DNA from: Limihaloglobus sulfuriphilus
GTDB taxonomy: Bacteria > Planctomycetota > Phycisphaerae > Sedimentisphaerales > Sedimentisphaeraceae
Reading direction: 5' to 3'
DNA: 64,000 nt
NCBI RefSeq assembly: GCF_001999965.1
Contig: NZ_CP019646.1
Span: forward strand, 1,302,001-1,366,000
The notes under the pieces: generated by a model
The model's database searches: none
What the model saw: the letters and a program-made list of their open reading frames with translations, nothing else
Told to the model about the DNA's origin: nothing
Position numbers and translations under genes: made by a program
Shown: positions 1 through 64,000 of the stretch, piece by piece
How positions within the stretch are numbered: the stretch's first letter is position 1
Layout: each line of letters begins with the position of its first letter

Positions 1-724
1 CACGGCTGGAAATTCTTCGGCCGATAGCAGGATTGTTTTTGGTAATTTCGCTGTTAAGATAATTTGTGACCGTGCCGGAGAAGACATAATCAGCCCCAAG
101 TGCCTGTGCCAGTCTTGCCCTTTCCTGGTCCGGCACCATATCTGATGCCAAAAGATTACGCTCGGCCAGATAATCGTTTGTGTACTGTCTGTCAAGAACG
201 TCAAACCTGCCGGACTGCACCATAAGAACAGATAGCCTTCGGCTAAGCGATTCACTGAAACTGCCTGAAAGATTCAGCCCCTCACCCACATGTACCGGCA
301 AAACCGCAACACGGATCAGCTTGGAGGTGTCTTCGGGGTATTTGTACACGCCGGCTTTTATCTCAACCCTGTAATTGCCGCCCTCTACTTTGCTCTCGCT
401 GATTACATCGAATGTCTTAACCATACCTTCGAACTCCTGCATAACCGTGGTTCCTTCGGTTTTCAGGCTCAAATCATCAACGCTGATTCTTCGTTCATCG
501 TAGGTGTAGAGGCTACTCCTCTGTCCCGTCTGCATGTCAAGCAGATATCTGGCCGTATCAACAGAAACTCCGTTAACCTTTTGCACGGCTTCTTTTAGAG
601 CTTTTTCGATTGCCAGCTCGCGTGTTTTGCCTTCGCCGATGGCTTCGGTCTCTACGATTTCTACACGGCCCGCCAGGACAATACCTGATACAAGAATAAA
701 AGCAGTAAGAACTGAAAGTTTCAT
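1..724 (-). CDS. CsgG-like exported protein, 3' end beyond window
   Basis: The reading frame opens with ATG at 724 and stays open to the left edge (about 241 codons seen). It begins with a signal peptide (MKLSVLTAFILVSGIVLA) with no lipobox, then a segment around EAIGEGKTRELAIEKALKEA that is common in envelope proteins of the FlgT/CsgG type. From about residue 140 a CsgG-like fold is suggested by VAVLPVHVGEG, followed by SGRFDVLDRQ and LGADYVFSGTV. It is the last visible gene of a four-gene minus-strand operon, 18 bp after the LpoB-type gene. Likely periplasmic and part of an outer-membrane lipoprotein system; substrate or partner unknown. The C-terminus is not visible, so completeness cannot be judged. 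Confidence 0.75.
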   Translation of the reverse strand, partial: MKLSVLTAFILVSGIVLAGRVEIVETEAIGEGKTRELAIEKALKEAVQKVNGVSVDTARYLLDMQTGQRSSLYTYDERRISVDDLSLKTEGTTVMQEFEGMVKTFDVISESKVEGGNYRVEIKAGVYKYPEDTSKLIRVAVLPVHVGEGLNLSGSFSESLSRRLSVLMVQSGRFDVLDRQYTNDYLAERNLLASDMVPDQERARLAQALGADYVFSGTVTNYLNSEITKNNPAIGRRISSR

Positions 725-742
725 TTTAACCTCCGGGGTTAA

Positions 743-1348
743 TTACCAGGACACACTCTTCCTGTCGCCTCTTTTTCCTAAGACGACCTCATTTTGCCAG
801 AATCTCAAACCGCTTGAGATATCTGTCAAAAGTATCTGGAAGTAGTATTCTACCTGGGTTTCATTTTTATCGATTTTCACATCTTTTTGTATTATCTTAC
901 CAGAAAGACTCAACTCGGGAGCAATCAGCTGGCCCTTTCCGGCGATGGTTTCAGTGTCAAATTCCTCATTATCACGCAGCTCTCTGGTCTGATAGACCAT
1001 GTCATCTTTGGCGCCGCTGCCGCCCAGAGCTGAAGTCAGAACAACCTTGCCGGTGTTCATAAGCTCTTCTTCGACCTTGGCCATTAGCTGGTCAGTGTCT
1101 ATCCGCTGCATGGTGTCGTTTACCACTCTGCCGGTAGCGACAACATATCTTCCGCCTTCAGGCTTATTAAGAACTCCGGAAGAAACCATAGATTCGATCA
1201 GCTCCGCTGATGCGCGGTCAAAATCACGGTAGTCAAGTCCCATCACAGGACGGCCCTCATCATTAGATGTATCAATATTTGTTGTCTTAGTGGTACAGCC
1301 GCTCAACGCGATAAGTCCAACAGCAATGGCTAAAAGTATGCTTCTCAT
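743..1348 (-). CDS. lpoB: LpoB-family penicillin-binding protein activator lipoprotein
   Basis: A 201-residue lipoprotein with signal peptide and lipobox ALSGC at about residues 14-18. The body carries the LpoB/CsgG-like pattern: ASAELIESMVSSGVL, VATGRVVNDTMQRIDT, LSGKIIQKDVKID, and a C-terminal SSGLRFWQNEVVLGK. In gammaproteobacteria LpoB is an outer-membrane lipoprotein that reaches through the peptidoglycan and activates the synthase PBP1b. Upstream are the YcfL gene and the COG3014 gene, the same neighbourhood found around lpoB in Vibrio-type genomes (known), which supports the assignment. Whether it activates a PBP in this organism is inference. Confidence 0.85.
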   Translation of the reverse strand: MRSILLAIAVGLIALSGCTTKTTNIDTSNDEGRPVMGLDYRDFDRASAELIESMVSSGVLNKPEGGRYVVATGRVVNDTMQRIDTDQLMAKVEEELMNTGKVVLTSALGGSGAKDDMVYQTRELRDNEEFDTETIAGKGQLIAPELSLSGKIIQKDVKIDKNETQVEYYFQILLTDISSGLRFWQNEVVLGKRGDRKSVSW

Positions 1349-1443
1349 GAGATAATCTCCTTATGATCTCACATAAAATTATGTTGTATATATATTAATA
1401 TTCTTTTTTAATGGATTTGTTCGGAAAAAACTGTAAACCCCGA

Positions 1444-1902
1444 CTAAAACTCATCTCTGGTTACAAGGTTAAAATCAACAGCCTTTTCGCTTGGAGCAAC
1501 TTCTTTTATGGTAAAGTTGTTTTTGGCTACGGCAGAACCGAGTTTCCACACACTGCTGCGTGTTGGTATTTCAAAACCTGATTCATCGAGCCAGACAAAT
1601 TTGTACTGAAATTTTTTGGTTTTAAACGACTGGTTATAGCCCTTTACCTGTACCTCAAGCAAATCTTTGTCGTTAACACGCATGATGACTTCATTTACTT
1701 TGAGCCCCTCTCCTTTGAGGGCACTTATGACCTTTCGAAATGGGGTTAGTATAGGATTAGTGGCAGCGCCGGAGCTTCCTACATTCTCTCCCATGACAAC
1801 ACGCTCATCCACTTTGGACGTGCCGGGGGCACGTTTTTCCGCGCAACCGAACAGAAATATAACCGATGCACAAATTAAAACTATAAAACATTTAGATTTC
1901 AT
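1444..1902 (-). CDS. YcfL family lipoprotein
   Basis: A 152-residue lipoprotein: signal peptide with lipobox FLFGC near residue 20, then a compact beta-rich domain with VQVKGYNQSFKTKKFQYKF and FKYKFVWLDESG-like features, as in YcfL (DUF1425), which is encoded next to lpoB in E. coli. The family's molecular role is not known. It sits between the COG3014 lipoprotein (16 bp upstream) and LpoB (95 bp downstream) in one operon, so a role with the PBP activator at the cell envelope is likely by context. Confidence 0.8.
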   Translation of the reverse strand: MKSKCFIVLICASVIFLFGCAEKRAPGTSKVDERVVMGENVGSSGAATNPILTPFRKVISALKGEGLKVNEVIMRVNDKDLLEVQVKGYNQSFKTKKFQYKFVWLDESGFEIPTRSSVWKLGSAVAKNNFTIKEVAPSEKAVDFNLVTRDEF

Positions 1903-1918
1903 TACTTATCTCCTGAAT

Positions 1919-3316
1919 TTAATTAAATTTAATAACATTATATACAGGCTCAGCGCCTGCAAAGGGTATTCTAACATAGACTATGGCATTTTTGCAATCA
2001 CCAATATTGATTCTCATGCCTGAACCCGAAGGATTATTTATTGTAAGGATACCGTTTTGGGGAGCCTGGGTACGGGCAACCTGAATATTTTTGGGCAGCG
2101 AGCTCCATATCCGCACATCCGCAGTTGTTGTCGCGGCTGAATAAATAGCCATTATAGCAGCCAAAGTGCTGTCTTCACGATGCAAAGCATACTGAGCGGC
2201 CCCCTTAAAAGAGGCGGAAATCACCGCACGAGCCAGGATTATAGAAAAATCTTTCTCAAACTCTGTACTGACCACCCTGTCCATATTGACAACTGCTTTG
2301 GTCTGGGCTTCTTCACTGCCGTTGTTTATGGTCAAAGCATACGCAGAGCCAGGGCGTTTAACCAGCCTGGGCAGGGCAATTCCTGCATAATAAACCCTGC
2401 TGCCTTCGAATACAAATAAAGGCAGGTCAATACGGAATTCATCTTTGACAGGGCCGAGTCCATTCTCAAAAAACACCCAGACTTTGTTCTTTATCTCACC
2501 TTTTTGGTAAGCGGCTTCCGCGGCCTCGAAATCATCACATACATAAGGATTCCCCGGCACCATTCCGCAGGTTTCCTTAAGCAGAAACGAGCCCTTATCC
2601 AAATCACCGGAGAGAACAAAAAACAAACCTGCAAGGTATGTTGTAAAGGGGTTTACAAAATCAGGATACGGCTCAAAATTTCTAAGTGAGGGATAGACCC
2701 GATCAATAGAATCCTGAATATCATGGTTTTGCTCGTACTGCCTGTAATCAGGGTATTTTGACAGATCTTCGCGCAGCTGGTTAATCTCTTTGCTGAAATA
2801 GTCTTTTGCCCGATTCTGCCGCTCAAGGGCCCTGTTAAATTCTACCCTGGCAAGCTCAAAATCACCAAGCATCATAAAATTCAGGGCCTTGTAAGTGTTC
2901 AGCATTATTCGGTCGTAACGTGTTCCGCCATAAGGAATTGCAGTATCATTTATTAACGTGGAGCCCAGTGAGTTTAAAACAACATTCTCGTAGTCATAAT
3001 AACCTATGAACTCTTCTGCCCTGTCAAACCACTCTATGCTGCCCTCGTAATCACCCAAAAGCATCTTAACCGAACCGGCATTTAAGGCCCATAAGACATC
3101 GTTTTTTGCCGGCGTTTCATTACCTTTAACCCACTTCTCGGCCTTTGAAAGGGCATCATCATAATTACCCGAGGTATATGAGCTATTAAATTTGTCAAGA
3201 TTTGACCTGGTTGGATTGCAGCCGGACACCGCGGCAATGACTGCACAGACTGTCATTAGAATCAGTGCCGTTCGGAAAATCGAATAAATCTTCAGGTCTC
3301 TCGATGGTTTCCACAT
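1919..3316 (-). CDS. COG3014-family TPR lipoprotein
   Basis: 465 residues. The N-terminus has a hydrophobic signal segment ending in lipobox AVSGC (about residue 33). Residues 40-180 hold helical repeats of TPR character (SGNYDDALSKAEKWVKG, LLGDYEGSIEWFDRAEE, MLGDFELARVEFNRALE). The C-terminal half resembles the COG3014 conserved domain, including VWVFFENGLGPVKDEFRIDLPL and LAIALPRL-like strands. First gene of the lipoprotein operon; an AAGGAA Shine-Dalgarno lies just before the ATG at 3316. Probably attached to the outer membrane. Function unknown, but the pairing with YcfL and LpoB is conserved elsewhere (known). Confidence 0.8.
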   Translation of the reverse strand: MWKPSRDLKIYSIFRTALILMTVCAVIAAVSGCNPTRSNLDKFNSSYTSGNYDDALSKAEKWVKGNETPAKNDVLWALNAGSVKMLLGDYEGSIEWFDRAEEFIGYYDYENVVLNSLGSTLINDTAIPYGGTRYDRIMLNTYKALNFMMLGDFELARVEFNRALERQNRAKDYFSKEINQLREDLSKYPDYRQYEQNHDIQDSIDRVYPSLRNFEPYPDFVNPFTTYLAGLFFVLSGDLDKGSFLLKETCGMVPGNPYVCDDFEAAEAAYQKGEIKNKVWVFFENGLGPVKDEFRIDLPLFVFEGSRVYYAGIALPRLVKRPGSAYALTINNGSEEAQTKAVVNMDRVVSTEFEKDFSIILARAVISASFKGAAQYALHREDSTLAAIMAIYSAATTTADVRIWSSLPKNIQVARTQAPQNGILTINNPSGSGMRINIGDCKNAIVYVRIPFAGAEPVYNVIKFN

Positions 3317-3406
3317 AGCTGTACTAATATTCCTTGCTAATCCCTAAAATCACCCCGCTTGGCATTCGTTTATATTTGCTTTACTCTAATCAGCAAACAT
3401 GTCTTT

Positions 3407-5296
3407 TCAGTTTATATCTAAATGCCTGCCGTAATGTTCATTTATTATTTTTTTTGTTGTCACAGGATCATGTTTCATACGCACCCGCCAGATAATCTCT
3501 TCAATATTAACAACCTGTGTGGTTTTTGTATCAAGCCTGTCAACAAACCATTTAGCCGGTTCAAGCCCCACTTTTCCCCGTTTTATGAGCTTGTCATTTT
3601 CGTCCCTGGGAATATCCTCTGCCTTGTCATCGCTGCCCTGAATCTCCTGGAACTGTGACCATGCGTGCATTGCCAGAAGGCTGTAATCGGGCAGTGATGG
3701 GTCATCATTTTTCGCCGCCTGCTCGTTTACCAAACGTGCCATATGTGAAGGAGTACCGCCGTTTTTCCATCTTGCGTGTTCCCATGTTGAATGAGTAGCA
3801 GTTATTACGGGGATCTCAACACCGCTGCTGTTTTTAAACCAGAAAACCTCACCGTTACCGCCGTTATAGGGATAATACTGAATAGCAACCATACCAATTA
3901 CGGAATCAAGTTCCTCTGCATAAACCTTATAAGCGTCAAAAGCGTCTTCGCTGTCACAATCCATTGTTATGAATCCAAATACCTTGGTACCGCTCTTCTT
4001 AAGCTGTTCGTTGATATCTTTTGCGTGTCTGCGGAGATAGCTCAAACGGTCATACCTTTTTTCGCCAAAGAGATCCGGATAGTAATAACCGGCGCCATAC
4101 TCAATTACGGCGGCATTATCCGGCTGGGAGGCGGCTAAATAATCCGCCACTTCCGGGCAAGCCTGTACAAGATGGGAAACACAGGTTGTCCAGCTCATCG
4201 GAAAGTCCCCGTGATGCTGACTGGCCCAGTAGCTATCGTTAAAAAAGAAATTGCCGGTAAGCCACTGCAGATTGTCACCGTCACTCATCAGCATAGCCAC
4301 GGGGTACCTCTGGTCGTTCCAGTCTATTCCGGCGGGATTGAGGGTTTTGACTTTAGCCGGTTCGTATTCTGCGCTTCCGGCAGAGAGCAGCGGAAGATTA
4401 TAGGCCCAGTTCGAAGCGGTTTGAAAATTACCGTAACCTGTGACTAAACCGGTCTGTTTCGCCTCATCGCCGCAGTTCCAGCCAAAAATCGGGGCGGGAG
4501 ACTTGAGAAGTTTGCACAACCTCTCGGTTGACTCCTCCACACCATAAGCACAAGCGAATCCATTCGCAATTGACAGTGCCCGATTGTTTGCAACCTTTGG
4601 ATCGACTGTCAGCAAAGCGTTACGGTTGATAACGTTACGGTATTTGGCGTAACACCAGTTCATATCTTTGCCGCGAACGTCCATAATCATCTTAAGCCCC
4701 ATTTTGTCTGCCCGCTGCTTCTGTCCATCAGATATCATTACGGCATTTGTAAGGCCGGCGACAGTAGCCGCGACATTTGCCGAACGGTCTATATTTTCCC
4801 GCTCTGTATATGCCCCGCCCTCTGAAAAGTCATAAGAATATAAGATATAACCTTTTACAATGCCGGCGTCCATATATCGCCGAAGTATATCCCAAACCTC
4901 AAATGTGCCGCGTTCTTCAAATTCAAGCCGTTCCAACAGGTTTTTGTACCAGTATTTATAATCTTTTCTCTCTGTGTCTATCCAGACCATCTCATCGAAA
5001 GAGCCTTCATTTACAGCCTTAGCCGCCAGGCCCGAGAGTGACTGGGCAAGCATATGCGTGGGACTAAAGGCGCCCGCGGCAGTCTTGCCAGAGGGACTTT
5101 TTACTTCTTCGAACTCATCGGGATTAACAGTTTTTATAACCCCTTTGGGAACTTTTTGAACGGGAAACCAGCCGCCATCTAACATTTTACTGTTGACTGC
5201 ATTCACTTCAGCGGCTTTACAGCCGGCTGAAAATACCGCCGCAATTATAGTTAAAATTGTAAAATATCGTAAAGGCATTGCGGTAAACTGCTTCAT
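3407..5296 (-). CDS. GxGYxYP-family putative glycoside hydrolase lipoprotein
   Basis: The start is placed at the ATG at 5296 because it gives a clean lipoprotein signal (MKQFTAMPLRYFTIL then lipobox VFSAGC); an upstream in-frame ATG at 5374 would put 26 odd residues before it and overlap the regulator gene. The protein has the name-giving GAGYYYP motif at about residues 401-407 and the conserved SDGDN motif (VAMLMSDGDNLQW) before it, so it belongs to the GxGYxYP family, a putative glycoside hydrolase group common in Planctomycetota and Bacteroidota. No substrate has been shown for the family as far as I know. It follows its likely repressor by 46 bp, suggesting induction by a sugar. Confidence 0.85.
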   Translation of the reverse strand: MKQFTAMPLRYFTILTIIAAVFSAGCKAAEVNAVNSKMLDGGWFPVQKVPKGVIKTVNPDEFEEVKSPSGKTAAGAFSPTHMLAQSLSGLAAKAVNEGSFDEMVWIDTERKDYKYWYKNLLERLEFEERGTFEVWDILRRYMDAGIVKGYILYSYDFSEGGAYTERENIDRSANVAATVAGLTNAVMISDGQKQRADKMGLKMIMDVRGKDMNWCYAKYRNVINRNALLTVDPKVANNRALSIANGFACAYGVEESTERLCKLLKSPAPIFGWNCGDEAKQTGLVTGYGNFQTASNWAYNLPLLSAGSAEYEPAKVKTLNPAGIDWNDQRYPVAMLMSDGDNLQWLTGNFFFNDSYWASQHHGDFPMSWTTCVSHLVQACPEVADYLAASQPDNAAVIEYGAGYYYPDLFGEKRYDRLSYLRRHAKDINEQLKKSGTKVFGFITMDCDSEDAFDAYKVYAEELDSVIGMVAIQYYPYNGGNGEVFWFKNSSGVEIPVITATHSTWEHARWKNGGTPSHMARLVNEQAAKNDDPSLPDYSLLAMHAWSQFQEIQGSDDKAEDIPRDENDKLIKRGKVGLEPAKWFVDRLDTKTTQVVNIEEIIWRVRMKHDPVTTKKIINEHYGRHLDIN

Positions 5297-5342
5297 TTTT
5301 TTAATCTCTGGAATTGATAACATTTTATGTATTCTGAATTGC

Positions 5343-6497
5343 TTAAAGTTTTGCCCCGCATGACCCGCGTACAATCAATTCAGGGCTTATAAGTACCGTT
5401 CTGGCAGGCATACCGGGATTTTCAATACGGCTTATCATTGTCCGCACAGTTTCAGAGCCGATAATATCCGGCGGCTGACGCATTGTTGTCAACGGCACAG
5501 GGAGACTCTCAACAAACGGCTCATCATCAAACGAAACCACCCTTAGATCCTCGGGTACGTTTACTCCAAAAACTTTCGCATATTTAATGATTGTCGCTGC
5601 CATTCGGTCATTGGAACAGACTATCGCCTCGGTGTCAAGGCTTTTGAGCAGGTCGCGAACCGTCTCCATTTCAATAGGCTCATCCTGTACAAGAAACGGC
5701 AGAATAGAGAAATGGTGTATCCTGCTTTCCTGCGGCGTTATCCCGTATGACAAGAGAGCTTCTTTGTAGCCTGCGATTCTGCCTGAAACACTTGATACAT
5801 CAATATGGCCGGCGACAAAATCTATTTTTCTGCAGCCAAGCGAGAGCAGGTGTTCGGCAGCAACAAAACCGGCAGTTTCGTTGTCAATTGAAACGAGATC
5901 AAACTCACTTCTCTTCGGTTTGTCGTAAATATCTCTATCCATGAGCGTTACAGCAATATCGTATTTTTTTAACGTATGTGCGATCTCTACATTTATATGG
6001 CGGTTTTCAGGTGAGACTTCAAGGGGCATGAAAAATACGCCTTTTACCTGGAGGTCAACAAGCTGGCGGCATATATCAAGCGCATGAGTTGTCACTTCAC
6101 TCTCATCGCCGTAAGGAAGGTCGTTCATCAACAATATGTAGTTCTCTTTGTTGGCGCTGCGGGCCATCTTTGAGATAACCATGCTGTATAGAGTAACATA
6201 TTTGCTGTAATCCTCGGGAGTGAGATTCAGCCGCGATACAAGCAGGCCAAGTTTGCGCCCCCGGGCGGAATTTGTCTGACGGACATAAGTTCCCGAACCG
6301 GGGCGTCTGTCGATCATCCCCTTTTTCTCAAGCATCCGCAGTGCTTTGCTCACTGTAGGCCGGGACACCCCGAACATATCGGAAAGCTCATGCTCAGTTG
6401 GCAGCTTACCCCTTACAGGATATTTCCCCGACACAATCCCCTGAAAAATGTGTTCATATACGTTAGCGTGTTTTCCGCTTTTACCTCTTGCCGGCAT
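5343..6497 (-). CDS. GntR/LacI hybrid transcriptional repressor (AraR-type)
   Basis: 384 residues. Residues about 10-75 form a GntR-type winged helix (YEHIFQGIVSGKYPVRGKLPTEHELSDMFG, VSRPTVSKALRMLEKKGMI, RRPGSGTYV). From about residue 80 to the end there is a LacI-type periplasmic-binding-protein fold (KLGLLVSRL, FDLVSIDNETAGFVAAEHLL, GCRKIDFVAG, AIVCSNDRMAATIIKYAKVFG, LRVVSFDDEPF, PLTTMRQPP). This combination is that of AraR of Bacillus, which senses a sugar. The gene precedes the GxGYxYP gene and probably controls both it and itself through the inverted repeats at 6518-6529 and 6598-6620. Ligand not known. Confidence 0.9.
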   Translation of the reverse strand: MPARGKSGKHANVYEHIFQGIVSGKYPVRGKLPTEHELSDMFGVSRPTVSKALRMLEKKGMIDRRPGSGTYVRQTNSARGRKLGLLVSRLNLTPEDYSKYVTLYSMVISKMARSANKENYILLMNDLPYGDESEVTTHALDICRQLVDLQVKGVFFMPLEVSPENRHINVEIAHTLKKYDIAVTLMDRDIYDKPKRSEFDLVSIDNETAGFVAAEHLLSLGCRKIDFVAGHIDVSSVSGRIAGYKEALLSYGITPQESRIHHFSILPFLVQDEPIEMETVRDLLKSLDTEAIVCSNDRMAATIIKYAKVFGVNVPEDLRVVSFDDEPFVESLPVPLTTMRQPPDIIGSETVRTMISRIENPGMPARTVLISPELIVRGSCGAKL

Positions 6498-6517
6498 TTT
6501 GAACCTCTGCTTTAGAA

Positions 6518-6529
6518 AATGTTTACATT
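6518..6529. promoter_or_regulatory. Candidate operator in the gntR-type leader
   Basis: A perfect 12-bp palindrome AATGTTTACATT lies 21-32 bp before the regulator ATG and about 25 bp downstream of the predicted transcription start. A bound repressor here would block its own gene. The half site TTACATT recurs in both arms of the repeat at 6598-6620. Confidence 0.45.
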
Positions 6530-6560
6530 AAAATGCTTTTGACAACGAATGATTTTGCAT

Positions 6561-6589
6561 ATAATAAAACAACGGCCGCTATATGTCAA
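6561..6589 (-). promoter_or_regulatory. Sigma-70-type promoter of the regulator gene
   Basis: On the minus strand TTGACA (6589-6584) and TATTAT (6566-6561) are separated by exactly 17 bp, close to the vegetative consensus. Transcription would start near 6554, giving a leader of about 57 nt. Confidence 0.65.
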
Positions 6590-6597
6590 ACTTAATT

Positions 6598-6620
6598 TTA
6601 CATTTAGCCCTCAAATGTAA
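6598..6620. promoter_or_regulatory. Candidate operator upstream of the regulator promoter
   Basis: TTACATTT and AAATGTAA form an 8-bp perfect inverted repeat with a 7-bp spacer, just upstream of the -35 box at 6584-6589. It shares the TTACATT half site with the palindrome at 6518, so the two sites bracket the promoter, a layout suited to cooperative repression or looping (inference). Confidence 0.45.
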
Positions 6621-6771
6621 GAAAACAACCTTTGTTTGCTCTGAATATTTTTTGCAGCATGCCCCCCCCTGTTTAAACGTCAACATTAAAGGTAAATAAT
6701 GCCATTACGCCATAAAACCTTTATATCCCGCCCAAAAATTCATTTTCTGGCTAATTATTTATAAAATCAGC

Positions 6772-6799
6772 TTGACTTGATATTTAATGGTTGTAAACT
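6772..6799 (+). promoter_or_regulatory. Candidate rpsB promoter
   Basis: TTGACT at 6772-6777 and TAAACT at 6794-6799 with a 16-bp spacer precede rpsB by about 75 bp. Apart from this and the regulator sites, the 379-bp divergent region 6498-6876 holds nothing that I recognise. Confidence 0.45.
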
Positions 6800-6876
6800 T
6801 TCGGGTCTATACATAGTTTGCCGGCGTAGGCAGACACACAGTAAATATTCTAAAGCGAAAAACAGGAGAGTATTTC

Positions 6877-7896
6877 GTGAATAAAGAACTTGCCCGTGAC
6901 TTGATCAATTCGGGCGTACATTTTGGACACAGGGCCAGCCGCTGGAACCCGAAAATGGCACCATACATTTTCGCCAAACGCGGAATGGTCCACATTGTAG
7001 ATGTGAAGCAAACTATAAAGGGGCTGCTGATTTCTAAAAAGCTCCTTGCCCAGGTAGTTGCTTCGGGAAAAGACGTGGTATTTGTCGGCACTAAACGCCA
7101 GGCACAAAAAGCGGTAAAACGTGTTGCTCTTGAATCCGGGATGCACTACGCCAATAACCGCTGGCTCGGCGGCACGCTTACCAACTTCAGGACAATCCGT
7201 TCAAGAGTTAAGCGTATGGAAGAGCTCGAAGCAATGGAAGCAGACGGTTCAATCGCCGCTGAAAGTAAAAAACGCGCTTCGACTCTCAAACGTGAACTGA
7301 CAAAGATCAAGGTAAACCTGGATGGCGTTCGCAAAATGAACCGAATCCCTGGTGCCATGGTAGTTGTTGATACAAAGAACGAGAAGAACGCTCTTGCAGA
7401 AGCTAAAAAGCTCGGCGTATTTACAATCGGAATAATCGACACAGACAGCGATCCGGATGCAGTCAATGTGGCAATTCCCGGCAACGATGATTCTGTGAAG
7501 GCTATCGAGATAATAATGACTGAATTAGGCGAGGCCATTGCCGAGGGCAAAACTCTCGCACGTATTCAGGCAACAGCATCAGACAGCCCGATAAAAGGAC
7601 GCAGTAAAAGACGTGCTATGGGCAGTGCAAAAGATTCAACAGAAGACGAAACACCCCTTGATGCGGACGATTCTGCTGGAGACCAGGGCGAAAAGAGCGT
7701 TTCTGAATCAACAGTTCAGGCAGACAATAAGGAAAAAGAGCCTGCTGCTGCCCCTGCTGAAAGCGAAAATGCTGCTCAGGCTGCTAAGACAGAAGAAACA
7801 GCTTCAGTGCAAACAGAACAGACAGAAGCCGCACCTCAAAACCAGGCAGCTCCCGCTGAAACTGAGACTGAACCCGAGAAAAAAGAGCAGGCATAA
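6877..7896 (+). CDS. rpsB: 30S ribosomal protein S2 with acidic C-terminal extension
   Basis: GTG start with Shine-Dalgarno AGGAGAG at 6864-6870. Residues 1-225 are a normal S2: GVHFGHRASRWNPKMAPYIF, RGMVHIVD, VGTKRQAQKAV, NNRWLGGTLTNFRTI and a C-terminal AIPGNDDSVKAIE. The usual bacterial S2 has about 230-260 residues; here a further tail of about 100 residues follows, low in complexity and rich in Ala, Glu, Gln, Ser and Thr (SAGDQGEKSVSES, AAPAESENAAQ). The tail is probably disordered. Transcribed with tsf 90 bp downstream, the standard pair. The protein binds S1 to the small subunit near the mRNA exit. Confidence 0.97.
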   Translation: MNKELARDLINSGVHFGHRASRWNPKMAPYIFAKRGMVHIVDVKQTIKGLLISKKLLAQVVASGKDVVFVGTKRQAQKAVKRVALESGMHYANNRWLGGTLTNFRTIRSRVKRMEELEAMEADGSIAAESKKRASTLKRELTKIKVNLDGVRKMNRIPGAMVVVDTKNEKNALAEAKKLGVFTIGIIDTDSDPDAVNVAIPGNDDSVKAIEIIMTELGEAIAEGKTLARIQATASDSPIKGRSKRRAMGSAKDSTEDETPLDADDSAGDQGEKSVSESTVQADNKEKEPAAAPAESENAAQAAKTEETASVQTEQTEAAPQNQAAPAETETEPEKKEQA

Positions 7897-7986
7897 GAGC
7901 CTTTTCTTTTACTTTAATATGTTGAGAGCCCAGGAATATGACTGGGCTGAACCAAAGAGAATAATCCAATAATTTGGAGATATAAA

Positions 7987-8844
7987 ATGGCTGATATAAC
8001 TGCCGCAACAGTTATGAAACTTCGCAAGATGACCGGCCAGGGTATGATGGACTGCAAAAAAGCACTCCAGGAAACCAATGGCGATTTAGATGAGGCGATG
8101 ACCCTTCTTCGCAAAAAAGGTCTTGCCACAATGGAAAAACGCTCAGGCCGTGACACCGGTGAAGGCCGTGTAGTTACAAGGACGGATGCAAACACAACAA
8201 TCCTGGCTTCACTTTGCTGCGAAACAGATTTCGTTGCAAAAAATGATGACTTTATAGCGCTTTCAGAAAAGATGCTGGACTATGTCGCGGCTTGTGACTG
8301 CGAAAACGGCCAGAAACTTGAAGACGTTGAATTAAACGGCGAGAAATTCTCTGAGCTCATCACAGTTCTTGTAAGCAAGACCGGCGAAAAAACCGAAGTC
8401 GGCGACTGCGCAAAATTCACGGTTGGGGATAACTCTTACGTCGGCACATACATCCACTTTAACAACAAAGTAGCCGGTATGGTAGAGATCGAATGCGATT
8501 CTGCCGACACCGCAAACAGTACCGAAATAAAGGAAATCGCCAACGGCGTCTGTATGCATATCACAGCGGCAAAGCCGGAAGCCCTTAATAAAGAGGATTT
8601 CGACAAAGAAGAACTTGCCAAGGAAGAGGCTATCGCCCGTGATCAGGTAAAAGACAAACCAGCCAATATCATAGACAAGATTGTTGAAGGTAAAATCAAC
8701 AAGATGCTCTCTGAGAGGTGCCTGGTTAACCAGAAATATGTTGTCAACGAAGACATGACAGTTGAAGAAGCTGTAAACGCCGCCGCGAAAGCCGCCGGTG
8801 GGACAGCCTCTATCAAGAGATTTGCAAGGATCGAAATCGCTTAG
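7987..8844 (+). CDS. tsf: Elongation factor Ts
   Basis: 285 residues. The N-terminal UBA-like domain carries VMKLRKMTGQGMMDCKKALQ; then the core has CCETDFVAKNDDF, the EF-Tu contact motif, and a C-terminal CLVNQKYVVNEDMTVEE. EF-Ts exchanges GDP for GTP on EF-Tu. Preceded by GGAG at 7976-7979. Second gene of the rpsB operon and followed by a strong terminator, so the operon ends here. Confidence 0.97.
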   Translation: MADITAATVMKLRKMTGQGMMDCKKALQETNGDLDEAMTLLRKKGLATMEKRSGRDTGEGRVVTRTDANTTILASLCCETDFVAKNDDFIALSEKMLDYVAACDCENGQKLEDVELNGEKFSELITVLVSKTGEKTEVGDCAKFTVGDNSYVGTYIHFNNKVAGMVEIECDSADTANSTEIKEIANGVCMHITAAKPEALNKEDFDKEELAKEEAIARDQVKDKPANIIDKIVEGKINKMLSERCLVNQKYVVNEDMTVEEAVNAAAKAAGGTASIKRFARIEIA

Positions 8845-8870
8845 GCTCTACTTGTATTTTAGATTTTCAA

Positions 8871-8908
8871 AAGGCACCGGCTTTTATATACAGTCGGTGC
8901 CTTTTTTT
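8871..8908 (+). terminator. Intrinsic terminator of rpsB-tsf
   Basis: AAGGCACCG (8871-8879) pairs with CGGTGCCTT (8895-8903), nine perfect base pairs, followed by a T run to 8908. It starts 26 bp after the tsf stop. Confidence 0.9.
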
Positions 8909-8909
8909 C

Positions 8910-9213
8910 TGGTTCCATCCTCCCCTCTGTAGCCGAGATTATATCATTTCTCCGTAAAGAGCTCGAATGTCGCGGAGTTCATAGATTGCAGTCTGCCATC
9001 TCCTGAATAATCTCGATGCACATCAGTATTGCCTGGTTCGCCGTTGCCTGTCTTCTCTGGAAGTCTGAGGTAAACCAAAAGAATATACATTTCACTTATA
9101 AACAAATAAAAACCAGTTTAGACTTGAGTTTTCAGGTGAATTCCTTTAGACTCTATCCAAGAGACACCTATTGTAATCCAGTTTAATTGCCTGATAAAAG
9201 GGTTTGAAGTGAC
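8910..9213. other. Intergenic stretch with no recognised feature
   Basis: About 300 bp between the tsf terminator and the next gene. I see no ORF with a plausible start, no RNA fold and no convincing promoter. The promoter of the following gene must lie here but is not obvious. Confidence 0.5.
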
Positions 9214-12102
9214 ATGAAAATCTCAGGACGACAGAAAATCAGTAAGATACGCTTATTTGTATTCTTGTTTCTCCTTATTTGCACCATAGCCCTAATTCAT
9301 CCAGCTCTGAAAAGCGGCAGACAATTACGTTATATTCTGGATCAGGAAGAAAATGGTCGGTATACGCAGATAATACGTAAAGCGGGAGAGGAGTTAGGTG
9401 ATCCCGAAGCTGCGGATATGTACATTTATCTTAATAACAAGAATGCATTTTATCCTGAAAATAACGGCATAGTCTCTGCAGCAAATCTTGCCGAGAAATA
9501 CCCGCAAAACGAATTTTTCCAATTTGAATTAGTAGAACTGTGTTTGTCTGGCAAACCAGAAGTACTGGACAACAAAGCTTTGTTAGAATTGTCTCATCGG
9601 TTAGAAACTTTATGCCCTGAAAATGCCTTTTATCGTTTTGTACGAGCCGGTGTTCTATTGACAATTGACCGGTACAGGAATTATGATGCTGCTATGGAGA
9701 TATTTTCGGAAATTGAAAAGCAACCGGTTTATTATTATCCTTACAGCAAATACAAAGAACGGTTAACCGATGTTGCTGAAGCAATCTACAGACTTTACGG
9801 TGTTGTATCGCAGGAAATCGCACCGAGAGCCCCCACTTACAATTCGGATATTACATTCCTATCAGATTTAAAGTATGTTGTTCCTGAGAAGGTTTACTCA
9901 CTCATTGACGAGGGACGAAATGAATACGCAATGAACTCTGCTGATATCCTCTCAAAAATAGGAACGTTAATTGTTAAGGATTCTGAAACATTAATTGGAC
10001 GTATGACCGGATTTACAATGCAAAGTTTGGCATGTGAGTTGAAACTGGCGATACCTGAAATATCACCCAAAGAAAGTAATGCTGCCAGACACGAACTATA
10101 TGATGTTTATGTTAATTCACAGAAAACCAGAGAGTTCAGCGATAAGTCAAGCGTCGATCCGCTGACATTTTACATTCCGTTTATTTTTCTAAGTGTTTTG
10201 GCGATAATCATCTCTCCGCTAATAGCATCTATGATATTATTTGCTGTTGGTTTTCTTATTTGTTTACGAAGGCAGAAATCTGCTGAAGTAGATTTTTCAA
10301 CCTATGATAAAATAGTGAGTGTTTTTGCATATTTGTATTTCTATGCTATTTATCTTTTTGTTTTTTGTGCCGTATTCATAGATTGTTTTGAAATAGAAAT
10401 GCATTTTAGTGTATTATGCTGGTTAATAATAGCGATATTATTACTAATCTGGTTGATTGGCAGTTTAATGAACAGGTTTAAGCCGTACAGGCTGAAAAAT
10501 CTAAAAGATAAGATTCTGATAAAATTATTGATCTCACTGGGTATTTCACTGCTGCTCTGTATAGCTGCATGGATAAAAAATATCAGCCTGCAAGAACGTA
10601 TTTACATTTTCAGTATTACAGCTGTTATCCTTTGGCTTCTTATCGTTCTTGGATGGGCAATTGTAAGGTTGATCTTTCGTCCATGGTTGTTCCATAACAG
10701 ATTTTTTCAGGTTACATCTGTAACTGTTGTTACTGTTGCCATAGCAGTTTTATGTGTGCATCAGACTGTAAATAAGATTGTGTTTATGCTGACGTTTTTT
10801 ATTTTAAACCTTGCAATAAATTTAATTATTACTTGCCGTGGTAATTTGTTTAATAAATTCAGAGATCAACTCTCGAAAAAGGAAGCACTGTTTACTACAC
10901 TGCATAAGATTAAGTATGCACAGAAAAACTATATGCTAACGTTTTGGGGAATTGGTTTAGTCTTATTTGTCTTGTTTCTGTATCATTTTGACTTTAGCAA
11001 TATCGAGATGAAATTTGACGTACCGGAACTGGCAAATGTCAGCAAGACTCAATATACAGAGATGGTTAAAAAGGTGAAGAACAAAAAATTTCACAAGAAT
11101 TACAATTTCACCTTTGCGATGCTGAGTCCTTCAGACTTCGCTGAAATGTTGCGTTCAGATAATTTTCCCGGCCTCAAAATGAACAATAAGGTACTAGGCG
11201 ATCTAATTCGTGGCCGATATTTAGGCTTTTATGACATTATAGTGAAAGCATTGGAAGAACCTCAGGATGTTGAAATTCTAATAGCCAGGGCTGAGACAGG
11301 TGATAGAACGGTTCTGGAAGATCTAATGAAATTAGAACGAGAAGCCTGGAATGAATTAATACTTCACAATACCAACTATAATTCTGGTATGTATCTTTCT
11401 AATTATTTAGATATAATCGCAGCATTGTCATATATATCAGATCCGAATACAGTTTTAGATAAATATCTCGAAGTACTTGAGAAAATAGATCTATACTATC
11501 GCTCAGATAAGTGGTTTATGGATCCCTCAAGGAAGTTTCTGCAAAGCATTATGCCGCTTGAAAAAACGGCCGGATCAAAAGTTCTTACAACCTATCTTAA
11601 TAAAACCGAGTATAGTGACTTCAAAACAGGCAACGACGCCGAGAAAACTATAGACACCTTGGAAAAGTTTGCAACACCAGTTATAGCCAAAAAAATCCTG
11701 ACGATCGTTATGTCTGTGCAGCAGGAAACAAAACCAAATGATATAAATTTTATCGGTAATTTTTCAGATGAGTTCATTAATCATATGAACAGCCCCCATC
11801 CAATAACCATAAAACTACTAAAAGCAATTACGCCGCATTTTGACGGCAGCTGTATTGGACTGCTTAAGCAGGCACTTGAATCACCGGATGGTGAAGTAAG
11901 GGCATTTATGGTAAAACAGCTTAATCGGCTCGGGTATGACTGGCAGCAGTCTGAAATTGAGCATTTAACAAATGACCCTGCCTGGCAAGTACGGCTTAAC
12001 TCCTTATATATAACAATTGTGGATGAGCAGACTTTAGCTAATGACGAAAATGCCCTGATACGCTTATTCGTTAAACACATGGATCAGGATACTGAATCCT
12101 GA
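9214..12102 (+). CDS. Large multi-spanning membrane protein, unrecognised, HEAT-like tail
   Basis: 962 residues, not recognised. One hydrophobic segment lies at about 12-30, then about 290 mostly helical soluble residues with repeat-like patterns (RYTQIIRKAGEELGDPEAADMY). From about 320 to 590 there are roughly seven to nine membrane segments. Residues 590-962 are soluble; near 850-945 there are two HEAT-like helices pairs (SPDGEVRAFMVKQLNRLG and DPAWQVRLNSLYI). The DNA is visibly more AT-rich than its neighbours, with many TTA, ATA and AAA codons, which hints at different ancestry or weak codon selection. It stands alone: its 3' end faces queE with only 2 bp between stops. Possibly a scaffold of a membrane complex; no function is proposed. 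Confidence 0.85.
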   Translation: MKISGRQKISKIRLFVFLFLLICTIALIHPALKSGRQLRYILDQEENGRYTQIIRKAGEELGDPEAADMYIYLNNKNAFYPENNGIVSAANLAEKYPQNEFFQFELVELCLSGKPEVLDNKALLELSHRLETLCPENAFYRFVRAGVLLTIDRYRNYDAAMEIFSEIEKQPVYYYPYSKYKERLTDVAEAIYRLYGVVSQEIAPRAPTYNSDITFLSDLKYVVPEKVYSLIDEGRNEYAMNSADILSKIGTLIVKDSETLIGRMTGFTMQSLACELKLAIPEISPKESNAARHELYDVYVNSQKTREFSDKSSVDPLTFYIPFIFLSVLAIIISPLIASMILFAVGFLICLRRQKSAEVDFSTYDKIVSVFAYLYFYAIYLFVFCAVFIDCFEIEMHFSVLCWLIIAILLLIWLIGSLMNRFKPYRLKNLKDKILIKLLISLGISLLLCIAAWIKNISLQERIYIFSITAVILWLLIVLGWAIVRLIFRPWLFHNRFFQVTSVTVVTVAIAVLCVHQTVNKIVFMLTFFILNLAINLIITCRGNLFNKFRDQLSKKEALFTTLHKIKYAQKNYMLTFWGIGLVLFVLFLYHFDFSNIEMKFDVPELANVSKTQYTEMVKKVKNKKFHKNYNFTFAMLSPSDFAEMLRSDNFPGLKMNNKVLGDLIRGRYLGFYDIIVKALEEPQDVEILIARAETGDRTVLEDLMKLEREAWNELILHNTNYNSGMYLSNYLDIIAALSYISDPNTVLDKYLEVLEKIDLYYRSDKWFMDPSRKFLQSIMPLEKTAGSKVLTTYLNKTEYSDFKTGNDAEKTIDTLEKFATPVIAKKILTIVMSVQQETKPNDINFIGNFSDEFINHMNSPHPITIKLLKAITPHFDGSCIGLLKQALESPDGEVRAFMVKQLNRLGYDWQQSEIEHLTNDPAWQVRLNSLYITIVDEQTLANDENALIRLFVKHMDQDTES

Positions 12103-12104
12103 TC

Positions 12105-12806
12105 TCACACCCCTATTTTAGTATCCCATATCATAATATGGTGACGGGGGGAAAAGCTGTAACCATATTTGAGGCAAAGATCAACTACATGGCGGCTTGC
12201 TCGTATATATTCGCGGCGGTTTTTGGCCTCGGGCATAAGGAAAATATCTCTCTGGTTTGCACAGCCCAACCCCTCAACAGTCCTGCGTATCTTCTTAATG
12301 TCGGTATCAGCTCCGACAACAAACTTCAACTGATAATCGTAACTGTTTACAAGTCGAAGAATTGTGCCCTGAGATATGAGGCCGCTCTCGGGCTCAACAT
12401 CAAAGCTGTGCTGATAGCCTGCCCTCTGGCGGTCATTAAATTTCGGGCTTATGCTCATAAGCACATTGTCCAGACGCGGGTCGAGCTGCCTGAAACATGT
12501 CCCGTTTGTTTCAATTGTAATCGTTTCAAATAACGGCCAGGTCATTTCCACAAGCCGTTCAAGCACAGGATTTGCCATTGGTTCGCCTCCGGTAATTACA
12601 AGGTTGGGGCATTTGTAGGATCTGACCTTCTCAACTACATGGTTGAGTGAATATCTTGTCCCTGAATCCGGAGATTGCGCATAGGGAGTATCGCAAAAAT
12701 CACATCTCAAAGTACAGCCGGCATGACGAACAAAAACACTCGGCCGCCCTGCCAGGCGTCCTTCACCCTGAATCGAATAGAAAATCTCATTTATTACGAC
12801 TTCCAT
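12105..12806 (-). CDS. queE: 7-carboxy-7-deazaguanine synthase (radical SAM)
   Basis: 233 residues with the short radical-SAM fold of QueE. NEIFYSIQGEGRLAGRPSVFVR at the N-terminus is the family signature; the cluster motif is CTLRCDFC (Cys-x3-Cys-x2-Cys), followed by DTPYA. ITGGEP and ETNGT are the SAM-binding motifs. The enzyme converts 6-carboxy-tetrahydropterin to 7-carboxy-7-deazaguanine in the queuosine pathway. No other queuosine gene is present in the window. It is 21 bp downstream of a thioredoxin-like gene and probably co-transcribed. Confidence 0.93.
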   Translation of the reverse strand: MEVVINEIFYSIQGEGRLAGRPSVFVRHAGCTLRCDFCDTPYAQSPDSGTRYSLNHVVEKVRSYKCPNLVITGGEPMANPVLERLVEMTWPLFETITIETNGTCFRQLDPRLDNVLMSISPKFNDRQRAGYQHSFDVEPESGLISQGTILRLVNSYDYQLKFVVGADTDIKKIRRTVEGLGCANQRDIFLMPEAKNRREYIRASRHVVDLCLKYGYSFSPRHHIMIWDTKIGV

Positions 12807-12827
12807 CGTTTGTCATGCCAAGTGGTT

Positions 12828-13397
12828 TTACACCAGATCACAGGCATCTGCCGGCATCCAGTGCGGGTCTTTGCCGTCCCATTTTACATTGCAGCCGACC
12901 GGGTTTGTCATAGGTTTGCTTACAGATTTGCCGGCAAGAAGTTCGTCAAGGGCATTTGTCAGATCATTTACAGTTGATTTTGTATAGTCACGGGGATTAT
13001 CCATCTCTCTGCCGGTATATACAAGTTTGCGGTTTTTATCAAAGACGAAAAAGTGCGGCGTACGAAGCGCCCCGTAGGCCTTGGCTACGCTCTGATCCTC
13101 ATCACGCAGGTACGGCCACGGCAGATGTGTTTTGAGCCGCATATGCTCAAAATCATCTTCTTCATAAGTATTTTTGCTGTTGGAGTTTATCGCGACAAAA
13201 CCCACGCCCCGAGGCATGTACCTCTTTGCCGTGCGGATTGTCTCTTCTTCGCTGCCCTTAACGTAAGGGCAGTGGTTGCAGGTAAAGAAAATCACCAGGA
13301 TATTTTGATCAAAAGCTGAGAGAGAATATACATTTCCATCCGTTGCTGGAAGGGAAAAATTCGGCGCTTTCTGGGATAATTCTAATGTAAAAGCCAT
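12828..13397 (-). CDS. Thioredoxin-fold redox protein (AhpC/TSA-like)
   Basis: 189 residues. [11 protein letters not shown] and [15 protein letters not shown] place it in the thioredoxin/peroxiredoxin superfamily with a CxxC active site (CNHC) followed by Pro-Tyr. The central part ([28 protein letters not shown]) contains the cis-Pro loop RTPHFF. A C-terminal tail has two more Cys ([11 protein letters not shown] and PADACDLV), typical for this thioredoxin-like subgroup. Cytosolic, no signal peptide. Divergent from pdxA and probably transcribed with queE. Confidence 0.85.
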
Positions 13398-13480
13398 TTA
13401 TATCTCCACTTGTATTTAACAACACTTAATTGATTAAGATTGCCTTATAACACAAAAACAGGCGAAAATCAACCAAAACA

Positions 13481-13509
13481 TTGCCATAGATGTAAGTTTC
13501 TGTTACTAT
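13481..13509 (+). promoter_or_regulatory. pdxA promoter placing the transcript start at the ATG
   Basis: TTGCCA (13481-13486), a 17-bp spacer and TACTAT (13504-13509) precede the pdxA ATG at 13517 by only 7 bp. Transcription would start at about 13516, giving a leaderless mRNA. There is also no Shine-Dalgarno before this ATG. Confidence 0.5.
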
Positions 13510-13516
13510 CAGCGCA

Positions 13517-14557
13517 ATGAATTCGAATGAAACAGTAATCGGCATAACTATGGGCGACCCCGGCGGTATCGGCCCGGAGATAGTGGTAAAGGCACTATCA
13601 GATCCGCTCCTGCGCCGGCTGGGCAAGTTCATCATCTTCGGGATAGATGAGCAGCTTGAATACGCCGCGGATTTGATCGAAGTAGAGCCTTTCTGGGGAG
13701 TGCATCAGCACGAAAAAATATCCCGCGACTATCCAAACCGAGTCGTGCTGGCAAATTACGACGATTTCTCTATCCCCGCCGGTGTACGAGAACCAAACAT
13801 GATCTCCGGCCAGGCGTCTGTAAAGTTCTGTCTTGATGCAATCTACGCGGCACGTGCCGGCATAATTGACGCGGTTGTAACTGCCCCGATAAGCAAGGAA
13901 AGCTGGAAAAAGGCTCGGGTAAACTTTCCCGGCCATACTGAGCTGTTTGCTCAGCAGTGCAAGTGCAGCCGTGTAGCGATGATGTTTACCGCCGGTCATA
14001 TCAAAATTGCCCTTGCAACAATTCATCAGGGCCTTTTTGATATCAGAAACACTTTTACCATTGGACGGGTTTTTGAGCCGATAGATCTGCTCAATGATGC
14101 GCTCAAGAATTATTTCGGCGTTGACAAGCCGAAAATAGGAGTTGCCGCGCTCAACCCTCATGCCGGCGAAAGCGGCCAGTTTGGTGATGAGGAAATTCGA
14201 ATCATACGACCGGCGATTGAAATGGCGATTTCGCAGAAAATCAACGCTTTCGGGCCCTATCCGGCAGATACCCTTTTTCTGCGAGCCGCCAGAGGAGAAT
14301 TTGACGGAGTAGTAGCTATGTATCACGACCAGGGCATGATACCCATAAAACTGCTCGCGTTTAACTCTGCCACAAATGTCACTATCGGACTGCCGATAAT
14401 CCGCACCTCGCCGGCACATGGAACCGCGTTTGACATAGCCTGGCTGGGCAAAGCGGACGAGTCCAGCATGAAAGAGGCAATAAAGGTAGCCGCCCAGATG
14501 GCCGGTGTGAAAAAAGCAGGCCTTGACAATAAAGGCCGCTTGAGAAGAAGAGGGTGA
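13517..14557 (+). CDS. pdxA: 4-hydroxythreonine-4-phosphate dehydrogenase
   Basis: 346 residues. TMGDPGGIGPE at residues 11-21 is the family signature; VTAPISKESW, GHTELFAQ, ALATIHQGL, LNPHAGESGQFG and MYHDQGMIP give the metal and substrate sites, with the three metal-binding His in the last motifs. It oxidises 4-phosphohydroxy-threonine in the DXP-independent-start branch of vitamin B6 synthesis. Length is normal. The stop overlaps a GTG codon of the next frame, so pdxA and the PrsW-type gene are likely coupled. Confidence 0.95.
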   Translation: MNSNETVIGITMGDPGGIGPEIVVKALSDPLLRRLGKFIIFGIDEQLEYAADLIEVEPFWGVHQHEKISRDYPNRVVLANYDDFSIPAGVREPNMISGQASVKFCLDAIYAARAGIIDAVVTAPISKESWKKARVNFPGHTELFAQQCKCSRVAMMFTAGHIKIALATIHQGLFDIRNTFTIGRVFEPIDLLNDALKNYFGVDKPKIGVAALNPHAGESGQFGDEEIRIIRPAIEMAISQKINAFGPYPADTLFLRAARGEFDGVVAMYHDQGMIPIKLLAFNSATNVTIGLPIIRTSPAHGTAFDIAWLGKADESSMKEAIKVAAQMAGVKKAGLDNKGRLRRRG

Positions 14558-14565
14558 TTTTCAGA

Positions 14566-16266
14566 ATGAATACAAAAAATGATGACATAGCTTTATACGC
14601 AGGCGGCCTTGAGCAAAAACAATCAAAGCCGTTTCCTTTAAGCAGGCTGATTCTTTATCATTTTCTTATTCCCACTGCAATTATCATTACAGCGGTAAAC
14701 TTTTTCCTCGGTGATTCATATAAATCATCTCCGCAGGACAGGCTCGAGCAGGCTCTGAGCAGCAATGAATTTGAAGAGGCTTCACTGATCTATCAAAAAC
14801 TGCTCAAAGATGATTTCAGCAGCATAAACCTTCACCGAGACTACCTGAGAAATCAATCTCTGATAAATGATTTCAGCCATGATAATACCGCTTACAGTGA
14901 TACAGTAAATACTTACTTTAAGTACGCAACAAGTAAGGATCCGCTTGAAGCTGATATAGGAAATTATGCCATCGGCTACCTCTACTCGCTGAACGGCAAA
15001 TACTGGGATTCACTGATTTATTACAGCAGAGTGAATGACAGGCAGATGCCTTTTCTTAATAACTCTATAGGGTACTGCCTGCTTCAGCTTGGAGAAAGAA
15101 AGGACGCTATGTCCTATTTCTACAAGGAGATAGAAGCAGACGGCAATATCGCCGGCGCTTGTATGAATCTCGTCGAGATACTGTATGAAGATAAAAATTT
15201 TGAATTGCTCGAGAGACTCATATCAAATCCGCGTACCAGCCCGCACATTTCTATCCGCCTCAAACGCATCACGCATATAGAGCAGCAGCAGCCTTTGAAA
15301 TACCTGGCAGCACTCTTTAATTACAGCCACGTTTTACCAGCCGGACTGGCTGCATCGATACTTGTGCTTGCAGTATGGTTTTTTTACCTGCGAAAACTCG
15401 ATGTGTTCGAGCCGGAAAAGTACCGATATATGCTTCTCATGCTTGCCGGCGGCATGATTTGTGCCGAATTCTGCACGTTTTTCTATGACATCACAAACTA
15501 CAGCCTCGGCTTTAATATAGGCAGAGGCATGTTCAACGATTTGCTGTACTGCATCTTCGCTATCGGACTGATCGAAGAAGCGGTTAAGATCATACCCTTT
15601 CTGATAATGCTCAGGTATTCAAAAGAGATCAATGAACCTGTTGATTACCTCATATACGCGTCAGTATCAGCATTGGGGTTTGCGTTTGTTGAAAACCTCT
15701 TGTATTTCAATGAAAGCGGCCTTGCGAGCATAACAGGCAGGGCTTTTACAGCTGTCCTTCTGCATATGTCAATGAGCACGTTTGCGGTTTACGGACTCTT
15801 ATACACAAAATATTTCAGAAAGAACAACCGCCCTGTCTTTTGGCTCTCTCTTTCCTTTTCGGCGGCGGTGCTTGTCCATGGACTCTACGATTTCTGGCTG
15901 ATTGCAAATGTTGAAGAACAATACAGGCTTTTTTCAATTATCATACTCATTGCGGCAACCTGGAAATTCAGTACAATCATCAAAAATTCATTAAGTATTT
16001 CTGCATTTAACCTGGAAGAAAAAAACAGGGTGCTGCACCTGACAAGATACCTCGCGTATTCTTTGATGGCTATTATCCTGATGCAGTACGTTTTAATCGC
16101 CGTTCAACACGGAGCGCTCAAGGCGAATATAAATATGCTTCAAGGCATTTCAGCGTTTTATTTCCTTCTTTTTGTATTGATTATGACTATGGGAAACATT
16201 CAGCTCAAGCCAAATAAAACCCATGATTCACAGGAGATGGAGATCAAAACGACATCATTAGAATAA
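14566..16266 (+). CDS. TPR-PrsW family intramembrane metalloprotease, copy 1
   Basis: ATG at 14566 is preferred over the GTG at 14554 because GAGGGTGA lies 8 nt before it. One membrane segment near residues 30-45 (LIPTAIIITAVNFFLG) is followed by a soluble TPR-like region (LEQALSSNEFEEASLIYQKL, GYLYSLNGKYWDSLIYYSRV) to about 250. The rest is a PrsW-type membrane domain with IEEAVKIIPFL, AFVENLLYF, LLHMSMSTFAVYG and HGLYDFWL: the two Glu, and the His residues expected as zinc ligands. PrsW of Bacillus cleaves the anti-sigma factor RsiW (known). The substrate here is unknown. Paralogue of the gene at 17080. Confidence 0.88.
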   Translation: MNTKNDDIALYAGGLEQKQSKPFPLSRLILYHFLIPTAIIITAVNFFLGDSYKSSPQDRLEQALSSNEFEEASLIYQKLLKDDFSSINLHRDYLRNQSLINDFSHDNTAYSDTVNTYFKYATSKDPLEADIGNYAIGYLYSLNGKYWDSLIYYSRVNDRQMPFLNNSIGYCLLQLGERKDAMSYFYKEIEADGNIAGACMNLVEILYEDKNFELLERLISNPRTSPHISIRLKRITHIEQQQPLKYLAALFNYSHVLPAGLAASILVLAVWFFYLRKLDVFEPEKYRYMLLMLAGGMICAEFCTFFYDITNYSLGFNIGRGMFNDLLYCIFAIGLIEEAVKIIPFLIMLRYSKEINEPVDYLIYASVSALGFAFVENLLYFNESGLASITGRAFTAVLLHMSMSTFAVYGLLYTKYFRKNNRPVFWLSLSFSAAVLVHGLYDFWLIANVEEQYRLFSIIILIAATWKFSTIIKNSLSISAFNLEEKNRVLHLTRYLAYSLMAIILMQYVLIAVQHGALKANINMLQGISAFYFLLFVLIMTMGNIQLKPNKTHDSQEMEIKTTSLE

Positions 16267-16294
16267 TATTCATTAAATTAAACAGGAGTTTATT

Positions 16295-16756
16295 ATGTCT
16301 GAACTGAAAGTAGGCGATAAGGCCCCGGATTTTTCTCTGGTAAATCAAAATTCAGAAACCGTAACACTATCCAGACTTAAAGGCAAAAAGGTGCTTGTTT
16401 ATTTCTACCCCAAAGCAGACACACCCGGCTGTACAAAACAGGCCTGCAGTATCAGGGATACATCGGAAAACCTAAAGCAGAAAAGCATAACAGCTATAGG
16501 CATCAGCCCGGATGAACCGGACAAGATCAAAAAGTTTGACGATAAATACAATCTCGGGTTCGACCTGCTCAGCGATCCGAACCACGAAACAGCCCAGGCC
16601 TGGGGAGCCTGGGGCGAGAAATCCATGTACGGCAAAAAATATATGGGCATAATACGCTCTTCATTTCTTGTTGACGAGAAAGGACGCATATCGCAGGCAA
16701 GCTATAAGGTAAAACCGGAAGATACAATCAAAAACGCTCTTGAAGCTCTGGAATAG
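16295..16756 (+). CDS. bcp: Thioredoxin-dependent peroxiredoxin, Bcp/PrxQ
   Basis: 153 residues. The motif ADTPGCTKQACSIRD holds the peroxidatic Cys and the second Cys five residues later, the PrxQ arrangement. VGDKAPDFSLVNQ and LLSDPNHETAQAWGAWGEK are the other family marks. It reduces hydrogen and organic peroxides using thioredoxin. A good Shine-Dalgarno (AACAGGAG) precedes ATG. It lies between two PrsW paralogues, 28 bp after the first. Confidence 0.95.
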   Translation: MSELKVGDKAPDFSLVNQNSETVTLSRLKGKKVLVYFYPKADTPGCTKQACSIRDTSENLKQKSITAIGISPDEPDKIKKFDDKYNLGFDLLSDPNHETAQAWGAWGEKSMYGKKYMGIIRSSFLVDEKGRISQASYKVKPEDTIKNALEALE

Positions 16757-16810
16757 ATGCCGAATACAGGGTAAATGCCGCCAAAGAAACTAATAAGCAA
16801 GACCTTTAGT

Positions 16811-16846
16811 TTCAAATTCACCAGAAATGAATTTGAACAGAATTTT
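16811..16846 (+). terminator. AT-rich hairpin after bcp, possible terminator
   Basis: TTCAAATTCA (16811-16820) and TGAATTTGAA (16828-16837) form a perfect 10-bp inverted repeat with a 7-nt loop, followed by CAGAATTTTTA. The stem is AT-rich, so termination would be modest. The remaining part of the 323-bp gap 16757-17079 contains no other recognised feature. Confidence 0.45.
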
Positions 16847-17079
16847 TATTGTAGGCCCTTGTCAGATAACCACTTACATATTACAAGGCTATGTATTTTT
16901 GCAGTTTCTTATTTTTTCAATTGAAATTGACGTAAAAATAATTTATTGTGTATTAGCTTTTAAATGATATTTGTTTTCGATCTGCGTCTTTGGAAAACAT
17001 AATCAGAAAAGAAATTCAGTACAGGAATGAGACACAAGGAGCCTGATTTCCTTGGTTTGTTTCGGAGGATGGTAAAAAC

Positions 17080-18804
17080 ATGATTAAAACTTTTTCTATG
17101 CGCATTAAGGCTTGCAGCAGCCTTGCAGGTCGATTTCTACATGTCGATGATTATCCGACAATGAAAGATTTCCTTGTTAAAATATTCATACCGGCAGCTG
17201 TTGTAGTTTTCTCTGTAAATTTTTTCTTCGGTGGTGATTACAAAAACTCTAAACTTATTTCTGCTCAAAAGGCTTTTGAAAACGGCAGTTACAAATACGC
17301 GTTTTATCTTTATAGCGAGCTCTTAGACGAGGATTCCTTGAATCCGCTCTACCACCGTGAGCTGCTTAAAACCCAATTCATGATAAAAAATTCAGGTAAA
17401 ATTTACCATACCGATAATTTTGTACGCGGCCAGTATGTTTTGATGTCTAAAGAAAACGATCCGGGCACATCTGACATGGGCTTTTACGGCCTGGGCATTT
17501 ACTACACTCTGCGCGGAGAGTATATCACTGCACTTCGTAATTTCAGTACAATCAAAAACAGAAATGTGCCTTACGTAAATAACTCAGCAGGAATTGCATT
17601 TCTCGGTATAAACAAGCCTGATATAGCAGAATCACATTTCCGAAGGGAGATAGAGCTTGGAGGCTTTGTCGAGGGTGCCGCCAGGAATCTCAGTTACCTG
17701 TATCAGCAGCAGGGAGAACTTGACAAGATATATGAGCTCTCCAAAGATCCCAAAGCGGGCAGATTTGTTCCTTCTAAACTGACCAGTGAGGCAATGGTAA
17801 GCCAGAGCAGGTTTTTTTCATATTTCATTGAATCATTAAAATCTAAAGGGATAACTTTGAGCGGGTTCATTGCCGCGGTAATCGTCCTTATAATCTGGAC
17901 AGCTTTCCTGCAGCGGCTGCATTCGAACGGCAAAGCTAATACTGTATGGCTTCTATCCGCCCTTCTTCTTGGCATGTTTTTCGCCGAATTCTGTTCGATT
18001 TATTATGATATTATTTACCACGGACTGGATCTCAAGATAGGACAAAGCCCGATCCGCGACCTTATTTACTGTATATTCGGTGTCGGCCTTATCGAAGAAT
18101 CTATGAAACTTTTGCCGTTTTTGATAATTTTGAAAATATCCGGGCAGATCAATAAACCCATTGATTATATAATTTATGCTTCTATATCCGCCCTTGGATT
18201 TGCTTTTATGGAGAATTTGAACTATTTCAAATCTCCCGGCCTAAGTATAGTCAGCGTCAGGACACTTTCTGCCGTTGTTCTGCACATGTCTCTTACATCT
18301 TTTGCCGTTTATGGTCTTGTCTATGCCAAATACATCAAAAATAACAAACACAAAATCGCCTGGCTTGGCGGAACATGGGCGGCGGCGGTTGTTATCCACG
18401 GACTTTATGATTTCTGGCTTTCTGCGGAATGGATTAACGATGTATTTAAACTTACATCGATAATCATACTTATAATGGCTGCAAGAGAATTTGGCCTGAT
18501 AATAAATAAATCATTATATATGGGCCGGCAATTCCAGGATAATCCGACAAAAATAACAAGCAGTACGCGTTACCTGGTTTATTCGCTTTCTGCAGTATTC
18601 CTTTCGCAGCACTTTATTACCGGCTGGCAGCTTGGAGCCTACCAGGCAAATCTGGGCAGCGTACGAAGTTTCATTGTTTTCTATATCCTGGCGATTATAA
18701 TCGTTAAGTCCCTGGGCAGCTCCGGAGTTTTACAAGACTGCGGCCGCAGAGAACTTAAAACTGTTCAGCAGAGCTCGCCATCTGCGCAATGCAGCCGGGC
18801 TTAA
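17080..18804 (+). CDS. TPR-PrsW family intramembrane metalloprotease, copy 2
   Basis: 574 residues, same plan as the gene at 14566: a membrane segment near 40-58, a soluble repeat region (AFENGSYKYAFYLYSELL, GIYYTLRGEYITALRNFSTI), then eight or so membrane helices carrying IEESMKLLPFL, AFMENLNYF, VVLHMSLTSFAVYG and HGLYDFWL. All proposed catalytic residues are kept in both copies. GGAGG at 17064-17068 supports the ATG at 17080. The 3' end overlaps the convergent AraC-type gene by 4 bp. Two intact paralogues separated only by bcp point to a local duplication with divergence of the sensor halves. Confidence 0.88.
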   Translation: MIKTFSMRIKACSSLAGRFLHVDDYPTMKDFLVKIFIPAAVVVFSVNFFFGGDYKNSKLISAQKAFENGSYKYAFYLYSELLDEDSLNPLYHRELLKTQFMIKNSGKIYHTDNFVRGQYVLMSKENDPGTSDMGFYGLGIYYTLRGEYITALRNFSTIKNRNVPYVNNSAGIAFLGINKPDIAESHFRREIELGGFVEGAARNLSYLYQQQGELDKIYELSKDPKAGRFVPSKLTSEAMVSQSRFFSYFIESLKSKGITLSGFIAAVIVLIIWTAFLQRLHSNGKANTVWLLSALLLGMFFAEFCSIYYDIIYHGLDLKIGQSPIRDLIYCIFGVGLIEESMKLLPFLIILKISGQINKPIDYIIYASISALGFAFMENLNYFKSPGLSIVSVRTLSAVVLHMSLTSFAVYGLVYAKYIKNNKHKIAWLGGTWAAAVVIHGLYDFWLSAEWINDVFKLTSIIILIMAAREFGLIINKSLYMGRQFQDNPTKITSSTRYLVYSLSAVFLSQHFITGWQLGAYQANLGSVRSFIVFYILAIIIVKSLGSSGVLQDCGRRELKTVQQSSPSAQCSRA

Positions 18805-20084
18805 CGTATATTTAACTTACGGTACTGTTTCGGTGTAGCTCCAACCTTTTCTTTGAAGCATTTTGTGAAGTAGCTCTGGTTATTAAATCCTACTTCATAA
18901 CATATCTCGGTACAGCTCTTGTCTGTACTGAGGAGCATATTTTTAGCGCCTTCAAGTCTTACCGAATTAACATAGTCAACTATTGTCATATCCATATGTT
19001 CTTTAAACACATGCGAAAGCCTGGAAACGCTCAGATGAGCGGCCTTTGCAACATCGGCAAGCGAGATGGGCTTAAAATAGTTTTTTTCGATAAAATCTAC
19101 CGCCGGCCGGATCTGAATCATTTTACGTGAATCCTGCGAAGTATATACAAGCTCAATAAAATCATCAAGAGCCTGACCGACCCAGGCGCACAGGTCTGAC
19201 TGGGTATCAATAGATATAAGCCGGTTTATGTTTGCCAGATTCTTCTCAAGCAGGATATTTATATCAACGCCTCCGTCCGCCGCGGCACGGCTCAAAACTG
19301 TAGTAAGCTCAAGCATTCTGGCTTTAAGTTTGCCGATGTCGCCGGGTTCATTGAGCATCAACCTCGCAAGCATGATATTAAGGATATCCTTGGCTCCTAT
19401 ACGGTCGCCAAGGCGAACTTTTGAAATAAGCTGCTGTTCATACTGATAAGGATAAGCCGTGGATATTTTAGAACTGTCTTTGTACTCGGCGATATATTCA
19501 CCAATAACTGCCTGCTGCCTGCTTCTTTCACGGCGCCACTGCACAACATTGGGATCCAGACCGCTGATCTGATAAAAAAGAACATAAACGTATTCCGCAG
19601 CTTCGTGGATTCTTCGGGCTGAAATGGTTTTTAAATCTGAAACACTTTTCAGCAGTTTTCCCGCATCAAGATCAAGGTCAGCGGTATTGCGAATGATGTC
19701 GGCGTTGAAAGTCTCATCCGGAACGCTCCAGATACTCCTGCCAAACATTATACCGCCTAAAGGCTGTTTATCGTCCATCAGCGGAACACAGACAAACACT
19801 ATGCCGGCGTGGCACAAAGCAATATACGGCTGGCCTGTTTCGATCGCGATATTGAGGGCACGGATTCTCTCCTGCCTGCATCTGCTCTTACCGATGTCAT
19901 CACTTTTGATTATATGACAGAAATGTGGTTCACGATATCGGAAACCGTATCCATCATAGTGATTTGCGTTGACATCAAGCACCTCCAGATCTATATCGAA
20001 GTTCTCTCGGAGACTTCGCCTGATCACAGACATACGGCTCTTAGAGACAAAATCCGCTATATTAAGATATTCGTTATTAGCCAT
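18801..20084 (-). CDS. PocR-domain AraC-family transcriptional regulator
   Basis: 427 residues. Residues about 15-170 form a PocR-type sensory domain: SVIRRSLRENFDIDLEVLD, HFCHIIKSDDIGKSRCRQER and PYIALCHAGIVFVCVPL, with conserved Cys. The C-terminal 100 residues are an AraC double helix-turn-helix (ISLADVAKAAHLSVSRLSHVFKEHM and CTEICYEVGFNNQSYFTKCFKEK). PocR in Salmonella responds to 1,2-propanediol (known); for this protein the ligand is unknown. The gene is convergent with the second PrsW gene and has no obvious target operon beside it. Confidence 0.92.
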   Translation of the reverse strand: MANNEYLNIADFVSKSRMSVIRRSLRENFDIDLEVLDVNANHYDGYGFRYREPHFCHIIKSDDIGKSRCRQERIRALNIAIETGQPYIALCHAGIVFVCVPLMDDKQPLGGIMFGRSIWSVPDETFNADIIRNTADLDLDAGKLLKSVSDLKTISARRIHEAAEYVYVLFYQISGLDPNVVQWRRERSRQQAVIGEYIAEYKDSSKISTAYPYQYEQQLISKVRLGDRIGAKDILNIMLARLMLNEPGDIGKLKARMLELTTVLSRAAADGGVDINILLEKNLANINRLISIDTQSDLCAWVGQALDDFIELVYTSQDSRKMIQIRPAVDFIEKNYFKPISLADVAKAAHLSVSRLSHVFKEHMDMTIVDYVNSVRLEGAKNMLLSTDKSCTEICYEVGFNNQSYFTKCFKEKVGATPKQYRKLNIR

Positions 20085-20279
20085 TGCAGTATAATGCTTT
20101 ACATGTTGCTCTCAAGCACCTGAATACAACATCAGGGTTCCAGACTTACAACAATAATAGCAAGATAGTTACAAATGGCAAATACAAACTTTAAAATAAG
20201 GTGTGCGGCATATTACACCGTCTGGATTAGCTGAAAAAGTATGCAAGATGTATATACAGAAATCCGCGGATACAGGCTG

Positions 20280-20830
20280 TTATTTAAACAGGAACAGCCC
20301 TACATAAGACACCGTTGCAGGCCCGTTGTTGTATGGTATATCGCATAATCTGAGCATCGCGTTTACGTCAATCCCGTAGGCCTCTATGGAAGCAACTGCC
20401 TTTTGCGGAAAACGGCACGGCTTGCCCGCAGGATAGGTGCATTCATCACAGATTTTACATGCCCCCGCGTTGAGCGGAAACACCTGTCCGTATTCATCAT
20501 GTTCAAGTATATGATCATAAATACGTTCAAAACATCCCGATGGACGTCAGCGGCCTTCATCATTCCCTCAAAATCAAAAGAATCCTCCAGCTGATAAACG
20601 GTCTGGAAAACCACACCCTTAGAATATTCTTTAACACGTGGTATCAAATCTTCCAGCGGCCCCACTGCCGGCGGGCACATCCAGTTTGTGCCGTATTGCC
20701 CGCAGCTGTTCTGCTCACATGCAAGGCGAAAGCCCTTGTCAAAGCGTATATCGCCGGGGGATATTATTCCGGCTGACGCGGCACCGGATTCTAATGCCTT
20801 TGATATAAGATATTTAAGTTTATCTTCCAT
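20280..20830 (-). pseudogene. DUF2284 metal-binding protein gene with a frameshift
   Basis: Two overlapping frames together make one DUF2284 protein. The first part (from ATG 20830) reads MEDKLKYLISKALESGA, then CEQNSCGQYGTNWMCPP; the second part carries NAGACKICDECTYPAGKPCRFPQKA and IEAYGIDVNAML, and a stop at 20280. The frames join cleanly if one T is restored in the run shown as AAAA at 20529-20532 on the plus strand, giving DVFERIYDHILEHDEYG. The family has conserved Cys that probably hold a metal or cluster; function unknown. Either a real recent pseudogene or a homopolymer sequencing error. It follows ychF by 12 bp. Confidence 0.8.
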
Positions 20831-20842
20831 AGATTTACAAAA

Positions 20843-21943
20843 TTAAACATTGAAGAGGAAATGTACAACATCGCCATCATTCATGACGTAATTTTTGCCC
20901 TTTACCTCAAGTTTACCCGCCGCTTTGGCCCCTGATTCACCTTTACACTCAATATAGGTATCATAGGGTATGACTTCAGCGCGGATAAAACCCCTCTCAA
21001 AATCAGTGTGGATAACGCCGGCAGCCTGGGGAGCGGTCCAGCCCTTTTGAATCGTCCAGGCACGGACCTCCTTGGGTCCGGCAGTGAAATAACTCATCAA
21101 TCCGAGCGAGTCATAAGACTTGTGTATAACCTTCTCAAGGCCGCACTCGTGAACTCCCATGGATTCGAGGATTTCGTTCCTGTCCTGATCGCTCATATCT
21201 ACCATCTCTTCCTCAATCTTGGCACAGATCCTGACAACATCACTGCCGCGCTGCCTTGCAATATCTTCAAGTACATTAACGTACTTGTTATCGCCGACAA
21301 GGCCGTCCTCATCTACATTTGCCGCGAAGATCACCTTCTTGGATGTGATAAAGCACATTTCTTTGACAAAATCTCGAAACAAATCGCTGTCATTCTCAGG
21401 AAAACCGCTAACCGGTCTGCCCTGATTTAGGAAATCCCTTAGTTTGAGTCCCAAGTCGAGTGTGTGCTGAAGTTTCTTGTCAAACTTGATCTGTTTCTCG
21501 AGCCGTTCAATCTTACGTTCGAGCTGCTCAAGGTCGGCAAGAACAAGCTCGGTCTCGATCACCTCAACATCTCTTGCAGGATCAGGTGCGCCGTCAACAT
21601 GGACAACATTCTCATCCTCAAAACAGCGGACAACGTGCACAATAACACTGGTCTGGCGAATGTTACCCAGAAACTTGTTTCCAAGCCCCTCACCCTTGCT
21701 GGCACCCTTTACCAGACCGGCAATATCGAAAAACTCGATTACCGCCGGCTCAATCTTCTTAGGATTTACTATCTCCGCAAGCTGATAAAGCCGGGCATCG
21801 GGCACCGGAACAACAGCTTTGTTGGGCTCTATTGTACAAAAGGGATAATTCGCCGCATCAGCGTTCTGCGCCCGTGTTAAAGCGTTGAAAAGCGTGCTTT
21901 TGCCCACGTTGGGCAGTCCTACAATGCCTATACTTAATGCCAT
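20843..21943 (-). CDS. ychF: Redox-regulated ATPase/GTPase YchF
   Basis: 366 residues of the Obg-HflX P-loop superfamily. GIVGLPNVGKSTLFNAL is the P-loop, PFCTIEPN switch I, FFDIAGLVKGASKGEGLGNKFL the G3 region, and the C-terminal TGS domain ends in YVMNDGDVVHFLFNV. YchF prefers ATP and acts with the ribosome in stress control (known). It lies 21 bp after leuC and so is probably in the same transcript. Confidence 0.96.
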   Translation of the reverse strand: MALSIGIVGLPNVGKSTLFNALTRAQNADAANYPFCTIEPNKAVVPVPDARLYQLAEIVNPKKIEPAVIEFFDIAGLVKGASKGEGLGNKFLGNIRQTSVIVHVVRCFEDENVVHVDGAPDPARDVEVIETELVLADLEQLERKIERLEKQIKFDKKLQHTLDLGLKLRDFLNQGRPVSGFPENDSDLFRDFVKEMCFITSKKVIFAANVDEDGLVGDNKYVNVLEDIARQRGSDVVRICAKIEEEMVDMSDQDRNEILESMGVHECGLEKVIHKSYDSLGLMSYFTAGPKEVRAWTIQKGWTAPQAAGVIHTDFERGFIRAEVIPYDTYIECKGESGAKAAGKLEVKGKNYVMNDGDVVHFLFNV

Positions 21944-21964
21944 GATTCGCTTTTTCTTTTAGCT

Positions 21965-23233
21965 TTAACTCATAAATTTTCTTGGATCGGTCAGTTTGCC
22001 TTCCACTGCACTTGCCGCGGCGGTAGCCGGGCTGGCCAGGTAAACCTCGCTTTTTGGATGGCCCATCCTGCCGACAAAGTTGCGGTTGGTTGTGCTGATA
22101 CATTTTTCCTTGTCAGCAAGAATACCCATAAAACCGCCAAGGCACGCACCGCAGGTTGGTGCGGCAACAACACAATCAGCGTCGGCAAATATATCAAGCA
22201 GCCCTTCTTTGTTGGCCTGTTTCCAGATACTGGGGGTTGCGGGCACAACAATTGTACGTATTGCTGCCTTGCGGCCTTTGAAAAACTCTGCCGCGATACG
22301 CAAATCCTCGATCCTTCCGTTCGTGCAGCTGCCGATATACGCCTGATCCATTTCAGTACCCTCGCACTCGCCTATCGCAACGCCGTTGCTTGGCAGGTTC
22401 GGCAGTGCCACCATTGGCTCGAGAGCTGAAACATCAAATTCCTCTATACGGCAATACTGTGCGTCGGGGTCAGACTCAAAAACTGTGTATTCGGTCACGC
22501 CGGCGGTGAGATGCTCATCAAGGTATTTTTTTGTCGTTTCATCAAAACCTATTATGCCGCTTTTGCCGCCGGCTTCGATCGCCATATTTGTAATCGTCAT
22601 ACGGGCTTCCATTGACAATTCGGATATAGTCGAGCCGACAAACTCCATCGCACGGTAGCGGGCCCCGTCAGTACCGATTCGGGTAATGATGGCTATTATG
22701 ATATCCTTGCTGTAAACGCCCTTGCCCAGAGAACCGTTGAGAACGAACTTCATTGATTCAGGCACACGGAACCACAGCTCACCGGTTGCCAGAGCCGCCG
22801 CCAGGTCAGTTGAACCGATACCTGCACTGAAAGCCGCCAAAGCTCCGTAAGTACATGTGTGGGAGTCGCCTCCGACGATCACCTCGCCCGGGCGAATATG
22901 GCCTTTTTCCGGCAGCAGAGCATGGCAGACACCCGCCTTGCCTATTGGATAATAGTTCTTAATCTTGTTGCGGCGTGCCCACTCATCGAGCCGCTTCAGA
23001 AGCTGGGCGCTCTTGATGTCCTTGGCCGGCTGAAAATGATCTGGTGTTACAACGATCCTGTCAGGGTCAAATACGCCGTCAATACCCCTCTCGGCAAGCA
23101 TACTGATAGCCGGAGGAGTTGTAACGTCGTGACACATCATCACGTCAACGTTGGCGTTTATAATATCGCCGGGGGCTACGGTTTTATGCCCAGCAGCCCT
23201 GGCAAGAATCTTTTCTGTTATTGTCATGCCCAT
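21965..23233 (-). CDS. leuC: 3-isopropylmalate dehydratase large subunit
   Basis: 422 residues, the shorter archaeal-like LeuC/HacA subfamily. [34 protein letters not shown] and [10 protein letters not shown] give the three Cys that bind the 4Fe-4S cluster. With LeuD it isomerises 2- to 3-isopropylmalate. No leuD is found in the window, so the small subunit must lie elsewhere. It follows leuA after 108 bp and precedes ychF. Confidence 0.93.
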
Positions 23234-23341
23234 ATAAGCATTCTCCGTTCTGTTTTCTCAATGTGAGCCTTCGGCCCAATTCATACTACAAGTTAAAGCT
23301 GTGTATTTTAGAGGATAAAATATAAAAATCAACTTCAAATA

Positions 23342-24880
23342 TCACTCTTTGACCTGACCGGTAACAGCTCCGGTCCGCATACGGTTTATCGCATCAATAT
23401 ATGCTTTAGCCGAAGCCTCTACAATATCAGTCGATGCTCCCCTGCCGAGGAAACTCCGCCCGTGCTCGTTTTCAATGCGGACTGTTGCCTCGCCCATGGC
23501 TTCTTTGCCGCCGGTAACAGCACGTATGTTGTAGCTGATGAGTTTTGGATCCTCATTGATCGCCTCTCTTATCGCCTGGTATGCCGCGTCGATCGGGCCG
23601 TCTCCGCAGGCGGCGGCCTGGGCTGTCTTGCCCTCAAATTTCATTCGGACACTGGCGGTAGGCAGTGTGCCTGTACCGCTGGCTACATGCAGATAATCGA
23701 GCTCATAGATTTTTTCAACATGGCGCACTTCGTCGTTGATGATGGCAACGATATCTTCGTCGAAGACCTCCTTTTTCTTATCCGCAATACTTAGGAAACG
23801 TTCATAAGCCATCAGGATCTCATCTTCACTGAGGTTATAGCCGAGCTGGCCGCACCTGTCAACAAAGCCGTGGCGGCCGCTATGACGGCCGAGAACCATC
23901 CGCGAGCCTGAAAGCCCAATGGTCTCGGGGGTCATTATTTCATACGTTTCACGGTTCTTAAGGACACCGTCAACATGGATTCCGCTCTCGTGAGCAAATG
24001 CGTTGGCGCCAACAATGGCCTTGTTCGGAGCTATCGCGAATCCGGTCATATTCGACACAAGACGGCTGGCACGTGATATTTCCCGCTTTTCAATATTGGT
24101 GGCGATATTCTCAAAACAGTCCGGCCGTGTGTTGATTGCCATTACAATCTCCTCCATCGCGGAGTTGCCGGCGCGTTCGCCTATGCCGTTGATTGTGCAT
24201 TCCACCTGCCTTGCGCCGCTGAGTACTCCGGCGAGCGAGTTTGCTGTTGCCAGGCCCAGATCATTATGGCAATGGGTGCTGATAACGGCTTTGTCAATGC
24301 CTTTTACGTTTTCTCTGATTCCGGATATAATACTCGCGTATTCATGAGGCACGATATAACCAACTGTATCGGGTATATTGAGGATTGTAGCTCCGGCCTC
24401 TATAACCGCCTCAAGTATCTCAAAAAGAAACGGCAGCTCTGTCCTGCAGGCATCTTCCGGCGAAAACTCCACCTCGTCTGCACATTTTTTGGCGTATTCA
24501 ACCGCTTTTACTGCCATTTCAAGCACTTCGGCTGGTTTTTTGCGGAGCTTATACTCCATATGAACCGGTGAAGTGGCTATAAAGGTATGTATTCTGCTGC
24601 GGTTAGCGTCTTTGAGCGCTTCGCTTGCGGCATCTATATCCTTTGAATTAGCACGGGCAAGACCGGCGATTGTCGGCCCTGTCAGCTCGCTGCATATACG
24701 CTTTACCGCATCAAACTGCGCCGGCGAAGAGACCGGAAAACCCGCCTCGATTACGTCAACCTTTAAACGCTCAAGCTGATGGGCAACCTCAAGTTTCTCC
24801 TGAATACTCATCGAGGCGCCGGGAGCCTGTTCACCGTCGCGAAGTGTCGTATCAAATATTTTTACTGTTTCTATTGCCAT
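23342..24880 (-). CDS. leuA: 2-isopropylmalate synthase
   Basis: 512 residues. TLRDGEQAPGASM at the N-terminus, STHCHNDLGLATANSLAG in the HMGL-type barrel (metal-binding His), and a full C-terminal LeuA dimer domain (AACGDGPIDAAYQAI, TVRIENEHGRSFLGRG) for leucine feedback inhibition. First step committed to leucine, joining acetyl-CoA and 2-oxoisovalerate. AAAGGAA sits just before the ATG. The 212-nt leader contains a Leu-rich peptide and three hairpins, so expression is probably set by leucine supply as well. Confidence 0.96.
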   Translation of the reverse strand: MAIETVKIFDTTLRDGEQAPGASMSIQEKLEVAHQLERLKVDVIEAGFPVSSPAQFDAVKRICSELTGPTIAGLARANSKDIDAASEALKDANRSRIHTFIATSPVHMEYKLRKKPAEVLEMAVKAVEYAKKCADEVEFSPEDACRTELPFLFEILEAVIEAGATILNIPDTVGYIVPHEYASIISGIRENVKGIDKAVISTHCHNDLGLATANSLAGVLSGARQVECTINGIGERAGNSAMEEIVMAINTRPDCFENIATNIEKREISRASRLVSNMTGFAIAPNKAIVGANAFAHESGIHVDGVLKNRETYEIMTPETIGLSGSRMVLGRHSGRHGFVDRCGQLGYNLSEDEILMAYERFLSIADKKKEVFDEDIVAIINDEVRHVEKIYELDYLHVASGTGTLPTASVRMKFEGKTAQAAACGDGPIDAAYQAIREAINEDPKLISYNIRAVTGGKEAMGEATVRIENEHGRSFLGRGASTDIVEASAKAYIDAINRMRTGAVTGQVKE

Positions 24881-24903
24881 GAAAAGTTCCTTTCATATCA
24901 GTT

Positions 24904-24923
24904 ACAGGCAGAATACAGCCTGT
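24904..24923 (-). promoter_or_regulatory. Hairpin next to the leuA ribosome-binding site
   Basis: ACAGGC/GCCTGT, 6 perfect base pairs with an 8-nt loop, ends about 10 nt before the leuA Shine-Dalgarno. A second hairpin, TCCGC/GCGGA, lies at 24975-24991. Neither is followed directly by a strong U-run; a run of six U occurs between them (about 24945-24951). Confidence 0.5.
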
Positions 24924-25012
24924 CAGTTTATAAACATAGGAATAAAAAAGACTTAGACTCTCTTTTCGGTTAATTCCGCTGGTTTTGCGGACTATGTAGG
25001 TGTGATGTTTAT

Positions 25013-25030
25013 TTGCGCCTAAAGGCGCAA
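25013..25030 (-). promoter_or_regulatory. Hairpin overlapping the end of the leucine leader peptide ORF
   Basis: TTGCGCC-TTTA-GGCGCAA, a perfect 7-bp stem. It spans the last codons (Leu, Arg, Leu, stop) of the leader peptide, so a ribosome paused on the preceding Leu codons or at the stop would open or spare it. Confidence 0.65.
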
Positions 25031-25093
25031 TAGGAGCAACCTGCCCTCAAGCAGTGTCAGTGAAACAATAAAATGTCCTGAACCGTTGCTCAT
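25019..25093 (-). CDS. Leucine-rich leader peptide upstream of leuA
   Basis: A 24-codon ORF from ATG 25093 to TAG 25021-25019. It starts MSNGSGHFIVSL and ends in LLLLRL; 8 of 24 residues are Leu, including four in a row (TTG, CTC, CTA, TTG). E. coli leuL also has four consecutive Leu codons (known), but the remainder is unlike it. The predicted transcription start coincides with the ATG, so no ribosome-binding site exists and the peptide would be read from a leaderless mRNA. It probably senses charged tRNA-Leu to control leuA and leuC. Too short for ordinary gene finders. Confidence 0.75.
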   Translation of the reverse strand: MSNGSGHFIVSLTLLEGRLLLLRL

Positions 25094-25099
25094 ATCCGC

Positions 25100-25128
25100 A
25101 TAATACCCCTAAACGCCCGCCGCTGCAA
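25100..25128 (-). promoter_or_regulatory. Promoter of the leucine operon
   Basis: TTGCAG (25128-25123) and TATTAT (25105-25100) with a 17-bp spacer on the minus strand. The start point expected 7 bp downstream is 25093, the A of the leader-peptide ATG. The -35 box lies only 36 bp from the uvrA stop. Confidence 0.7.
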
Positions 25129-25164
25129 GAAAAAACACAAAAAAATATCACTAAAAAATGAACA

Positions 25165-28002
25165 TCAAGACAGATACTCCCGAAGATACCTGCCGGTGTA
25201 ACTGTTCTTTGATTTTGCAAGTTTCTCCGGAGTGCCGCATTCCACTACCTCGCCGCCCCTGTCGCCGCCTTCCGGGCCGAGGTCTATGATATAGTCTGCC
25301 ATCTTTATCACATCGAGATTGTGCTCTATCACAAGAACACTATTGCCCTTGTCAACAAGCATACCCAAAACATCAAGCAGCTTGTGTATGTCGGCAAAAT
25401 GAAGGCCCGTTGTCGGCTCATCAAGTATATAAAGAGTCCTGCCGGAGGATGGCTTGCCAAGCTCAGTTGCAAGTTTCACTCTCTGCGCTTCACCGCCTGA
25501 AAGTGTTGTAGAAGCCTGTCCAAGAGTCATATAACCAAGCCCCACGTTGGCAAGACATAAAAGCATCCTGTGAATTCTGGGAACATTTGCAAAAAACCGC
25601 AAAGCCTCCTGAATCCGCATATCAAGAACTTCGGCTATATTTTTACTTTTATACGTTATCTGCAGAGTTTCCGGATTATACCGTGTTCCTTTGCAGTGTT
25701 CGCATGTAACATAAACATCCGGCAGAAAATGCATCTCGATCTTTTTTGTGCCGTGTCCCTGGCAGCTTTCACAGCGGCCGCCCTTCACATTAAAACTGAA
25801 ACGCCCGGGTTTATAGCCGCGTATCTTGGCTTCACGGGTTTTGGCGAATATCTGGCGTATCTGGTCAAAAATCCCTGTATAAGTAGCCGGATTGCTGCGG
25901 GGCGTGCGGCCGATCGGAGACTGGTCTATCTCGATGATTTTATCGATCCGTGTTGAGCCTGTAACACTTTTATGCTTTCCGGGATTTTCGCGGGAACCGT
26001 ATATCTTTTTCTTAAGCGACTTTAGAAGTATCTGAGTCACAAGCGTACTCTTGCCCGAGCCGGAAACGCCAGTTACACAGGTAAAAACCTCGAGAGGAAA
26101 TTTGACACTTATTTTCTTGAGGTTGTTATGTGATGCCTGCTTTACTTCTATGCAATTCTGCATATTGACTTTACGCCTCTTTGGAGGAAGTTCTATAACA
26201 CTTCTTCCGCTGAGGTAGTTGCCGGTAATAGACCGCTTGCAGTCGCGTATCTGTTTAAGAGTCCCCTGCGCCACAAGCTCGCCGCCGTGCGCGCCCGCGG
26301 CAGGGCCAATATCTATAACGTGATCGGCTTCCCGTATTACATCCTCATCGTGTTCCACGACAAGAACCGAGTTTCCAATGCTGGTAAGTTTGCGAAGTAT
26401 CCCGATGAGCCGGTCATTATCGCGGCGGTGAAGGCCTATTGTCGGCTCATCAAGGACGTAGCAGCAGCCGACCAGACCTGACCCGACCTGGGTAGCAAGC
26501 CGTATCCGCTGCGCCTCGCCGCCGGAGAGCGTCGCGCTGGCACGGTCAAGCGTAATATAACCAAGGCCGGAATCAAGCATAAATTTCAGGCGTGCCCTTA
26601 TTTCTTTAAGCGGCTGCGCGGCAATAACCTCGCGTTCCTTATCAAACTTGATATCCATAAAGAAATCATGAGCTTTCTCAATGCTCATAGCACAAAGCTC
26701 ATTTATAGAAAGCCCGGCGACTGTAACAGCCAGCGCTTCAGGACGAAGTCTTTTTCCGCCGCATTTCTTGCACGGCTGCTCCGAGAGAAAGCTGTGCAGT
26801 CTGTGTTTTACAAATTCACTGTCTGTATTTTTCCACCTTCTGTTGAGGTTCGGAATAACCCCCTCAAACGAACAGCGGTACTTTGTCTCATCAGCGGGCT
26901 CGGTACCATACATCAGTATTTTCTTTATCTTAGCAGGTATTTTTTCAAATGGGATTGCTTTGCTTATGCCAAAATCACTGCAAAAGTTATTTATCATTCT
27001 GCTGTAAAGTATGTTCATACGTTTGCCGCCCTTTCGCCAGGCCGAGACAGCTCCGTTTTCAAGTGAAAGCGTTGTGTCAGGCACTATCAGCTCGGGGTCA
27101 AATTCGAGTATCGTTCCCAGCCCGTGGCACTCTGGGCACGCCCCGTAAGGCGAATTGAAACTGAAAAGCCTGGGAGAGAGCTCTTCCAGAGAAGCCTGGG
27201 GATGATCTACACACGCAAATTTTTCGCTGTACACAACATCTTCCCAGTCGGCTTTTGCGTCCTTAGGGCGGGCTTCCGCCGGAAGCTGCTTCATGATAGT
27301 AACATTGCCGTCTCCAATCTTTAAGGCCGATTCCACAGAATCACCGAGCCTGCCGCGAATTCCCTCTTTTATTACAAGCCTGTCTATAACAGCATAAATG
27401 TCATGCTTTTTGTTTTTGTCCAGGGCAGGAGCGTTTTTTATCTCTCCGATTACCCCGTCTATCCTGGCACGTGTCCAGCCCTCTCGCTGAATCATCGTGA
27501 GAACGTCTCTGTGTTCACCCTTTGCGCCCCTGACGACTGGAGCGCATATCTGAATTCGCGTACCCTCGGGAAACTGCAAAATGGAATCTATTATCTGGGA
27601 TGCGCTCTGGCCGGATACCTCCCTGCCGCATATCCAGCAGTGAGGGATGCCGGCACGTGCGTAAAGCACCCTGCAGTAATCATATATCTCAGTAGAAGTC
27701 GCCACGGTGGAACGAGGGTTGCTTGAGCCTTTTCGCTGTTCGATGGCTATCGTCGGCGGCAGGCCTTCTATATGCTCGACATCCGGCTTCTGCATCTGCT
27801 CGAGGAACTGCCGTGCGTATGCGCTGAGCGATTCTACATATTTTCTCTGACCCTCTGCATATATAGTGTCAAAAGCCAGAGAGCTCTTTCCAGAACCGCT
27901 GATACCGGTAATGACAACAAATTTGTTCCGGGGAATCTCTATATCTATATTTTTCAGGTTGTGCTCACGAGCTCCAACCACTTTAATCACCTTTTTGGCC
28001 AT
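25165..28002 (-). CDS. uvrA: Excinuclease ABC subunit A
   Basis: 945 residues, normal length. Two ABC ATPase modules: [14 protein letters not shown] near residue 31 and [13 protein letters not shown] near 640, each with [13 protein letters not shown] or [13 protein letters not shown] signatures and LDEPTIGLH / LDEPTTGLH Walker B. Zinc-binding Cys pairs include [17 protein letters not shown] and CESCQGHG with CEHCKG. It recognises DNA damage with UvrB in nucleotide excision repair. It stands alone; no lexA-type box was seen before it. Confidence 0.98.
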
Positions 28003-28170
28003 ATTTTACTGCCTTAATGCATATCTATATGATTAGTATAGGCTTATGAGAATATCAACATAAACCGCAACCATTCATTATACAGTTAAGCAATATAATA
28101 CGCAAAATAAAAAGGTTTTGTTTAAAAATCCAAAGTGTGCGGCATTTTTTTACGGATAACATGCCCGGTA

Positions 28171-28192
28171 GAGCAAATTCACGAATTTGCTC
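28171..28192. terminator. Strong hairpin after the symporter gene
   Basis: GAGCAAATTC and GAATTTGCTC form a near-complete 22-bp palindrome (9-bp stem, 4-nt loop when folded), 22 bp past the symporter stop at 28215. No U-run follows at once on the minus strand, so it could be a processing or weak terminator hairpin. Confidence 0.4.
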
Positions 28193-28214
28193 CAGCCCGC
28201 CGCAAGCACATTTC

Positions 28215-30224
28215 TCAATCTTCAAGAACTTCGTCAACGGGAACGGCGTGCTTGTCCTGCTTACTTTCTTTTGGAGCAAAGGGAGGCAGATGCCGATACC
28301 AGAAGAAATACAGCCCGACGAGCGAACCGATAAAAATAACAAAGGTTATCATCAATTCACCCCATTTGAATGTCATCAGCTGCAAGGGAAGAAGCAGAAG
28401 CGTCATCAGCCAGACCAGGCCAAACGGTATTGCCGCCATATCATTCTTATGCTCTTTTTCGGTAGCTTTTCTTGTTTTTTCATCGAGACAGTTCTTGAAT
28501 TTACCCCACAAGCCAAACGGCCTTGTCTTGACATAGAACCTCTCTAAGACGTGCATATCAGTAGGTTTTGTAAGATAAGTCCCCAGGATCGAAGCTGCGA
28601 AGGCCAGACTGAGGATTAAGCCAAACTGGTACCACTCAAGCATTTGCGGGTAAAATAGCCGCTGAAGTATAGCCGCGAGCATTCCCACAAATAAACCTAT
28701 TGCAAACCCGGCTCCGTTGAACCGCCACCAATAGAGCCTCAAGAATTGCGGCACAGCAAGCCCGCCTACTAATCCGGCGGTTATCCAGCTCCAGATATCA
28801 TTGATATTGGCTGCATAAAAGGCCACTACAAAACTAACCACGCACAGCAGCAAGCCAAATGCCCAGCTAACGTAAATCAGTTCGGCGTTTTTGGCTTTCG
28901 GTTTTATATAACCCTGATAGATATCTCTTGTGAAAAAGGTCGCTGTGTTGTTGATTACTGTATTTATGGTTGACATTGAAGCCGCCATCAACGCAACCAT
29001 AATCAAACCTCTAACACCCAGGGGTATCATGTCTTTTAGTACGGCAGGCAGAATCCGCTCAGGAAAAACAGTCCCTTCATAACTGACCATGTTTATCTTA
29101 TTCTGCCAATTTTCGCCCAGCAGTAAATGCAGTTTTTCAGGAAGCGATCCAAAATTTTGAGGATTATTGGTAATCTCGGCGATTTTCTCGTGCCATAGAT
29201 TTGGGTTCAAGGCCTCGCCGCTGCTGATAAAGTGCTGATTAACCAGTTCGGCGGCATCCTTAAGGACAAGCTGGCTCGGGAACGTCTCATGAACCAGTAT
29301 GATACCAAGAATCGCAAAACCCATCATCAGGGGCCATCTCATAACCATCGTCCAGCCTGACATGAAACCCAGCATACCGCATTCACGCTCTCCCGCGGCA
29401 CCGAAATACCGGTTGTCAACTCCCATTCCCATACCCTGATAGACTGTTTTGAACATGAAATAAAGAACAACCAGAGTCAGAAAGTTGTAATGTTCGTAGC
29501 CGCTGGGCATATCTACTTTCCAGCTCGGCAGTGTAGCAGACCAGTTGGGATTTCCTGTTACCTGCTCTGCGATGCTGCCAATATCCAGCCCCATCGACAT
29601 CTTCATAGCAAATATTAAAATGAAAAGCGAGCCTAACAGCACACAGAAACCCTGGAAAACGTCGGTAACCACAACTCCGTAAAAACCTGATTGAATCGTA
29701 TAAATACATGTTACCACGAGCATTATCAAAGCGCAGGTACTCGGCTTGAACGGCATGAACATGGAGAAAAACAGACCAACTCCCTTGATTGCGTATGCCA
29801 GAGTACCGATTCCGAAAACCATTGCGGCAAACACCTGCGCGAGCCTGGCAAAATTGCCCCAGAAACCGGTGCCAAAACGAAACTTCATCCACTCGGCACA
29901 TGTCATAAGGCCTGACCTGCGGTGCCATTTACCGATATAAATAAACATAAACACCAGAATAAGCCCTGCTCCGGCTCTGATTTCAAAGAACAGTGCAGAC
30001 GGCCCCAATAGAAAAAGAAAAGATGTAATCAGCATCGTACCCGTCAAGTCCAGCCAGGCTGCCATTCCGGATATTCCAAGGCTCCACCAAGGCAGTTTTC
30101 GCCCGCCCAGAAAATAATCATCCATGCTCGCTGAAGCCATTTTGCGGAAATAAAAACCTACTGCCACCAAAACAGCGAAATATCCTATAATAACTGCATA
30201 ATCAATAATGTTGAGCTGATTCAA
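28215..30224 (-). CDS. Sodium:solute symporter family protein
   Basis: 669 residues, of the SSS family (SGLT/PutP type). The N-terminus IIDYAVIIGYFAVLVAVGFYF, then DYFLGGRKLPWWSLGISGMAAWLDLTGTM is the usual start of helices 1-3; AASMSTINTVINNTATFFTRDIY matches the Na+-site helix with paired Ser/Thr. At least 13 membrane helices are visible. It is longer than the typical 500-550 residues, with an inserted loop at about 290-390 and an extended C-terminal helix pair. Substrate not predictable; sugar or related solute is a guess. Monocistronic. Confidence 0.9.
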   Translation of the reverse strand: MNQLNIIDYAVIIGYFAVLVAVGFYFRKMASASMDDYFLGGRKLPWWSLGISGMAAWLDLTGTMLITSFLFLLGPSALFFEIRAGAGLILVFMFIYIGKWHRRSGLMTCAEWMKFRFGTGFWGNFARLAQVFAAMVFGIGTLAYAIKGVGLFFSMFMPFKPSTCALIMLVVTCIYTIQSGFYGVVVTDVFQGFCVLLGSLFILIFAMKMSMGLDIGSIAEQVTGNPNWSATLPSWKVDMPSGYEHYNFLTLVVLYFMFKTVYQGMGMGVDNRYFGAAGERECGMLGFMSGWTMVMRWPLMMGFAILGIILVHETFPSQLVLKDAAELVNQHFISSGEALNPNLWHEKIAEITNNPQNFGSLPEKLHLLLGENWQNKINMVSYEGTVFPERILPAVLKDMIPLGVRGLIMVALMAASMSTINTVINNTATFFTRDIYQGYIKPKAKNAELIYVSWAFGLLLCVVSFVVAFYAANINDIWSWITAGLVGGLAVPQFLRLYWWRFNGAGFAIGLFVGMLAAILQRLFYPQMLEWYQFGLILSLAFAASILGTYLTKPTDMHVLERFYVKTRPFGLWGKFKNCLDEKTRKATEKEHKNDMAAIPFGLVWLMTLLLLPLQLMTFKWGELMITFVIFIGSLVGLYFFWYRHLPPFAPKESKQDKHAVPVDEVLED

Positions 30225-30426
30225 TTTTACCTCGTGAATAACATATTACAGGGGTTTAGAACATTAGACTTACCTATCGTGGCTACATTTTATATAAGCA
30301 CTCCAGAGTTTCAAGCAGGTTTTTTACAAACTATCATCAATACGAACATCATCGAACTTAATCGCATTCGACATCTGCCCTATCCAGGCTATCTATCATA
30401 GAGACTTTTCGTAGAGACGATTTATC

Positions 30427-30457
30427 TTGACAAAACACTATAAGTGCATAGCATAAT
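30427..30457 (+). promoter_or_regulatory. Possible promoter of the kinase fusion gene
   Basis: A perfect TTGACA at 30427-30432 is followed by CATAAT at 30452-30457, but the spacer is 19 bp, longer than optimal. Confidence 0.35.
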
Positions 30458-30503
30458 TGCTTTAATATTAGCAAATTAAATATAAGCAGCAAAGGTCAGA
30501 GCT

Positions 30504-33218
30504 ATGCATATAAACAGAAGTGTTGCCGCAGAAACAGTAGTCGTAATTCTTGCCGCCGGCCAGGGCACCCGCATGGGACGGAGTGACCTTGCGAAGGTCT
30601 GCTTCGAAATTGACGGAATTCCCGCAATCAACAGAACTATCGCAACATTCAAAAAGCACGGTTTTGCCGGCTTTCTGCTGGTTGTCGGCTCACGGGCAGA
30701 GCAGGTCATGGAAACCGTATCGTCCAAACACCCTGAAGTCGGCTATATATTTCAGTCACCTCAGCTGGGAACCGGACACGCGGCCAAAATCGCTTCTGAA
30801 ACGCTTCAGAACATGCGATATTCCGGCAATATCATAATAACAATGGGTGATAAATTTCTTGATGACGGGGCTGTAGATTCACTGCTGGAGGGTTTTATCA
30901 AACAGCAGGCCCACGCTTCTATATTCGCTATCCCCAAGACAAAGCAGACCCAGGGCTCCGGCGGCCGCATATTCATTGATGAATCCGGCCAGGCGGCTGA
31001 CATAATCGAAAAACCGGATCTGCAGAAACAGGCCGTCGTTGACGAAATTCGCTCCATACTCAAAACCAAAGATAAACTAAAATCGTCTCTGATAACCAAA
31101 ATTGCAGAAAAACATATCTCCAGCCCAAAAAAACGTGCCAGCGCAGTTGGCGAACTAATCGAAATCTGCAAGCAACATAGCGGCGAAATAGACAAGAAAC
31201 AGCTCATGGAACTGCTTGACTGCGATAAATACAATATCACGGTAAACGGCAGCAGGTACACATCCTCGCAAATCGAGAAAAAGTGCAAGTTTGTAAATGC
31301 CAGTTTGTATATGTTTAAGGCAGAAGCCTTTTATCAGGGCGTTTCTCTGATAAACAATGATAACGCTCAAAAAGAGTACTATCTTACTGATATTGTCAAG
31401 AGCATTAACGGGATCAAAGATTCTGCCGGCAAATCAAAATACTCTGTCAAGACCATTTCAGCGCGTAATCCCGACCTTATACAGGGCTTCAATTCGCCCG
31501 ATGAACTGCTCAGGATTCAGGATTATGTCCGCAGAATCAAAGATTCGGCCAAAACTGCCGTGTATGACATGTCGCCGCAACTGCCCGGGAACAAGTATTG
31601 CACTGTAGATAAATGGATAGAGAAGATTAAAAACGAAAAGCCCTCTGTTAAGCGTTGGCTTAAAGACACCTATGGCGACCACGCCCCCCTGCACAAGCGA
31701 AAATGCAGCACGCTGCTTAAAACCCTTAGCTGCTACGGAAAGCGATTCGGTTTTGACCAGAAAGTCTGTATTGTGCGTGCTCCGGGCAGGGCAAACATCA
31801 TGGGCCGCCACGTTGACCATAGAGGCGGCTTCAACAATTATCTGGCAATCGACAGGGAAACTATCATGGTCGCAGGGCCCCGTGATGACAGCAATGTAGA
31901 AGCGGTTAATGTCGAGCCCGTTTTTTTTAAAAACGTTAAGTTCAACGTCAATGATATAATTGGCCGTTTCGCGTGGTCTGACTGGATAAACTTCGTTGAC
32001 AGCGAATGGGTACGCAGTATGCTGCTTAGCAAAGCCGGTGACTGGGGCAATTATATACGGGCATCTATGGTGCGGCTCCAGCATAAGTTCAATGACATAA
32101 AAGTAAACGGCATGAATCTGGCGGTTTATGGTGATGTTCCTATCGCGGCGGGACTTAGCAGCAGCTCCAGCATCGTTGTTGCCACACTTCAGGCCGCGAT
32201 TGCCCTGAACAATTTTGAGCTTACCAGCAGTCAGTTTATCGACATGTGCGGCGAGGGTGAATGGTTTGTCGGCTCAAGAGGAGGCTCCGGCGACCACGCG
32301 GCAATCAGAATGGGCAAACGCGGCAAAATCGCCCATGTAGGCCACTTCCCATTCCGTGTTGAAGAAATTGTCGATGCACCTGAAGATTACCAGGTCATGA
32401 TAGCAAACAGCTACATAAAAGCCGCCAAAAGCCACGGCGCAAAAGACATGTTCAATGCCAAAATCACAAGCTACAACCTCGGGTTTGAGCTGCTCAGACA
32501 GAGATGCCCGGAGTTTCTGCATATCGCCGAATACCTCCGCGATATAGAGCCTGTAAAACTGGGCTGTAAAACAAGCGACATTTACAGGATGTTTCTCAAG
32601 ATTCCCCAGCAGGCCACACGCGCAGAACTTCGTGAAATGCTCTCGAGCGACTGCCGCGAGATGATCGAGAAAAACTTCTCCTCCCATAAGGATCCCGGCA
32701 CGTATCACCTTAGAGGAGTGCTGCTTTTCGGCATCGCAGAAATCGCCCGCAGCCGGCTTACCCTCGAACTGCTCAAGTGCAAAGACACCACCCAGATCGG
32801 CAGGATAATGAAAATCAGCCACGACGGAGACCGCGTAAGCAGAGACGACGGAACCGGTAAATACATAAAAGTCGATGACGGTTGTACAGACGCTTACTTC
32901 AACCAGCTTATAAACGACCTTCACAGCGAAGACCCGGAAAAGGTCACCAACGCCCAGCTGTACATGCAGCCCGGATACTATGCCTGCAGCACCCCTGAGA
33001 TAGACAGGATGGTCGATATAGCCGGCAGCGTCGCCGGTGTCGCCGGAGCTCAGTTAGCAGGAGCGGGCCTTGGCGGATGCATAATGATACTGGCAAAGAA
33101 AAAAGCTGCCGCAACAGTGAAGAAGGCACTTACGAAAGATTATTACGAACCCAAAGGCCTAAAACCCGCCGTACTCGACTGCATAACAGTTGAAGGCGCA
33201 GGACTGGTAAGTTTGTAA
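30504..33218 (+). CDS. Bifunctional sugar nucleotidyltransferase / GHMP (galactokinase-like) kinase
   Basis: 904 residues. Residues 10-350 form a GlmU-like NTP transferase: VVILAAGQGTRMG with Lys of LAKVCFEI, SPQLGTGHAA, and ITMGDKF. A linker with RRWLKDTYG-like helices leads to a GHMP kinase from about residue 425: VRAPGRANIMGRHVDHRGG (galactokinase-type motif 1, with Arg where GalK has Glu), AAGLSSSSSIVVATLQAA (ATP loop) and GAGLGGCIMILAKK (motif 3). The order nucleotidyltransferase then kinase is that of Fkp, which makes GDP-fucose from fucose (known), but both halves look closer to GlmU and GalK. It probably turns a free sugar into a nucleotide sugar in one protein; the sugar is unknown. 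Confidence 0.85.
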   Translation: MHINRSVAAETVVVILAAGQGTRMGRSDLAKVCFEIDGIPAINRTIATFKKHGFAGFLLVVGSRAEQVMETVSSKHPEVGYIFQSPQLGTGHAAKIASETLQNMRYSGNIIITMGDKFLDDGAVDSLLEGFIKQQAHASIFAIPKTKQTQGSGGRIFIDESGQAADIIEKPDLQKQAVVDEIRSILKTKDKLKSSLITKIAEKHISSPKKRASAVGELIEICKQHSGEIDKKQLMELLDCDKYNITVNGSRYTSSQIEKKCKFVNASLYMFKAEAFYQGVSLINNDNAQKEYYLTDIVKSINGIKDSAGKSKYSVKTISARNPDLIQGFNSPDELLRIQDYVRRIKDSAKTAVYDMSPQLPGNKYCTVDKWIEKIKNEKPSVKRWLKDTYGDHAPLHKRKCSTLLKTLSCYGKRFGFDQKVCIVRAPGRANIMGRHVDHRGGFNNYLAIDRETIMVAGPRDDSNVEAVNVEPVFFKNVKFNVNDIIGRFAWSDWINFVDSEWVRSMLLSKAGDWGNYIRASMVRLQHKFNDIKVNGMNLAVYGDVPIAAGLSSSSSIVVATLQAAIALNNFELTSSQFIDMCGEGEWFVGSRGGSGDHAAIRMGKRGKIAHVGHFPFRVEEIVDAPEDYQVMIANSYIKAAKSHGAKDMFNAKITSYNLGFELLRQRCPEFLHIAEYLRDIEPVKLGCKTSDIYRMFLKIPQQATRAELREMLSSDCREMIEKNFSSHKDPGTYHLRGVLLFGIAEIARSRLTLELLKCKDTTQIGRIMKISHDGDRVSRDDGTGKYIKVDDGCTDAYFNQLINDLHSEDPEKVTNAQLYMQPGYYACSTPEIDRMVDIAGSVAGVAGAQLAGAGLGGCIMILAKKKAAATVKKALTKDYYEPKGLKPAVLDCITVEGAGLVSL

Positions 33219-33604
33219 TTATTTTCGGACATTTACTGATTCCTGAATAACCTTTAGGCGGATATATCCGTCACGGTATCTTCGGTCTGCTACCCGGCGG
33301 TGAATTCCGATCAACATCGGGACTCGCTCTGACTATTGAGAAGATTATATCTGATCCATTTTGATGATTTACGCCCTTTTATGAATTTCTCACGAAGCAT
33401 GACTGATAAACGGGTTGAATGCTCTTGCGGCCTGACGAAATTCACGGGACGTTTTCAGGAGTGTATTCTCCCTTACCCTCAACTGGAACATTTTGTTCAC
33501 CGACATAGAACCTGACATCAGGATTCCCTAACATGTAAACCCAATACATGGCATTTCCCGATATAAACATAAAAACATTGCAAGACTATTCTTACACTGC
33601 CAAG
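33219..33604. other. Intergenic stretch with no recognised gene
   Basis: 386 bp between the kinase fusion and tRNA-Asn. It contains a palindrome CGGATATATCCG around 33257-33268 and no ORF that I would support. The downstream signal for tRNA-Asn on the minus strand must lie at its right end. Confidence 0.4.
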
Positions 33605-33677
33605 CTCCTCGAGTAGGACTCGAACCTACAACCTAGCGGTTAACAGCCGCTCGCTCTACCAATTGAGCTATCGAGGA
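33605..33677 (-). tRNA. tRNA-Asn (GTT)
   Basis: 73 nt, with 7-bp acceptor TCCTCGA/TCGAGGA, D arm with TTGGTAGAGC, anticodon loop CTGTTAA (anticodon GTT) and T loop TTCGAGT. Discriminator G. CCA is not encoded. Confidence 0.97.
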
Positions 33678-33784
33678 ATATTCCTGTCTCTGTGAGTCAA
33701 GACGGGGTATTTTCTAATTTTTACGATATTTGTCAACAGTTTATACAAATATTTTCTAAAAAGAGGTGCAAAATTTTTAAAATT

Positions 33785-34780
33785 TTATTCTTTTTCAGGC
33801 TTTTTGGCGGTAAGAACCGCCCTCACCGGTGCAGGCCGGCCCTCTACGGTCTTTGTTATGTCCCTTGGATCAAGGCACTTATCAAGCGATTCGAACCGCA
33901 TCCAGTCAGTACTTCTCTGCTCGTCAGTGGTTGTCCGGCAGATATCAACCAGCTTAATATCGCTGAAACCGCAGTCCGTAAGCCAATCAGAGAGCAAATC
34001 AACCGTCGGGATATTCCAGACGTTCCGCATACGGGCATAGCGGCCTTTGGGAACAAGGCAGTCTCTTCCCGCGGCTTGAAGGACTAACGTTTCCAGCACC
34101 AGCTCACCGCGGGAGCTAAGCAGACGCCGCAGATGCCTGATATGTTCTTTCGGCTCACGCCTGTGATACAGAACACCCATCGAAAAAACAGTATCGAAGC
34201 TCTCCATCGAATCAGGCATATCCTCAAGCCTGAACGGAAGAACTGTGGCGGCATCTGTTTTAATATATCTGTTCAGGGCCTGAAACTGCATAACAAAGAG
34301 CAGAAACGGGTCGATCCCGACAACCGCCGCGGCACCCTCGCCGAGCATTCGCAGGCAGTGATACCCGCTGCCGCAGCCGACATCAAGAACCCGCCGTCCT
34401 TTCAGGGGAGAGATACTTTCGCAAAGCCTCTGCCACTTCCAGTCCGACCTCCACTCCGTGTCAACATACACTCCGAAAACATCAAACGGGCCCTTTCTCC
34501 AGGGATGCAGCCGCATGAGCTTTTCTCTCAACTCTTTCCGGGCAGATTCATCGCAATCACCCGCAGCTCCGATACGAACCGCCGCGGCAGTCAAATCAAT
34601 CACAGAGGGGCTGATTTGGGGCAGTGCATCTATCGCGGCCTGCCATGCTTCTAGGTCGCCGTGAACAAATACTTCGCGAACCTGCGGCAGTTTAGACTCG
34701 GCGAAATCAGCAAACTCGGCAAGTCCGTTCGACCGGCAATGCTCAAGAAAAGGCGAATAGTCTATGGGAATATTATTCAT
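33785..34780 (-). CDS. cmoB: tRNA U34 carboxymethyltransferase CmoB
   Basis: 331 residues, the family's usual size. LHPWRKGPFDVFGVYVDTEWRSDWKWQRL is the family signature, then the SAM-fold motif VLDVGCGSGYHCLRM, GIDPFLLFVMQFQA and VFSMGVLYHRREP. CmoB transfers the carboxymethyl group of carboxy-SAM to 5-hydroxyuridine at position 34 of tRNA, making 5-oxyacetyluridine. It lies 51 bp after cmoA, which makes the cofactor, so the pathway is complete except for the hydroxylation step. Confidence 0.95.
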   Translation of the reverse strand: MNNIPIDYSPFLEHCRSNGLAEFADFAESKLPQVREVFVHGDLEAWQAAIDALPQISPSVIDLTAAAVRIGAAGDCDESARKELREKLMRLHPWRKGPFDVFGVYVDTEWRSDWKWQRLCESISPLKGRRVLDVGCGSGYHCLRMLGEGAAAVVGIDPFLLFVMQFQALNRYIKTDAATVLPFRLEDMPDSMESFDTVFSMGVLYHRREPKEHIRHLRRLLSSRGELVLETLVLQAAGRDCLVPKGRYARMRNVWNIPTVDLLSDWLTDCGFSDIKLVDICRTTTDEQRSTDWMRFESLDKCLDPRDITKTVEGRPAPVRAVLTAKKPEKE

Positions 34781-34831
34781 ATTGATAAGTGTAGCGATGA
34801 GGTAAATTCGGTCAAGTCCCCTGCCGGTGTT

Positions 34832-35590
34832 TTAATCCTTAAAAGCCGCCAATGAAGCGAAATTAAAACACTGAAACCACAGCCAGGATCGGCTGAAACC
34901 TGCATCTTTGAGACGGCTGTAATGCGTCTCAAGTGTATCGGGTATCAGAACGTTTTCCAGGGCCTTGCGTTTCTGGCTCACTTCAAGGCTGCTGTAGCCG
35001 TTTAACCGCTTAAACTCGTGATACATATCGATTTGAAAATTATTCTGCTGCCGGTCATCAAATTTTATCTTTTCAGAGAGAATCAGAAGTCCTCCGGGGA
35101 CAAGTCCTTCATATATCCGCTGAATAAGCTCTTTGCGTCTGTCCGGCGAGAAAAACTGGAGCGTATAATTCATTGCAACAATTGAGGCATTTTCAATGCA
35201 TATATCCGCAATGTCAGCTTGTATAACATCAACCGCAGCTTCATTCACGTCCGAATTAACATGCTTGCGGCACTGCTCTATCATTGAATGTGAATTATCA
35301 ACGGCGATTATCTTTACGCCGGGCTTTTTGATGCCCTGCCGCATGGCAAGTGTCGTAGCACCCAGCGAGCAGCCCAGGTCATAACAATTGGTATTTTCCG
35401 AGGCGTAATGTTCCGCGAACACCTTGGCCATGCCGATAACGGTGGCATAGCCAGGCACCGACCGGCGGATCATATCATCAAAAACTGATGCCACCGCGTC
35501 ATCGAATTTAAAACCGCATACCTTTTCGCGGTATTGTGCATAAACTTTGTCGATTTTTTCCATATCGCTCATTCGCTCGCTGTTAGACAA
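34832..35590 (-). CDS. cmoA: Carboxy-S-adenosyl-L-methionine synthase CmoA
   Basis: 252 residues. FKFDDAVASVFDDMIRRSVPGYATVI and YDLGCSLGATTLAMRQG are the CmoA signatures; VAMNYTLQFFSPDRR and LILSEKIKFDD follow as in E. coli. It makes carboxy-SAM from SAM and prephenate. Starts 9 bp after the dehydrogenase gene. In-frame ATG codons at 35572 and 35563 are alternative starts. Confidence 0.94.
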   Translation of the reverse strand: MSNSERMSDMEKIDKVYAQYREKVCGFKFDDAVASVFDDMIRRSVPGYATVIGMAKVFAEHYASENTNCYDLGCSLGATTLAMRQGIKKPGVKIIAVDNSHSMIEQCRKHVNSDVNEAAVDVIQADIADICIENASIVAMNYTLQFFSPDRRKELIQRIYEGLVPGGLLILSEKIKFDDRQQNNFQIDMYHEFKRLNGYSSLEVSQKRKALENVLIPDTLETHYSRLKDAGFSRSWLWFQCFNFASLAAFKD

Positions 35591-35599
35591 TTATTTCCA

Positions 35600-36634
35600 T
35601 TAGAGATCAATCATCGCCTTTATAACCCCGTCCTCGTAATTATCAACCATGTCGAAGCCTTTCTTCGAATCGGCAAAATCAAACCGATGTGTTACCATAA
35701 AATCTGCACTGACTTTGCCCGAATGAATCATATCCAGTGTTTCCTGCACACATTCGTTCTGCCTGCGTACGTTCTGAATACATATCTCCTTGCGGCGGAT
35801 TTTGCTGATATCGAACGAAATCCGATCAACTTCCGGTATCCCAACAAACATCAGTTTACCGCCGGGTTTGAGCAGCTCTACCGCCTGGTCAATAGCTTCC
35901 TGCTCTCCGCAGCACTCAAACACACAATCAAGCAGCAGCGGCTCTGCCTGGGATATTTCCTTTACAATATTTTGAGAGTCAGGGTTGCCCGCCCAGTCGG
36001 CTCCGTTTTGGAGTGCCGTATCCACTCTGGCATCAATTTTGTCAGTCATATAGATTTTGCCCGCTTCCATGTATTTAGCTGCGAGAAGAACGCTCAAACC
36101 GATAGGCCCTGCGCCAAGAATAGCGGCGGTTTTGCACTTGATATCTATAGACTGTTTGACCGCGTAAAAACCGATAGAGAGCGGCTCAGAAACGGCAGCC
36201 TGATCAAGAGTCATATCATCTGGTATCTTATAGCAGCACTCCTGCGGCATTACAATGTATTCGCTCAGGCAGCCCTCAATCTGGCCGGGACAGCCGAGGA
36301 ATTTGAGATTGCGGCAGGTATGGCTGCGATGCGAGAGGCACTGATCGCACTTACCGCAGGAGACAGCCGGCTCAACAGCTATTCTGTCGCCGGGCTTTAC
36401 CGACGTCACAGCAGGCCCGACAGCTTCGACGACCCCAGCGCTTTCGTGGCCGACGGTGTAGGGATATTCGCATACCTGATCGCCTATTCTGCCGGTAGTG
36501 TAGTAATGAACATCACTGCCGCAGATTCCAACGACCTTCATGCGTATAAGCACGTCTGTGTCATCAACGATTTGCGGGTCTGGAGTCTCAAGCATCTCCA
36601 TCTGACGTATTCCGGTAAGCCGCATTGCTTTCAT
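35600..36634 (-). CDS. Zinc-dependent sugar-alcohol dehydrogenase (sorbitol/xylitol type)
   Basis: 344 residues, medium-chain dehydrogenase. VGICGSDVHYYTTG and VGHESAG hold the catalytic zinc ligands; CGKCDQCLSHRSHTC is the structural-zinc four-Cys loop; AILGAGPIGLSVLLAAK is the NAD(P) Rossmann motif. The SDVHYY sequence and overall length fit L-iditol/sorbitol 2-dehydrogenase or xylitol dehydrogenase. It oxidises a polyol to a ketose using NAD+. Upstream of cmoA-cmoB in the same direction; the functional link, if any, is unclear. Confidence 0.9.
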   Translation of the reverse strand: MKAMRLTGIRQMEMLETPDPQIVDDTDVLIRMKVVGICGSDVHYYTTGRIGDQVCEYPYTVGHESAGVVEAVGPAVTSVKPGDRIAVEPAVSCGKCDQCLSHRSHTCRNLKFLGCPGQIEGCLSEYIVMPQECCYKIPDDMTLDQAAVSEPLSIGFYAVKQSIDIKCKTAAILGAGPIGLSVLLAAKYMEAGKIYMTDKIDARVDTALQNGADWAGNPDSQNIVKEISQAEPLLLDCVFECCGEQEAIDQAVELLKPGGKLMFVGIPEVDRISFDISKIRRKEICIQNVRRQNECVQETLDMIHSGKVSADFMVTHRFDFADSKKGFDMVDNYEDGVIKAMIDL

Positions 36635-36693
36635 TGTATTACCTCATGCACAGCCTCGCCTTTGCAGGCAAAACCTGATTGTTAATCATATTA

Positions 36694-36761
36694 GACAGGA
36701 TTTACAAGATTTACATGATAGAATAATTGAATAAAATCTTGTTAATCCTGTAAATCATGTC
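36694..36761. repeat. Imperfect inverted repeat, possible transcript hairpin
   Basis: Arms GACAGGATTTACAAGATTT... (from 36694) and the complement of the segment ending at 36761 match over about 25 bp with few differences, around a 15-nt AT-rich centre. Repeated AGGATTTACA units lie in both arms. It occupies the 148-bp gap upstream of the dehydrogenase, 3' to glcD. Similar ATTTACAGGATT repeats occur between genes in many bacteria; no function is known to me. Confidence 0.55.
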
Positions 36762-36782
36762 CGCTAATTCCTAATTCTTAAT

Positions 36783-38213
36783 TCACAAACTATCAAATAT
36801 TTTGCCCGGATTCAAAATAAAATTCGGGTCAAGAGACTTTTTTATACTTTTAAGTATATTTAGATATTCATCAGAAACGAACATCGGCATATAATTTTTA
36901 CGTTTATGCCCTATGCCGTGCTCTCCTGATATACTTCCGCCAAGCTCGCTGGTCAGTTTGTACAGCCGTTCTAAAATTTCAGGCAGTACCTGGTGCCATT
37001 TTTCGTCGCTCCATTTCGGATCGGAGACAATCCTGGCGTGAAGGTTGCCGTCGCCGGCATGGCCGAAACACGGTATCATAACGCCGAAATTTTGTGCAAG
37101 CTGAGAAAGTTTCTCTACCATCTGAGCCATTGCCGCCGGCGGAACGACAATATCCTCACCGCTTTGGCGGCGGCTGATAACGTTGTATGCCTCGCCGATA
37201 TTACGCCGTACTTTCCAGATACGCTCTGAAGTTGTAACATTATCCGCCACATACACTTCAATCGCCCCATTTTCCATGCACATTTCACCAAGCGTCTCAT
37301 ACTCACTCTCAACATTTTCCCTGGAAGCCCCGTCAACAGTGATAATCACCATTGCACCGGAATCCTGGTATGGAATGCTCTCGTTGAGATATTCACACGC
37401 CTCGCGGCAGGCGGTTCTGTCCATAAATTCAATGCCGGTAGGAATTATGCCCGTGCCGGTAATAATCCTGGGGACAATGTTTATCGCTTCCTGAGAGCTT
37501 TTGAACAGACAAAGCAGATCAACCTGATATCTGGGCAGAGGAATGAGTTTAAGGACAATCTTGGAAAAAATTCCAAGCGTGCCTTCAGAACCGGTCATAA
37601 GCTGTATCATGTTATAGCCGGTAACATCCTTGATCAGTTTGCCTCCAAACCAAACAATATCGCCGTTTGGCATAACCGTCTCAAGCCCCAGCACATATCG
37701 GCCGGTAACGCCGTATTTGACGGCCTTGCCGCCGCCGGCGTTTTCAGCTACATTGCCGCCGATATAGCATGTTTCCATGCTCATTGGATAGCCGGCATAA
37801 AACAGCCCGTGAGGTTTTAGAAACTCGTTGATATCATTGGCAACCACTCCGGGCTCAACGGTCAGCATCATGTTTTCTTTGTCGAGCTCAAGTATTTCGT
37901 TCATACGGTCGCAGTGAAGAACTATACCGCCGTGAATCGGGACTGCACCGCCAGAGAGGCCTGAACCTGCGCCGCGAGGTGTTACAGGAAATCTGAATTC
38001 ATTGGCAAGTTTCATAATACGTGATATCTCGTCTGCTGTCCGCGGCCTTACAACAGCCTCTGGCATAGCGGCGTATTTCTTTTCGGGTATCTCGTCATGG
38101 GAATAGGGCTCAAGCCGCTCAGGGTCATTGTATATAACGAAGTTCTCGCCGACAATTTCTGACAAACTTGCCGCGATTTCGGGTGTTATTCTGTTGTATC
38201 TCATATCAGTCAA
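36783..38213 (-). CDS. FAD-linked (D-)lactate/glycolate dehydrogenase, GlcD-type
   Basis: 476 residues. VVRPRTADEISRIMKLANEF and FPVTPRGAGSGLSGGAVP form the PCMH FAD-binding domain; GGNVAENAGGG and GSEGTLGIFSKIVL follow; the C-terminal domain ends with CFGHAGDGNLHARI and GEHGIGHKRKNYM, the vanillyl-alcohol-oxidase-like lactate/glycolate site. Overlaps etfA by 8 bp and lies after etfB-etfA, the order of lctBCD in Acetobacterium, where LctD oxidises lactate with NAD+ driven by reduced ferredoxin (known). D-lactate is the likeliest substrate; glycolate or a 2-hydroxyglutarate is possible. Confidence 0.9.
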   Translation of the reverse strand: MTDMRYNRITPEIAASLSEIVGENFVIYNDPERLEPYSHDEIPEKKYAAMPEAVVRPRTADEISRIMKLANEFRFPVTPRGAGSGLSGGAVPIHGGIVLHCDRMNEILELDKENMMLTVEPGVVANDINEFLKPHGLFYAGYPMSMETCYIGGNVAENAGGGKAVKYGVTGRYVLGLETVMPNGDIVWFGGKLIKDVTGYNMIQLMTGSEGTLGIFSKIVLKLIPLPRYQVDLLCLFKSSQEAINIVPRIITGTGIIPTGIEFMDRTACREACEYLNESIPYQDSGAMVIITVDGASRENVESEYETLGEMCMENGAIEVYVADNVTTSERIWKVRRNIGEAYNVISRRQSGEDIVVPPAAMAQMVEKLSQLAQNFGVMIPCFGHAGDGNLHARIVSDPKWSDEKWHQVLPEILERLYKLTSELGGSISGEHGIGHKRKNYMPMFVSDEYLNILKSIKKSLDPNFILNPGKIFDSL

Positions 38214-39219
38214 CTACACCTCCACTGCGTATTTGCTGTGTTAAAGCAGGAACAACTTCAAACAAATCTCCGACAATCCCGAAATCCGCGATTTTAAAAA
38301 TCTGCGCTTCAGGATCGCTGTTTATAGCGATAATGGTCTCTGCGGTCTGCATTCCGGCAAGGTGCTGGATTGCGCCGCTGACACCGATTCCTATATACAG
38401 TTTCGGGCTTATGGTGATTCCGCTTAGGCCAATCTGGTGAGGGTATGAAAGCCAGCCGCGGTCAACAACATCCCGTGTCGCGCCGACAGCCGCGTCAAGG
38501 GCATCTGCTAATTCGTAAATCATAGGGAGGTTATCAGCTTTTTTTATGCCGCGTCCAACAACGACCACCCTGTCAGAATCCGCCAGTGAAACCTGATCGC
38601 CGCTTGACTCAAAACCGAGATACTCAACGCCTGTTGTAAACCATTGATCTTCGGGCAGGATATCTTCAATCAGCATTTTGGATTTTTGGGCCGGCTGTGC
38701 GGGCTTTGTTGAATGTGGACGGACAGTTGCCATCTGGGGCCGATGCGCCGGCGTTTTGATGGTAGCCATTATGTTGCCCCCGATTGCCGGCCTGGTCTGG
38801 TGAAGCCCGCCGCTCTCGGGGTCGATTGCCAGGCCTGTACAATCGGCTGTCAGGCCGGTATTAGCCTTTATCGCGGCATACGGCATCAGTGTTCTGCCGG
38901 TAGATGTCGCGCCGGCTATGATGACCTCGGGCCTGTATTTGCTTATTACAACATCCATAACCCTTGCGTAAGGCTCAACATTGAAATCTTTCAGCCGTTC
39001 ATCTCTGCATACCGCCGCCAAATCCAATCCGCATCTGCCGAGCCGGTGAAGCTCATCATCTGTTATATCTCCGCCAAAAAGCATCGCGCAAAGCCGGCAA
39101 CCCCTCTGATCCGCCAGTTCTCTGCCGCGGGTTATCAGCTCAAACGATATCCGCTCAAGCCTGCCCTCTTTCTGCTGGGCCAGTATCCATATATCTTTAT
39201 ATTCAAGCAGTTTATCCAT
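38206..39219 (-). CDS. etfA: Electron transfer flavoprotein alpha subunit
   Basis: The start is set at ATG 39219, one base after the etfB stop, with GGGAG before it; a longer frame upstream lacks homology. The C-terminal half has the FAD motifs VVVGRGIKKADNLPMI, AAVGATRDVVDRGWL, PHQIGLSGITISPKLYIGIGVSGAIQH and INSDPEAQIFKIADFGIVGD. The N-terminal ferredoxin domain seen in some bifurcating EtfA proteins is absent: no Cys cluster. About 337 residues. It passes electrons from the dehydrogenase through EtfB. Confidence 0.93.
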   Translation of the reverse strand: MDKLLEYKDIWILAQQKEGRLERISFELITRGRELADQRGCRLCAMLFGGDITDDELHRLGRCGLDLAAVCRDERLKDFNVEPYARVMDVVISKYRPEVIIAGATSTGRTLMPYAAIKANTGLTADCTGLAIDPESGGLHQTRPAIGGNIMATIKTPAHRPQMATVRPHSTKPAQPAQKSKMLIEDILPEDQWFTTGVEYLGFESSGDQVSLADSDRVVVVGRGIKKADNLPMIYELADALDAAVGATRDVVDRGWLSYPHQIGLSGITISPKLYIGIGVSGAIQHLAGMQTAETIIAINSDPEAQIFKIADFGIVGDLFEVVPALTQQIRSGGVVD

Positions 39220-39220
39220 C

Positions 39221-40012
39221 TTAGGCAGTCTCCCTGAGCTTTTCCGCCAAAGCCTTAACAGCCGCCGCAGTTTTGGTTTCGCTGCGGGGTTTCTCGATCC
39301 TGCATTGCCGCGAGACTTTGGGGCGGTCAATCTTGACAACACGCGTCGGCGAGCCCTTGAGTCCGACAGATTCAGGTTTTATACCCAAATATTCGGCAGT
39401 CCAGGTTGGAATATCGAGATTTTTAGCGCGTTTTTTGCCCCGAAGTGTCGGCAGTCCGGGCTCTGCGATTTCTTTAACGACCGTCAGAACACACGGCATA
39501 CTACATGACAAACTCTCGTAGCCGTCTTCTATTAGCCGCCGGACAGTGCAGCTGCCTTCGTTGATGGAGACCTTGCTAAGATAGGTCAAAACCGGAATAT
39601 CCAGCCACGCGGCGATCCCCGGGCCCACCTGGCCGGTGTCGCCGTCAACCGCCCTCTCGCCGCAAATAATTATGGTATAAGAACCTATACGTTTTACCGC
39701 CTCTGACAGAACATAGCTGGTCGCCCAGGTATCAGAGCCGGCAAAGCATTTATCGCTGAGCAGTACAGCCTCATCGATACCCATCGAAACCGCTTCCCGC
39801 AGTGCATCCGCGGCTTTTGCCGGCCCCATAGACAACGCTATAGTCTTTGCGCCGCAAGAACCGGCAAGCCGGATCGCCGTTTCTATCGCATACAAATCCA
39901 GCGGATTGACAATCGCTTCTACACCTTCGCGTATAACTGTGCCTGTCTTCTCGTCCATGCGGACATTGCGAATGTCGGGAACCTGTTTTATTGGTACAAT
40001 TATATTCATCAA
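39221..40012 (-). CDS. etfB: Electron transfer flavoprotein beta subunit
   Basis: 263 residues. MMNIIVPIKQVPD at the start, NPLDLYAIETAIRLAG, CGERAVDGDTGQVGPGIAAWLDIP (the EtfB signature) and a C-terminal VGLKGSPTRVVKI. Bifurcating EtfB proteins keep a flavin in the domain that carries DGDTGQVG; whether this pair bifurcates cannot be decided by eye. First gene of the etfB-etfA-glcD operon. Confidence 0.94.
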   Translation of the reverse strand: MMNIIVPIKQVPDIRNVRMDEKTGTVIREGVEAIVNPLDLYAIETAIRLAGSCGAKTIALSMGPAKAADALREAVSMGIDEAVLLSDKCFAGSDTWATSYVLSEAVKRIGSYTIIICGERAVDGDTGQVGPGIAAWLDIPVLTYLSKVSINEGSCTVRRLIEDGYESLSCSMPCVLTVVKEIAEPGLPTLRGKKRAKNLDIPTWTAEYLGIKPESVGLKGSPTRVVKIDRPKVSRQCRIEKPRSETKTAAAVKALAEKLRETA

Positions 40013-40185
40013 TTATCTTTGTTGTTTAAATTAGAAACGAATATCAATAGTCTTGATTTCTTTAAAACGAGCTTTTAAAGTTCAAACAGAACGCTCTTGA
40101 AAAAATTATACACATTTTCCGGTTGATTTCATTGACTGTTTTCTTTTTTTTGCAGACTTGCCTGCGATTTACAGAAAAGTTATCC

Positions 40186-41301
40186 TCAATTTGGCAAAAA
40201 GACAAAGAAAGTGCTTCCCTGGCCGACCTTGCTTTCAACCCACATCTTTCCTTTATGTGCCAGGACAATTTTCTGTGCTATTGCCAGACCAAGGCCGGTG
40301 CTTTTTTCACCAGAGGTGTTTTTAACACTGGCTTTTTTAAAAGCCTCGAATATGCAGCCCAATTCTTCCTGGGGGATACCTTGGCCCTGGTCGCTAACTG
40401 AAAAGACAATTCCGTCATTGGTCTCTTCAAGAGATATCGTTATTGTTGTTTCAGAATACGAAAATTTTAAGGCATTGGTAATTAGATTGATCAATACCTG
40501 CTGTATTTTTTGTGAGTCAAAAGATATATTCTTTACAGATTCCGGCAGATTAACCTTTAGAGTAATATTCTTTTTATCAGCTCCCAGTTTGCTTAATGAG
40601 GCAACATACTCAATAAATTCAGCAGGATTTACATCTTCCATCTTCAGCTGCATTTTCCCGGATTCTATTACTGAAAAATCGAGTAAATCATTGAGCAGCC
40701 TGAGCATAAAATCACACTGAGAGCCTATAGTGTTGAGTTTATAAATAAAATCCGAATCAAGTGATTTTTTCGCGGCATCCTTCAACAGCAATTCACTGAA
40801 TATGCGAATCGCACCTATAGGATTTCTGAGGTCGTGTGCAGCCATACCAAGAAAACTGTTTTTTAAGTCGTTTAACTTTTTCAGCTGGGCGTTTGATTTA
40901 TTAAGCTGCCTGCTTACATTAGCTAATTCACGATTTGTTTCAATCAGACATTTTTCAAAATTCCTGCTATCCTGCAAATCTATTTCACCAAAAACTGCAA
41001 TGCTATTACTGATTTTATGAAAAGAAAAATACATAGAAACTGCGTTCGCTGAGCCAGATTTTAATGTAAGAAGATGTTTGCGGCCGCTGCTGAGATAGTC
41101 ATCAAGTTTGATATCACTGGTAAAGATATCTGTGATATTCATATCTGTTATACTGCGGCTGACAATTTCCTGAGCTGCTATGTTTGATTCAATTATATTG
41201 CCGGATTCATCGCAAATAACTAAGAAATTTGCTGTTGACTCCGTTATAAGTTTACAAAGATGGTCTTTTATTGTAGAGCTGTTTATTATGGAATGGCTCA
41301 T
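40186..41301 (-). CDS. Soluble PAS-type sensor histidine kinase
   Basis: 371 residues and no membrane segment. Residues 20-110 look like a PAS sensor (NFLVICDESGNIIESN); residues 115-150 form a coiled coil; the H-box is SFLGMAAHDLRNPIGAIRIFSELLL near residue 165, and the ATPase domain has LITNALKFS (N-box), VSDQGQGIP (G1) and GEKSTGLGLAIAQKIV (G2). It is the third gene of a cassette, 15 bp after the 146-residue protein and two genes after the B12-binding protein. No response regulator is encoded nearby, so its target is elsewhere or is one of its partners. Confidence 0.92.
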   Translation of the reverse strand: MSHSIINSSTIKDHLCKLITESTANFLVICDESGNIIESNIAAQEIVSRSITDMNITDIFTSDIKLDDYLSSGRKHLLTLKSGSANAVSMYFSFHKISNSIAVFGEIDLQDSRNFEKCLIETNRELANVSRQLNKSNAQLKKLNDLKNSFLGMAAHDLRNPIGAIRIFSELLLKDAAKKSLDSDFIYKLNTIGSQCDFMLRLLNDLLDFSVIESGKMQLKMEDVNPAEFIEYVASLSKLGADKKNITLKVNLPESVKNISFDSQKIQQVLINLITNALKFSYSETTITISLEETNDGIVFSVSDQGQGIPQEELGCIFEAFKKASVKNTSGEKSTGLGLAIAQKIVLAHKGKMWVESKVGQGSTFFVFLPN

Positions 41302-41316
41302 GAGCTTATGAATCCT

Positions 41317-41757
41317 TCATGATCCGGATTCAACCATGTTTGAAAATACGGGAATGTTAACGATCAGATAGTTGTAAAATGGCACAATCTCGTCATAGGC
41401 CTTGTTTGAAAGCAGACTTTCCATAGCGGCAAGCCAGGCATTGAGCTGAGCAGGCCAATAGGTCTGGTGGAAGTTATGAGAACGATATGCTCTGAAAACC
41501 CACAACACAGTCTCTACCAGAACCTGAGGGTCATAAAATTTGAACATAGACTCCATGAAAAGAGCGTGGTTTTTGTGGTTATCCTGCATCATTGCTTTAT
41601 TGCCTTCTCCAATAAGTCTTATTAAGTCCGGTCTGGAAATAAGAATACGGTCAACCTCCGAAACAAGTTTAGCCCGTTTTTGAGCATACTCATTAGCCGC
41701 CTGCTCAGAGGGTTGTCTAAGCTGTTTTGCAGATTCAAGAAGGTCTGATTTACTCAT
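41317..41757 (-). CDS. Helical protein of the B12-kinase cassette, unrecognised
   Basis: 146 residues, all-helical by appearance, no signal peptide or membrane segment. The middle and end contain several aromatics and His (NHKNHALFMESMFKFYD, WVFRAYRSHNFHQTYW, AWLAAMESLL), as in small cofactor-binding helical domains, but I do not recognise the family. It lies 15 bp before the kinase and 69 bp after the B12-binding gene, so it is probably the link between them. No Cys is present. Confidence 0.8.
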   Translation of the reverse strand: MSKSDLLESAKQLRQPSEQAANEYAQKRAKLVSEVDRILISRPDLIRLIGEGNKAMMQDNHKNHALFMESMFKFYDPQVLVETVLWVFRAYRSHNFHQTYWPAQLNAWLAAMESLLSNKAYDEIVPFYNYLIVNIPVFSNMVESGS

Positions 41758-41826
41758 TTTGATCTCCTCTTTAGGATAGTAATTATTTTAGAGCCGCGGC
41801 CGATTGAGCTATCGTCTTTTTTATAT

Positions 41827-42459
41827 TTAATACTCTTTGGTCACTGTTTCGAGAGTAATAATTGAGTCGATAATATTCACCTGCGGATGCCCCGAAAGTT
41901 TCTCTTTGCCTCCCCATGAAAAAGCCTGGCCTCCAACAACAATTTCCTGATTTGGAAAAGACGCGGAAACTACCTCAATCGTTTCTATTAAATACGGAAT
42001 ACTGAAGTACAAACTTACGGACAACCCAAGTAAATCTGGTTTTTTCTCTTCAATCATACAGAGAAGGTCATGAGTAGGGGTATTAGCACCCAGAAAATAA
42101 CTGTCCCAGCCGTTGAGTTCAAAAATATCGGCTGCCATTTTTGCTCCAAGCTGATGATATTCATTAGGCGTGCAGCATACAATAGCACTTCTGTCAATAT
42201 GGTCGGCTGAAAAAATGATTGGATATACAAGATTCAGCAGCCCTTCGGTTACGGCAGTTGCCATATGCTCAACAGCAACAGATATCTGATTGTTCTGCCA
42301 CAACTGCCCGACTTCATACATACTCCGTTGAAAGAGGCCCGTATATAATTCATACACGGGTGTTTCGTGCTCAATAAGTCTTTCGACAATTTCAGTGCAG
42401 CCTTTTTTATTTCCTGAAATCAGGTCAGAAAGATAACTATCATAAAGACTTGAAAGCAT
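41827..42459 (-). CDS. B12-binding sensor protein with CarH-type light motif
   Basis: 210 residues. Residues 1-85 are a B12-binding-2-type helical bundle containing LWQNNQISVAVEHMAT: Trp, nine residues, then Glu-His. This Wx9EH signature marks the adenosylcobalamin photoreceptors of the CarH type (known). Residues 88-205 are the Rossmann-type B12 domain with NEYHQLGAK, matching ExHxxG with the lower axial His, and GVQAFSWGG-like VVGGQAFSWGG near the end. There is no MerR-type DNA-binding domain, which CarH has; so output must pass through the downstream helical protein and histidine kinase. An alternative is a corrinoid protein for methyl transfer, but no methyltransferase is near. Confidence 0.85.
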   Translation of the reverse strand: MLSSLYDSYLSDLISGNKKGCTEIVERLIEHETPVYELYTGLFQRSMYEVGQLWQNNQISVAVEHMATAVTEGLLNLVYPIIFSADHIDRSAIVCCTPNEYHQLGAKMAADIFELNGWDSYFLGANTPTHDLLCMIEEKKPDLLGLSVSLYFSIPYLIETIEVVSASFPNQEIVVGGQAFSWGGKEKLSGHPQVNIIDSIITLETVTKEY

Positions 42460-42516
42460 TTATGTTCCTTTAGCTTACTAAAAAATATCAGTAAATATTC
42501 AATCTAAACTGAAAAT

Positions 42517-43032
42517 CTACTTTTTAGCAGGTGTCAGGACGACTATCATCCTGCGTCCTATAAGCTTAGGCTCCTTGTCAGGTTTTGCGATATCTGAGAG
42601 TGATTCAATAACAGATACCATAAGCTCCCTGCCCTGATCAACGTGCATCATCTCACGGCCGCGAAAACGCATGGTAAACTGTACCTTATGCCCTTTTTCA
42701 AGGAATTTACGGGCATGGCCAACCTTTACATTCTTGTCATTCTCACCGATTTCAGGCCCTAAACGCAGTTCCTTCTGTGTGGTTGAGTGATGACTTTTCT
42801 GATTCTGCTTGGCCTTGCGCTTTTGCTGATAAAGCCACTTTCCATAATCCATTATCCTGCACACTGGAGGTTCAACGTTTGGAGATACTTCGACCAGGTC
42901 CAGACCTGCATCTGAAGCCATAAACATTGCCTCTCTGATGTCAACAACACCTATCTGCTGGTTATCCTGGTCTATAAGGCGAACTTTTTTCGACCTTATG
43001 GCCCTGTTGACTCGTAATTCCTGCTTGCTAAT
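42517..43032 (-). CDS. infC: Translation initiation factor IF-3, ATT start
   Basis: The first ATG (42927) would cut off the N-terminal domain. Reading upstream in frame gives RVNRAIRSKKVRLIDQDN and GVVDIREAMFMASDAGLDLVEV, all typical IF-3, and the frame begins at ATT (43032-43030) with AAAGGT 6 nt before. ATT is the start codon of infC in E. coli too, where it permits IF-3 to repress its own translation (known). Total 171 residues. C-terminal FRGREMMHVDQGRELM is conserved. Lies 86 bp after thrS, the common order. Confidence 0.92.
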   Translation of the reverse strand: MSKQELRVNRAIRSKKVRLIDQDNQQIGVVDIREAMFMASDAGLDLVEVSPNVEPPVCRIMDYGKWLYQQKRKAKQNQKSHHSTTQKELRLGPEIGENDKNVKVGHARKFLEKGHKVQFTMRFRGREMMHVDQGRELMVSVIESLSDIAKPDKEPKLIGRRMIVVLTPAKK

Positions 43033-43118
43033 AGTTTAACCTTTCAAAATTAACTGCTGGTGAAAGCGTAATTTCCGCTTTAACCAAATAACTTTTCTAA
43101 TCGTTACCATTTAACGAT

Positions 43119-45041
43119 TTAAATGCTGAAATCGGTTTCCAGCGACCTTGAATCTATTTTATCTCTAAGTATAGCGATAAATTGCGATACTGGAATAGTT
43201 TTATTTTCTTTTACGCCGCGTATCCGGACATTGACCGCATTTTCCTGGGCCTCTTTGGGGCCGACAACAAGCATATAAGGCGGCTTTTCAGCGTGGCCTT
43301 TGGCGATTTTAATCCCGATTTTATCAGGCGACTTGTCAACAGAAGAACGAATTCCGGCATCTTTAAGCTGTTGGCGTATCTTGTCAGCGTAATCAGCCGT
43401 TTTATCGCTTATCGGCAGAATTCGAACATGTTCAGGTGCCAGCCATGGAGGCATTGAGCCGGCGTAATGCTCAATCAGGATACCCATAAACCGCTCAAGT
43501 GAGCCGAGTATCGCCCTGTGGAGCATGACGGGCGTCTTCTCGGTATTGTCCGAATCTGTGTACTCCAGCTCGAACCGCTGCGGCATGGAGAAGTCAAGCT
43601 GTATAGTTCCCAGCTGCCAGCTCCTGCCAATGCAGTCTTCAATATGAAAATCAATCTTGGGGCCGTAGAATGCGCCGTCGCCCTCGTTGACTTTGAAATC
43701 TATCTGCTTATGCTCAAGAGCGGATCTAAGGGCGTTAGTAGATTTTTCCCATATCTCATCTGAGCCGATATGTTTTTCGGGTTTTGTCGAGAGTTCAACG
43801 TGAAAATCTTCAAACCCAAATGCCTTGTAAATTGCGTAAATCATATCGATTATGCTTATTACTTCGCTCTCTATCTGAGAGGGAGTACAGAAAACATGGG
43901 CATCATCCTGGGTAAACTGGCGAACACGCACAAGCCCGTGCAGAGCTCCGCTGGCCTCGAAACGGTGCACAAGCCCCAGCTCAGCCATGCGGATTGGGAA
44001 TTCACGGTAAGAGTGCTTATTACTCTTGTAAACCAGACAGCAGCCCGGGCAGTTCATCGGCTTGATGGCGTAATCAACATCGTCAACGCTGGTAAAGTAC
44101 ATATTTTCCTGATAGTTATCCCAGTGCCCGCTGCGGTGCCAGAGCTGCTCATTCAGCATTATCGGGGTCTTTATTTCCGCATAGTCATACTCATCGTGAA
44201 GCTCTTTCCAGAAATCGATCACGGCATTCCATATTACCATGCCCTTGGGATGCAGAAAAGCAAATCCCGGCCCTTCTTCGTGAAAACTGAAAAGATCAAG
44301 CTGTTTGCCAAGCACCCTGTGGTCGCGTTTTTTGGCCTCTTCTATCCTTGTAAGATATTCGTTGAGGGCTTTTTTGTCAGGCCATGTTGTGCCGTAAACA
44401 CGCTGAAGCACTTTTTGTGTCGAATCGCCGTGCCAGTACGCTCCGGCAACACTCATCACCTTAAACGTCCCAATACGTGAGGTTGAGGGCACGTGCGGGC
44501 CGCGGCAGAGATCCTCAAAACCGAAGCCGTGCGAATAGAAACTCATAACATCGCCATCCGCCCTATTGATGTTGTCAGTTTTGTACCTGTCGCCGACGAC
44601 ATGCGCCAGCGCTTCATCACGGGTCATCTCAACTCGTTTGTACGGCAGGTCAGCCTTTGCGATTTCTGCCATTCTCGCTTCGATTTTCTCAAAATCCTCC
44701 GGAGTAATCGGCGTATCAAGGTCAATATCATAATAGAAACCATCACGGACGGCAGGCCCGTAAACTAATTTAGCATCAGGCCATAGGTCGCATATAGCCT
44801 CCGCCATGACATGCGCGCAGCTGTGACGCATAAGCTCGAGGCCCGCTTCGTCACGGGCTGTGACAACGTTCATCTGGCAGTCGCCGCTTATGGGCGTACT
44901 CAAATCAACCATCTTTCCATCGATGTATGCCGCCAGCGCCGCCTTGGCCAGCCCGGGGCCGATCTGTTTAACAGCATCAAGGACTGTTGCCCCGTCTGCC
45001 ACTTCGAGTATTTTACCGTCTGGTAACTTTACATTTGCCAT
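43119..45041 (-). CDS. thrS: Threonyl-tRNA synthetase
   Basis: 640 residues. N-terminal TGS domain (VKLPDGKILEVADGATVLDAV), editing domain with HSCAHVMAEAI (HxxxH) and a later Cys-containing GPHVPSTSRIG, class II catalytic core with MNCPGCCLVYK (zinc Cys), RVRQFTQDDAHVFC and HRAILGSLERFMGILIEHY, and the anticodon-binding domain at the end. Two hairpins in its leader suggest regulation. First of a run that continues with infC. Confidence 0.97.
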   Translation of the reverse strand: MANVKLPDGKILEVADGATVLDAVKQIGPGLAKAALAAYIDGKMVDLSTPISGDCQMNVVTARDEAGLELMRHSCAHVMAEAICDLWPDAKLVYGPAVRDGFYYDIDLDTPITPEDFEKIEARMAEIAKADLPYKRVEMTRDEALAHVVGDRYKTDNINRADGDVMSFYSHGFGFEDLCRGPHVPSTSRIGTFKVMSVAGAYWHGDSTQKVLQRVYGTTWPDKKALNEYLTRIEEAKKRDHRVLGKQLDLFSFHEEGPGFAFLHPKGMVIWNAVIDFWKELHDEYDYAEIKTPIMLNEQLWHRSGHWDNYQENMYFTSVDDVDYAIKPMNCPGCCLVYKSNKHSYREFPIRMAELGLVHRFEASGALHGLVRVRQFTQDDAHVFCTPSQIESEVISIIDMIYAIYKAFGFEDFHVELSTKPEKHIGSDEIWEKSTNALRSALEHKQIDFKVNEGDGAFYGPKIDFHIEDCIGRSWQLGTIQLDFSMPQRFELEYTDSDNTEKTPVMLHRAILGSLERFMGILIEHYAGSMPPWLAPEHVRILPISDKTADYADKIRQQLKDAGIRSSVDKSPDKIGIKIAKGHAEKPPYMLVVGPKEAQENAVNVRIRGVKENKTIPVSQFIAILRDKIDSRSLETDFSI

Positions 45042-45064
45042 TATTGAGTTTCTTTCCTGTGGAA

Positions 45065-45113
45065 GTCAGCCTTTTGAGCTGACAAACTTAAATAGAACAG
45101 TCATAAGGACTGT
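45065..45113 (-). promoter_or_regulatory. Two hairpins in the thrS leader
   Basis: Hairpin 1: ACAGTC/GACTGT at 45097-45113, loop CTTAT on the minus strand. Hairpin 2: GTCAGC/GCTGAC at 45065-45083, loop of 7 nt. Hairpin 2 ends just before the AGGAAAG ribosome-binding site. A TATAAT -10 box lies at 45151-45146. E. coli thrS is repressed through leader hairpins that mimic tRNA-Thr (known); these loops do not contain an obvious Thr anticodon. Confidence 0.5.
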
Positions 45114-45200
45114 ATTATCTTTAACTTAAAACCTGCCCTAAACATATTATAACCGGACAGTCTAAACATTATTTTAGGTTAAAATATATCCGCAACAGGG

Positions 45201-45851
45201 TTATTTGTCAAGTAACTCTAATATTTCACGGGGTTTATCTACCAAAAAATCCGGCTCAAGTTCTGCCAGCTCTGCCCTGGGGCGAAATCCCCAGCTTACA
45301 GCTACAGACTTTACACCGGCGTTTCGGGCTGTCTGGATATCAACTTCGCTGTCTCCGGCATACAACACTTCGCTGGCAGATAAGCCTCGCATTTCCATAA
45401 TCTTATGCAGCATCTCAGGGTCAGGTTTGAGCTCTCTGCCATCTACGGCACCATAGACCGGATAGAATTCCCAACTGCTGAAGTAATGTTTCATAATATC
45501 CCGAGAGACATCTTCAACTTTATTCGTCAGAACAGAAAGAAAAACATTCCTGCCGGTCAACTCATTCAGCAATTCTGTTATGCCGTCATAAATTTGAGTA
45601 ACGTTTTTGTAATTCTCCGCATAATGAGCCCGCATGACTGCCAGTACAGCCTCTACCTGTTCAATCCGGCTGCTTTTGGCCGCCTCGCTGCAAAGCCGCC
45701 TGACACCATTGCCGACAATCTCACGTGTACGCTCTACGGTAATACCATCGAAGCCGTTGGTGATGAGCGCATGGTTGAGCGACACCGTCAAGTCGCCAAT
45801 CGTATCAACAAGCGTACCGTCAAGGTCGAATATTATTCCGCGGATCGCCAT
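45201..45851 (-). CDS. gph: Phosphoglycolate phosphatase-like HAD hydrolase
   Basis: 216 residues. FDLDGTLVDTIGDL is the nucleophile motif; VLTNKVEDV motif II; KPDPEMLH (Lys motif III) and YAGDSEVDIQTARNAGVKSVAVSWGFR motif IV, close to Gph. The cap domain is the small helical type. It dephosphorylates 2-phosphoglycolate, which arises from DNA repair. Only 6 bp after purH and so in one operon; other small phosphate esters are possible substrates. Confidence 0.87.
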   Translation of the reverse strand: MAIRGIIFDLDGTLVDTIGDLTVSLNHALITNGFDGITVERTREIVGNGVRRLCSEAAKSSRIEQVEAVLAVMRAHYAENYKNVTQIYDGITELLNELTGRNVFLSVLTNKVEDVSRDIMKHYFSSWEFYPVYGAVDGRELKPDPEMLHKIMEMRGLSASEVLYAGDSEVDIQTARNAGVKSVAVSWGFRPRAELAELEPDFLVDKPREILELLDK

Positions 45852-45857
45852 ACCTGA

Positions 45858-47471
45858 TTAGTGCTTGAAATGGCGTTTGCCGGTGAATACCATTGCGATT
45901 CCCAGCTCATCTGCTTTAGCGATGACCTCATCATCTTTCTTTGAGCCGCCCGGCTGCACGATACAAGCAATGCCTGCTTTGGCTGCGTTTTCGATATTGT
46001 CCGGGAACGGGAAGAAAGCGTCAGAACCCATCGCGGATCCCTTGGCCTTTTCGCCGGCCATCTTAAAGGCGATAAGTCCGGATTCCACACGGTTCATCTG
46101 GCCGGCACCCACACCGACAAGTTTTGAGCCGCTTACAAGGGTTATCGTATTACTTTTGACATGCTTAGCGGTTATCCATGCCAGTTCAAGGTCTATAAGC
46201 TGCTGCTCGGTCGGTTTGAGCTTTGTCGGATACGTAAGATTCTCCGGCTCCCAGCCCGCCAGGTCGCGTTTCTGGAGCAGCATACCGCCGACAATACAGC
46301 GGACATCATACTCAGAAGTGTCGATTGAATCACGAGATATGGGGCCTGTTTCCATGAGCCGGACTCTCTCGCCCCAGCCTTTAAGGGTACGAATAATCTC
46401 AAGTGCCTCTTTATCGTATTCGGGAGCTATGATAACCTCGGCGAAGAAACCGCTGGCACCATTGGCCTTGCCGAATCTGGCGTAGGATTCCATAATGATA
46501 GTGGCAAGCTCCGCGTCAACCTTGCGGTTCAGAGCGATAATGCCGCCAAAGGCACTGACAACATCGCCGAGGTAAGCCTTTTCATAGGCAACCTTTATGT
46601 CATCATCAACCGCACAGCCGCATGGATTGAGGTGTTTTACAACAACCGCGGCGGGGCGTGTGAACTCCTTTACCAGCTCAAATGCCGCGTTTACGTCGAG
46701 AAGGTTGTTGAAGCTGATATCCGTGGTGCTGCCGGGCAGGACTCTGGCATTTCCCACACTGACTTCATCTTTCTTTGCCAAACGGTAAAACGCACCGGAT
46801 TGATGCGGATTTTCGCCGTATCGAAGCTCGGCAGCTTTGGTCATAGCCAGAGAAACACGATCAGGGAACTCATTGCTCTGTTTAGAGTTAAGGTATTTGC
46901 TTATTGCCGCGTCATAGTTTGCCGTCAGGCTGAATGCAGCCGCGGCGAATTTTGCCCGAAGCTGGGTAGTTGTGCAGCCGTCGTTGGCCTGCATCTCGGA
47001 GAGAACCTCTTCGTAATGAGCCGGATCTGTAACAACGGTTACAAATTTGTTGTTTTTCGCGGCAGAGCGAACCATGCTCGGCCCGCCGATATCAATATTT
47101 TCAATAGCGTCCGCGAACGTGCAATCAGATTTGGCGATTGTCTGCTCAAACGGATAAAGATTGACGCATACCAGATCAATAGGCGTTATATCATGCTGCT
47201 CCATGGCATCGGTATGCTCTTTGTTATCCCGCAGGCCCAGCAGACCGCCGTGAATCTTGGGGTGCAGCGTCTTTACGCGGCCGTTCATCATTTCAGGAAA
47301 GCCCGTAACAGAATCGATGCTGATAACATCTAAACCGGCTTCGCTGAGGCATTTAGCTGTTCCGCCGGTGCTGATTATCTCAACACCGAAACCGGCCAGT
47401 TTTTTGGCAAACTCGGCAACGCCTGTTTTATCTGATACACTTATAAGGGCTCTCTTGATCTTGACATTCAT
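45858..47471 (-). CDS. purH: Bifunctional AICAR transformylase / IMP cyclohydrolase
   Basis: 537 residues. N-terminal MGS-like IMP cyclohydrolase (ALISVSDKTGVAEFAKKL, STGGTAKCL, GGLLGLRDN, VCVNLYPFEQT) and C-terminal transformylase (LRYGENPHQSGAFY, VKHLNPCGCA, ESYARFGKANG, and SDAFFPFPDNIENAAKAGI). The two last steps of IMP synthesis. Its upstream region carries the TGTCGCGAT repeats. Confidence 0.97.
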   Translation of the reverse strand: MNVKIKRALISVSDKTGVAEFAKKLAGFGVEIISTGGTAKCLSEAGLDVISIDSVTGFPEMMNGRVKTLHPKIHGGLLGLRDNKEHTDAMEQHDITPIDLVCVNLYPFEQTIAKSDCTFADAIENIDIGGPSMVRSAAKNNKFVTVVTDPAHYEEVLSEMQANDGCTTTQLRAKFAAAAFSLTANYDAAISKYLNSKQSNEFPDRVSLAMTKAAELRYGENPHQSGAFYRLAKKDEVSVGNARVLPGSTTDISFNNLLDVNAAFELVKEFTRPAAVVVKHLNPCGCAVDDDIKVAYEKAYLGDVVSAFGGIIALNRKVDAELATIIMESYARFGKANGASGFFAEVIIAPEYDKEALEIIRTLKGWGERVRLMETGPISRDSIDTSEYDVRCIVGGMLLQKRDLAGWEPENLTYPTKLKPTEQQLIDLELAWITAKHVKSNTITLVSGSKLVGVGAGQMNRVESGLIAFKMAGEKAKGSAMGSDAFFPFPDNIENAAKAGIACIVQPGGSKKDDEVIAKADELGIAMVFTGKRHFKH

Positions 47472-47524
47472 TTTTTAAATTCCTCTCTTTTAAAGGCTAA
47501 CTATTTATTCTTAATATTATTGCT

Positions 47525-47582
47525 TGTCACGACGGAATGTCGCGATTTGTCGCGATACTATGTCGCGATTTGTCGCAATACC
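47525..47582. repeat. Iteron-like array of TGTCGCGAT between purH and the Fic gene
   Basis: TGTCGCGAT-like units start at 47525 (variant TGTCACGAC), 47538, 47548, 47561 and 47571 (variant TGTCGCAAT), spaced 13, 10, 13 and 10 bp. Viewed otherwise, 47537-47559 and 47560-47582 are adjacent 23-bp copies with two differences. The array starts 10 bp after the Fic stop and lies 54-111 bp before the purH start. The direct, helically phased layout is that of a protein-binding site; the Fic protein has its own C-terminal winged helix (inference). Confidence 0.75.
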
Positions 47583-47592
47583 CTGTAAGTTT

Positions 47593-48624
47593 CTATTCGT
47601 TAATAACATAATAAACATCCCTTGCCGCACCATTTTGGCTGACAAGGCCAATTTCTTCCAGTTTCTTCAGGTCTCTCTGAAGTGTCCGCCTGCTTGTACC
47701 CGGGCAGACATTCTCATAATCACTGATCCGCATTGTCTCGAGCTCTAACATCCAGGCGAGGGCCTTTACCTGGCGGTCGTTTAGTCCATGTTCACGAGCA
47801 ATTACATCGGCCTTTATAACCGCTCTGCCGCGAGACTTTACTTCATCCAGCTGGGTTGCCAGGCCGACAACGAAATAATCCAGCCAGCATGTCATATCCA
47901 TAGAATTTCTACGGACATCCTGCAAAGCCTTGTAAAAATCCATCCGGTTTCGGTCATAATATTCGCTTATTGTAAAGAGCCGCTTAAAATCATAGCCGCT
48001 GCGGTACAGACACAGAGTGGAAAGCAGACGAGACGTCCTGCCGTTGCCGTCCACAAACGGGTGTATATGCACAAGCTGAAACTGTACTATGCCGGCAACA
48101 AGCACAGGGTGAATATCCGTATCTTTAGCGAGCCAACTAACCAGTTCGGCCATCATCACCGGCACTTCTGCCGGCGGCGGCGGCGTATATATCACCTCTT
48201 TTGTGCGTGAGTTAACCACATAATTCTGTGTTTTGCGGTACCGGCCCGGCATACCCTGACCGCCGCGAACACCCTCAACAAGCCGTTTGTGAATCTCTCG
48301 AATCAGCGTTTCAGTAATTTCTGATCCGCCGCCTAAGTGTCCTGCGACAAGTTCAAAGGCGTTTCGGTAGTTCAAAAGCTCCCGGACATCATCTTCGTTT
48401 GTTCCTTCAGGCCGTTCACCACGCCACACCTTCTCGGCCTGTTCGAGGGTAAGCTCTGTGCCCTCGATATGGGTAGTATAATGTGCCTCAAGCAGCAGCG
48501 CACGCCGGCTCATATTCTCAACCCATCGCCGCGAAAGATTAGCCGCGTCTAAAAACCCTCTCGCACGCTCGATTCGAGTCAGAGCGTTTGTAATTCGGTT
48601 GGTTATACTGAATTTGGGTTTCAT
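47593..48624 (-). CDS. Fic-family AMP transferase with winged-helix tail
   Basis: The start is set at ATG 48624 ([11 protein letters not shown]) since the 17 codons before it do not resemble the family; a TTG at 48675 would overlap the upstream stop. Catalytic motif [14 protein letters not shown] fits HPFxDGNGRxxR. An N-terminal inhibitory helix is seen in [12 protein letters not shown], matching (S/T)xxxE(G/N), so this is class II with its own inhibition. About residues 280-343 form a helix-turn-helix ([22 protein letters not shown]). Such proteins transfer AMP to a Tyr, Thr or Ser of a target. No separate antitoxin is needed. Target unknown. Confidence 0.93.
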
Positions 48625-48671
48625 TAAAGCTCTGGTTTTCAATAACGGTTTCGCAAATAACAACACTGAGC

Positions 48672-48947
48672 TCAATCATCAGAGAAAAAGCGGCCGGTTT
48701 CTTTGAACCTCTGCAAGCTCTTAGCAAGTTTCAGGGCTGTGGCCTCGCGCTGTTTTCTGATCATCGCATTTTTAAATTTTGCTTGAGCAATTATGCGGCA
48801 TTCTTGTACCATTTCATCGTAAAGATTATTCTTACCGCATCCACGGCACTCGAGCAATTCGCCGGATTCGGGCTGATAGCCTTCCGGTATATTAAAATCG
48901 TCACAGCCGCAATACAGACAGTGAAGACGGCTATTTACTTTATACAG
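48672..48947 (-). CDS. Small zinc-ribbon protein with unclear start
   Basis: An open frame that ends TGA at 48672 reads (from CTG 48947) [19 protein letters not shown] and then [17 protein letters not shown], two Cys knuckles of a zinc ribbon, then a charged helix ([23 protein letters not shown]). No ATG or GTG begins it: the frame opens after TGA at 48962-48960, and the options are ATA, CTG or a TTG far inside the ribbon. AGGTGAT sits well for a start near 48953-48947. A single-base loss at the 5' end that disconnected a GTG start is possible. About 90 residues. The stop overlaps the long form of the Fic frame, suggesting a two-gene operon. Confidence 0.65.
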
Positions 48948-48979
48948 TCCTATTTTTAATCACCTGTTCTTAAGTCTGA

Positions 48980-50086
48980 CTATTTCAGTTCATCCACGCA
49001 GCAGATGTTACCCTTATAGTCGTAAACATAACTCATTGAATCTGCTTGATTAAATACACCACCGGCGGGATTCGCAACCTTGACACTCTTGACAATCTCG
49101 CCATTTGAGGATTTAACCACTACAAGCGAATCATCGGTGAGCAGTGTCATTGTATCGCGGTACATGGAAACAAGCTGTCTGCAGCCGTCACAGTGCCACA
49201 AAACTTCACCGGTTTCATCGCTGATTGCATATACGCCTTTAGACAGTGTCTCAACCATTACCATGCCGTCAACAATTCTGACCTTTTTGTCTATCGTTGT
49301 TCCCAGGACAGCCTTCCAGGTTGTAACCCCATTTGAAGAATTTATCTTGTATATCATGCCGTCTTCGCCCGCGACATACACGGAATTTTCTGAGACTATT
49401 ATATCACCGGGTATGCCGTTCAAAAGCTGATTGGCCCAGTACTTTACAGGCTCAAACCTGGATATTCCGTAAACATTGGCATCATTACTGACAATGTAAG
49501 CCCTGTTTGCATCGACAGCAAATGACTGAATCCCCGACTGGTCATCGGGAACAACTGAAAAGACCTGCATATTATCATCTAAATCATAGCAGCGCAGACG
49601 TTTATCTGTCAGGGCAGCGTACAAATACCCTTGTTTGATTACCAGATTGGCGACCGGCGGGTTATCCATACGGAATTGCGGCTGAGCTTTATATTCTTTG
49701 GGATCAACTATTACAATCTGTGAACCGACAGAGAAATACAGCCTGGAATCATAAATCACAGGCGGGCTAACAGGCAATCCAGGTTCAGAAAGGGTTTTAA
49801 CAAATTTCAGCTCGCCGGTTATCCGATCCAGACAGAATATGAGATTTTTGCTGGTTACCGCAAACAAGTCACCTTCATATGTAAAGCTCTGTGCAATTTT
49901 CTCGCCCGCTTTGAGGGGTATGGCTGACTGCCACTGGAACGACATCATATTGTCGTTAAGCTCAAAGGGTGATATAATTTCATCTGCTGTTTTTTCATTC
50001 TCAGCAGCAGGTTCCGCTTTTTTCTTTTCGGCGCAGCCGCTGATTACAATTGCAGTAATAATAAAGAATAATGATTTTTTTATCAT
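48980..50086 (-). CDS. PQQ-like beta-propeller lipoprotein
   Basis: 368 residues. Signal peptide with lipobox VISGC, a charged linker (EKKKAEPAAENEKTADE), then a beta-propeller with repeated blades such as DRITGELKFVKTL, SNGVTTWKAVLGTT and DETGEVLWHCDG. The fold is that of BamB-type proteins, but the rest of the BAM complex is not here. A periplasmic membrane-anchored scaffold or sensor. A single gene between the zinc-ribbon and MazG genes. Confidence 0.85.
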   Translation of the reverse strand: MIKKSLFFIITAIVISGCAEKKKAEPAAENEKTADEIISPFELNDNMMSFQWQSAIPLKAGEKIAQSFTYEGDLFAVTSKNLIFCLDRITGELKFVKTLSEPGLPVSPPVIYDSRLYFSVGSQIVIVDPKEYKAQPQFRMDNPPVANLVIKQGYLYAALTDKRLRCYDLDDNMQVFSVVPDDQSGIQSFAVDANRAYIVSNDANVYGISRFEPVKYWANQLLNGIPGDIIVSENSVYVAGEDGMIYKINSSNGVTTWKAVLGTTIDKKVRIVDGMVMVETLSKGVYAISDETGEVLWHCDGCRQLVSMYRDTMTLLTDDSLVVVKSSNGEIVKSVKVANPAGGVFNQADSMSYVYDYKGNICCVDELK

Positions 50087-50181
50087 ATTATTTAGCCTCT
50101 ATAAATTTAAATTATTCCTGTAAAAATCATGCCTTAAAGCAATATATTTTATAACCTCATCTTTGAGAAGAACTTATTTGA

Positions 50182-50445
50182 TTATTTAAACCCTTCTACG
50201 CCCTTTACGGTATATTTTTCGATAGCCTTTTCAAGGTCAACACCGTTGATATTGGCTAAGGTGCACAGCCAGGCGAAAACATCGGCGAATTCTTCGTGCT
50301 TGTTATCAATATCGTCGCCGTGCAGGGCCGTTGCCAGCTCGCCAACCTCCTCGATAAACCACATAAAGGTCCCCGACGTGCCGCGTTCATTGTCACGCTG
50401 ACCGTATTTCTCTAATATCCAATTCTGAAAATCCCTGATTCGCAT
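50182..50445 (-). CDS. MazG-like nucleotide pyrophosphohydrolase
   Basis: 87 residues, short but complete for the single-domain MazG-like type. FIEEVGELATALHGDD and HEEFADVFAWLCTLANI give the ExxE and ExxD metal ligands. It hydrolyses nucleoside triphosphates, perhaps damaged ones. Lies 95 bp after the lipoprotein gene in the same direction's upstream side. A helical monofunctional enzyme in the cytoplasm. Confidence 0.88.
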   Translation of the reverse strand: MRIRDFQNWILEKYGQRDNERGTSGTFMWFIEEVGELATALHGDDIDNKHEEFADVFAWLCTLANINGVDLEKAIEKYTVKGVEGFK

Positions 50446-50680
50446 ATATTATATACCTCAATAATAAACAAAAATTCGATTATATAAAAACACTCACAAG
50501 AGGCAATAAAATTCACATTCAACCTGCAAAAAGACGTGTGAGATTTTATTATGGTTAAATTATTTGTCTTATCACCCTCCGCAGAAGTATGGTTTGAGCT
50601 GCTATTCTTTGCAGCAGAACCCAATTTATCTTCAGGCGGCAGCAATGTTGTAAAGATACCCGCCAAATTGTGCTCTGCGA

Positions 50681-50796
50681 GATGCAAATACATGCTTGGT
50701 AGAGATTTAAAGTGCGGGCAACGGCCGGGACCTTTTGTCAAACCCCCGCAGGTGTCTGCTTCGCATACACGGGTGTTCGAATCCCCTTTTGCATCA
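50681..50796 (+). ncRNA. tRNA-like RNA with a 28-nt anticodon loop
   Basis: GATGCAAA (50681-50688) pairs with TTTGCATC (50788-50795), an 8-bp acceptor. TA follows as in positions 8-9, then a D-loop-like TTGGTAGAG. TGCGG (50713-50717) pairs with CCGCA (50746-50750), a 5-bp stem in the anticodon position, around a 28-nt loop instead of 7. A long variable hairpin (50752-50770) and a T arm with loop TTCGAAT (50776-50782; one mismatch, one G-U) complete it in canonical order. The 8-bp acceptor and the long variable arm recall tRNA-Sec, but no clean anticodon is found. It may be a tRNA relic, a tRNA with an insertion, or a novel tRNA-like RNA. This is the only item found in the 401-bp gap 50446-50846 besides the terminator. 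Confidence 0.45.
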
Positions 50797-50816
50797 TGAA
50801 CTTATACAACGCGCAT

Positions 50817-50843
50817 AAAAAAAACCGGCAGTTAAACCGGCTT
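50817..50843 (-). terminator. Terminator after tRNA-Ser
   Basis: Minus strand: AAGCCGG, loop, CCGGTT, then seven T residues. The stem has one bulged G. It lies 4 bp past the tRNA 3' end. Confidence 0.7.
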
Positions 50844-50846
50844 TAA

Positions 50847-50931
50847 GCGGATGAGGAGGGATTCGAACCCCCGGTACGTTTCCGTACAACGGTTTTCAAG
50901 ACCGCCACCTTAAACCGCTCGGTCACTCATC
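50847..50931 (-). tRNA. tRNA-Ser (TGA)
   Basis: 85 nt: acceptor GGATGAG/CTCATCC, discriminator G, D arm ACCGAGCGGTTTAAGG, anticodon loop CTTGAAA (anticodon TGA), long variable arm TACGGAAACGTA, T loop TTCGAAT. CCA not encoded. Confidence 0.97.
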
Positions 50932-51071
50932 CGTGTTGGGTGAGCATATTATATAAAACTTTTTTATAATGCAAGGAAATGTTAGATTATTCTTGAAAAA
51001 TATTTTTAAATTCATAGTATCAACTGTCTTTAGTAATTGTAATTATACTCATGAATACCGGAGATACCGAA

Positions 51072-52967
51072 TTGAAAAAGGCATCGAAATTATTTGTCGT
51101 AAGCTTGACAGCTGTAATTGTTTGTATGAGCCTGACCGCAGGGTGCAAGGATACCCCCTCTCAAGAGGCTGCCAAAGAAGCTCGCAGGGAACTCGACAAG
51201 GCTATTGAAATAATAGAATTATACACCATTGAAGACGGTTATAACTACCAGCTGGCAAGAAACCAGCTGGAAAAGGCGCTAAATGCTGCCGCCAGGGCAG
51301 ACATGAAGGCTGATGCCGTGTTCCTCTCTGCCGGAGACCTGAACAAGGCGTACGCCGTCAAGCTGAGCAGAGAACTGGCTTCCATAGAAAACAATGCACC
51401 AAAAAAGATGGACATGGTCGGAAAAGAGCTTTCCTCACTGCAATACCTGCTGATGAAGAAAAAACTGCATACATCTCTTGGCCAGGCTGATAAAACAGAA
51501 CTTGAAAACCTGCTTGCGGTTGTAAACGGAACTGATTCGTCTGCCGGGCTTATAAAGAGGCTGGAAATGAGTCGCAATCAGCTCCGGCAGATGCAGACAG
51601 AATATAAAAACCTGCAAGAGCAGATTGAGAACACACGCCAGAAAGCCACAGATATGGCACTGAAGGCTGATAAAATGTTTCGGGAAGCGGAAAAGCTATC
51701 CGGTGACGAAAAAATCAAACTTCAAAGAAAAGCATACAATATTATAAGGGGCATTGACCAGAGCGGCAATGAAACAAAAGGAACTCTCGACTACGAGCTG
51801 GAACTGCAGAATCTGATCGACCAGGCCAGAATGGCTGAAAGCGACATCAATGCACTGTCCCCGGTTGTAGAAAAGATGGAACGTGACCTTGAAGATTTAA
51901 ACCAGCGCATTGCAGTCCTCAAGGATCCAGATATGGACCTCAAAGTTATGAAGCATATCGCTTCGCTTGATGGACAGATATCAGAAAAACAGCAGTTAAT
52001 CAAAGATGCCGCTAATGAAATCCGGCAGGATATACAGGCATATAACGACGCGGTGAACTCCGCTGCCGGCGCATACGATGATGCGATAAGTGATTATAGA
52101 AAAGTCAAAGCCTATGATTTAAGAGATTTCGCACTCTTGGATATAGCAATAAGTTACAATGAAAAAGCCTCATTGCTGGCAAAACTTGCCGAATACAACT
52201 CTCGTGCCGAGGCGTATGCCGGCAATTATACCAAGATCGCGACGGATGAAATACTCGCTATATTTGAGTCTCTCAACACTGAAACCGCCGCTGCCGCTGA
52301 CGAAGCGTTATCTATGACAAACCAGACCTACGCCCAGGCAGCCGAACAATACGAATCCGCTATAGACATGTTTTCTGGTGATATGGCCGCCCGTGCCGTC
52401 CGCAGTTACATGCTGATGATATCTGACATGATTAACCTTGAAAAACGTACAACGGGCGATAAATCGGCGATTGATTTCCTTATAGAAAAGGTTGAACAGT
52501 ACAAGCAGATCGCAATCGAAGAGGACGAATATTTCTCACGTTCTGTGGTAGCCCGTCAGTTTTCCGAATTTGGGCTTGAATTCAAGACTGCCCAGGAAAA
52601 GCTGCTTGACGAATATTCCAGGCTTAGCAGGCTGGTCAGCGAGACCGAAGCAATGCCGCAGCAGGAAGACAGAAAAGCAGAGCTTATGAGTATTCTTGAA
52701 AACCTCGCCCAGATGCAGAGACCTTCGGAAGCAAGTGTCTATGAATCATTGATCGAGAAGATATTCACAAGCCTCAAACCAGAGCTCAAACTGATTCGGG
52801 AAGAAAACCCTGAATTGCCCGGGCTCGACATTTTCATTCCCAGACTCCAGGAAGAAGAACAGGCAGAAGCATTGACAGCCGAAGGTGAAGAATCTGGCGA
52901 AGCAGCACCCGGCGGAGAATTCGGCGGATTTGGCGGGCCTGACACAGCTCCGGGTTTCGGGGAATAA
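51072..52967 (+). CDS. Coiled-coil lipoprotein of unknown function
   Basis: The TTG at 51072 is preferred: GGAG lies 8 nt before it and it gives a lipoprotein signal (LKKASKLFVVSLTAVIV, lipobox LTAGC). An ATG at 51051 has no ribosome-binding site. About 631 residues. From residue 25 to 560 the sequence is nearly all charged heptad helix (QLRQMQTEYKNLQEQIENTRQ, VVEKMERDLEDLNQRI), so a long periplasmic coiled-coil. The C-terminus is a Gly/Glu-rich tail (GGEFGGFGGPDTAPGFGE). A structural envelope protein or a tether is possible; no family recognised. Confidence 0.85.
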   Translation: MKKASKLFVVSLTAVIVCMSLTAGCKDTPSQEAAKEARRELDKAIEIIELYTIEDGYNYQLARNQLEKALNAAARADMKADAVFLSAGDLNKAYAVKLSRELASIENNAPKKMDMVGKELSSLQYLLMKKKLHTSLGQADKTELENLLAVVNGTDSSAGLIKRLEMSRNQLRQMQTEYKNLQEQIENTRQKATDMALKADKMFREAEKLSGDEKIKLQRKAYNIIRGIDQSGNETKGTLDYELELQNLIDQARMAESDINALSPVVEKMERDLEDLNQRIAVLKDPDMDLKVMKHIASLDGQISEKQQLIKDAANEIRQDIQAYNDAVNSAAGAYDDAISDYRKVKAYDLRDFALLDIAISYNEKASLLAKLAEYNSRAEAYAGNYTKIATDEILAIFESLNTETAAAADEALSMTNQTYAQAAEQYESAIDMFSGDMAARAVRSYMLMISDMINLEKRTTGDKSAIDFLIEKVEQYKQIAIEEDEYFSRSVVARQFSEFGLEFKTAQEKLLDEYSRLSRLVSETEAMPQQEDRKAELMSILENLAQMQRPSEASVYESLIEKIFTSLKPELKLIREENPELPGLDIFIPRLQEEEQAEALTAEGEESGEAAPGGEFGGFGGPDTAPGFGE

Positions 52968-53108
52968 CAGGGATCTAACGACACCTGCTGTATCGGCAGC
53001 TCTGTCACTTTACGCCGCGTAACCACATAAGACGGCAAAAATCCGTCAAAACGATATAAAACGAACAATACATGGAGAATCCGTATAATCATACGGATAT
53101 TTTTTATT

Positions 53109-54797
53109 ATGTTAATAGCTTTACAAAATATTGATATACATCACCTTAATATAGTTCTTATGATGGGCATCGTTGTTTTCGGCGGTATCGTCGGGGCAAA
53201 ACTTTTTCAGCGGCTCAAGATTCCGCAGGTAATTGGTTATATCGTTATAGGCCTTATAATAGGAGAGAGTGCCCTTGGTATAGTCCCCAGGGAAACAATA
53301 GAGACGCTCAAGCCGCTCAACTACTTTGCTTTGGGAATTATCGGCTTTATCATCGGCGGTGAGCTGAAACTCGATATGTTTCGGCGGTTCGGCAAACAGT
53401 TCACCGCTATCCTCATAGCAGAAGGTGTGCTTGCCTTTTTACTGGTGGGCTCAGCGGCAACTGTAATATGTTTGCTCTTCGGGATGGAGACCAAACTTGC
53501 TCTGGCTGTGGGAATTGTACTTGGTGCGATATCCTCTGCGACAGACCCCGCCTCAACAATACAGGTATTATGGGAATACAAAAGCCGCGGAATGCTCACC
53601 ACCGCAGTTACGGCAATTGTTGCCCTTGATGATGCACTGGCACTGACCCTGTACGGTCTTGGAACGGCAATTGCGGGCATATTAGCCGGCGGAACAGGAA
53701 ACGGAATCGCCCTCTCACTGCTGTACGCCTTTCTTGAGCTGGCCGGAGCACTTGTGCTCGGACTAATCGGCGGAGCGGTTCTGCTGTGGATTCTCCGCAA
53801 AACAAATGATATTCAGAGTGTTCTGGCCTTTGCTATAGGCGCGGTGCTTCTGGTACTGGGGCTCTCGATCGCCCTGAACCTTGACATAATTTTGGCTTCA
53901 ATGGCGATGGGGCTTTTCATAACCAACGTCGCTCCCAACCGCAGTAAGGACACATTTGAGCTTGTGCATAAGTTCGCCCCGCCTATATATGTAATGTTTT
54001 TCGTGTTTGTCGGTGCTGGGATACAGATCTCCAGTCTTACAACGATTGCATGGGTTCTGGTGCTTGTATATGTTGTAGGGCGAAGCCTGGGCAAGATGTT
54101 CGGCTCCTCAATAGGGGCAAAAATAGCCGGCTCACAACCTAAAATAAAAAAATATCTCGGCATGTGCCTCTTTGCCCAGGGCGGCGTTGCGGTCGGGTTG
54201 TGTATCCTTGCCGGGCAGAGATTTTCGGCGTATCCGGAGGTTGGAGAGCTCATAGTCCTTGTTGTAGCCGCGACTACGCTTGTTGTTCAGTTTCTCGGGC
54301 CGGCATTTGTCAAGCTCGCTGTAACTAAGAGCGGAGAAGCCGGGCTCAATATCACTGAAGACGACCTGCTTACGGAATATTCCGTGAAAGATGTCATGGA
54401 AGAATCGCCCGCGGTCATCAGGCATAATTACAATCTGAATCAGATTCTCGATACATTCAGACAGAGCAACCACATCTGCTATCCCGTTGTGAATCAAAAA
54501 GATGAGCTCATCGGCGTTATCACGATTGACGGCATCAGGGAGACATTTATGTACCAGGAAGCGATGCCGTGGCTGCTGGCAGAGGACCTGATGCGGCCGG
54601 TCGGGCATATCACAAGCTCAGGCGAGCTTCTAATCGAAGCCGTCAAAAGAATTCGCGAATCCCACTTAGACTATATGTGCGTTGCCACCGGTGAACCGCA
54701 TAAATTAGAGGGCCTGCTCGACTATCGCAGAGCAATGCGAAAACTCAACGCAGAGATTATCCGCCGCCGCGAACTAGTAGATCAGAGCTTTGCATAA
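53109..54797 (+). CDS. CPA2-type cation:proton antiporter with CBS domains
   Basis: 562 residues. About 13 membrane helices to residue 400, with LKIPQVIGYIVIGLIIG (helix 2), GFIIGGELKLDMF and AISSATDPASTIQVLWEYKS, the Asp-containing ion site. The C-terminal 150 residues hold two CBS motifs (VKDVMEESPAVIRHN and LMRPVGHITSSG), which would bind adenosine nucleotides and gate transport. Exports Na+ or K+ in exchange for protons. Stands alone, with a convergence-free 3' gap. Confidence 0.9.
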   Translation: MLIALQNIDIHHLNIVLMMGIVVFGGIVGAKLFQRLKIPQVIGYIVIGLIIGESALGIVPRETIETLKPLNYFALGIIGFIIGGELKLDMFRRFGKQFTAILIAEGVLAFLLVGSAATVICLLFGMETKLALAVGIVLGAISSATDPASTIQVLWEYKSRGMLTTAVTAIVALDDALALTLYGLGTAIAGILAGGTGNGIALSLLYAFLELAGALVLGLIGGAVLLWILRKTNDIQSVLAFAIGAVLLVLGLSIALNLDIILASMAMGLFITNVAPNRSKDTFELVHKFAPPIYVMFFVFVGAGIQISSLTTIAWVLVLVYVVGRSLGKMFGSSIGAKIAGSQPKIKKYLGMCLFAQGGVAVGLCILAGQRFSAYPEVGELIVLVVAATTLVVQFLGPAFVKLAVTKSGEAGLNITEDDLLTEYSVKDVMEESPAVIRHNYNLNQILDTFRQSNHICYPVVNQKDELIGVITIDGIRETFMYQEAMPWLLAEDLMRPVGHITSSGELLIEAVKRIRESHLDYMCVATGEPHKLEGLLDYRRAMRKLNAEIIRRRELVDQSFA

Positions 54798-55059
54798 ATA
54801 ACAACAACGTCCGGCGTATTTACCAGACAACCCGCAGTAAAGCCGTGAAATGTCAACTTTATGCGGTACACAAGTTTATATTAAATCACAAAAAACTGTG
54901 TAATATATTAGTTCTAAATAACTTATACCAAAAATCGCTTGTACCCCAATCAAATGAAACCCAGGACAGCTCGAGATATTATTCCTGCAAGTTTTGATAA
55001 GGTAAATAATCAAAATGTTATAAAATATCACACAGCTTTTCATGATAAATTCTTTTTTC

Positions 55060-55102
55060 TTGAAAATGATCCGCGGATTCATATACTCACTGTCTTGAGT
55101 AT
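55060..55102 (+). promoter_or_regulatory. Candidate promoter of the PpiD-like operon with an inverted repeat
   Basis: TTGAAA (55060-55065), 16-bp spacer, TATACT (55082-55087). The spacer contains the palindrome ATCCGCGGAT, and ATACTCA/TGAGTAT (55083-55102) is a perfect 7-bp inverted repeat over the -10 box and start, a position where a repressor could act. The rest of the 340-bp gap 54798-55137 has no other feature that I can support. Confidence 0.45.
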
Positions 55103-55137
55103 AAAAATTTATTATTGCTATTATATGGAGCATTTAA

Positions 55138-57228
55138 ATGAACCTCTTCAAAACGCTGAGGAAGCACCAAAAATGGATTATTATAAGTGTATTTATAGTT
55201 GTTATGATTACCTTTATAGGCGGTCAGGCACTCCAGGCACTGCTTACGAGCCGCGGGCCTTCTAACAGGGTCATGGCGACTTTTGGCGATGGGCAGAAAT
55301 TACGCCAGATAGATATTAGAAGCGCTTACCAGCAGCTTGAAGTTCTTCGCCAGATAGGTGCGGAAAGATACCTGATGTCGAATGACCCCATAGCTCTGCT
55401 TGTCGGCCACATCTTGTTTGAGAATGACAGGGGATTTTTCCTTGACGCCCAGTTCAAGAGAATGATCCAGCAGGGTCAGCTTATGATTAAACAGGAAGAT
55501 CTTGATAAATTCTTTAACAGGAGCAACCAGGAAGGCCCCCTTTATTGGATTCTGCTGCTTCACGAAGCGGATAAGGCTGGGATTGCAGCTTCACGTCAGG
55601 ATGCCATAGATGTGCTGCGCAGCAACCCTACGATGTTTACGCCCGATGGTAACGCCTCCGCTCTGGTAGAAAGGGTCAGTTCACAGTTAAACATCTCCCA
55701 GCAGGATATTATGGAGATTTTCTCACGGCTGCTTTCAATTGTATCTTACGTAAAAACAGTAACTTCCAACTCTAATGTCACAATTCCGCAGATCGAGTCA
55801 CAGGCAGGCTTTGCCGGTACAAAGCTAAATGCCGAATACGTTCGTTTCGGAGCGGAGAGCTTAAGGAGTGAAGATGAGGAGGTAAGCGAGGAAGTTTTGC
55901 AGAATCAGTTTGCAAAATACGCAGATATTGCTCAGGGCAATTATACAAAAGAAAACCCGTATGGTTTCGGATATCTTCTGCCCGATAGAGTGAAACTTGA
56001 ATATCTCCTGGTAAACCTAAGCGATATTGAAGCTGTCATAGCCGCCCCAACAGACAACGAAATGGAAGAATATTACGATATCAATAAATCTAATTTTATT
56101 GACCAGCAAGCCGCTGAAAATGAAGATACGACGGCCCTGGATAAACCCGTATATAAACCTTACGCATCTGTCGCGTCTGAAATACGCAGAATGATAATCG
56201 ATCAGCGTAAAAATGAACTTACATCAGAAATTATTTCAGAAGCACAGGATTTGCTTTCCGCAAAGATGGAAGACAAAAACGTTGATGAATTCACTTCTGA
56301 GGATTACAAAGAATACGCGGCTGATTATGCGGATACTGCCGCAAAACTTACGGAAAAATTCGGTGTGAGCTTTTATACCGGAACAACGGGCTATCTTGAC
56401 GGGAGACGCCTGATGATGGATCCCAACATCGGCAGGCTCGAGGTCATGATTACGAACGTTACTTCATTACCACTGGCACGTTACGTCTTTTCCGTCGAAG
56501 AGCTTGGCTCAGTCAAATTAGGAATATATGAAGGCCAGGCCCCAAAACTGTATCAGAATATCGGCCCTCTAAGCTCACGTTACGCAAGAGTAACCGGAAT
56601 GGTAAGGGTTGTCGAGGCACTACCTTCATCTACGGCTGAAAGCCTTGGCACTGAATACTCGACCAAACATACTTCATTGAACAGCTCAAGCGATTCAGAT
56701 TCAATGTACAAAGTCCGCGAAACTGTCTTAAAGGATTGCCAGAGCTTAAAGGCTATGGAAAAAGCAGAATCAGCCGCAAAAAAACTGATAGCAGCCGGCC
56801 AGGACTGGCAAGCAGCTCTTGAGGAGATTAACAAAGAACTCGACAGCAGCATTAGTATAAGCAACTTTACAGACCAGGATATAGCCTCTGCGGGTCAATT
56901 GAAAAGGCTCAAATTCAGGACAAGCTCAATGCCTGGCAGCAGCGCTTTCGTTAATAACGCGACAGTAGAAAAAGCCGTCCAGGATTCGATAGCTGCGTTG
57001 GAAGATTCCCAACCGAAAGCGATTGAAGTCAAAGAAGACCTGGCATGGTACGCGGTGCGTGATGTTTCCATCTCCAAACCGCTTGTGACAGAATATGAGG
57101 ACAGCAAACTGCAGCTTGCCGCTGCGTTTGAGATTACGTCATCACTTGAATCAGCCCTGGAATTCCTCACTGCTGATAATATCCTTTCCAGAGCAAACTT
57201 CGAGCCGATAGAGGAACCTAAAGAGTAA
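55138..57228 (+). CDS. PpiD/SurA-like periplasmic foldase
   Basis: 696 residues. The N-terminal LRKHQKWIIISVFIVVMITFIGGQ is the single membrane anchor seen in PpiD. Residues 40-200 resemble the SurA N-terminal chaperone domain (TFGDGQKLRQIDIRSAYQQ). The middle is helical with an ordered proline-poor region; I could not see a parvulin isomerase signature, so the protein may be a chaperone without PPIase activity. Upstream ribosome-binding site TGGAG. First gene of the envelope run to dacB. Confidence 0.8.
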   Translation: MNLFKTLRKHQKWIIISVFIVVMITFIGGQALQALLTSRGPSNRVMATFGDGQKLRQIDIRSAYQQLEVLRQIGAERYLMSNDPIALLVGHILFENDRGFFLDAQFKRMIQQGQLMIKQEDLDKFFNRSNQEGPLYWILLLHEADKAGIAASRQDAIDVLRSNPTMFTPDGNASALVERVSSQLNISQQDIMEIFSRLLSIVSYVKTVTSNSNVTIPQIESQAGFAGTKLNAEYVRFGAESLRSEDEEVSEEVLQNQFAKYADIAQGNYTKENPYGFGYLLPDRVKLEYLLVNLSDIEAVIAAPTDNEMEEYYDINKSNFIDQQAAENEDTTALDKPVYKPYASVASEIRRMIIDQRKNELTSEIISEAQDLLSAKMEDKNVDEFTSEDYKEYAADYADTAAKLTEKFGVSFYTGTTGYLDGRRLMMDPNIGRLEVMITNVTSLPLARYVFSVEELGSVKLGIYEGQAPKLYQNIGPLSSRYARVTGMVRVVEALPSSTAESLGTEYSTKHTSLNSSSDSDSMYKVRETVLKDCQSLKAMEKAESAAKKLIAAGQDWQAALEEINKELDSSISISNFTDQDIASAGQLKRLKFRTSSMPGSSAFVNNATVEKAVQDSIAALEDSQPKAIEVKEDLAWYAVRDVSISKPLVTEYEDSKLQLAAAFEITSSLESALEFLTADNILSRANFEPIEEPKE

Positions 57229-57274
57229 GGGCCTTTCTTTTAAACAATATTTATCGAGATTGGGCCGCTTTTAG

Positions 57275-57676
57275 ATGAAATCAGTAAATAAAAACATTAA
57301 CAGGAATGAAAACTACCCGGCTTCTGCTGCGATAGCAGCAATTGCCGGCTGGCTTGTTCCCGGCGGCGGATTCCTTATAACCCGCCAATACGCCAAGGCG
57401 GCGGTTCTTTTCTGCAGCATCTCAGCTATATTTTTAACTGGTATATATGTCGGTTCGATCGCTGTGATAGATATTGTATATGCCAAACCCTGGTTTATAG
57501 GCCAGATACTCTATTCCCCTGCCGTAGGTTTTATAGCAAAGGCAGTACAGAGCTCGGGCTTGCAGGCTCACGGGCGGCCGGCGGAAATAGGTCAGATATA
57601 CACTACTGTGGCAGGCATGATGAATCTGCTTGCAATAATACGTGCTTCATCAACAGCTTACAAAACCAAAATTTGA
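57275..57676 (+). CDS. Small membrane protein (possibly DUF6677)
   Basis: 133 residues with about three hydrophobic segments (AAIAAIAGWLVPGGGFLIT, AVLFCSISAIFLTGIYVG, VAGMMNLLAI). The pattern of PGGG in the first segment, followed by a short loop and a second helix, resembles the small planctomycete DUF6677 family; this is tentative. 46 bp after the PpiD-like gene. Confidence 0.7.
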   Translation: MKSVNKNINRNENYPASAAIAAIAGWLVPGGGFLITRQYAKAAVLFCSISAIFLTGIYVGSIAVIDIVYAKPWFIGQILYSPAVGFIAKAVQSSGLQAHGRPAEIGQIYTTVAGMMNLLAIIRASSTAYKTKI

Positions 57677-57686
57677 GGTCTTTAAT

Positions 57687-57932
57687 ATGGCAGAATTCAT
57701 GAATTGCTTAGCAGGCATAAAAGCTCCTTTAGACATCTCAACAAACCCTTATACGCTGTTATGGATACTGCCGCTTTTACTGCTCATATCAATTACCTAC
57801 AGAACGATTAAAATTGACAGTTTTGACATAAAGAAGATTATCGTAGAGTCGGCAAAGATGTTCACCCTGACTATCCTGGCTATGGCTGCCATTACAGCCA
57901 TACTGTGGACTATAGTTAACTACGCTACCTGA
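57687..57932 (+). CDS. Small two-helix membrane protein, unrecognised
   Basis: 81 residues from ATG 57687 (GAGG before it; an earlier ATG at 57642 lies inside the previous gene). Two hydrophobic segments (YTLLWILPLLLLISITY and FTLTILAMAAITAILWTIV) flank a short basic loop with IKIDSFDIKKII. Between a small membrane protein and the ClpP-like gene; perhaps an accessory for one of them. Confidence 0.75.
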   Translation: MAEFMNCLAGIKAPLDISTNPYTLLWILPLLLLISITYRTIKIDSFDIKKIIVESAKMFTLTILAMAAITAILWTIVNYAT

Positions 57933-57949
57933 TAATACGCGGCAACACC

Positions 57950-59131
57950 ATGCAAAAAGTTCGACTTTCATTACTTTTTACCTGCCTATTGGCATTACAG
58001 GTCTATGGAGACACCCTCGAACTTTCTGATGGAAAAACATACACTGGTTATCTGTTTGTAAAAGCGGATCAAAGCCGCTGGTTTCATGCCGCAGAAACCG
58101 GCCGTGATATCAAACTTGAAGGAAAAGACTATAACGCCCGCTACAATCCCACCGGCCGCAAAAACACCGCAGCGGTAATCCCGATTGAATTTCCAATCCA
58201 ATACGAACAGGTCATAGAAACCATTGAGAAGGTCTTAATAGAAGAATCCGCCAAGGGGCATCGCGCTATCGTAATAGAGCTTGACACCCCGGGAGGCAGA
58301 GTAGATATAACAAGAAATCTTTGCAGCATTATTCCCAGATATTCCACCTGCCCTCTTGCTGCCTATATAAAAGGCGGCAGGTTTGGAGGTGCCTATTCAG
58401 CGGGAGCTATAATAGCAATGGCCTGCAACAAGATTTACGCCGCCCCAAACACATGCATCGGCGCCGCGACATCTATAACTATTCAGGATGGCGCCCCCGC
58501 TGATATTGCTCGGGTTTATGGAGAAGACGCCGCGGAAAAATTCAGGTCTGCATTTAGAAACTATATTGCTTCTATCGCCTCAAGCAACGGCCATTCCCCG
58601 TATATAGCCATGGCAATGGAGGAGAAAGACATGGAGTTGCTGGCCGTAGCCCGAAACGATGAAAGGATCTTTATCGACAAAGACCGAATGCTCAAAGATG
58701 ACAGAATAATCGAGGTAGTCTCGCCTGAAGGCGAGCTGCTTACATTAACAGCTGAAAAGGCCGTTGATTACGGCTTTGCGGTCAAGATCGTAACTTCACG
58801 CAAGCAGCTTCTTGAAGATATGTTTCCAGGGAAAAACGTACGGCCGATTGAAATGGTCAGTGTTCGGGAATCTTATGACGAGGTTGAAAAAGCCCTCGAT
58901 TATGCGGGGAAATTGATGGAAAAAATCACAAAAGAGTTTAGAACAATAGAACTAAAACACAGCACGGGGAGTATGTACAGAAAAGATCTCCTGCGAAGTG
59001 TAAATGTCATAAAGAAAAACGCCGAGTTTCTTCTGAAATTTAAAGAAAAATATATAGATATACAATTCGAAAAAGAAGAGATCCAAAAAATTATCAATGA
59101 GGCAGAATCAGTAGTATCAGCGATCAGGTAA
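57950..59131 (+). CDS. ClpP/NfeD-type periplasmic serine protease
   Basis: 393 residues, with a signal peptide (LSLLFTCLLALQVYG). Residues 85-270 are the ClpP-class fold of NfeD proteins: IVIELDTPGGRVDITRNL, PLAAYIKGGRFGGAYSAGAIIAMACNKIYAAPNTCIGAA, with Ser of YSAG as the nucleophile expected. The membrane-anchoring helices and the OB domain that usually follow in NfeD are absent: it ends in a coiled-coil-like region (KEKYIDIQFEKEEIQKIINEAESVV). It acts in the periplasm, on unknown targets. 18 bp after the small membrane gene. Confidence 0.85.
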   Translation: MQKVRLSLLFTCLLALQVYGDTLELSDGKTYTGYLFVKADQSRWFHAAETGRDIKLEGKDYNARYNPTGRKNTAAVIPIEFPIQYEQVIETIEKVLIEESAKGHRAIVIELDTPGGRVDITRNLCSIIPRYSTCPLAAYIKGGRFGGAYSAGAIIAMACNKIYAAPNTCIGAATSITIQDGAPADIARVYGEDAAEKFRSAFRNYIASIASSNGHSPYIAMAMEEKDMELLAVARNDERIFIDKDRMLKDDRIIEVVSPEGELLTLTAEKAVDYGFAVKIVTSRKQLLEDMFPGKNVRPIEMVSVRESYDEVEKALDYAGKLMEKITKEFRTIELKHSTGSMYRKDLLRSVNVIKKNAEFLLKFKEKYIDIQFEKEEIQKIINEAESVVSAIR

Positions 59132-59133
59132 CT

Positions 59134-60555
59134 ATGTTTAAGAACATCTTGAAAATACAATACATCTTATTTTTTGTTTTAGCGGCCGCAGCCGCTGCCG
59201 GAAGCAGTGAGCTTGCATATAAAATAAATACTATAGTAACCAGTAAAAACGTTTCATCGTGCCAGTTCAGTGTAAGCGTATCAAATCCGCGAAACGGTGA
59301 AACAGTCAGCTCTTTTCGGCCGGAGCGGAAACTTATACCGGCATCCAACATGAAACTGATCACTACATCGGCCGCGCTGGAATATCTCGGATCCGATTAT
59401 GTTTTCGACACAAGGGTGTATCTGCATGAAGGTGACTTGATAATCCAGGGCAGCGGAGACCCTCTTCTGGGAGATGCTGATACAAACGAGATTAAGGGCA
59501 AAGAACAATTCTGGGAAATAAAGGCTATAACTGATGCACTTAAATCTGCCGGCGTTAAATCAATAAAGAATATTTGTGTAAACAGTTTCATATTTGACCA
59601 TGTACTGATACACCCCTCGTGGCCTCGTGAACAGCTTAACCGGTATTATGCTCCTCAGGTGTGCGGCATAAATTACAACGGCAACTGCATAACTGTCCGG
59701 GCAGGTAATAACGGCAAACTCTGGTACACCACAGTACCTGAAACCAATTACGTCAATATCAGCAGCAAGGCGTCAATTACATCGTCAGGAGGAAACACAC
59801 TCTGGTGCTCTCGTCCCCCGGAAACAAACAATATGACTCTTTTCGGAAAATGCAGAAGCAGCACTGTAGATATACTTGTTACAATAAACAACCCTGCAAT
59901 GTATTTTGGAATGCTGGTAGGCGAAGCTGTATTGAAGGAAGGCATCAGCGTCCAGGGCCAGGGCAGCATTCTTGAAAAATATTGCCCGGAACCGGGAAAA
60001 ACCAAACCGCTTGCAACCTTTTCGCATACCCTTGAGGATGTAATGATCCGGTGCAACCGAGACAGTTTTAATCTCACAGCCGAATGTCTTGTTAAAACCA
60101 TCTCAGCCAAAAACTCAACCCACAACATTAACGGCGAATGGCCGCACGGACTCAAACTTGTAGCCAGGCACCTGGAAAAACTCGGGTTTAAAGAAAACCA
60201 AGACTTCCAGCTTGATGACGGCTGTGGGCTAAGCCGAAAAAACCTCGTCTCATCTGCCCTGCTCTGCGGCGTACTAAACAATATTTACAACAGCCCCGAT
60301 GCTGAAATGTTTTTGGATACCCTTGCAATAGGCGGCGTTGAGGGATCCGCCCCTGTAAGGAGATATTTTACCCAATCTGATTACAGAGGCAAAATTCTGG
60401 CCAAAAGCGGAACAATAAACGGGGTTAAAGCGCTTAGCGGTATTTGCAAGACTGATTCAGGCGACTATACTTTTTCTGTAATTGTTAATAAGGCAAACGG
60501 CCACAGCAGAGGAGCGATAAACGAAATTGTGAAGGCCATTATAGACTGCCTCTAA
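59134..60555 (+). CDS. dacB: D-alanyl-D-alanine carboxypeptidase/endopeptidase (PBP4, S13)
   Basis: 473 residues. Signal peptide, then catalytic motifs in order: PASNMKLITTSAALEYLG (SxxK), RCNRDSFNLTAECL (SxN) and AKSGTINGVKALSG (KTG-like, KSG). Periplasmic; it trims peptidoglycan cross-links. Only 2 bp after the ClpP-like stop. The last gene of the run. Confidence 0.93.
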   Translation: MFKNILKIQYILFFVLAAAAAAGSSELAYKINTIVTSKNVSSCQFSVSVSNPRNGETVSSFRPERKLIPASNMKLITTSAALEYLGSDYVFDTRVYLHEGDLIIQGSGDPLLGDADTNEIKGKEQFWEIKAITDALKSAGVKSIKNICVNSFIFDHVLIHPSWPREQLNRYYAPQVCGINYNGNCITVRAGNNGKLWYTTVPETNYVNISSKASITSSGGNTLWCSRPPETNNMTLFGKCRSSTVDILVTINNPAMYFGMLVGEAVLKEGISVQGQGSILEKYCPEPGKTKPLATFSHTLEDVMIRCNRDSFNLTAECLVKTISAKNSTHNINGEWPHGLKLVARHLEKLGFKENQDFQLDDGCGLSRKNLVSSALLCGVLNNIYNSPDAEMFLDTLAIGGVEGSAPVRRYFTQSDYRGKILAKSGTINGVKALSGICKTDSGDYTFSVIVNKANGHSRGAINEIVKAIIDCL

Positions 60556-60826
60556 AGCGTTCATATAATAGATTTGATCTTTCAGTTCTTTAACAGCTTA
60601 GATTAAATGCCAAACCGGATAAACTCACGTTAGAAGAAAGCAACAAAAACTTAAAATTGAGGTGTATATAAACTTCTTTAAATACGGCACTTACAATTCA
60701 ATGGTTTATTTTTCTTGATTTATACCCTTTTTTTTCTATAATTATTATGTGTATGTAATTAATTTTGAATTTTGATAAAAGTTAAACAATTAACAACAAA
60801 GTTCTGCGAAACAACAGGGGACAATC

Positions 60827-61048
60827 TTGCATCAGCAAAAAAATGAAAATTTATTCTTTCGTAAAGGCTCGGAATTGTTTGTATTTGTATATGAACCCGG
60901 CAGTGAAAGCCGCCTAATTGACACTGTAGTTGAATATACCAAGAGCCAAAACATCTCTCTGGACTGGAACGATGCGGCCGCTGTGTCTAACAAGATCACC
61001 GACAAACTCCTTGAAAAAACTGAAAATCTCTTTAAGAGACTTAAATAA
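60827..61048 (+). CDS. Small protein, unrecognised, TTG start
   Basis: 73 residues, TTG at 60827 with GGGGA 6 nt upstream (ACAGGGGACAATC). Sequence: short strand-rich start (ELFVFVYEPGSESRL), then a helix (SLDWNDAAAVSNKITDKLLEK). No domain recognised. 11 bp before the recombinase gene, so probably in the same transcript. Confidence 0.6.
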   Translation: MHQQKNENLFFRKGSELFVFVYEPGSESRLIDTVVEYTKSQNISLDWNDAAAVSNKITDKLLEKTENLFKRLK

Positions 61049-61059
61049 ACAGAAATACA

Positions 61060-62019
61060 ATGCCCTTGCCAGAAATTATCATGAATTTCATCAAGTACCT
61101 GAGTCTTGAGAAACATTACTCTGAACATACAGTCCGCGGCTATCAGGCTGATCTTGACAGTTTCTGCCGGTTTCTTGTGAAAGGAAAAGGCCAGCATAAC
61201 ACTCAAGACCAACAAGACTTTACACTTGAAGATGCAAAGCAGATAAGCTCTAAAATAACTTCTATTGAGATAGCTCAATTACGGTCATACCTGGCTTCAT
61301 TAAGCATGGGCTCGTACAGTAAACGGTCAATATCAAGAAAAGTTGCGTCAATACGGAGTTTCTACAAATATCTTTTTAAACGCGGCCTGATAGACAAAAA
61401 CCCTGCCGCTCTTCTCAAAAGTCCCAAAGGAGGCAAGAAACTTCCTAAGTTTATGGAATATGATGAGATAGAGAAACTTTTGCTGGCTCCGCCCCAGGAT
61501 AACTGGCGTGGGTTGCGGGACAGGGCAATACTTGAAACCATTTACAGCTGCGGCCTTCGTATCAGTGAGCTTGTTGGAATTGACATAAGTGATATTGACT
61601 TCGACAATCAGGTCATAATGGTAACAGGCAAAGGGAAAAAACAGCGCCTATGCCCGCTCGGCTCACACGCCATCTATGCCATAGAAAGTTATATCCATGC
61701 CAGAAACCGAGACGCGGATTTCAAACACAGCCCGGATCCAAAGGCACTTTTCCTAAACAAGCACGGTAAAAGGCTTTCCGACCGAAGCATAAGGAGAAAT
61801 CTTGACGGCTACCTGCAGCAGAGCGGACTCGACAGCTCAATCAGCCCCCACACGCTGAGACACAGTTTCGCAACTCATATCCTCAACAACGGCGCCGACC
61901 TGCGAAGTGTGCAGGAGCTTTTGGGGCATAAGTCTCTTTCGACTACACAGATATATACACATCTTACCACCAGCCGCCTGCGCGAGATATATAATAAGGC
62001 TCACCCAAGAAGCAGATGA
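61060..62019 (+). CDS. Site-specific tyrosine recombinase XerC/XerD
   Basis: 319 residues. N-terminal SAM-like core-binding domain (MNFIKYLSLEKHYSEHTVRGYQADL), catalytic Arg in TIYSCGLRISELVGI, Lys in VTGKGKKQRLCPL, SPHTLRHSFATHIL with His and Arg, LGHKSLSTTQIYTHL with the nucleophilic Tyr. A short insert at about 45-65 (GKGQHNTQDQQDFTLEDAKQI) lengthens it by about 20 residues. Resolves chromosome dimers at dif sites; a bare XerC versus XerD call is not possible by eye. No dif-like site was seen here. Confidence 0.9.
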   Translation: MPLPEIIMNFIKYLSLEKHYSEHTVRGYQADLDSFCRFLVKGKGQHNTQDQQDFTLEDAKQISSKITSIEIAQLRSYLASLSMGSYSKRSISRKVASIRSFYKYLFKRGLIDKNPAALLKSPKGGKKLPKFMEYDEIEKLLLAPPQDNWRGLRDRAILETIYSCGLRISELVGIDISDIDFDNQVIMVTGKGKKQRLCPLGSHAIYAIESYIHARNRDADFKHSPDPKALFLNKHGKRLSDRSIRRNLDGYLQQSGLDSSISPHTLRHSFATHILNNGADLRSVQELLGHKSLSTTQIYTHLTTSRLREIYNKAHPRSR

Positions 62020-62080
62020 GCCCTATTCGTATAACTCTATCTATTTATCTAAACGCACTTTTGCGTCATAAACTCAAAAT

Positions 62081-63073
62081 CTATTTTAAGATGCCCAGAA
62101 TCTCTTCAAATGTATCACAATAGTGATTACACAATCCAAGCGTTCCGCCCTGGATGATGTTGCCGTCTTTTATGCCGATAGCGGCAAATCCGGCAAGCCG
62201 GATAGAAGAAATTCCCGCACTGCTGTCCTCAATACCGACTATGCTGTGCCGCTGGCTGTAATCAAGTCCCAGCCCGACACGCGCAACCTCGGCGTAGAGC
62301 CATGGGTGCGGCTTTGGCGAGAGCTCACCAAGCGTGCCGCATGAGCCTTTACGCAAGGGGAAACCGGCAGTAATAATGCTGTCATAGAAATCGTCCGGCT
62401 TGCCCATGCCCAGCGTATGAAACGCGTCAAGTATTTCAGGGTATGCCTTTTCGTACAGACCGGAAGTAACCAAACCGAGCTTGACCCCCATGCCCTTGAG
62501 CTCCATCAGGAAATCTTTGATGCCCGGCGAGGGTGTAAAGGCCCCCTCCCTGCCGCGGCCTTCGAGAATTGCCTGCATCTCCCGGTGGGTATGTTCAAAG
62601 TAGTAGTTCCGGGCCTCTTCCACGGTTTTATCAGGACAGTATTTATTCACGCAGTACTTGAGATGCTCTGAAACACTGTGTCCTGAAACATAAGGCATAT
62701 CAGCGTCCTCAAGTTCAAACCTGGGGTTGTCCAGAAGGCTTGCCGTTGTCTGCTGAATAATCCAAATCCAGAATTCCTCGCTGCGGACTGTCGTGCCGTC
62801 GAGATCCATAAGTACCGCTTTGAGCGGCTTTTCCATCTTTACTTCCGGAACGGGATAGTATGCAGGGTAGCCCATAGCGCTTTTTACGTATGCGATAGTA
62901 CGGTCTTCAAAACTGACAAACTCCACCTTTTTATCGCCGGTGGCATAAATACAAACCACGCCTTCCTTGCCTTCACGGTAGAAACCGTCGCTGCACTGCT
63001 CAAGTTTTATAAATCCGCTCTTCTCTGTAACTTCGCCAATTCCGGGAAGTATTACGCTGTCTTTGTTGTCCAT
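62081..63073 (-). CDS. HAD-family hydrolase with N-terminal extension
   Basis: About 330 residues from ATG 63073 (GGAAT before it); a longer frame starts at 63127 but lacks support. Residues 1-85 are a beta-rich extra domain (GIGEVTEKSGFIKLEQC, VCIYATGDKKVEFVSF). Then a HAD catalytic core: VLMDLDGTTVRSEEF (nucleophile Asp), VTSGLYEKAY (motif II), KPHPWLYAEVARVG (motif III) and VGIEDSSAGISSIRLAG (motif IV), similar to beta-phosphoglucomutase or sugar phosphatases. The extra domain is unusual; substrate unknown. Confidence 0.85.
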   Translation of the reverse strand: MDNKDSVILPGIGEVTEKSGFIKLEQCSDGFYREGKEGVVCIYATGDKKVEFVSFEDRTIAYVKSAMGYPAYYPVPEVKMEKPLKAVLMDLDGTTVRSEEFWIWIIQQTTASLLDNPRFELEDADMPYVSGHSVSEHLKYCVNKYCPDKTVEEARNYYFEHTHREMQAILEGRGREGAFTPSPGIKDFLMELKGMGVKLGLVTSGLYEKAYPEILDAFHTLGMGKPDDFYDSIITAGFPLRKGSCGTLGELSPKPHPWLYAEVARVGLGLDYSQRHSIVGIEDSSAGISSIRLAGFAAIGIKDGNIIQGGTLGLCNHYCDTFEEILGILK

Positions 63074-63378
63074 GAAATTATTCCATATAAGTGTTATTGT
63101 GAGGTAAAGACACTTCAACTCTACCATTTGATTTAAGAATAAACTGAAAGTTTCTAAATTTAACCAAATATGTCAAGAATTAAACTTTCCCAATAAGGTA
63201 AATCTGACAAAAAGCAGCCCCGGATTATTACTCAACTCAACTAAAGATGTATGCCATATAATTTCTTTAATTTCTACCTTGTATTACTAAAAAAAATCAG
63301 TGATAATATGAGCAGTAAATTAACAAATCAGGCTAGAAGACCGTTCGTGATATTTGAATTCTTGAAAAAGGCACCAAA

Positions 63379-63726
63379 ATGAATAAAAATGAAAAACCAA
63401 AAAGCTTAAAGTTTCAATACCTCAAAGCTGACACATACGTAACCTACCATGTTGACGGAGTTTTTGGCGGAATTACCCCAAAAGGAATGGTTCACATGGA
63501 CGTTTTTACAGAAAAATTTCCTACCCCCTCCTGCGTGAGCCACGAGCTTACAGGCGAGGGAAAACTCGGCAAGGAAATTGACAGGGTTGTCCGTGACGGT
63601 GTCATTAGAGAGCTTCAGGCCGGCATGGTTATGGACCTTATGACGGCCCGCCAACTCAGAGACTGGCTTTCCGCCAAGATTGATGAAGCTGTCAAGAGAC
63701 GTAAACCGCCGGAGAGCGAATTATAA
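63379..63726 (+). CDS. Small hypothetical protein, unrecognised
   Basis: 115 residues, ATG with AAAGG-like sequence 10 nt before. Contains FGGITPKGMVHMDVF then a helical end (MTARQLRDWLSAKIDEAV). No recognised family; the layout (short strand-rich half followed by a helix with a DWL motif) resembles small cytosolic regulators but that is only impression. Ends at 63726 with no visible partner. Confidence 0.65.
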   Translation: MNKNEKPKSLKFQYLKADTYVTYHVDGVFGGITPKGMVHMDVFTEKFPTPSCVSHELTGEGKLGKEIDRVVRDGVIRELQAGMVMDLMTARQLRDWLSAKIDEAVKRRKPPESEL

Positions 63727-64000
63727 CTGTACTTTCTGGCCCAGCCAGCCGCGTTCGACAAAATATAATCCCTGCTGCCAGGGAAGTAAGAGGCAGCAAA
63801 ATACACCTATTTTCCCATTCTCCAGCCATTGATTTATGACTGACTGATTCTTTACCATTATCAAGGATCTGTGTATTGCTCCGCATGGACAGCAGTTTCA
63901 GCACGTTAATTTCATCGAGACGGTATGAAAGCACAGCAGAATTTTGTGCAATCAGTTGCACTTATAAGCTGAATTCAGATATTATATGTACCTGCAACAA
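63727..64000. other. Right window end, no gene recognised
   Basis: 274 bp after the last gene. No convincing ORF, RNA or terminator; a gene may start beyond the edge. Confidence 0.4.

What the first reader, a model, noticed from the sequence alone, without database searches (positions are those of the whole stretch)
40186..42459. A B12-binding light-sensor-like protein, a novel helical protein and a soluble histidine kinase in one cassette
The protein at 41827-42459 carries the Wx9EH motif (LWQNNQISVAVEHM) and ExHxxG (NEYHQLG), the signature set of CarH-type AdoCbl photoreceptors (established), but lacks CarH's DNA-binding domain. It is followed within 70 bp by an unrecognised 146-residue His- and aromatic-rich protein and then, 15 bp on, by a membrane-free PAS histidine kinase. 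This suggests light or B12 status read by a separate sensor subunit and sent to a kinase rather than straight to DNA. No response regulator lies nearby. The coupling is inference from gene order.
Basis: partly seen in the sequence, partly recalled or inferred. Interest (0 to 1): 0.8.

Follow-up and report, generated by a model that had tools for sequence, protein, structure and literature searches.

The report
Split B12 light sensor with kinase
Three neighbouring genes in a probable planctomycete encode what looks like a vitamin-B12 light sensor, a small pigment-protein-like globin and a soluble signalling kinase; the same set recurs in dozens of mostly anaerobic-looking bacteria, most of which lack the known enzyme for making the bile pigment that the known fused version of this sensor uses.

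Summary
In detail: 41827-42459 encodes a cobalamin-binding protein with Wx9EH and ExHxxG, 41317-41757 a 146-residue protein with no family match, and 40186-41301 a soluble PAS histidine kinase, all on the minus strand with 69- and 15-bp gaps. The 146-residue protein is not a new fold. A high-confidence model (pLDDT 96) is a globin like phycobiliproteins and the globin domain of photocobilins. The cobalamin protein's best solved relatives are photocobilins, fused AdoCbl + biliverdin photoreceptors. So this is most likely a split photocobilin feeding a kinase. The set is no accident: 76 relatives of the globin were found across many phyla; of 57 with adequate flanks, 53 have both a cobalamin protein and a kinase-like gene beside them. 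Natural globin-B12 fusions occur. The kinase's PAS-coiled-coil front also occurs on GGDEF proteins and as a small free-standing protein. Two differences from known photocobilins stand out: the biliverdin-contacting Asp is an almost invariant Asn here, and 46 of 48 carrier genomes lack a canonical heme oxygenase, while 47 of 48 have an AdoCbl-forming enzyme. Biliverdin is therefore an unlikely ligand. Light sensing itself is inferred, not shown.

The parts
41827..42459 (-). Cobalamin-binding sensor protein (210 aa): four-helix cap (PF02607) + Rossmann B12 domain (PF02310), Wx9EH and ExHxxG, no DNA-binding domain
   Evidence: Pfam; best PDB matches photocobilins 8J2W/8J2X/8J2Y; signature residues invariant in 48
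41317..41757 (-). 146-aa globin-like protein (photoglobin/phycobiliprotein-like fold, no His in the helix at 77-92), putative cap of the cobalamin protein
   Evidence: AF2 model and fold searches; conserved N60, W86, Y91, F96; natural fusions to B12 domains in L080 and L117
40186..41301 (-). Soluble histidine kinase (371 aa): cassette-specific PAS + long coiled coil + HisKA + HATPase_c
40186..42459 (-). Co-directional run of the three genes; gaps of 69 and 15 bp with no minus-strand terminator-like site, consistent with one operon

Best explanation
A split, three-protein relative of the photocobilins. The 210-aa protein binds adenosylcobalamin through its lower-axial His102, with Trp54 and Glu64-His65 around the adenosyl group, as in CarH and photocobilins. 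The 146-aa globin-like protein docks against this B12 domain where the fused globin domain sits in photocobilins, covering the corrin edge. Green light breaks the Co-C bond, adenosyl leaves, the B12 protein dimer and its contact with the globin rearrange, and the change is passed to the PAS-coiled-coil front of the soluble kinase, altering autophosphorylation and hence a response regulator encoded elsewhere. Shown by computation: signature residues, globin fold, conserved gene set, natural fusions, shared PAS module. Inferred: complex formation, light as input, direction of the effect on the kinase. In this family the globin probably does not bind biliverdin; it may be empty and structural, or bind another tetrapyrrole.
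For: Closest solved relatives of the B12 protein are photocobilins (1.3e-19), ahead of methionine synthase (4e-8) and CarH (4e-7). Wx9EH and ExH invariant in 48. Globin model pLDDT 96, matches smURFP, allophycocyanin and photocobilin 8j2x (Z 11.4, rmsd 3.1, 119 residues, model 17-142 on 227-346); the register puts photocobilin Trp296 on invariant Trp86. Gene set: 53 of 57 well-flanked loci have both partners; only one locus has a B12 relative in 268 kb of distal flank. Globin and B12 distances correlate, r 0.81; with the kinase 0.70-0.71 (shared ancestry not removed). Globin-B12 fusions: L080; Ilyobacter L117 (family profile 1.8e-27, followed by a GGDEF protein with a weak cassette-PAS match); Azospirillum L118 (PF00502 3.7e-9, kinase nearby). 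Same PAS-coil on kinases, GGDEF proteins and ~201-208-aa proteins. AdoCbl-forming enzyme in 47 of 48 carriers. Light control of a GGDEF output by a photocobilin is published (PMC10979010).
Against: No experiment shows light, cobalamin binding or interaction. Sequence profiles do not link this globin to photoglobins significantly (hhalign probability 1.4%, P 0.036); the link rests on fold, register and context. Helical folds can reach VIA Z near 13 by chance (note). Two well-flanked loci with the globin lack both partners nearby (L042; L064, where a B12 gene lies 2.9 kb away on the other strand). B12-binding proteins can report cobalamin level rather than light.
Confidence: 0.66

Rival explanations
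1. Cobalamin-status sensor: the same three proteins report AdoCbl level or redox/ligand state in the dark, and light is irrelevant.
For: Many carriers belong to groups known mainly as anaerobes (Desulfobacterota, Bacteroidales, Cloacimonadota), where light may be scarce and corrinoid-dependent metabolism important. Apo, AdoCbl-dark and light states all differ in activity in the published photocobilin-DGC (PMC10979010), so AdoCbl alone can be a signal.
Against: Wx9EH is the signature of light-responsive cobalamin domains (PMC10979010, PMC11796333) and is invariant here. The globin partner is of the light-pigment fold.
Confidence: 0.2
2. Dual-chromophore sensor like canonical photocobilins: the globin binds biliverdin or another linear tetrapyrrole (scavenged, or of anaerobilin type) and adds red-light sensitivity.
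For: Globin fold close to bilin proteins including biliverdin-bound smURFP; Trp296 equivalent invariant; three carriers have HutW above cut-off; two have heme oxygenase.
Against: The Asp270 equivalent is Asn in 76 of 78 rows, the others being one gap and an Asp in L080; no conserved Cys; no canonical heme oxygenase in 46 of 48 carriers and no HutZ above cut-off. In AbDPcob a His at this position is held responsible for weak biliverdin binding (PMC10979010).
Confidence: 0.15
3. Heme-globin-coupled kinase: the globin binds heme and senses O2 or NO, with the B12 protein a side partner.
For: Heme globin-coupled sensor domains (DosC, BpeGReg, AfGcHK) are among the structural matches.
Against: The helix at 77-92, where the proximal His would be expected, has no His, and no His column in the whole protein is invariant (H61 54, H64 53, H94 64 of 78). 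Natural fusions are to B12 domains.
Confidence: 0.04
4. Corrinoid methyl carrier of a methyltransferase system that happens to lie beside a kinase.
For: Same two Pfam domains; weak NCBIfam hits to MtgC/MtbC far below cut-off.
Against: No methyltransferase beside it in the window. The genome's carrier-type paralogue (G000:C1:508318, in L113) sits beside an ATPase that looks like a corrinoid-reactivation protein and lacks Wx9EH, so the two types are distinct in one genome. The gene set is conserved with kinases.
Confidence: 0.03

Closest known systems
Photocobilins (SasPcob 8J2W/8J2X, AbDPcob 8J2Y; PMC10979010)
   Same: B12 domain with Wx9EH and E/DxH plus globin-like domain; Trp296 equivalent conserved; light published to control an attached output enzyme
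   Different: Here the two domains are separate proteins, the output is a separate PAS histidine kinase, the biliverdin-contacting Asp is Asn, and carriers mostly lack heme oxygenase
Photoglobin family (Schneider et al. 2022, paper not held; cited through PMC10151467 and PMC11796333)
   Same: Non-heme globin associated with B12-binding domains
   Different: Free-standing 143-166-aa subfamily without significant sequence-profile match; the paper could not be read, so it may already list such operons
BBAG-2 bilin-binding globins with B12-binding neighbours, Myxococcales (PMC10151467)
   Same: Separate globin and B12-binding genes side by side
   Different: BBAG-2 clusters carry a bilin reductase, their genomes encode heme oxygenase, and they bind biliverdin; here kinase/GGDEF partners and usually no heme oxygenase
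CarH/LitR
   Same: AdoCbl-binding signature residues
   Different: No DNA-binding domain; the signal presumably goes to a kinase
AerR (Rhodobacter; PMC5362033)
   Same: B12-binding photoreceptor protein that acts on a separate partner
   Different: AerR acts on the DNA-binding regulator CrtJ; no globin or kinase

Membership tests
Photocobilin | Light-type cobalamin domain (Wx9EH, E/DxH) | tested here: met
   W54, E64, H65, E100, H102 invariant in 48; best PDB matches are photocobilins
Photocobilin | Globin-like second domain | tested here: met
   globin fold; 8j2x Z 11.4, rmsd 3.1 over 119 residues
Photocobilin | Both domains in one polypeptide | tested here: not met
   separate genes in the window; fused only in relatives
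Photocobilin | Biliverdin-contacting Asp270 | tested here: not met
   Register: aligned residue is Asn60; Asn in 76 of 78 rows
Photocobilin | Bound AdoCbl and biliverdin, light-driven spectral change | not testable with these tools
   needs purified protein
Photoglobin | Significant sequence-profile relation to photoglobin domains | tested here: inconclusive
   hhalign probability 1.4%, P 0.036, though ungapped over residues 60-86
CarH | MerR-type DNA-binding domain | tested here: not met
   the 210 aa are occupied by the two B12 domains; no HTH match
BBAG-2 (bilin biosynthesis-associated globin) | Heme oxygenase in the genome | tested here: not met
   no PF01126 in own genome (99.97% complete)
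Heme globin / globin-coupled sensor | Conserved proximal His | tested here: not met
   no His in the helix at 77-92 of the window protein; no invariant His column in the family
Corrinoid methyl carrier | Adjacent methyltransferase or activase | tested here: not met
   none beside the cassette in the window; PAS kinases instead in relatives

The most novel reading that the evidence does not exclude
A distinct class of bilin-free B12 light sensors of anaerobes, built from three separate proteins, in which a phycobiliprotein-like globin has lost (or never had) biliverdin binding and acts as the signal coupler between a photolabile AdoCbl protein and interchangeable PAS-coiled-coil outputs (histidine kinase, diguanylate cyclase, small adaptor).
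Probability: 0.4. Interest if true: 0.75.

Novelty: new variant of a known kind. Interest (0 to 1): 0.58.

Why it matters
It would show that B12-based photosensing is widespread among apparent anaerobes without heme oxygenase, and that the photocobilin hub exists as separable, recombinable parts with kinase output. It also poses a sharp question: what a bilin-fold globin does when the genome has no known enzyme to make biliverdin and the pocket Asp is Asn. Three small soluble proteins make it a practical starting point for tests and for optogenetics.

Tried and rejected
Sequence searches of the 146-aa protein in Pfam, NCBIfam and PDB gave nothing; the LH1 and FimX hits are chance-level. The photoglobin paper (PMC8717448) is not held. 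L086, L087 and L102, first taken as possible photocobilins by length, are B12 proteins with a C-terminal XRE-like helix-turn-helix, so they gave no globin domain. My first architecture counts chose the nearest kinase and were replaced by counts using the PAS module. The globin tree has a long branch for the window row and no supported placement, so no transfer claim is made. Heme globin, methyl carrier and CarH readings were tested and rejected. The HutW search is dominated by general radical-SAM hits; only the three above cut-off are counted. The collection scan uses conserved peptide patterns, so it undercounts divergent relatives.

Full report
What is there. Three genes run on the minus strand from 42459 down to 40186: a 210-aa cobalamin-binding protein, a 146-aa protein and a 371-aa histidine kinase, with gaps of 69 and 15 bp and no minus-strand terminator-like site in the region scanned. 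Upstream and co-directional are infC- and thrS-like genes (my reading of the ORFs); downstream are electron-transfer-flavoprotein-like genes. The genome is one 3.87-Mb contig, 99.97% complete. A Phycisphaeraceae contig (L080) lies in a genome of the same class, so the organism is probably a Phycisphaerae-class planctomycete. That it is an anaerobe is inference.

The cobalamin protein. It carries PF02607 and PF02310. Its best solved relatives are the photocobilins 8J2W, 8J2X (1.3e-19) and 8J2Y (1.3e-17), ahead of methionine synthase and CarH. W54-x9-E64-H65, E100 and H102 are invariant in 48 relatives. In CarH and photocobilins these residues hold the adenosyl group and ligate cobalt (PMC10979010). 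The same genome has a carrier-type corrinoid protein elsewhere, beside a large ATPase that I read as a corrinoid-reactivation protein; it lacks Wx9EH. That contrast argues against the methyl-carrier reading.

The 146-aa protein. No sequence library recognises it, even as a 68-member profile. AlphaFold2 with that alignment gives pLDDT 96. Foldseek's top matches are phycobilisome proteins, smURFP and globins, all with E above 0.01 but probability 0.99-1.00. VIA-align gives smURFP Z 14.1, allophycocyanins about 12-13, globin-coupled sensors about 11-14 and photocobilin 8j2x Z 11.4. The helix at 77-92 has no His in the window protein and no His column is invariant in the family, so it is not an orthodox heme globin.

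Pocket residues. In photocobilin SasPcob, Asp270 binds the biliverdin pyrroles and Trp296 contacts its D ring (PMC10979010). The VIA range starts at an offset of 210, which puts these on Asn60 and Trp86. An ungapped sequence register between the two families, read from the SasPcob sequence and plasmid-borne relatives, gives the same pairing. Position 60 is Asn in 76 of 78 rows (the others are a gap and an Asp in L080) and Trp86 is invariant. The profile match itself is not significant (hhalign P 0.036), so the homology rests on fold, register and gene context.

Conserved gene set. A genome-collection scan gave 76 loci with a globin relative, in Bacteroidota, Desulfobacterota, Planctomycetota, SAR324, Cloacimonadota, Fibrobacteria and others. 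Among 57 with at least 1.6 kb on both sides, 55 have a cobalamin protein and 53 have both partners within 2.2 kb on the same strand; in the distal flanks (268 kb) only one locus has a cobalamin relative. Gene order varies: B12-globin-kinase 22, B12-kinase-globin 16, globin-B12-kinase 6, globin-B12-PAS protein without recognised full kinase 7, and others. Conservation of the set without conservation of order argues for a functional unit. In a sample of 294 genomes of the window's phylum only four carry the globin. Distance matrices of globin and B12 protein correlate at r 0.81, globin-kinase 0.70, B12-kinase 0.71; species relatedness contributes to this and was not removed.

Fusions. Globin and B12 domains are fused in L080 and in Ilyobacter polytropus L117, where the globin matches this family's profile at 1.8e-27 and the next gene is a GGDEF protein with a weak match (3.6e-8) to the cassette PAS-coil. 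In Azospirillum thermophilum L118 a globin domain matching PF00502 Phycobilisome at 3.7e-9 is fused to a B12 domain, with a kinase nearby; that case belongs to the photoglobin side rather than to this exact subfamily. L048 shows a kinase-B12 ORF, but its ATPase domain is truncated, so it may be a frameshift or assembly product.

The kinase. HisKA and HATPase_c are clear. PAS_8 matches 12 of 30 family members (best 1.8e-4), and the model shows a PAS-like fold followed by a long helix and a catalytic domain (pLDDT 88.5); Foldseek matches include PAS and LOV histidine kinases. No membrane helix is indicated by hydropathy. The PAS-coil front is shared with GGDEF proteins (L032) and with ~201-208-aa proteins that have no recognised catalytic domain (L025, L065, L056). 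In Bacteroidota the match to this front is weaker and partly limited to its end. The shared front is the likely docking module for the sensor; this is inference.

Ligand supply. Of 48 carrier genomes, including the window's, 33 have a PduO-type and 14 of the other 15 a BtuR-type cobalamin adenosyltransferase, so AdoCbl can be made in 47. Canonical heme oxygenase PF01126 is found in two and not in the window's genome. HutW passes its cut-off in three, HutZ in none. Many carriers are MAGs, so single absences mean little, but 46 of 48 is clear. The phyla concerned may lack heme oxygenase generally; the point is only that biliverdin is not made by the known route. Undescribed heme-cleaving enzymes or uptake of bilins cannot be excluded.

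Mechanism and novelty. The best reading is a split photocobilin whose light-labile AdoCbl protein signals through a globin partner to a PAS kinase; the receiving regulator is unknown, presumably among the 12 receiver domains elsewhere in the genome. Separate globin and B12-binding genes are already known in Myxococcales (BBAG-2, PMC10151467), and fused photocobilins, one with a DGC output, are characterised (PMC10979010). New here, as far as the held literature shows, are the three-protein kinase form, its breadth among apparent anaerobes, the Asn at the biliverdin position and the missing heme oxygenase. The original photoglobin paper could not be read and may describe part of this.

Noticed in passing
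L086, L087, L102: Planctomycetota B12-binding proteins carry a C-terminal XRE-like helix-turn-helix, a CarH-like B12 sensor with a different DNA-binding domain.
   Followed up: partly
L114, L115, L120: Streptomyces plasmid photocobilins (about 52-55% identical to SasPcob in the B12 part) sit between a PP2C phosphatase and a STAS protein, with a MarR regulator next: a stressosome-like setting.
   Followed up: no
L032:6127-8246, also L033, L015: In Desulfotignum a PAS-coil GGDEF-type protein and a PAS-coil kinase lie in tandem after globin and B12 genes, suggesting one sensor with two outputs.
   Followed up: partly
L025:3578-4180, L065:6151-6771, L056:6139-6765: Small proteins of ~201-208 aa with the cassette PAS-coil but no recognised output domain; possible adaptors.
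   Followed up: partly
L113:2223-5181 (G000:C1:506000-512000): Ordinary corrinoid protein without Wx9EH beside a large ATPase resembling corrinoid-reactivation proteins in the window's own genome.
   Followed up: partly
L048:3026-5005: Geofilum ORF joins a kinase with truncated ATPase domain to a B12 domain, followed by the globin and a complete kinase; real fusion or sequence error not decided.
   Followed up: no
G339:C30:86614-97995 (genome of L078): HutW above cut-off with HutZ-like genes 5-11 kb away in another planctomycete carrier, an anaerobic heme-use cluster that could supply a linear tetrapyrrole.
   Followed up: no
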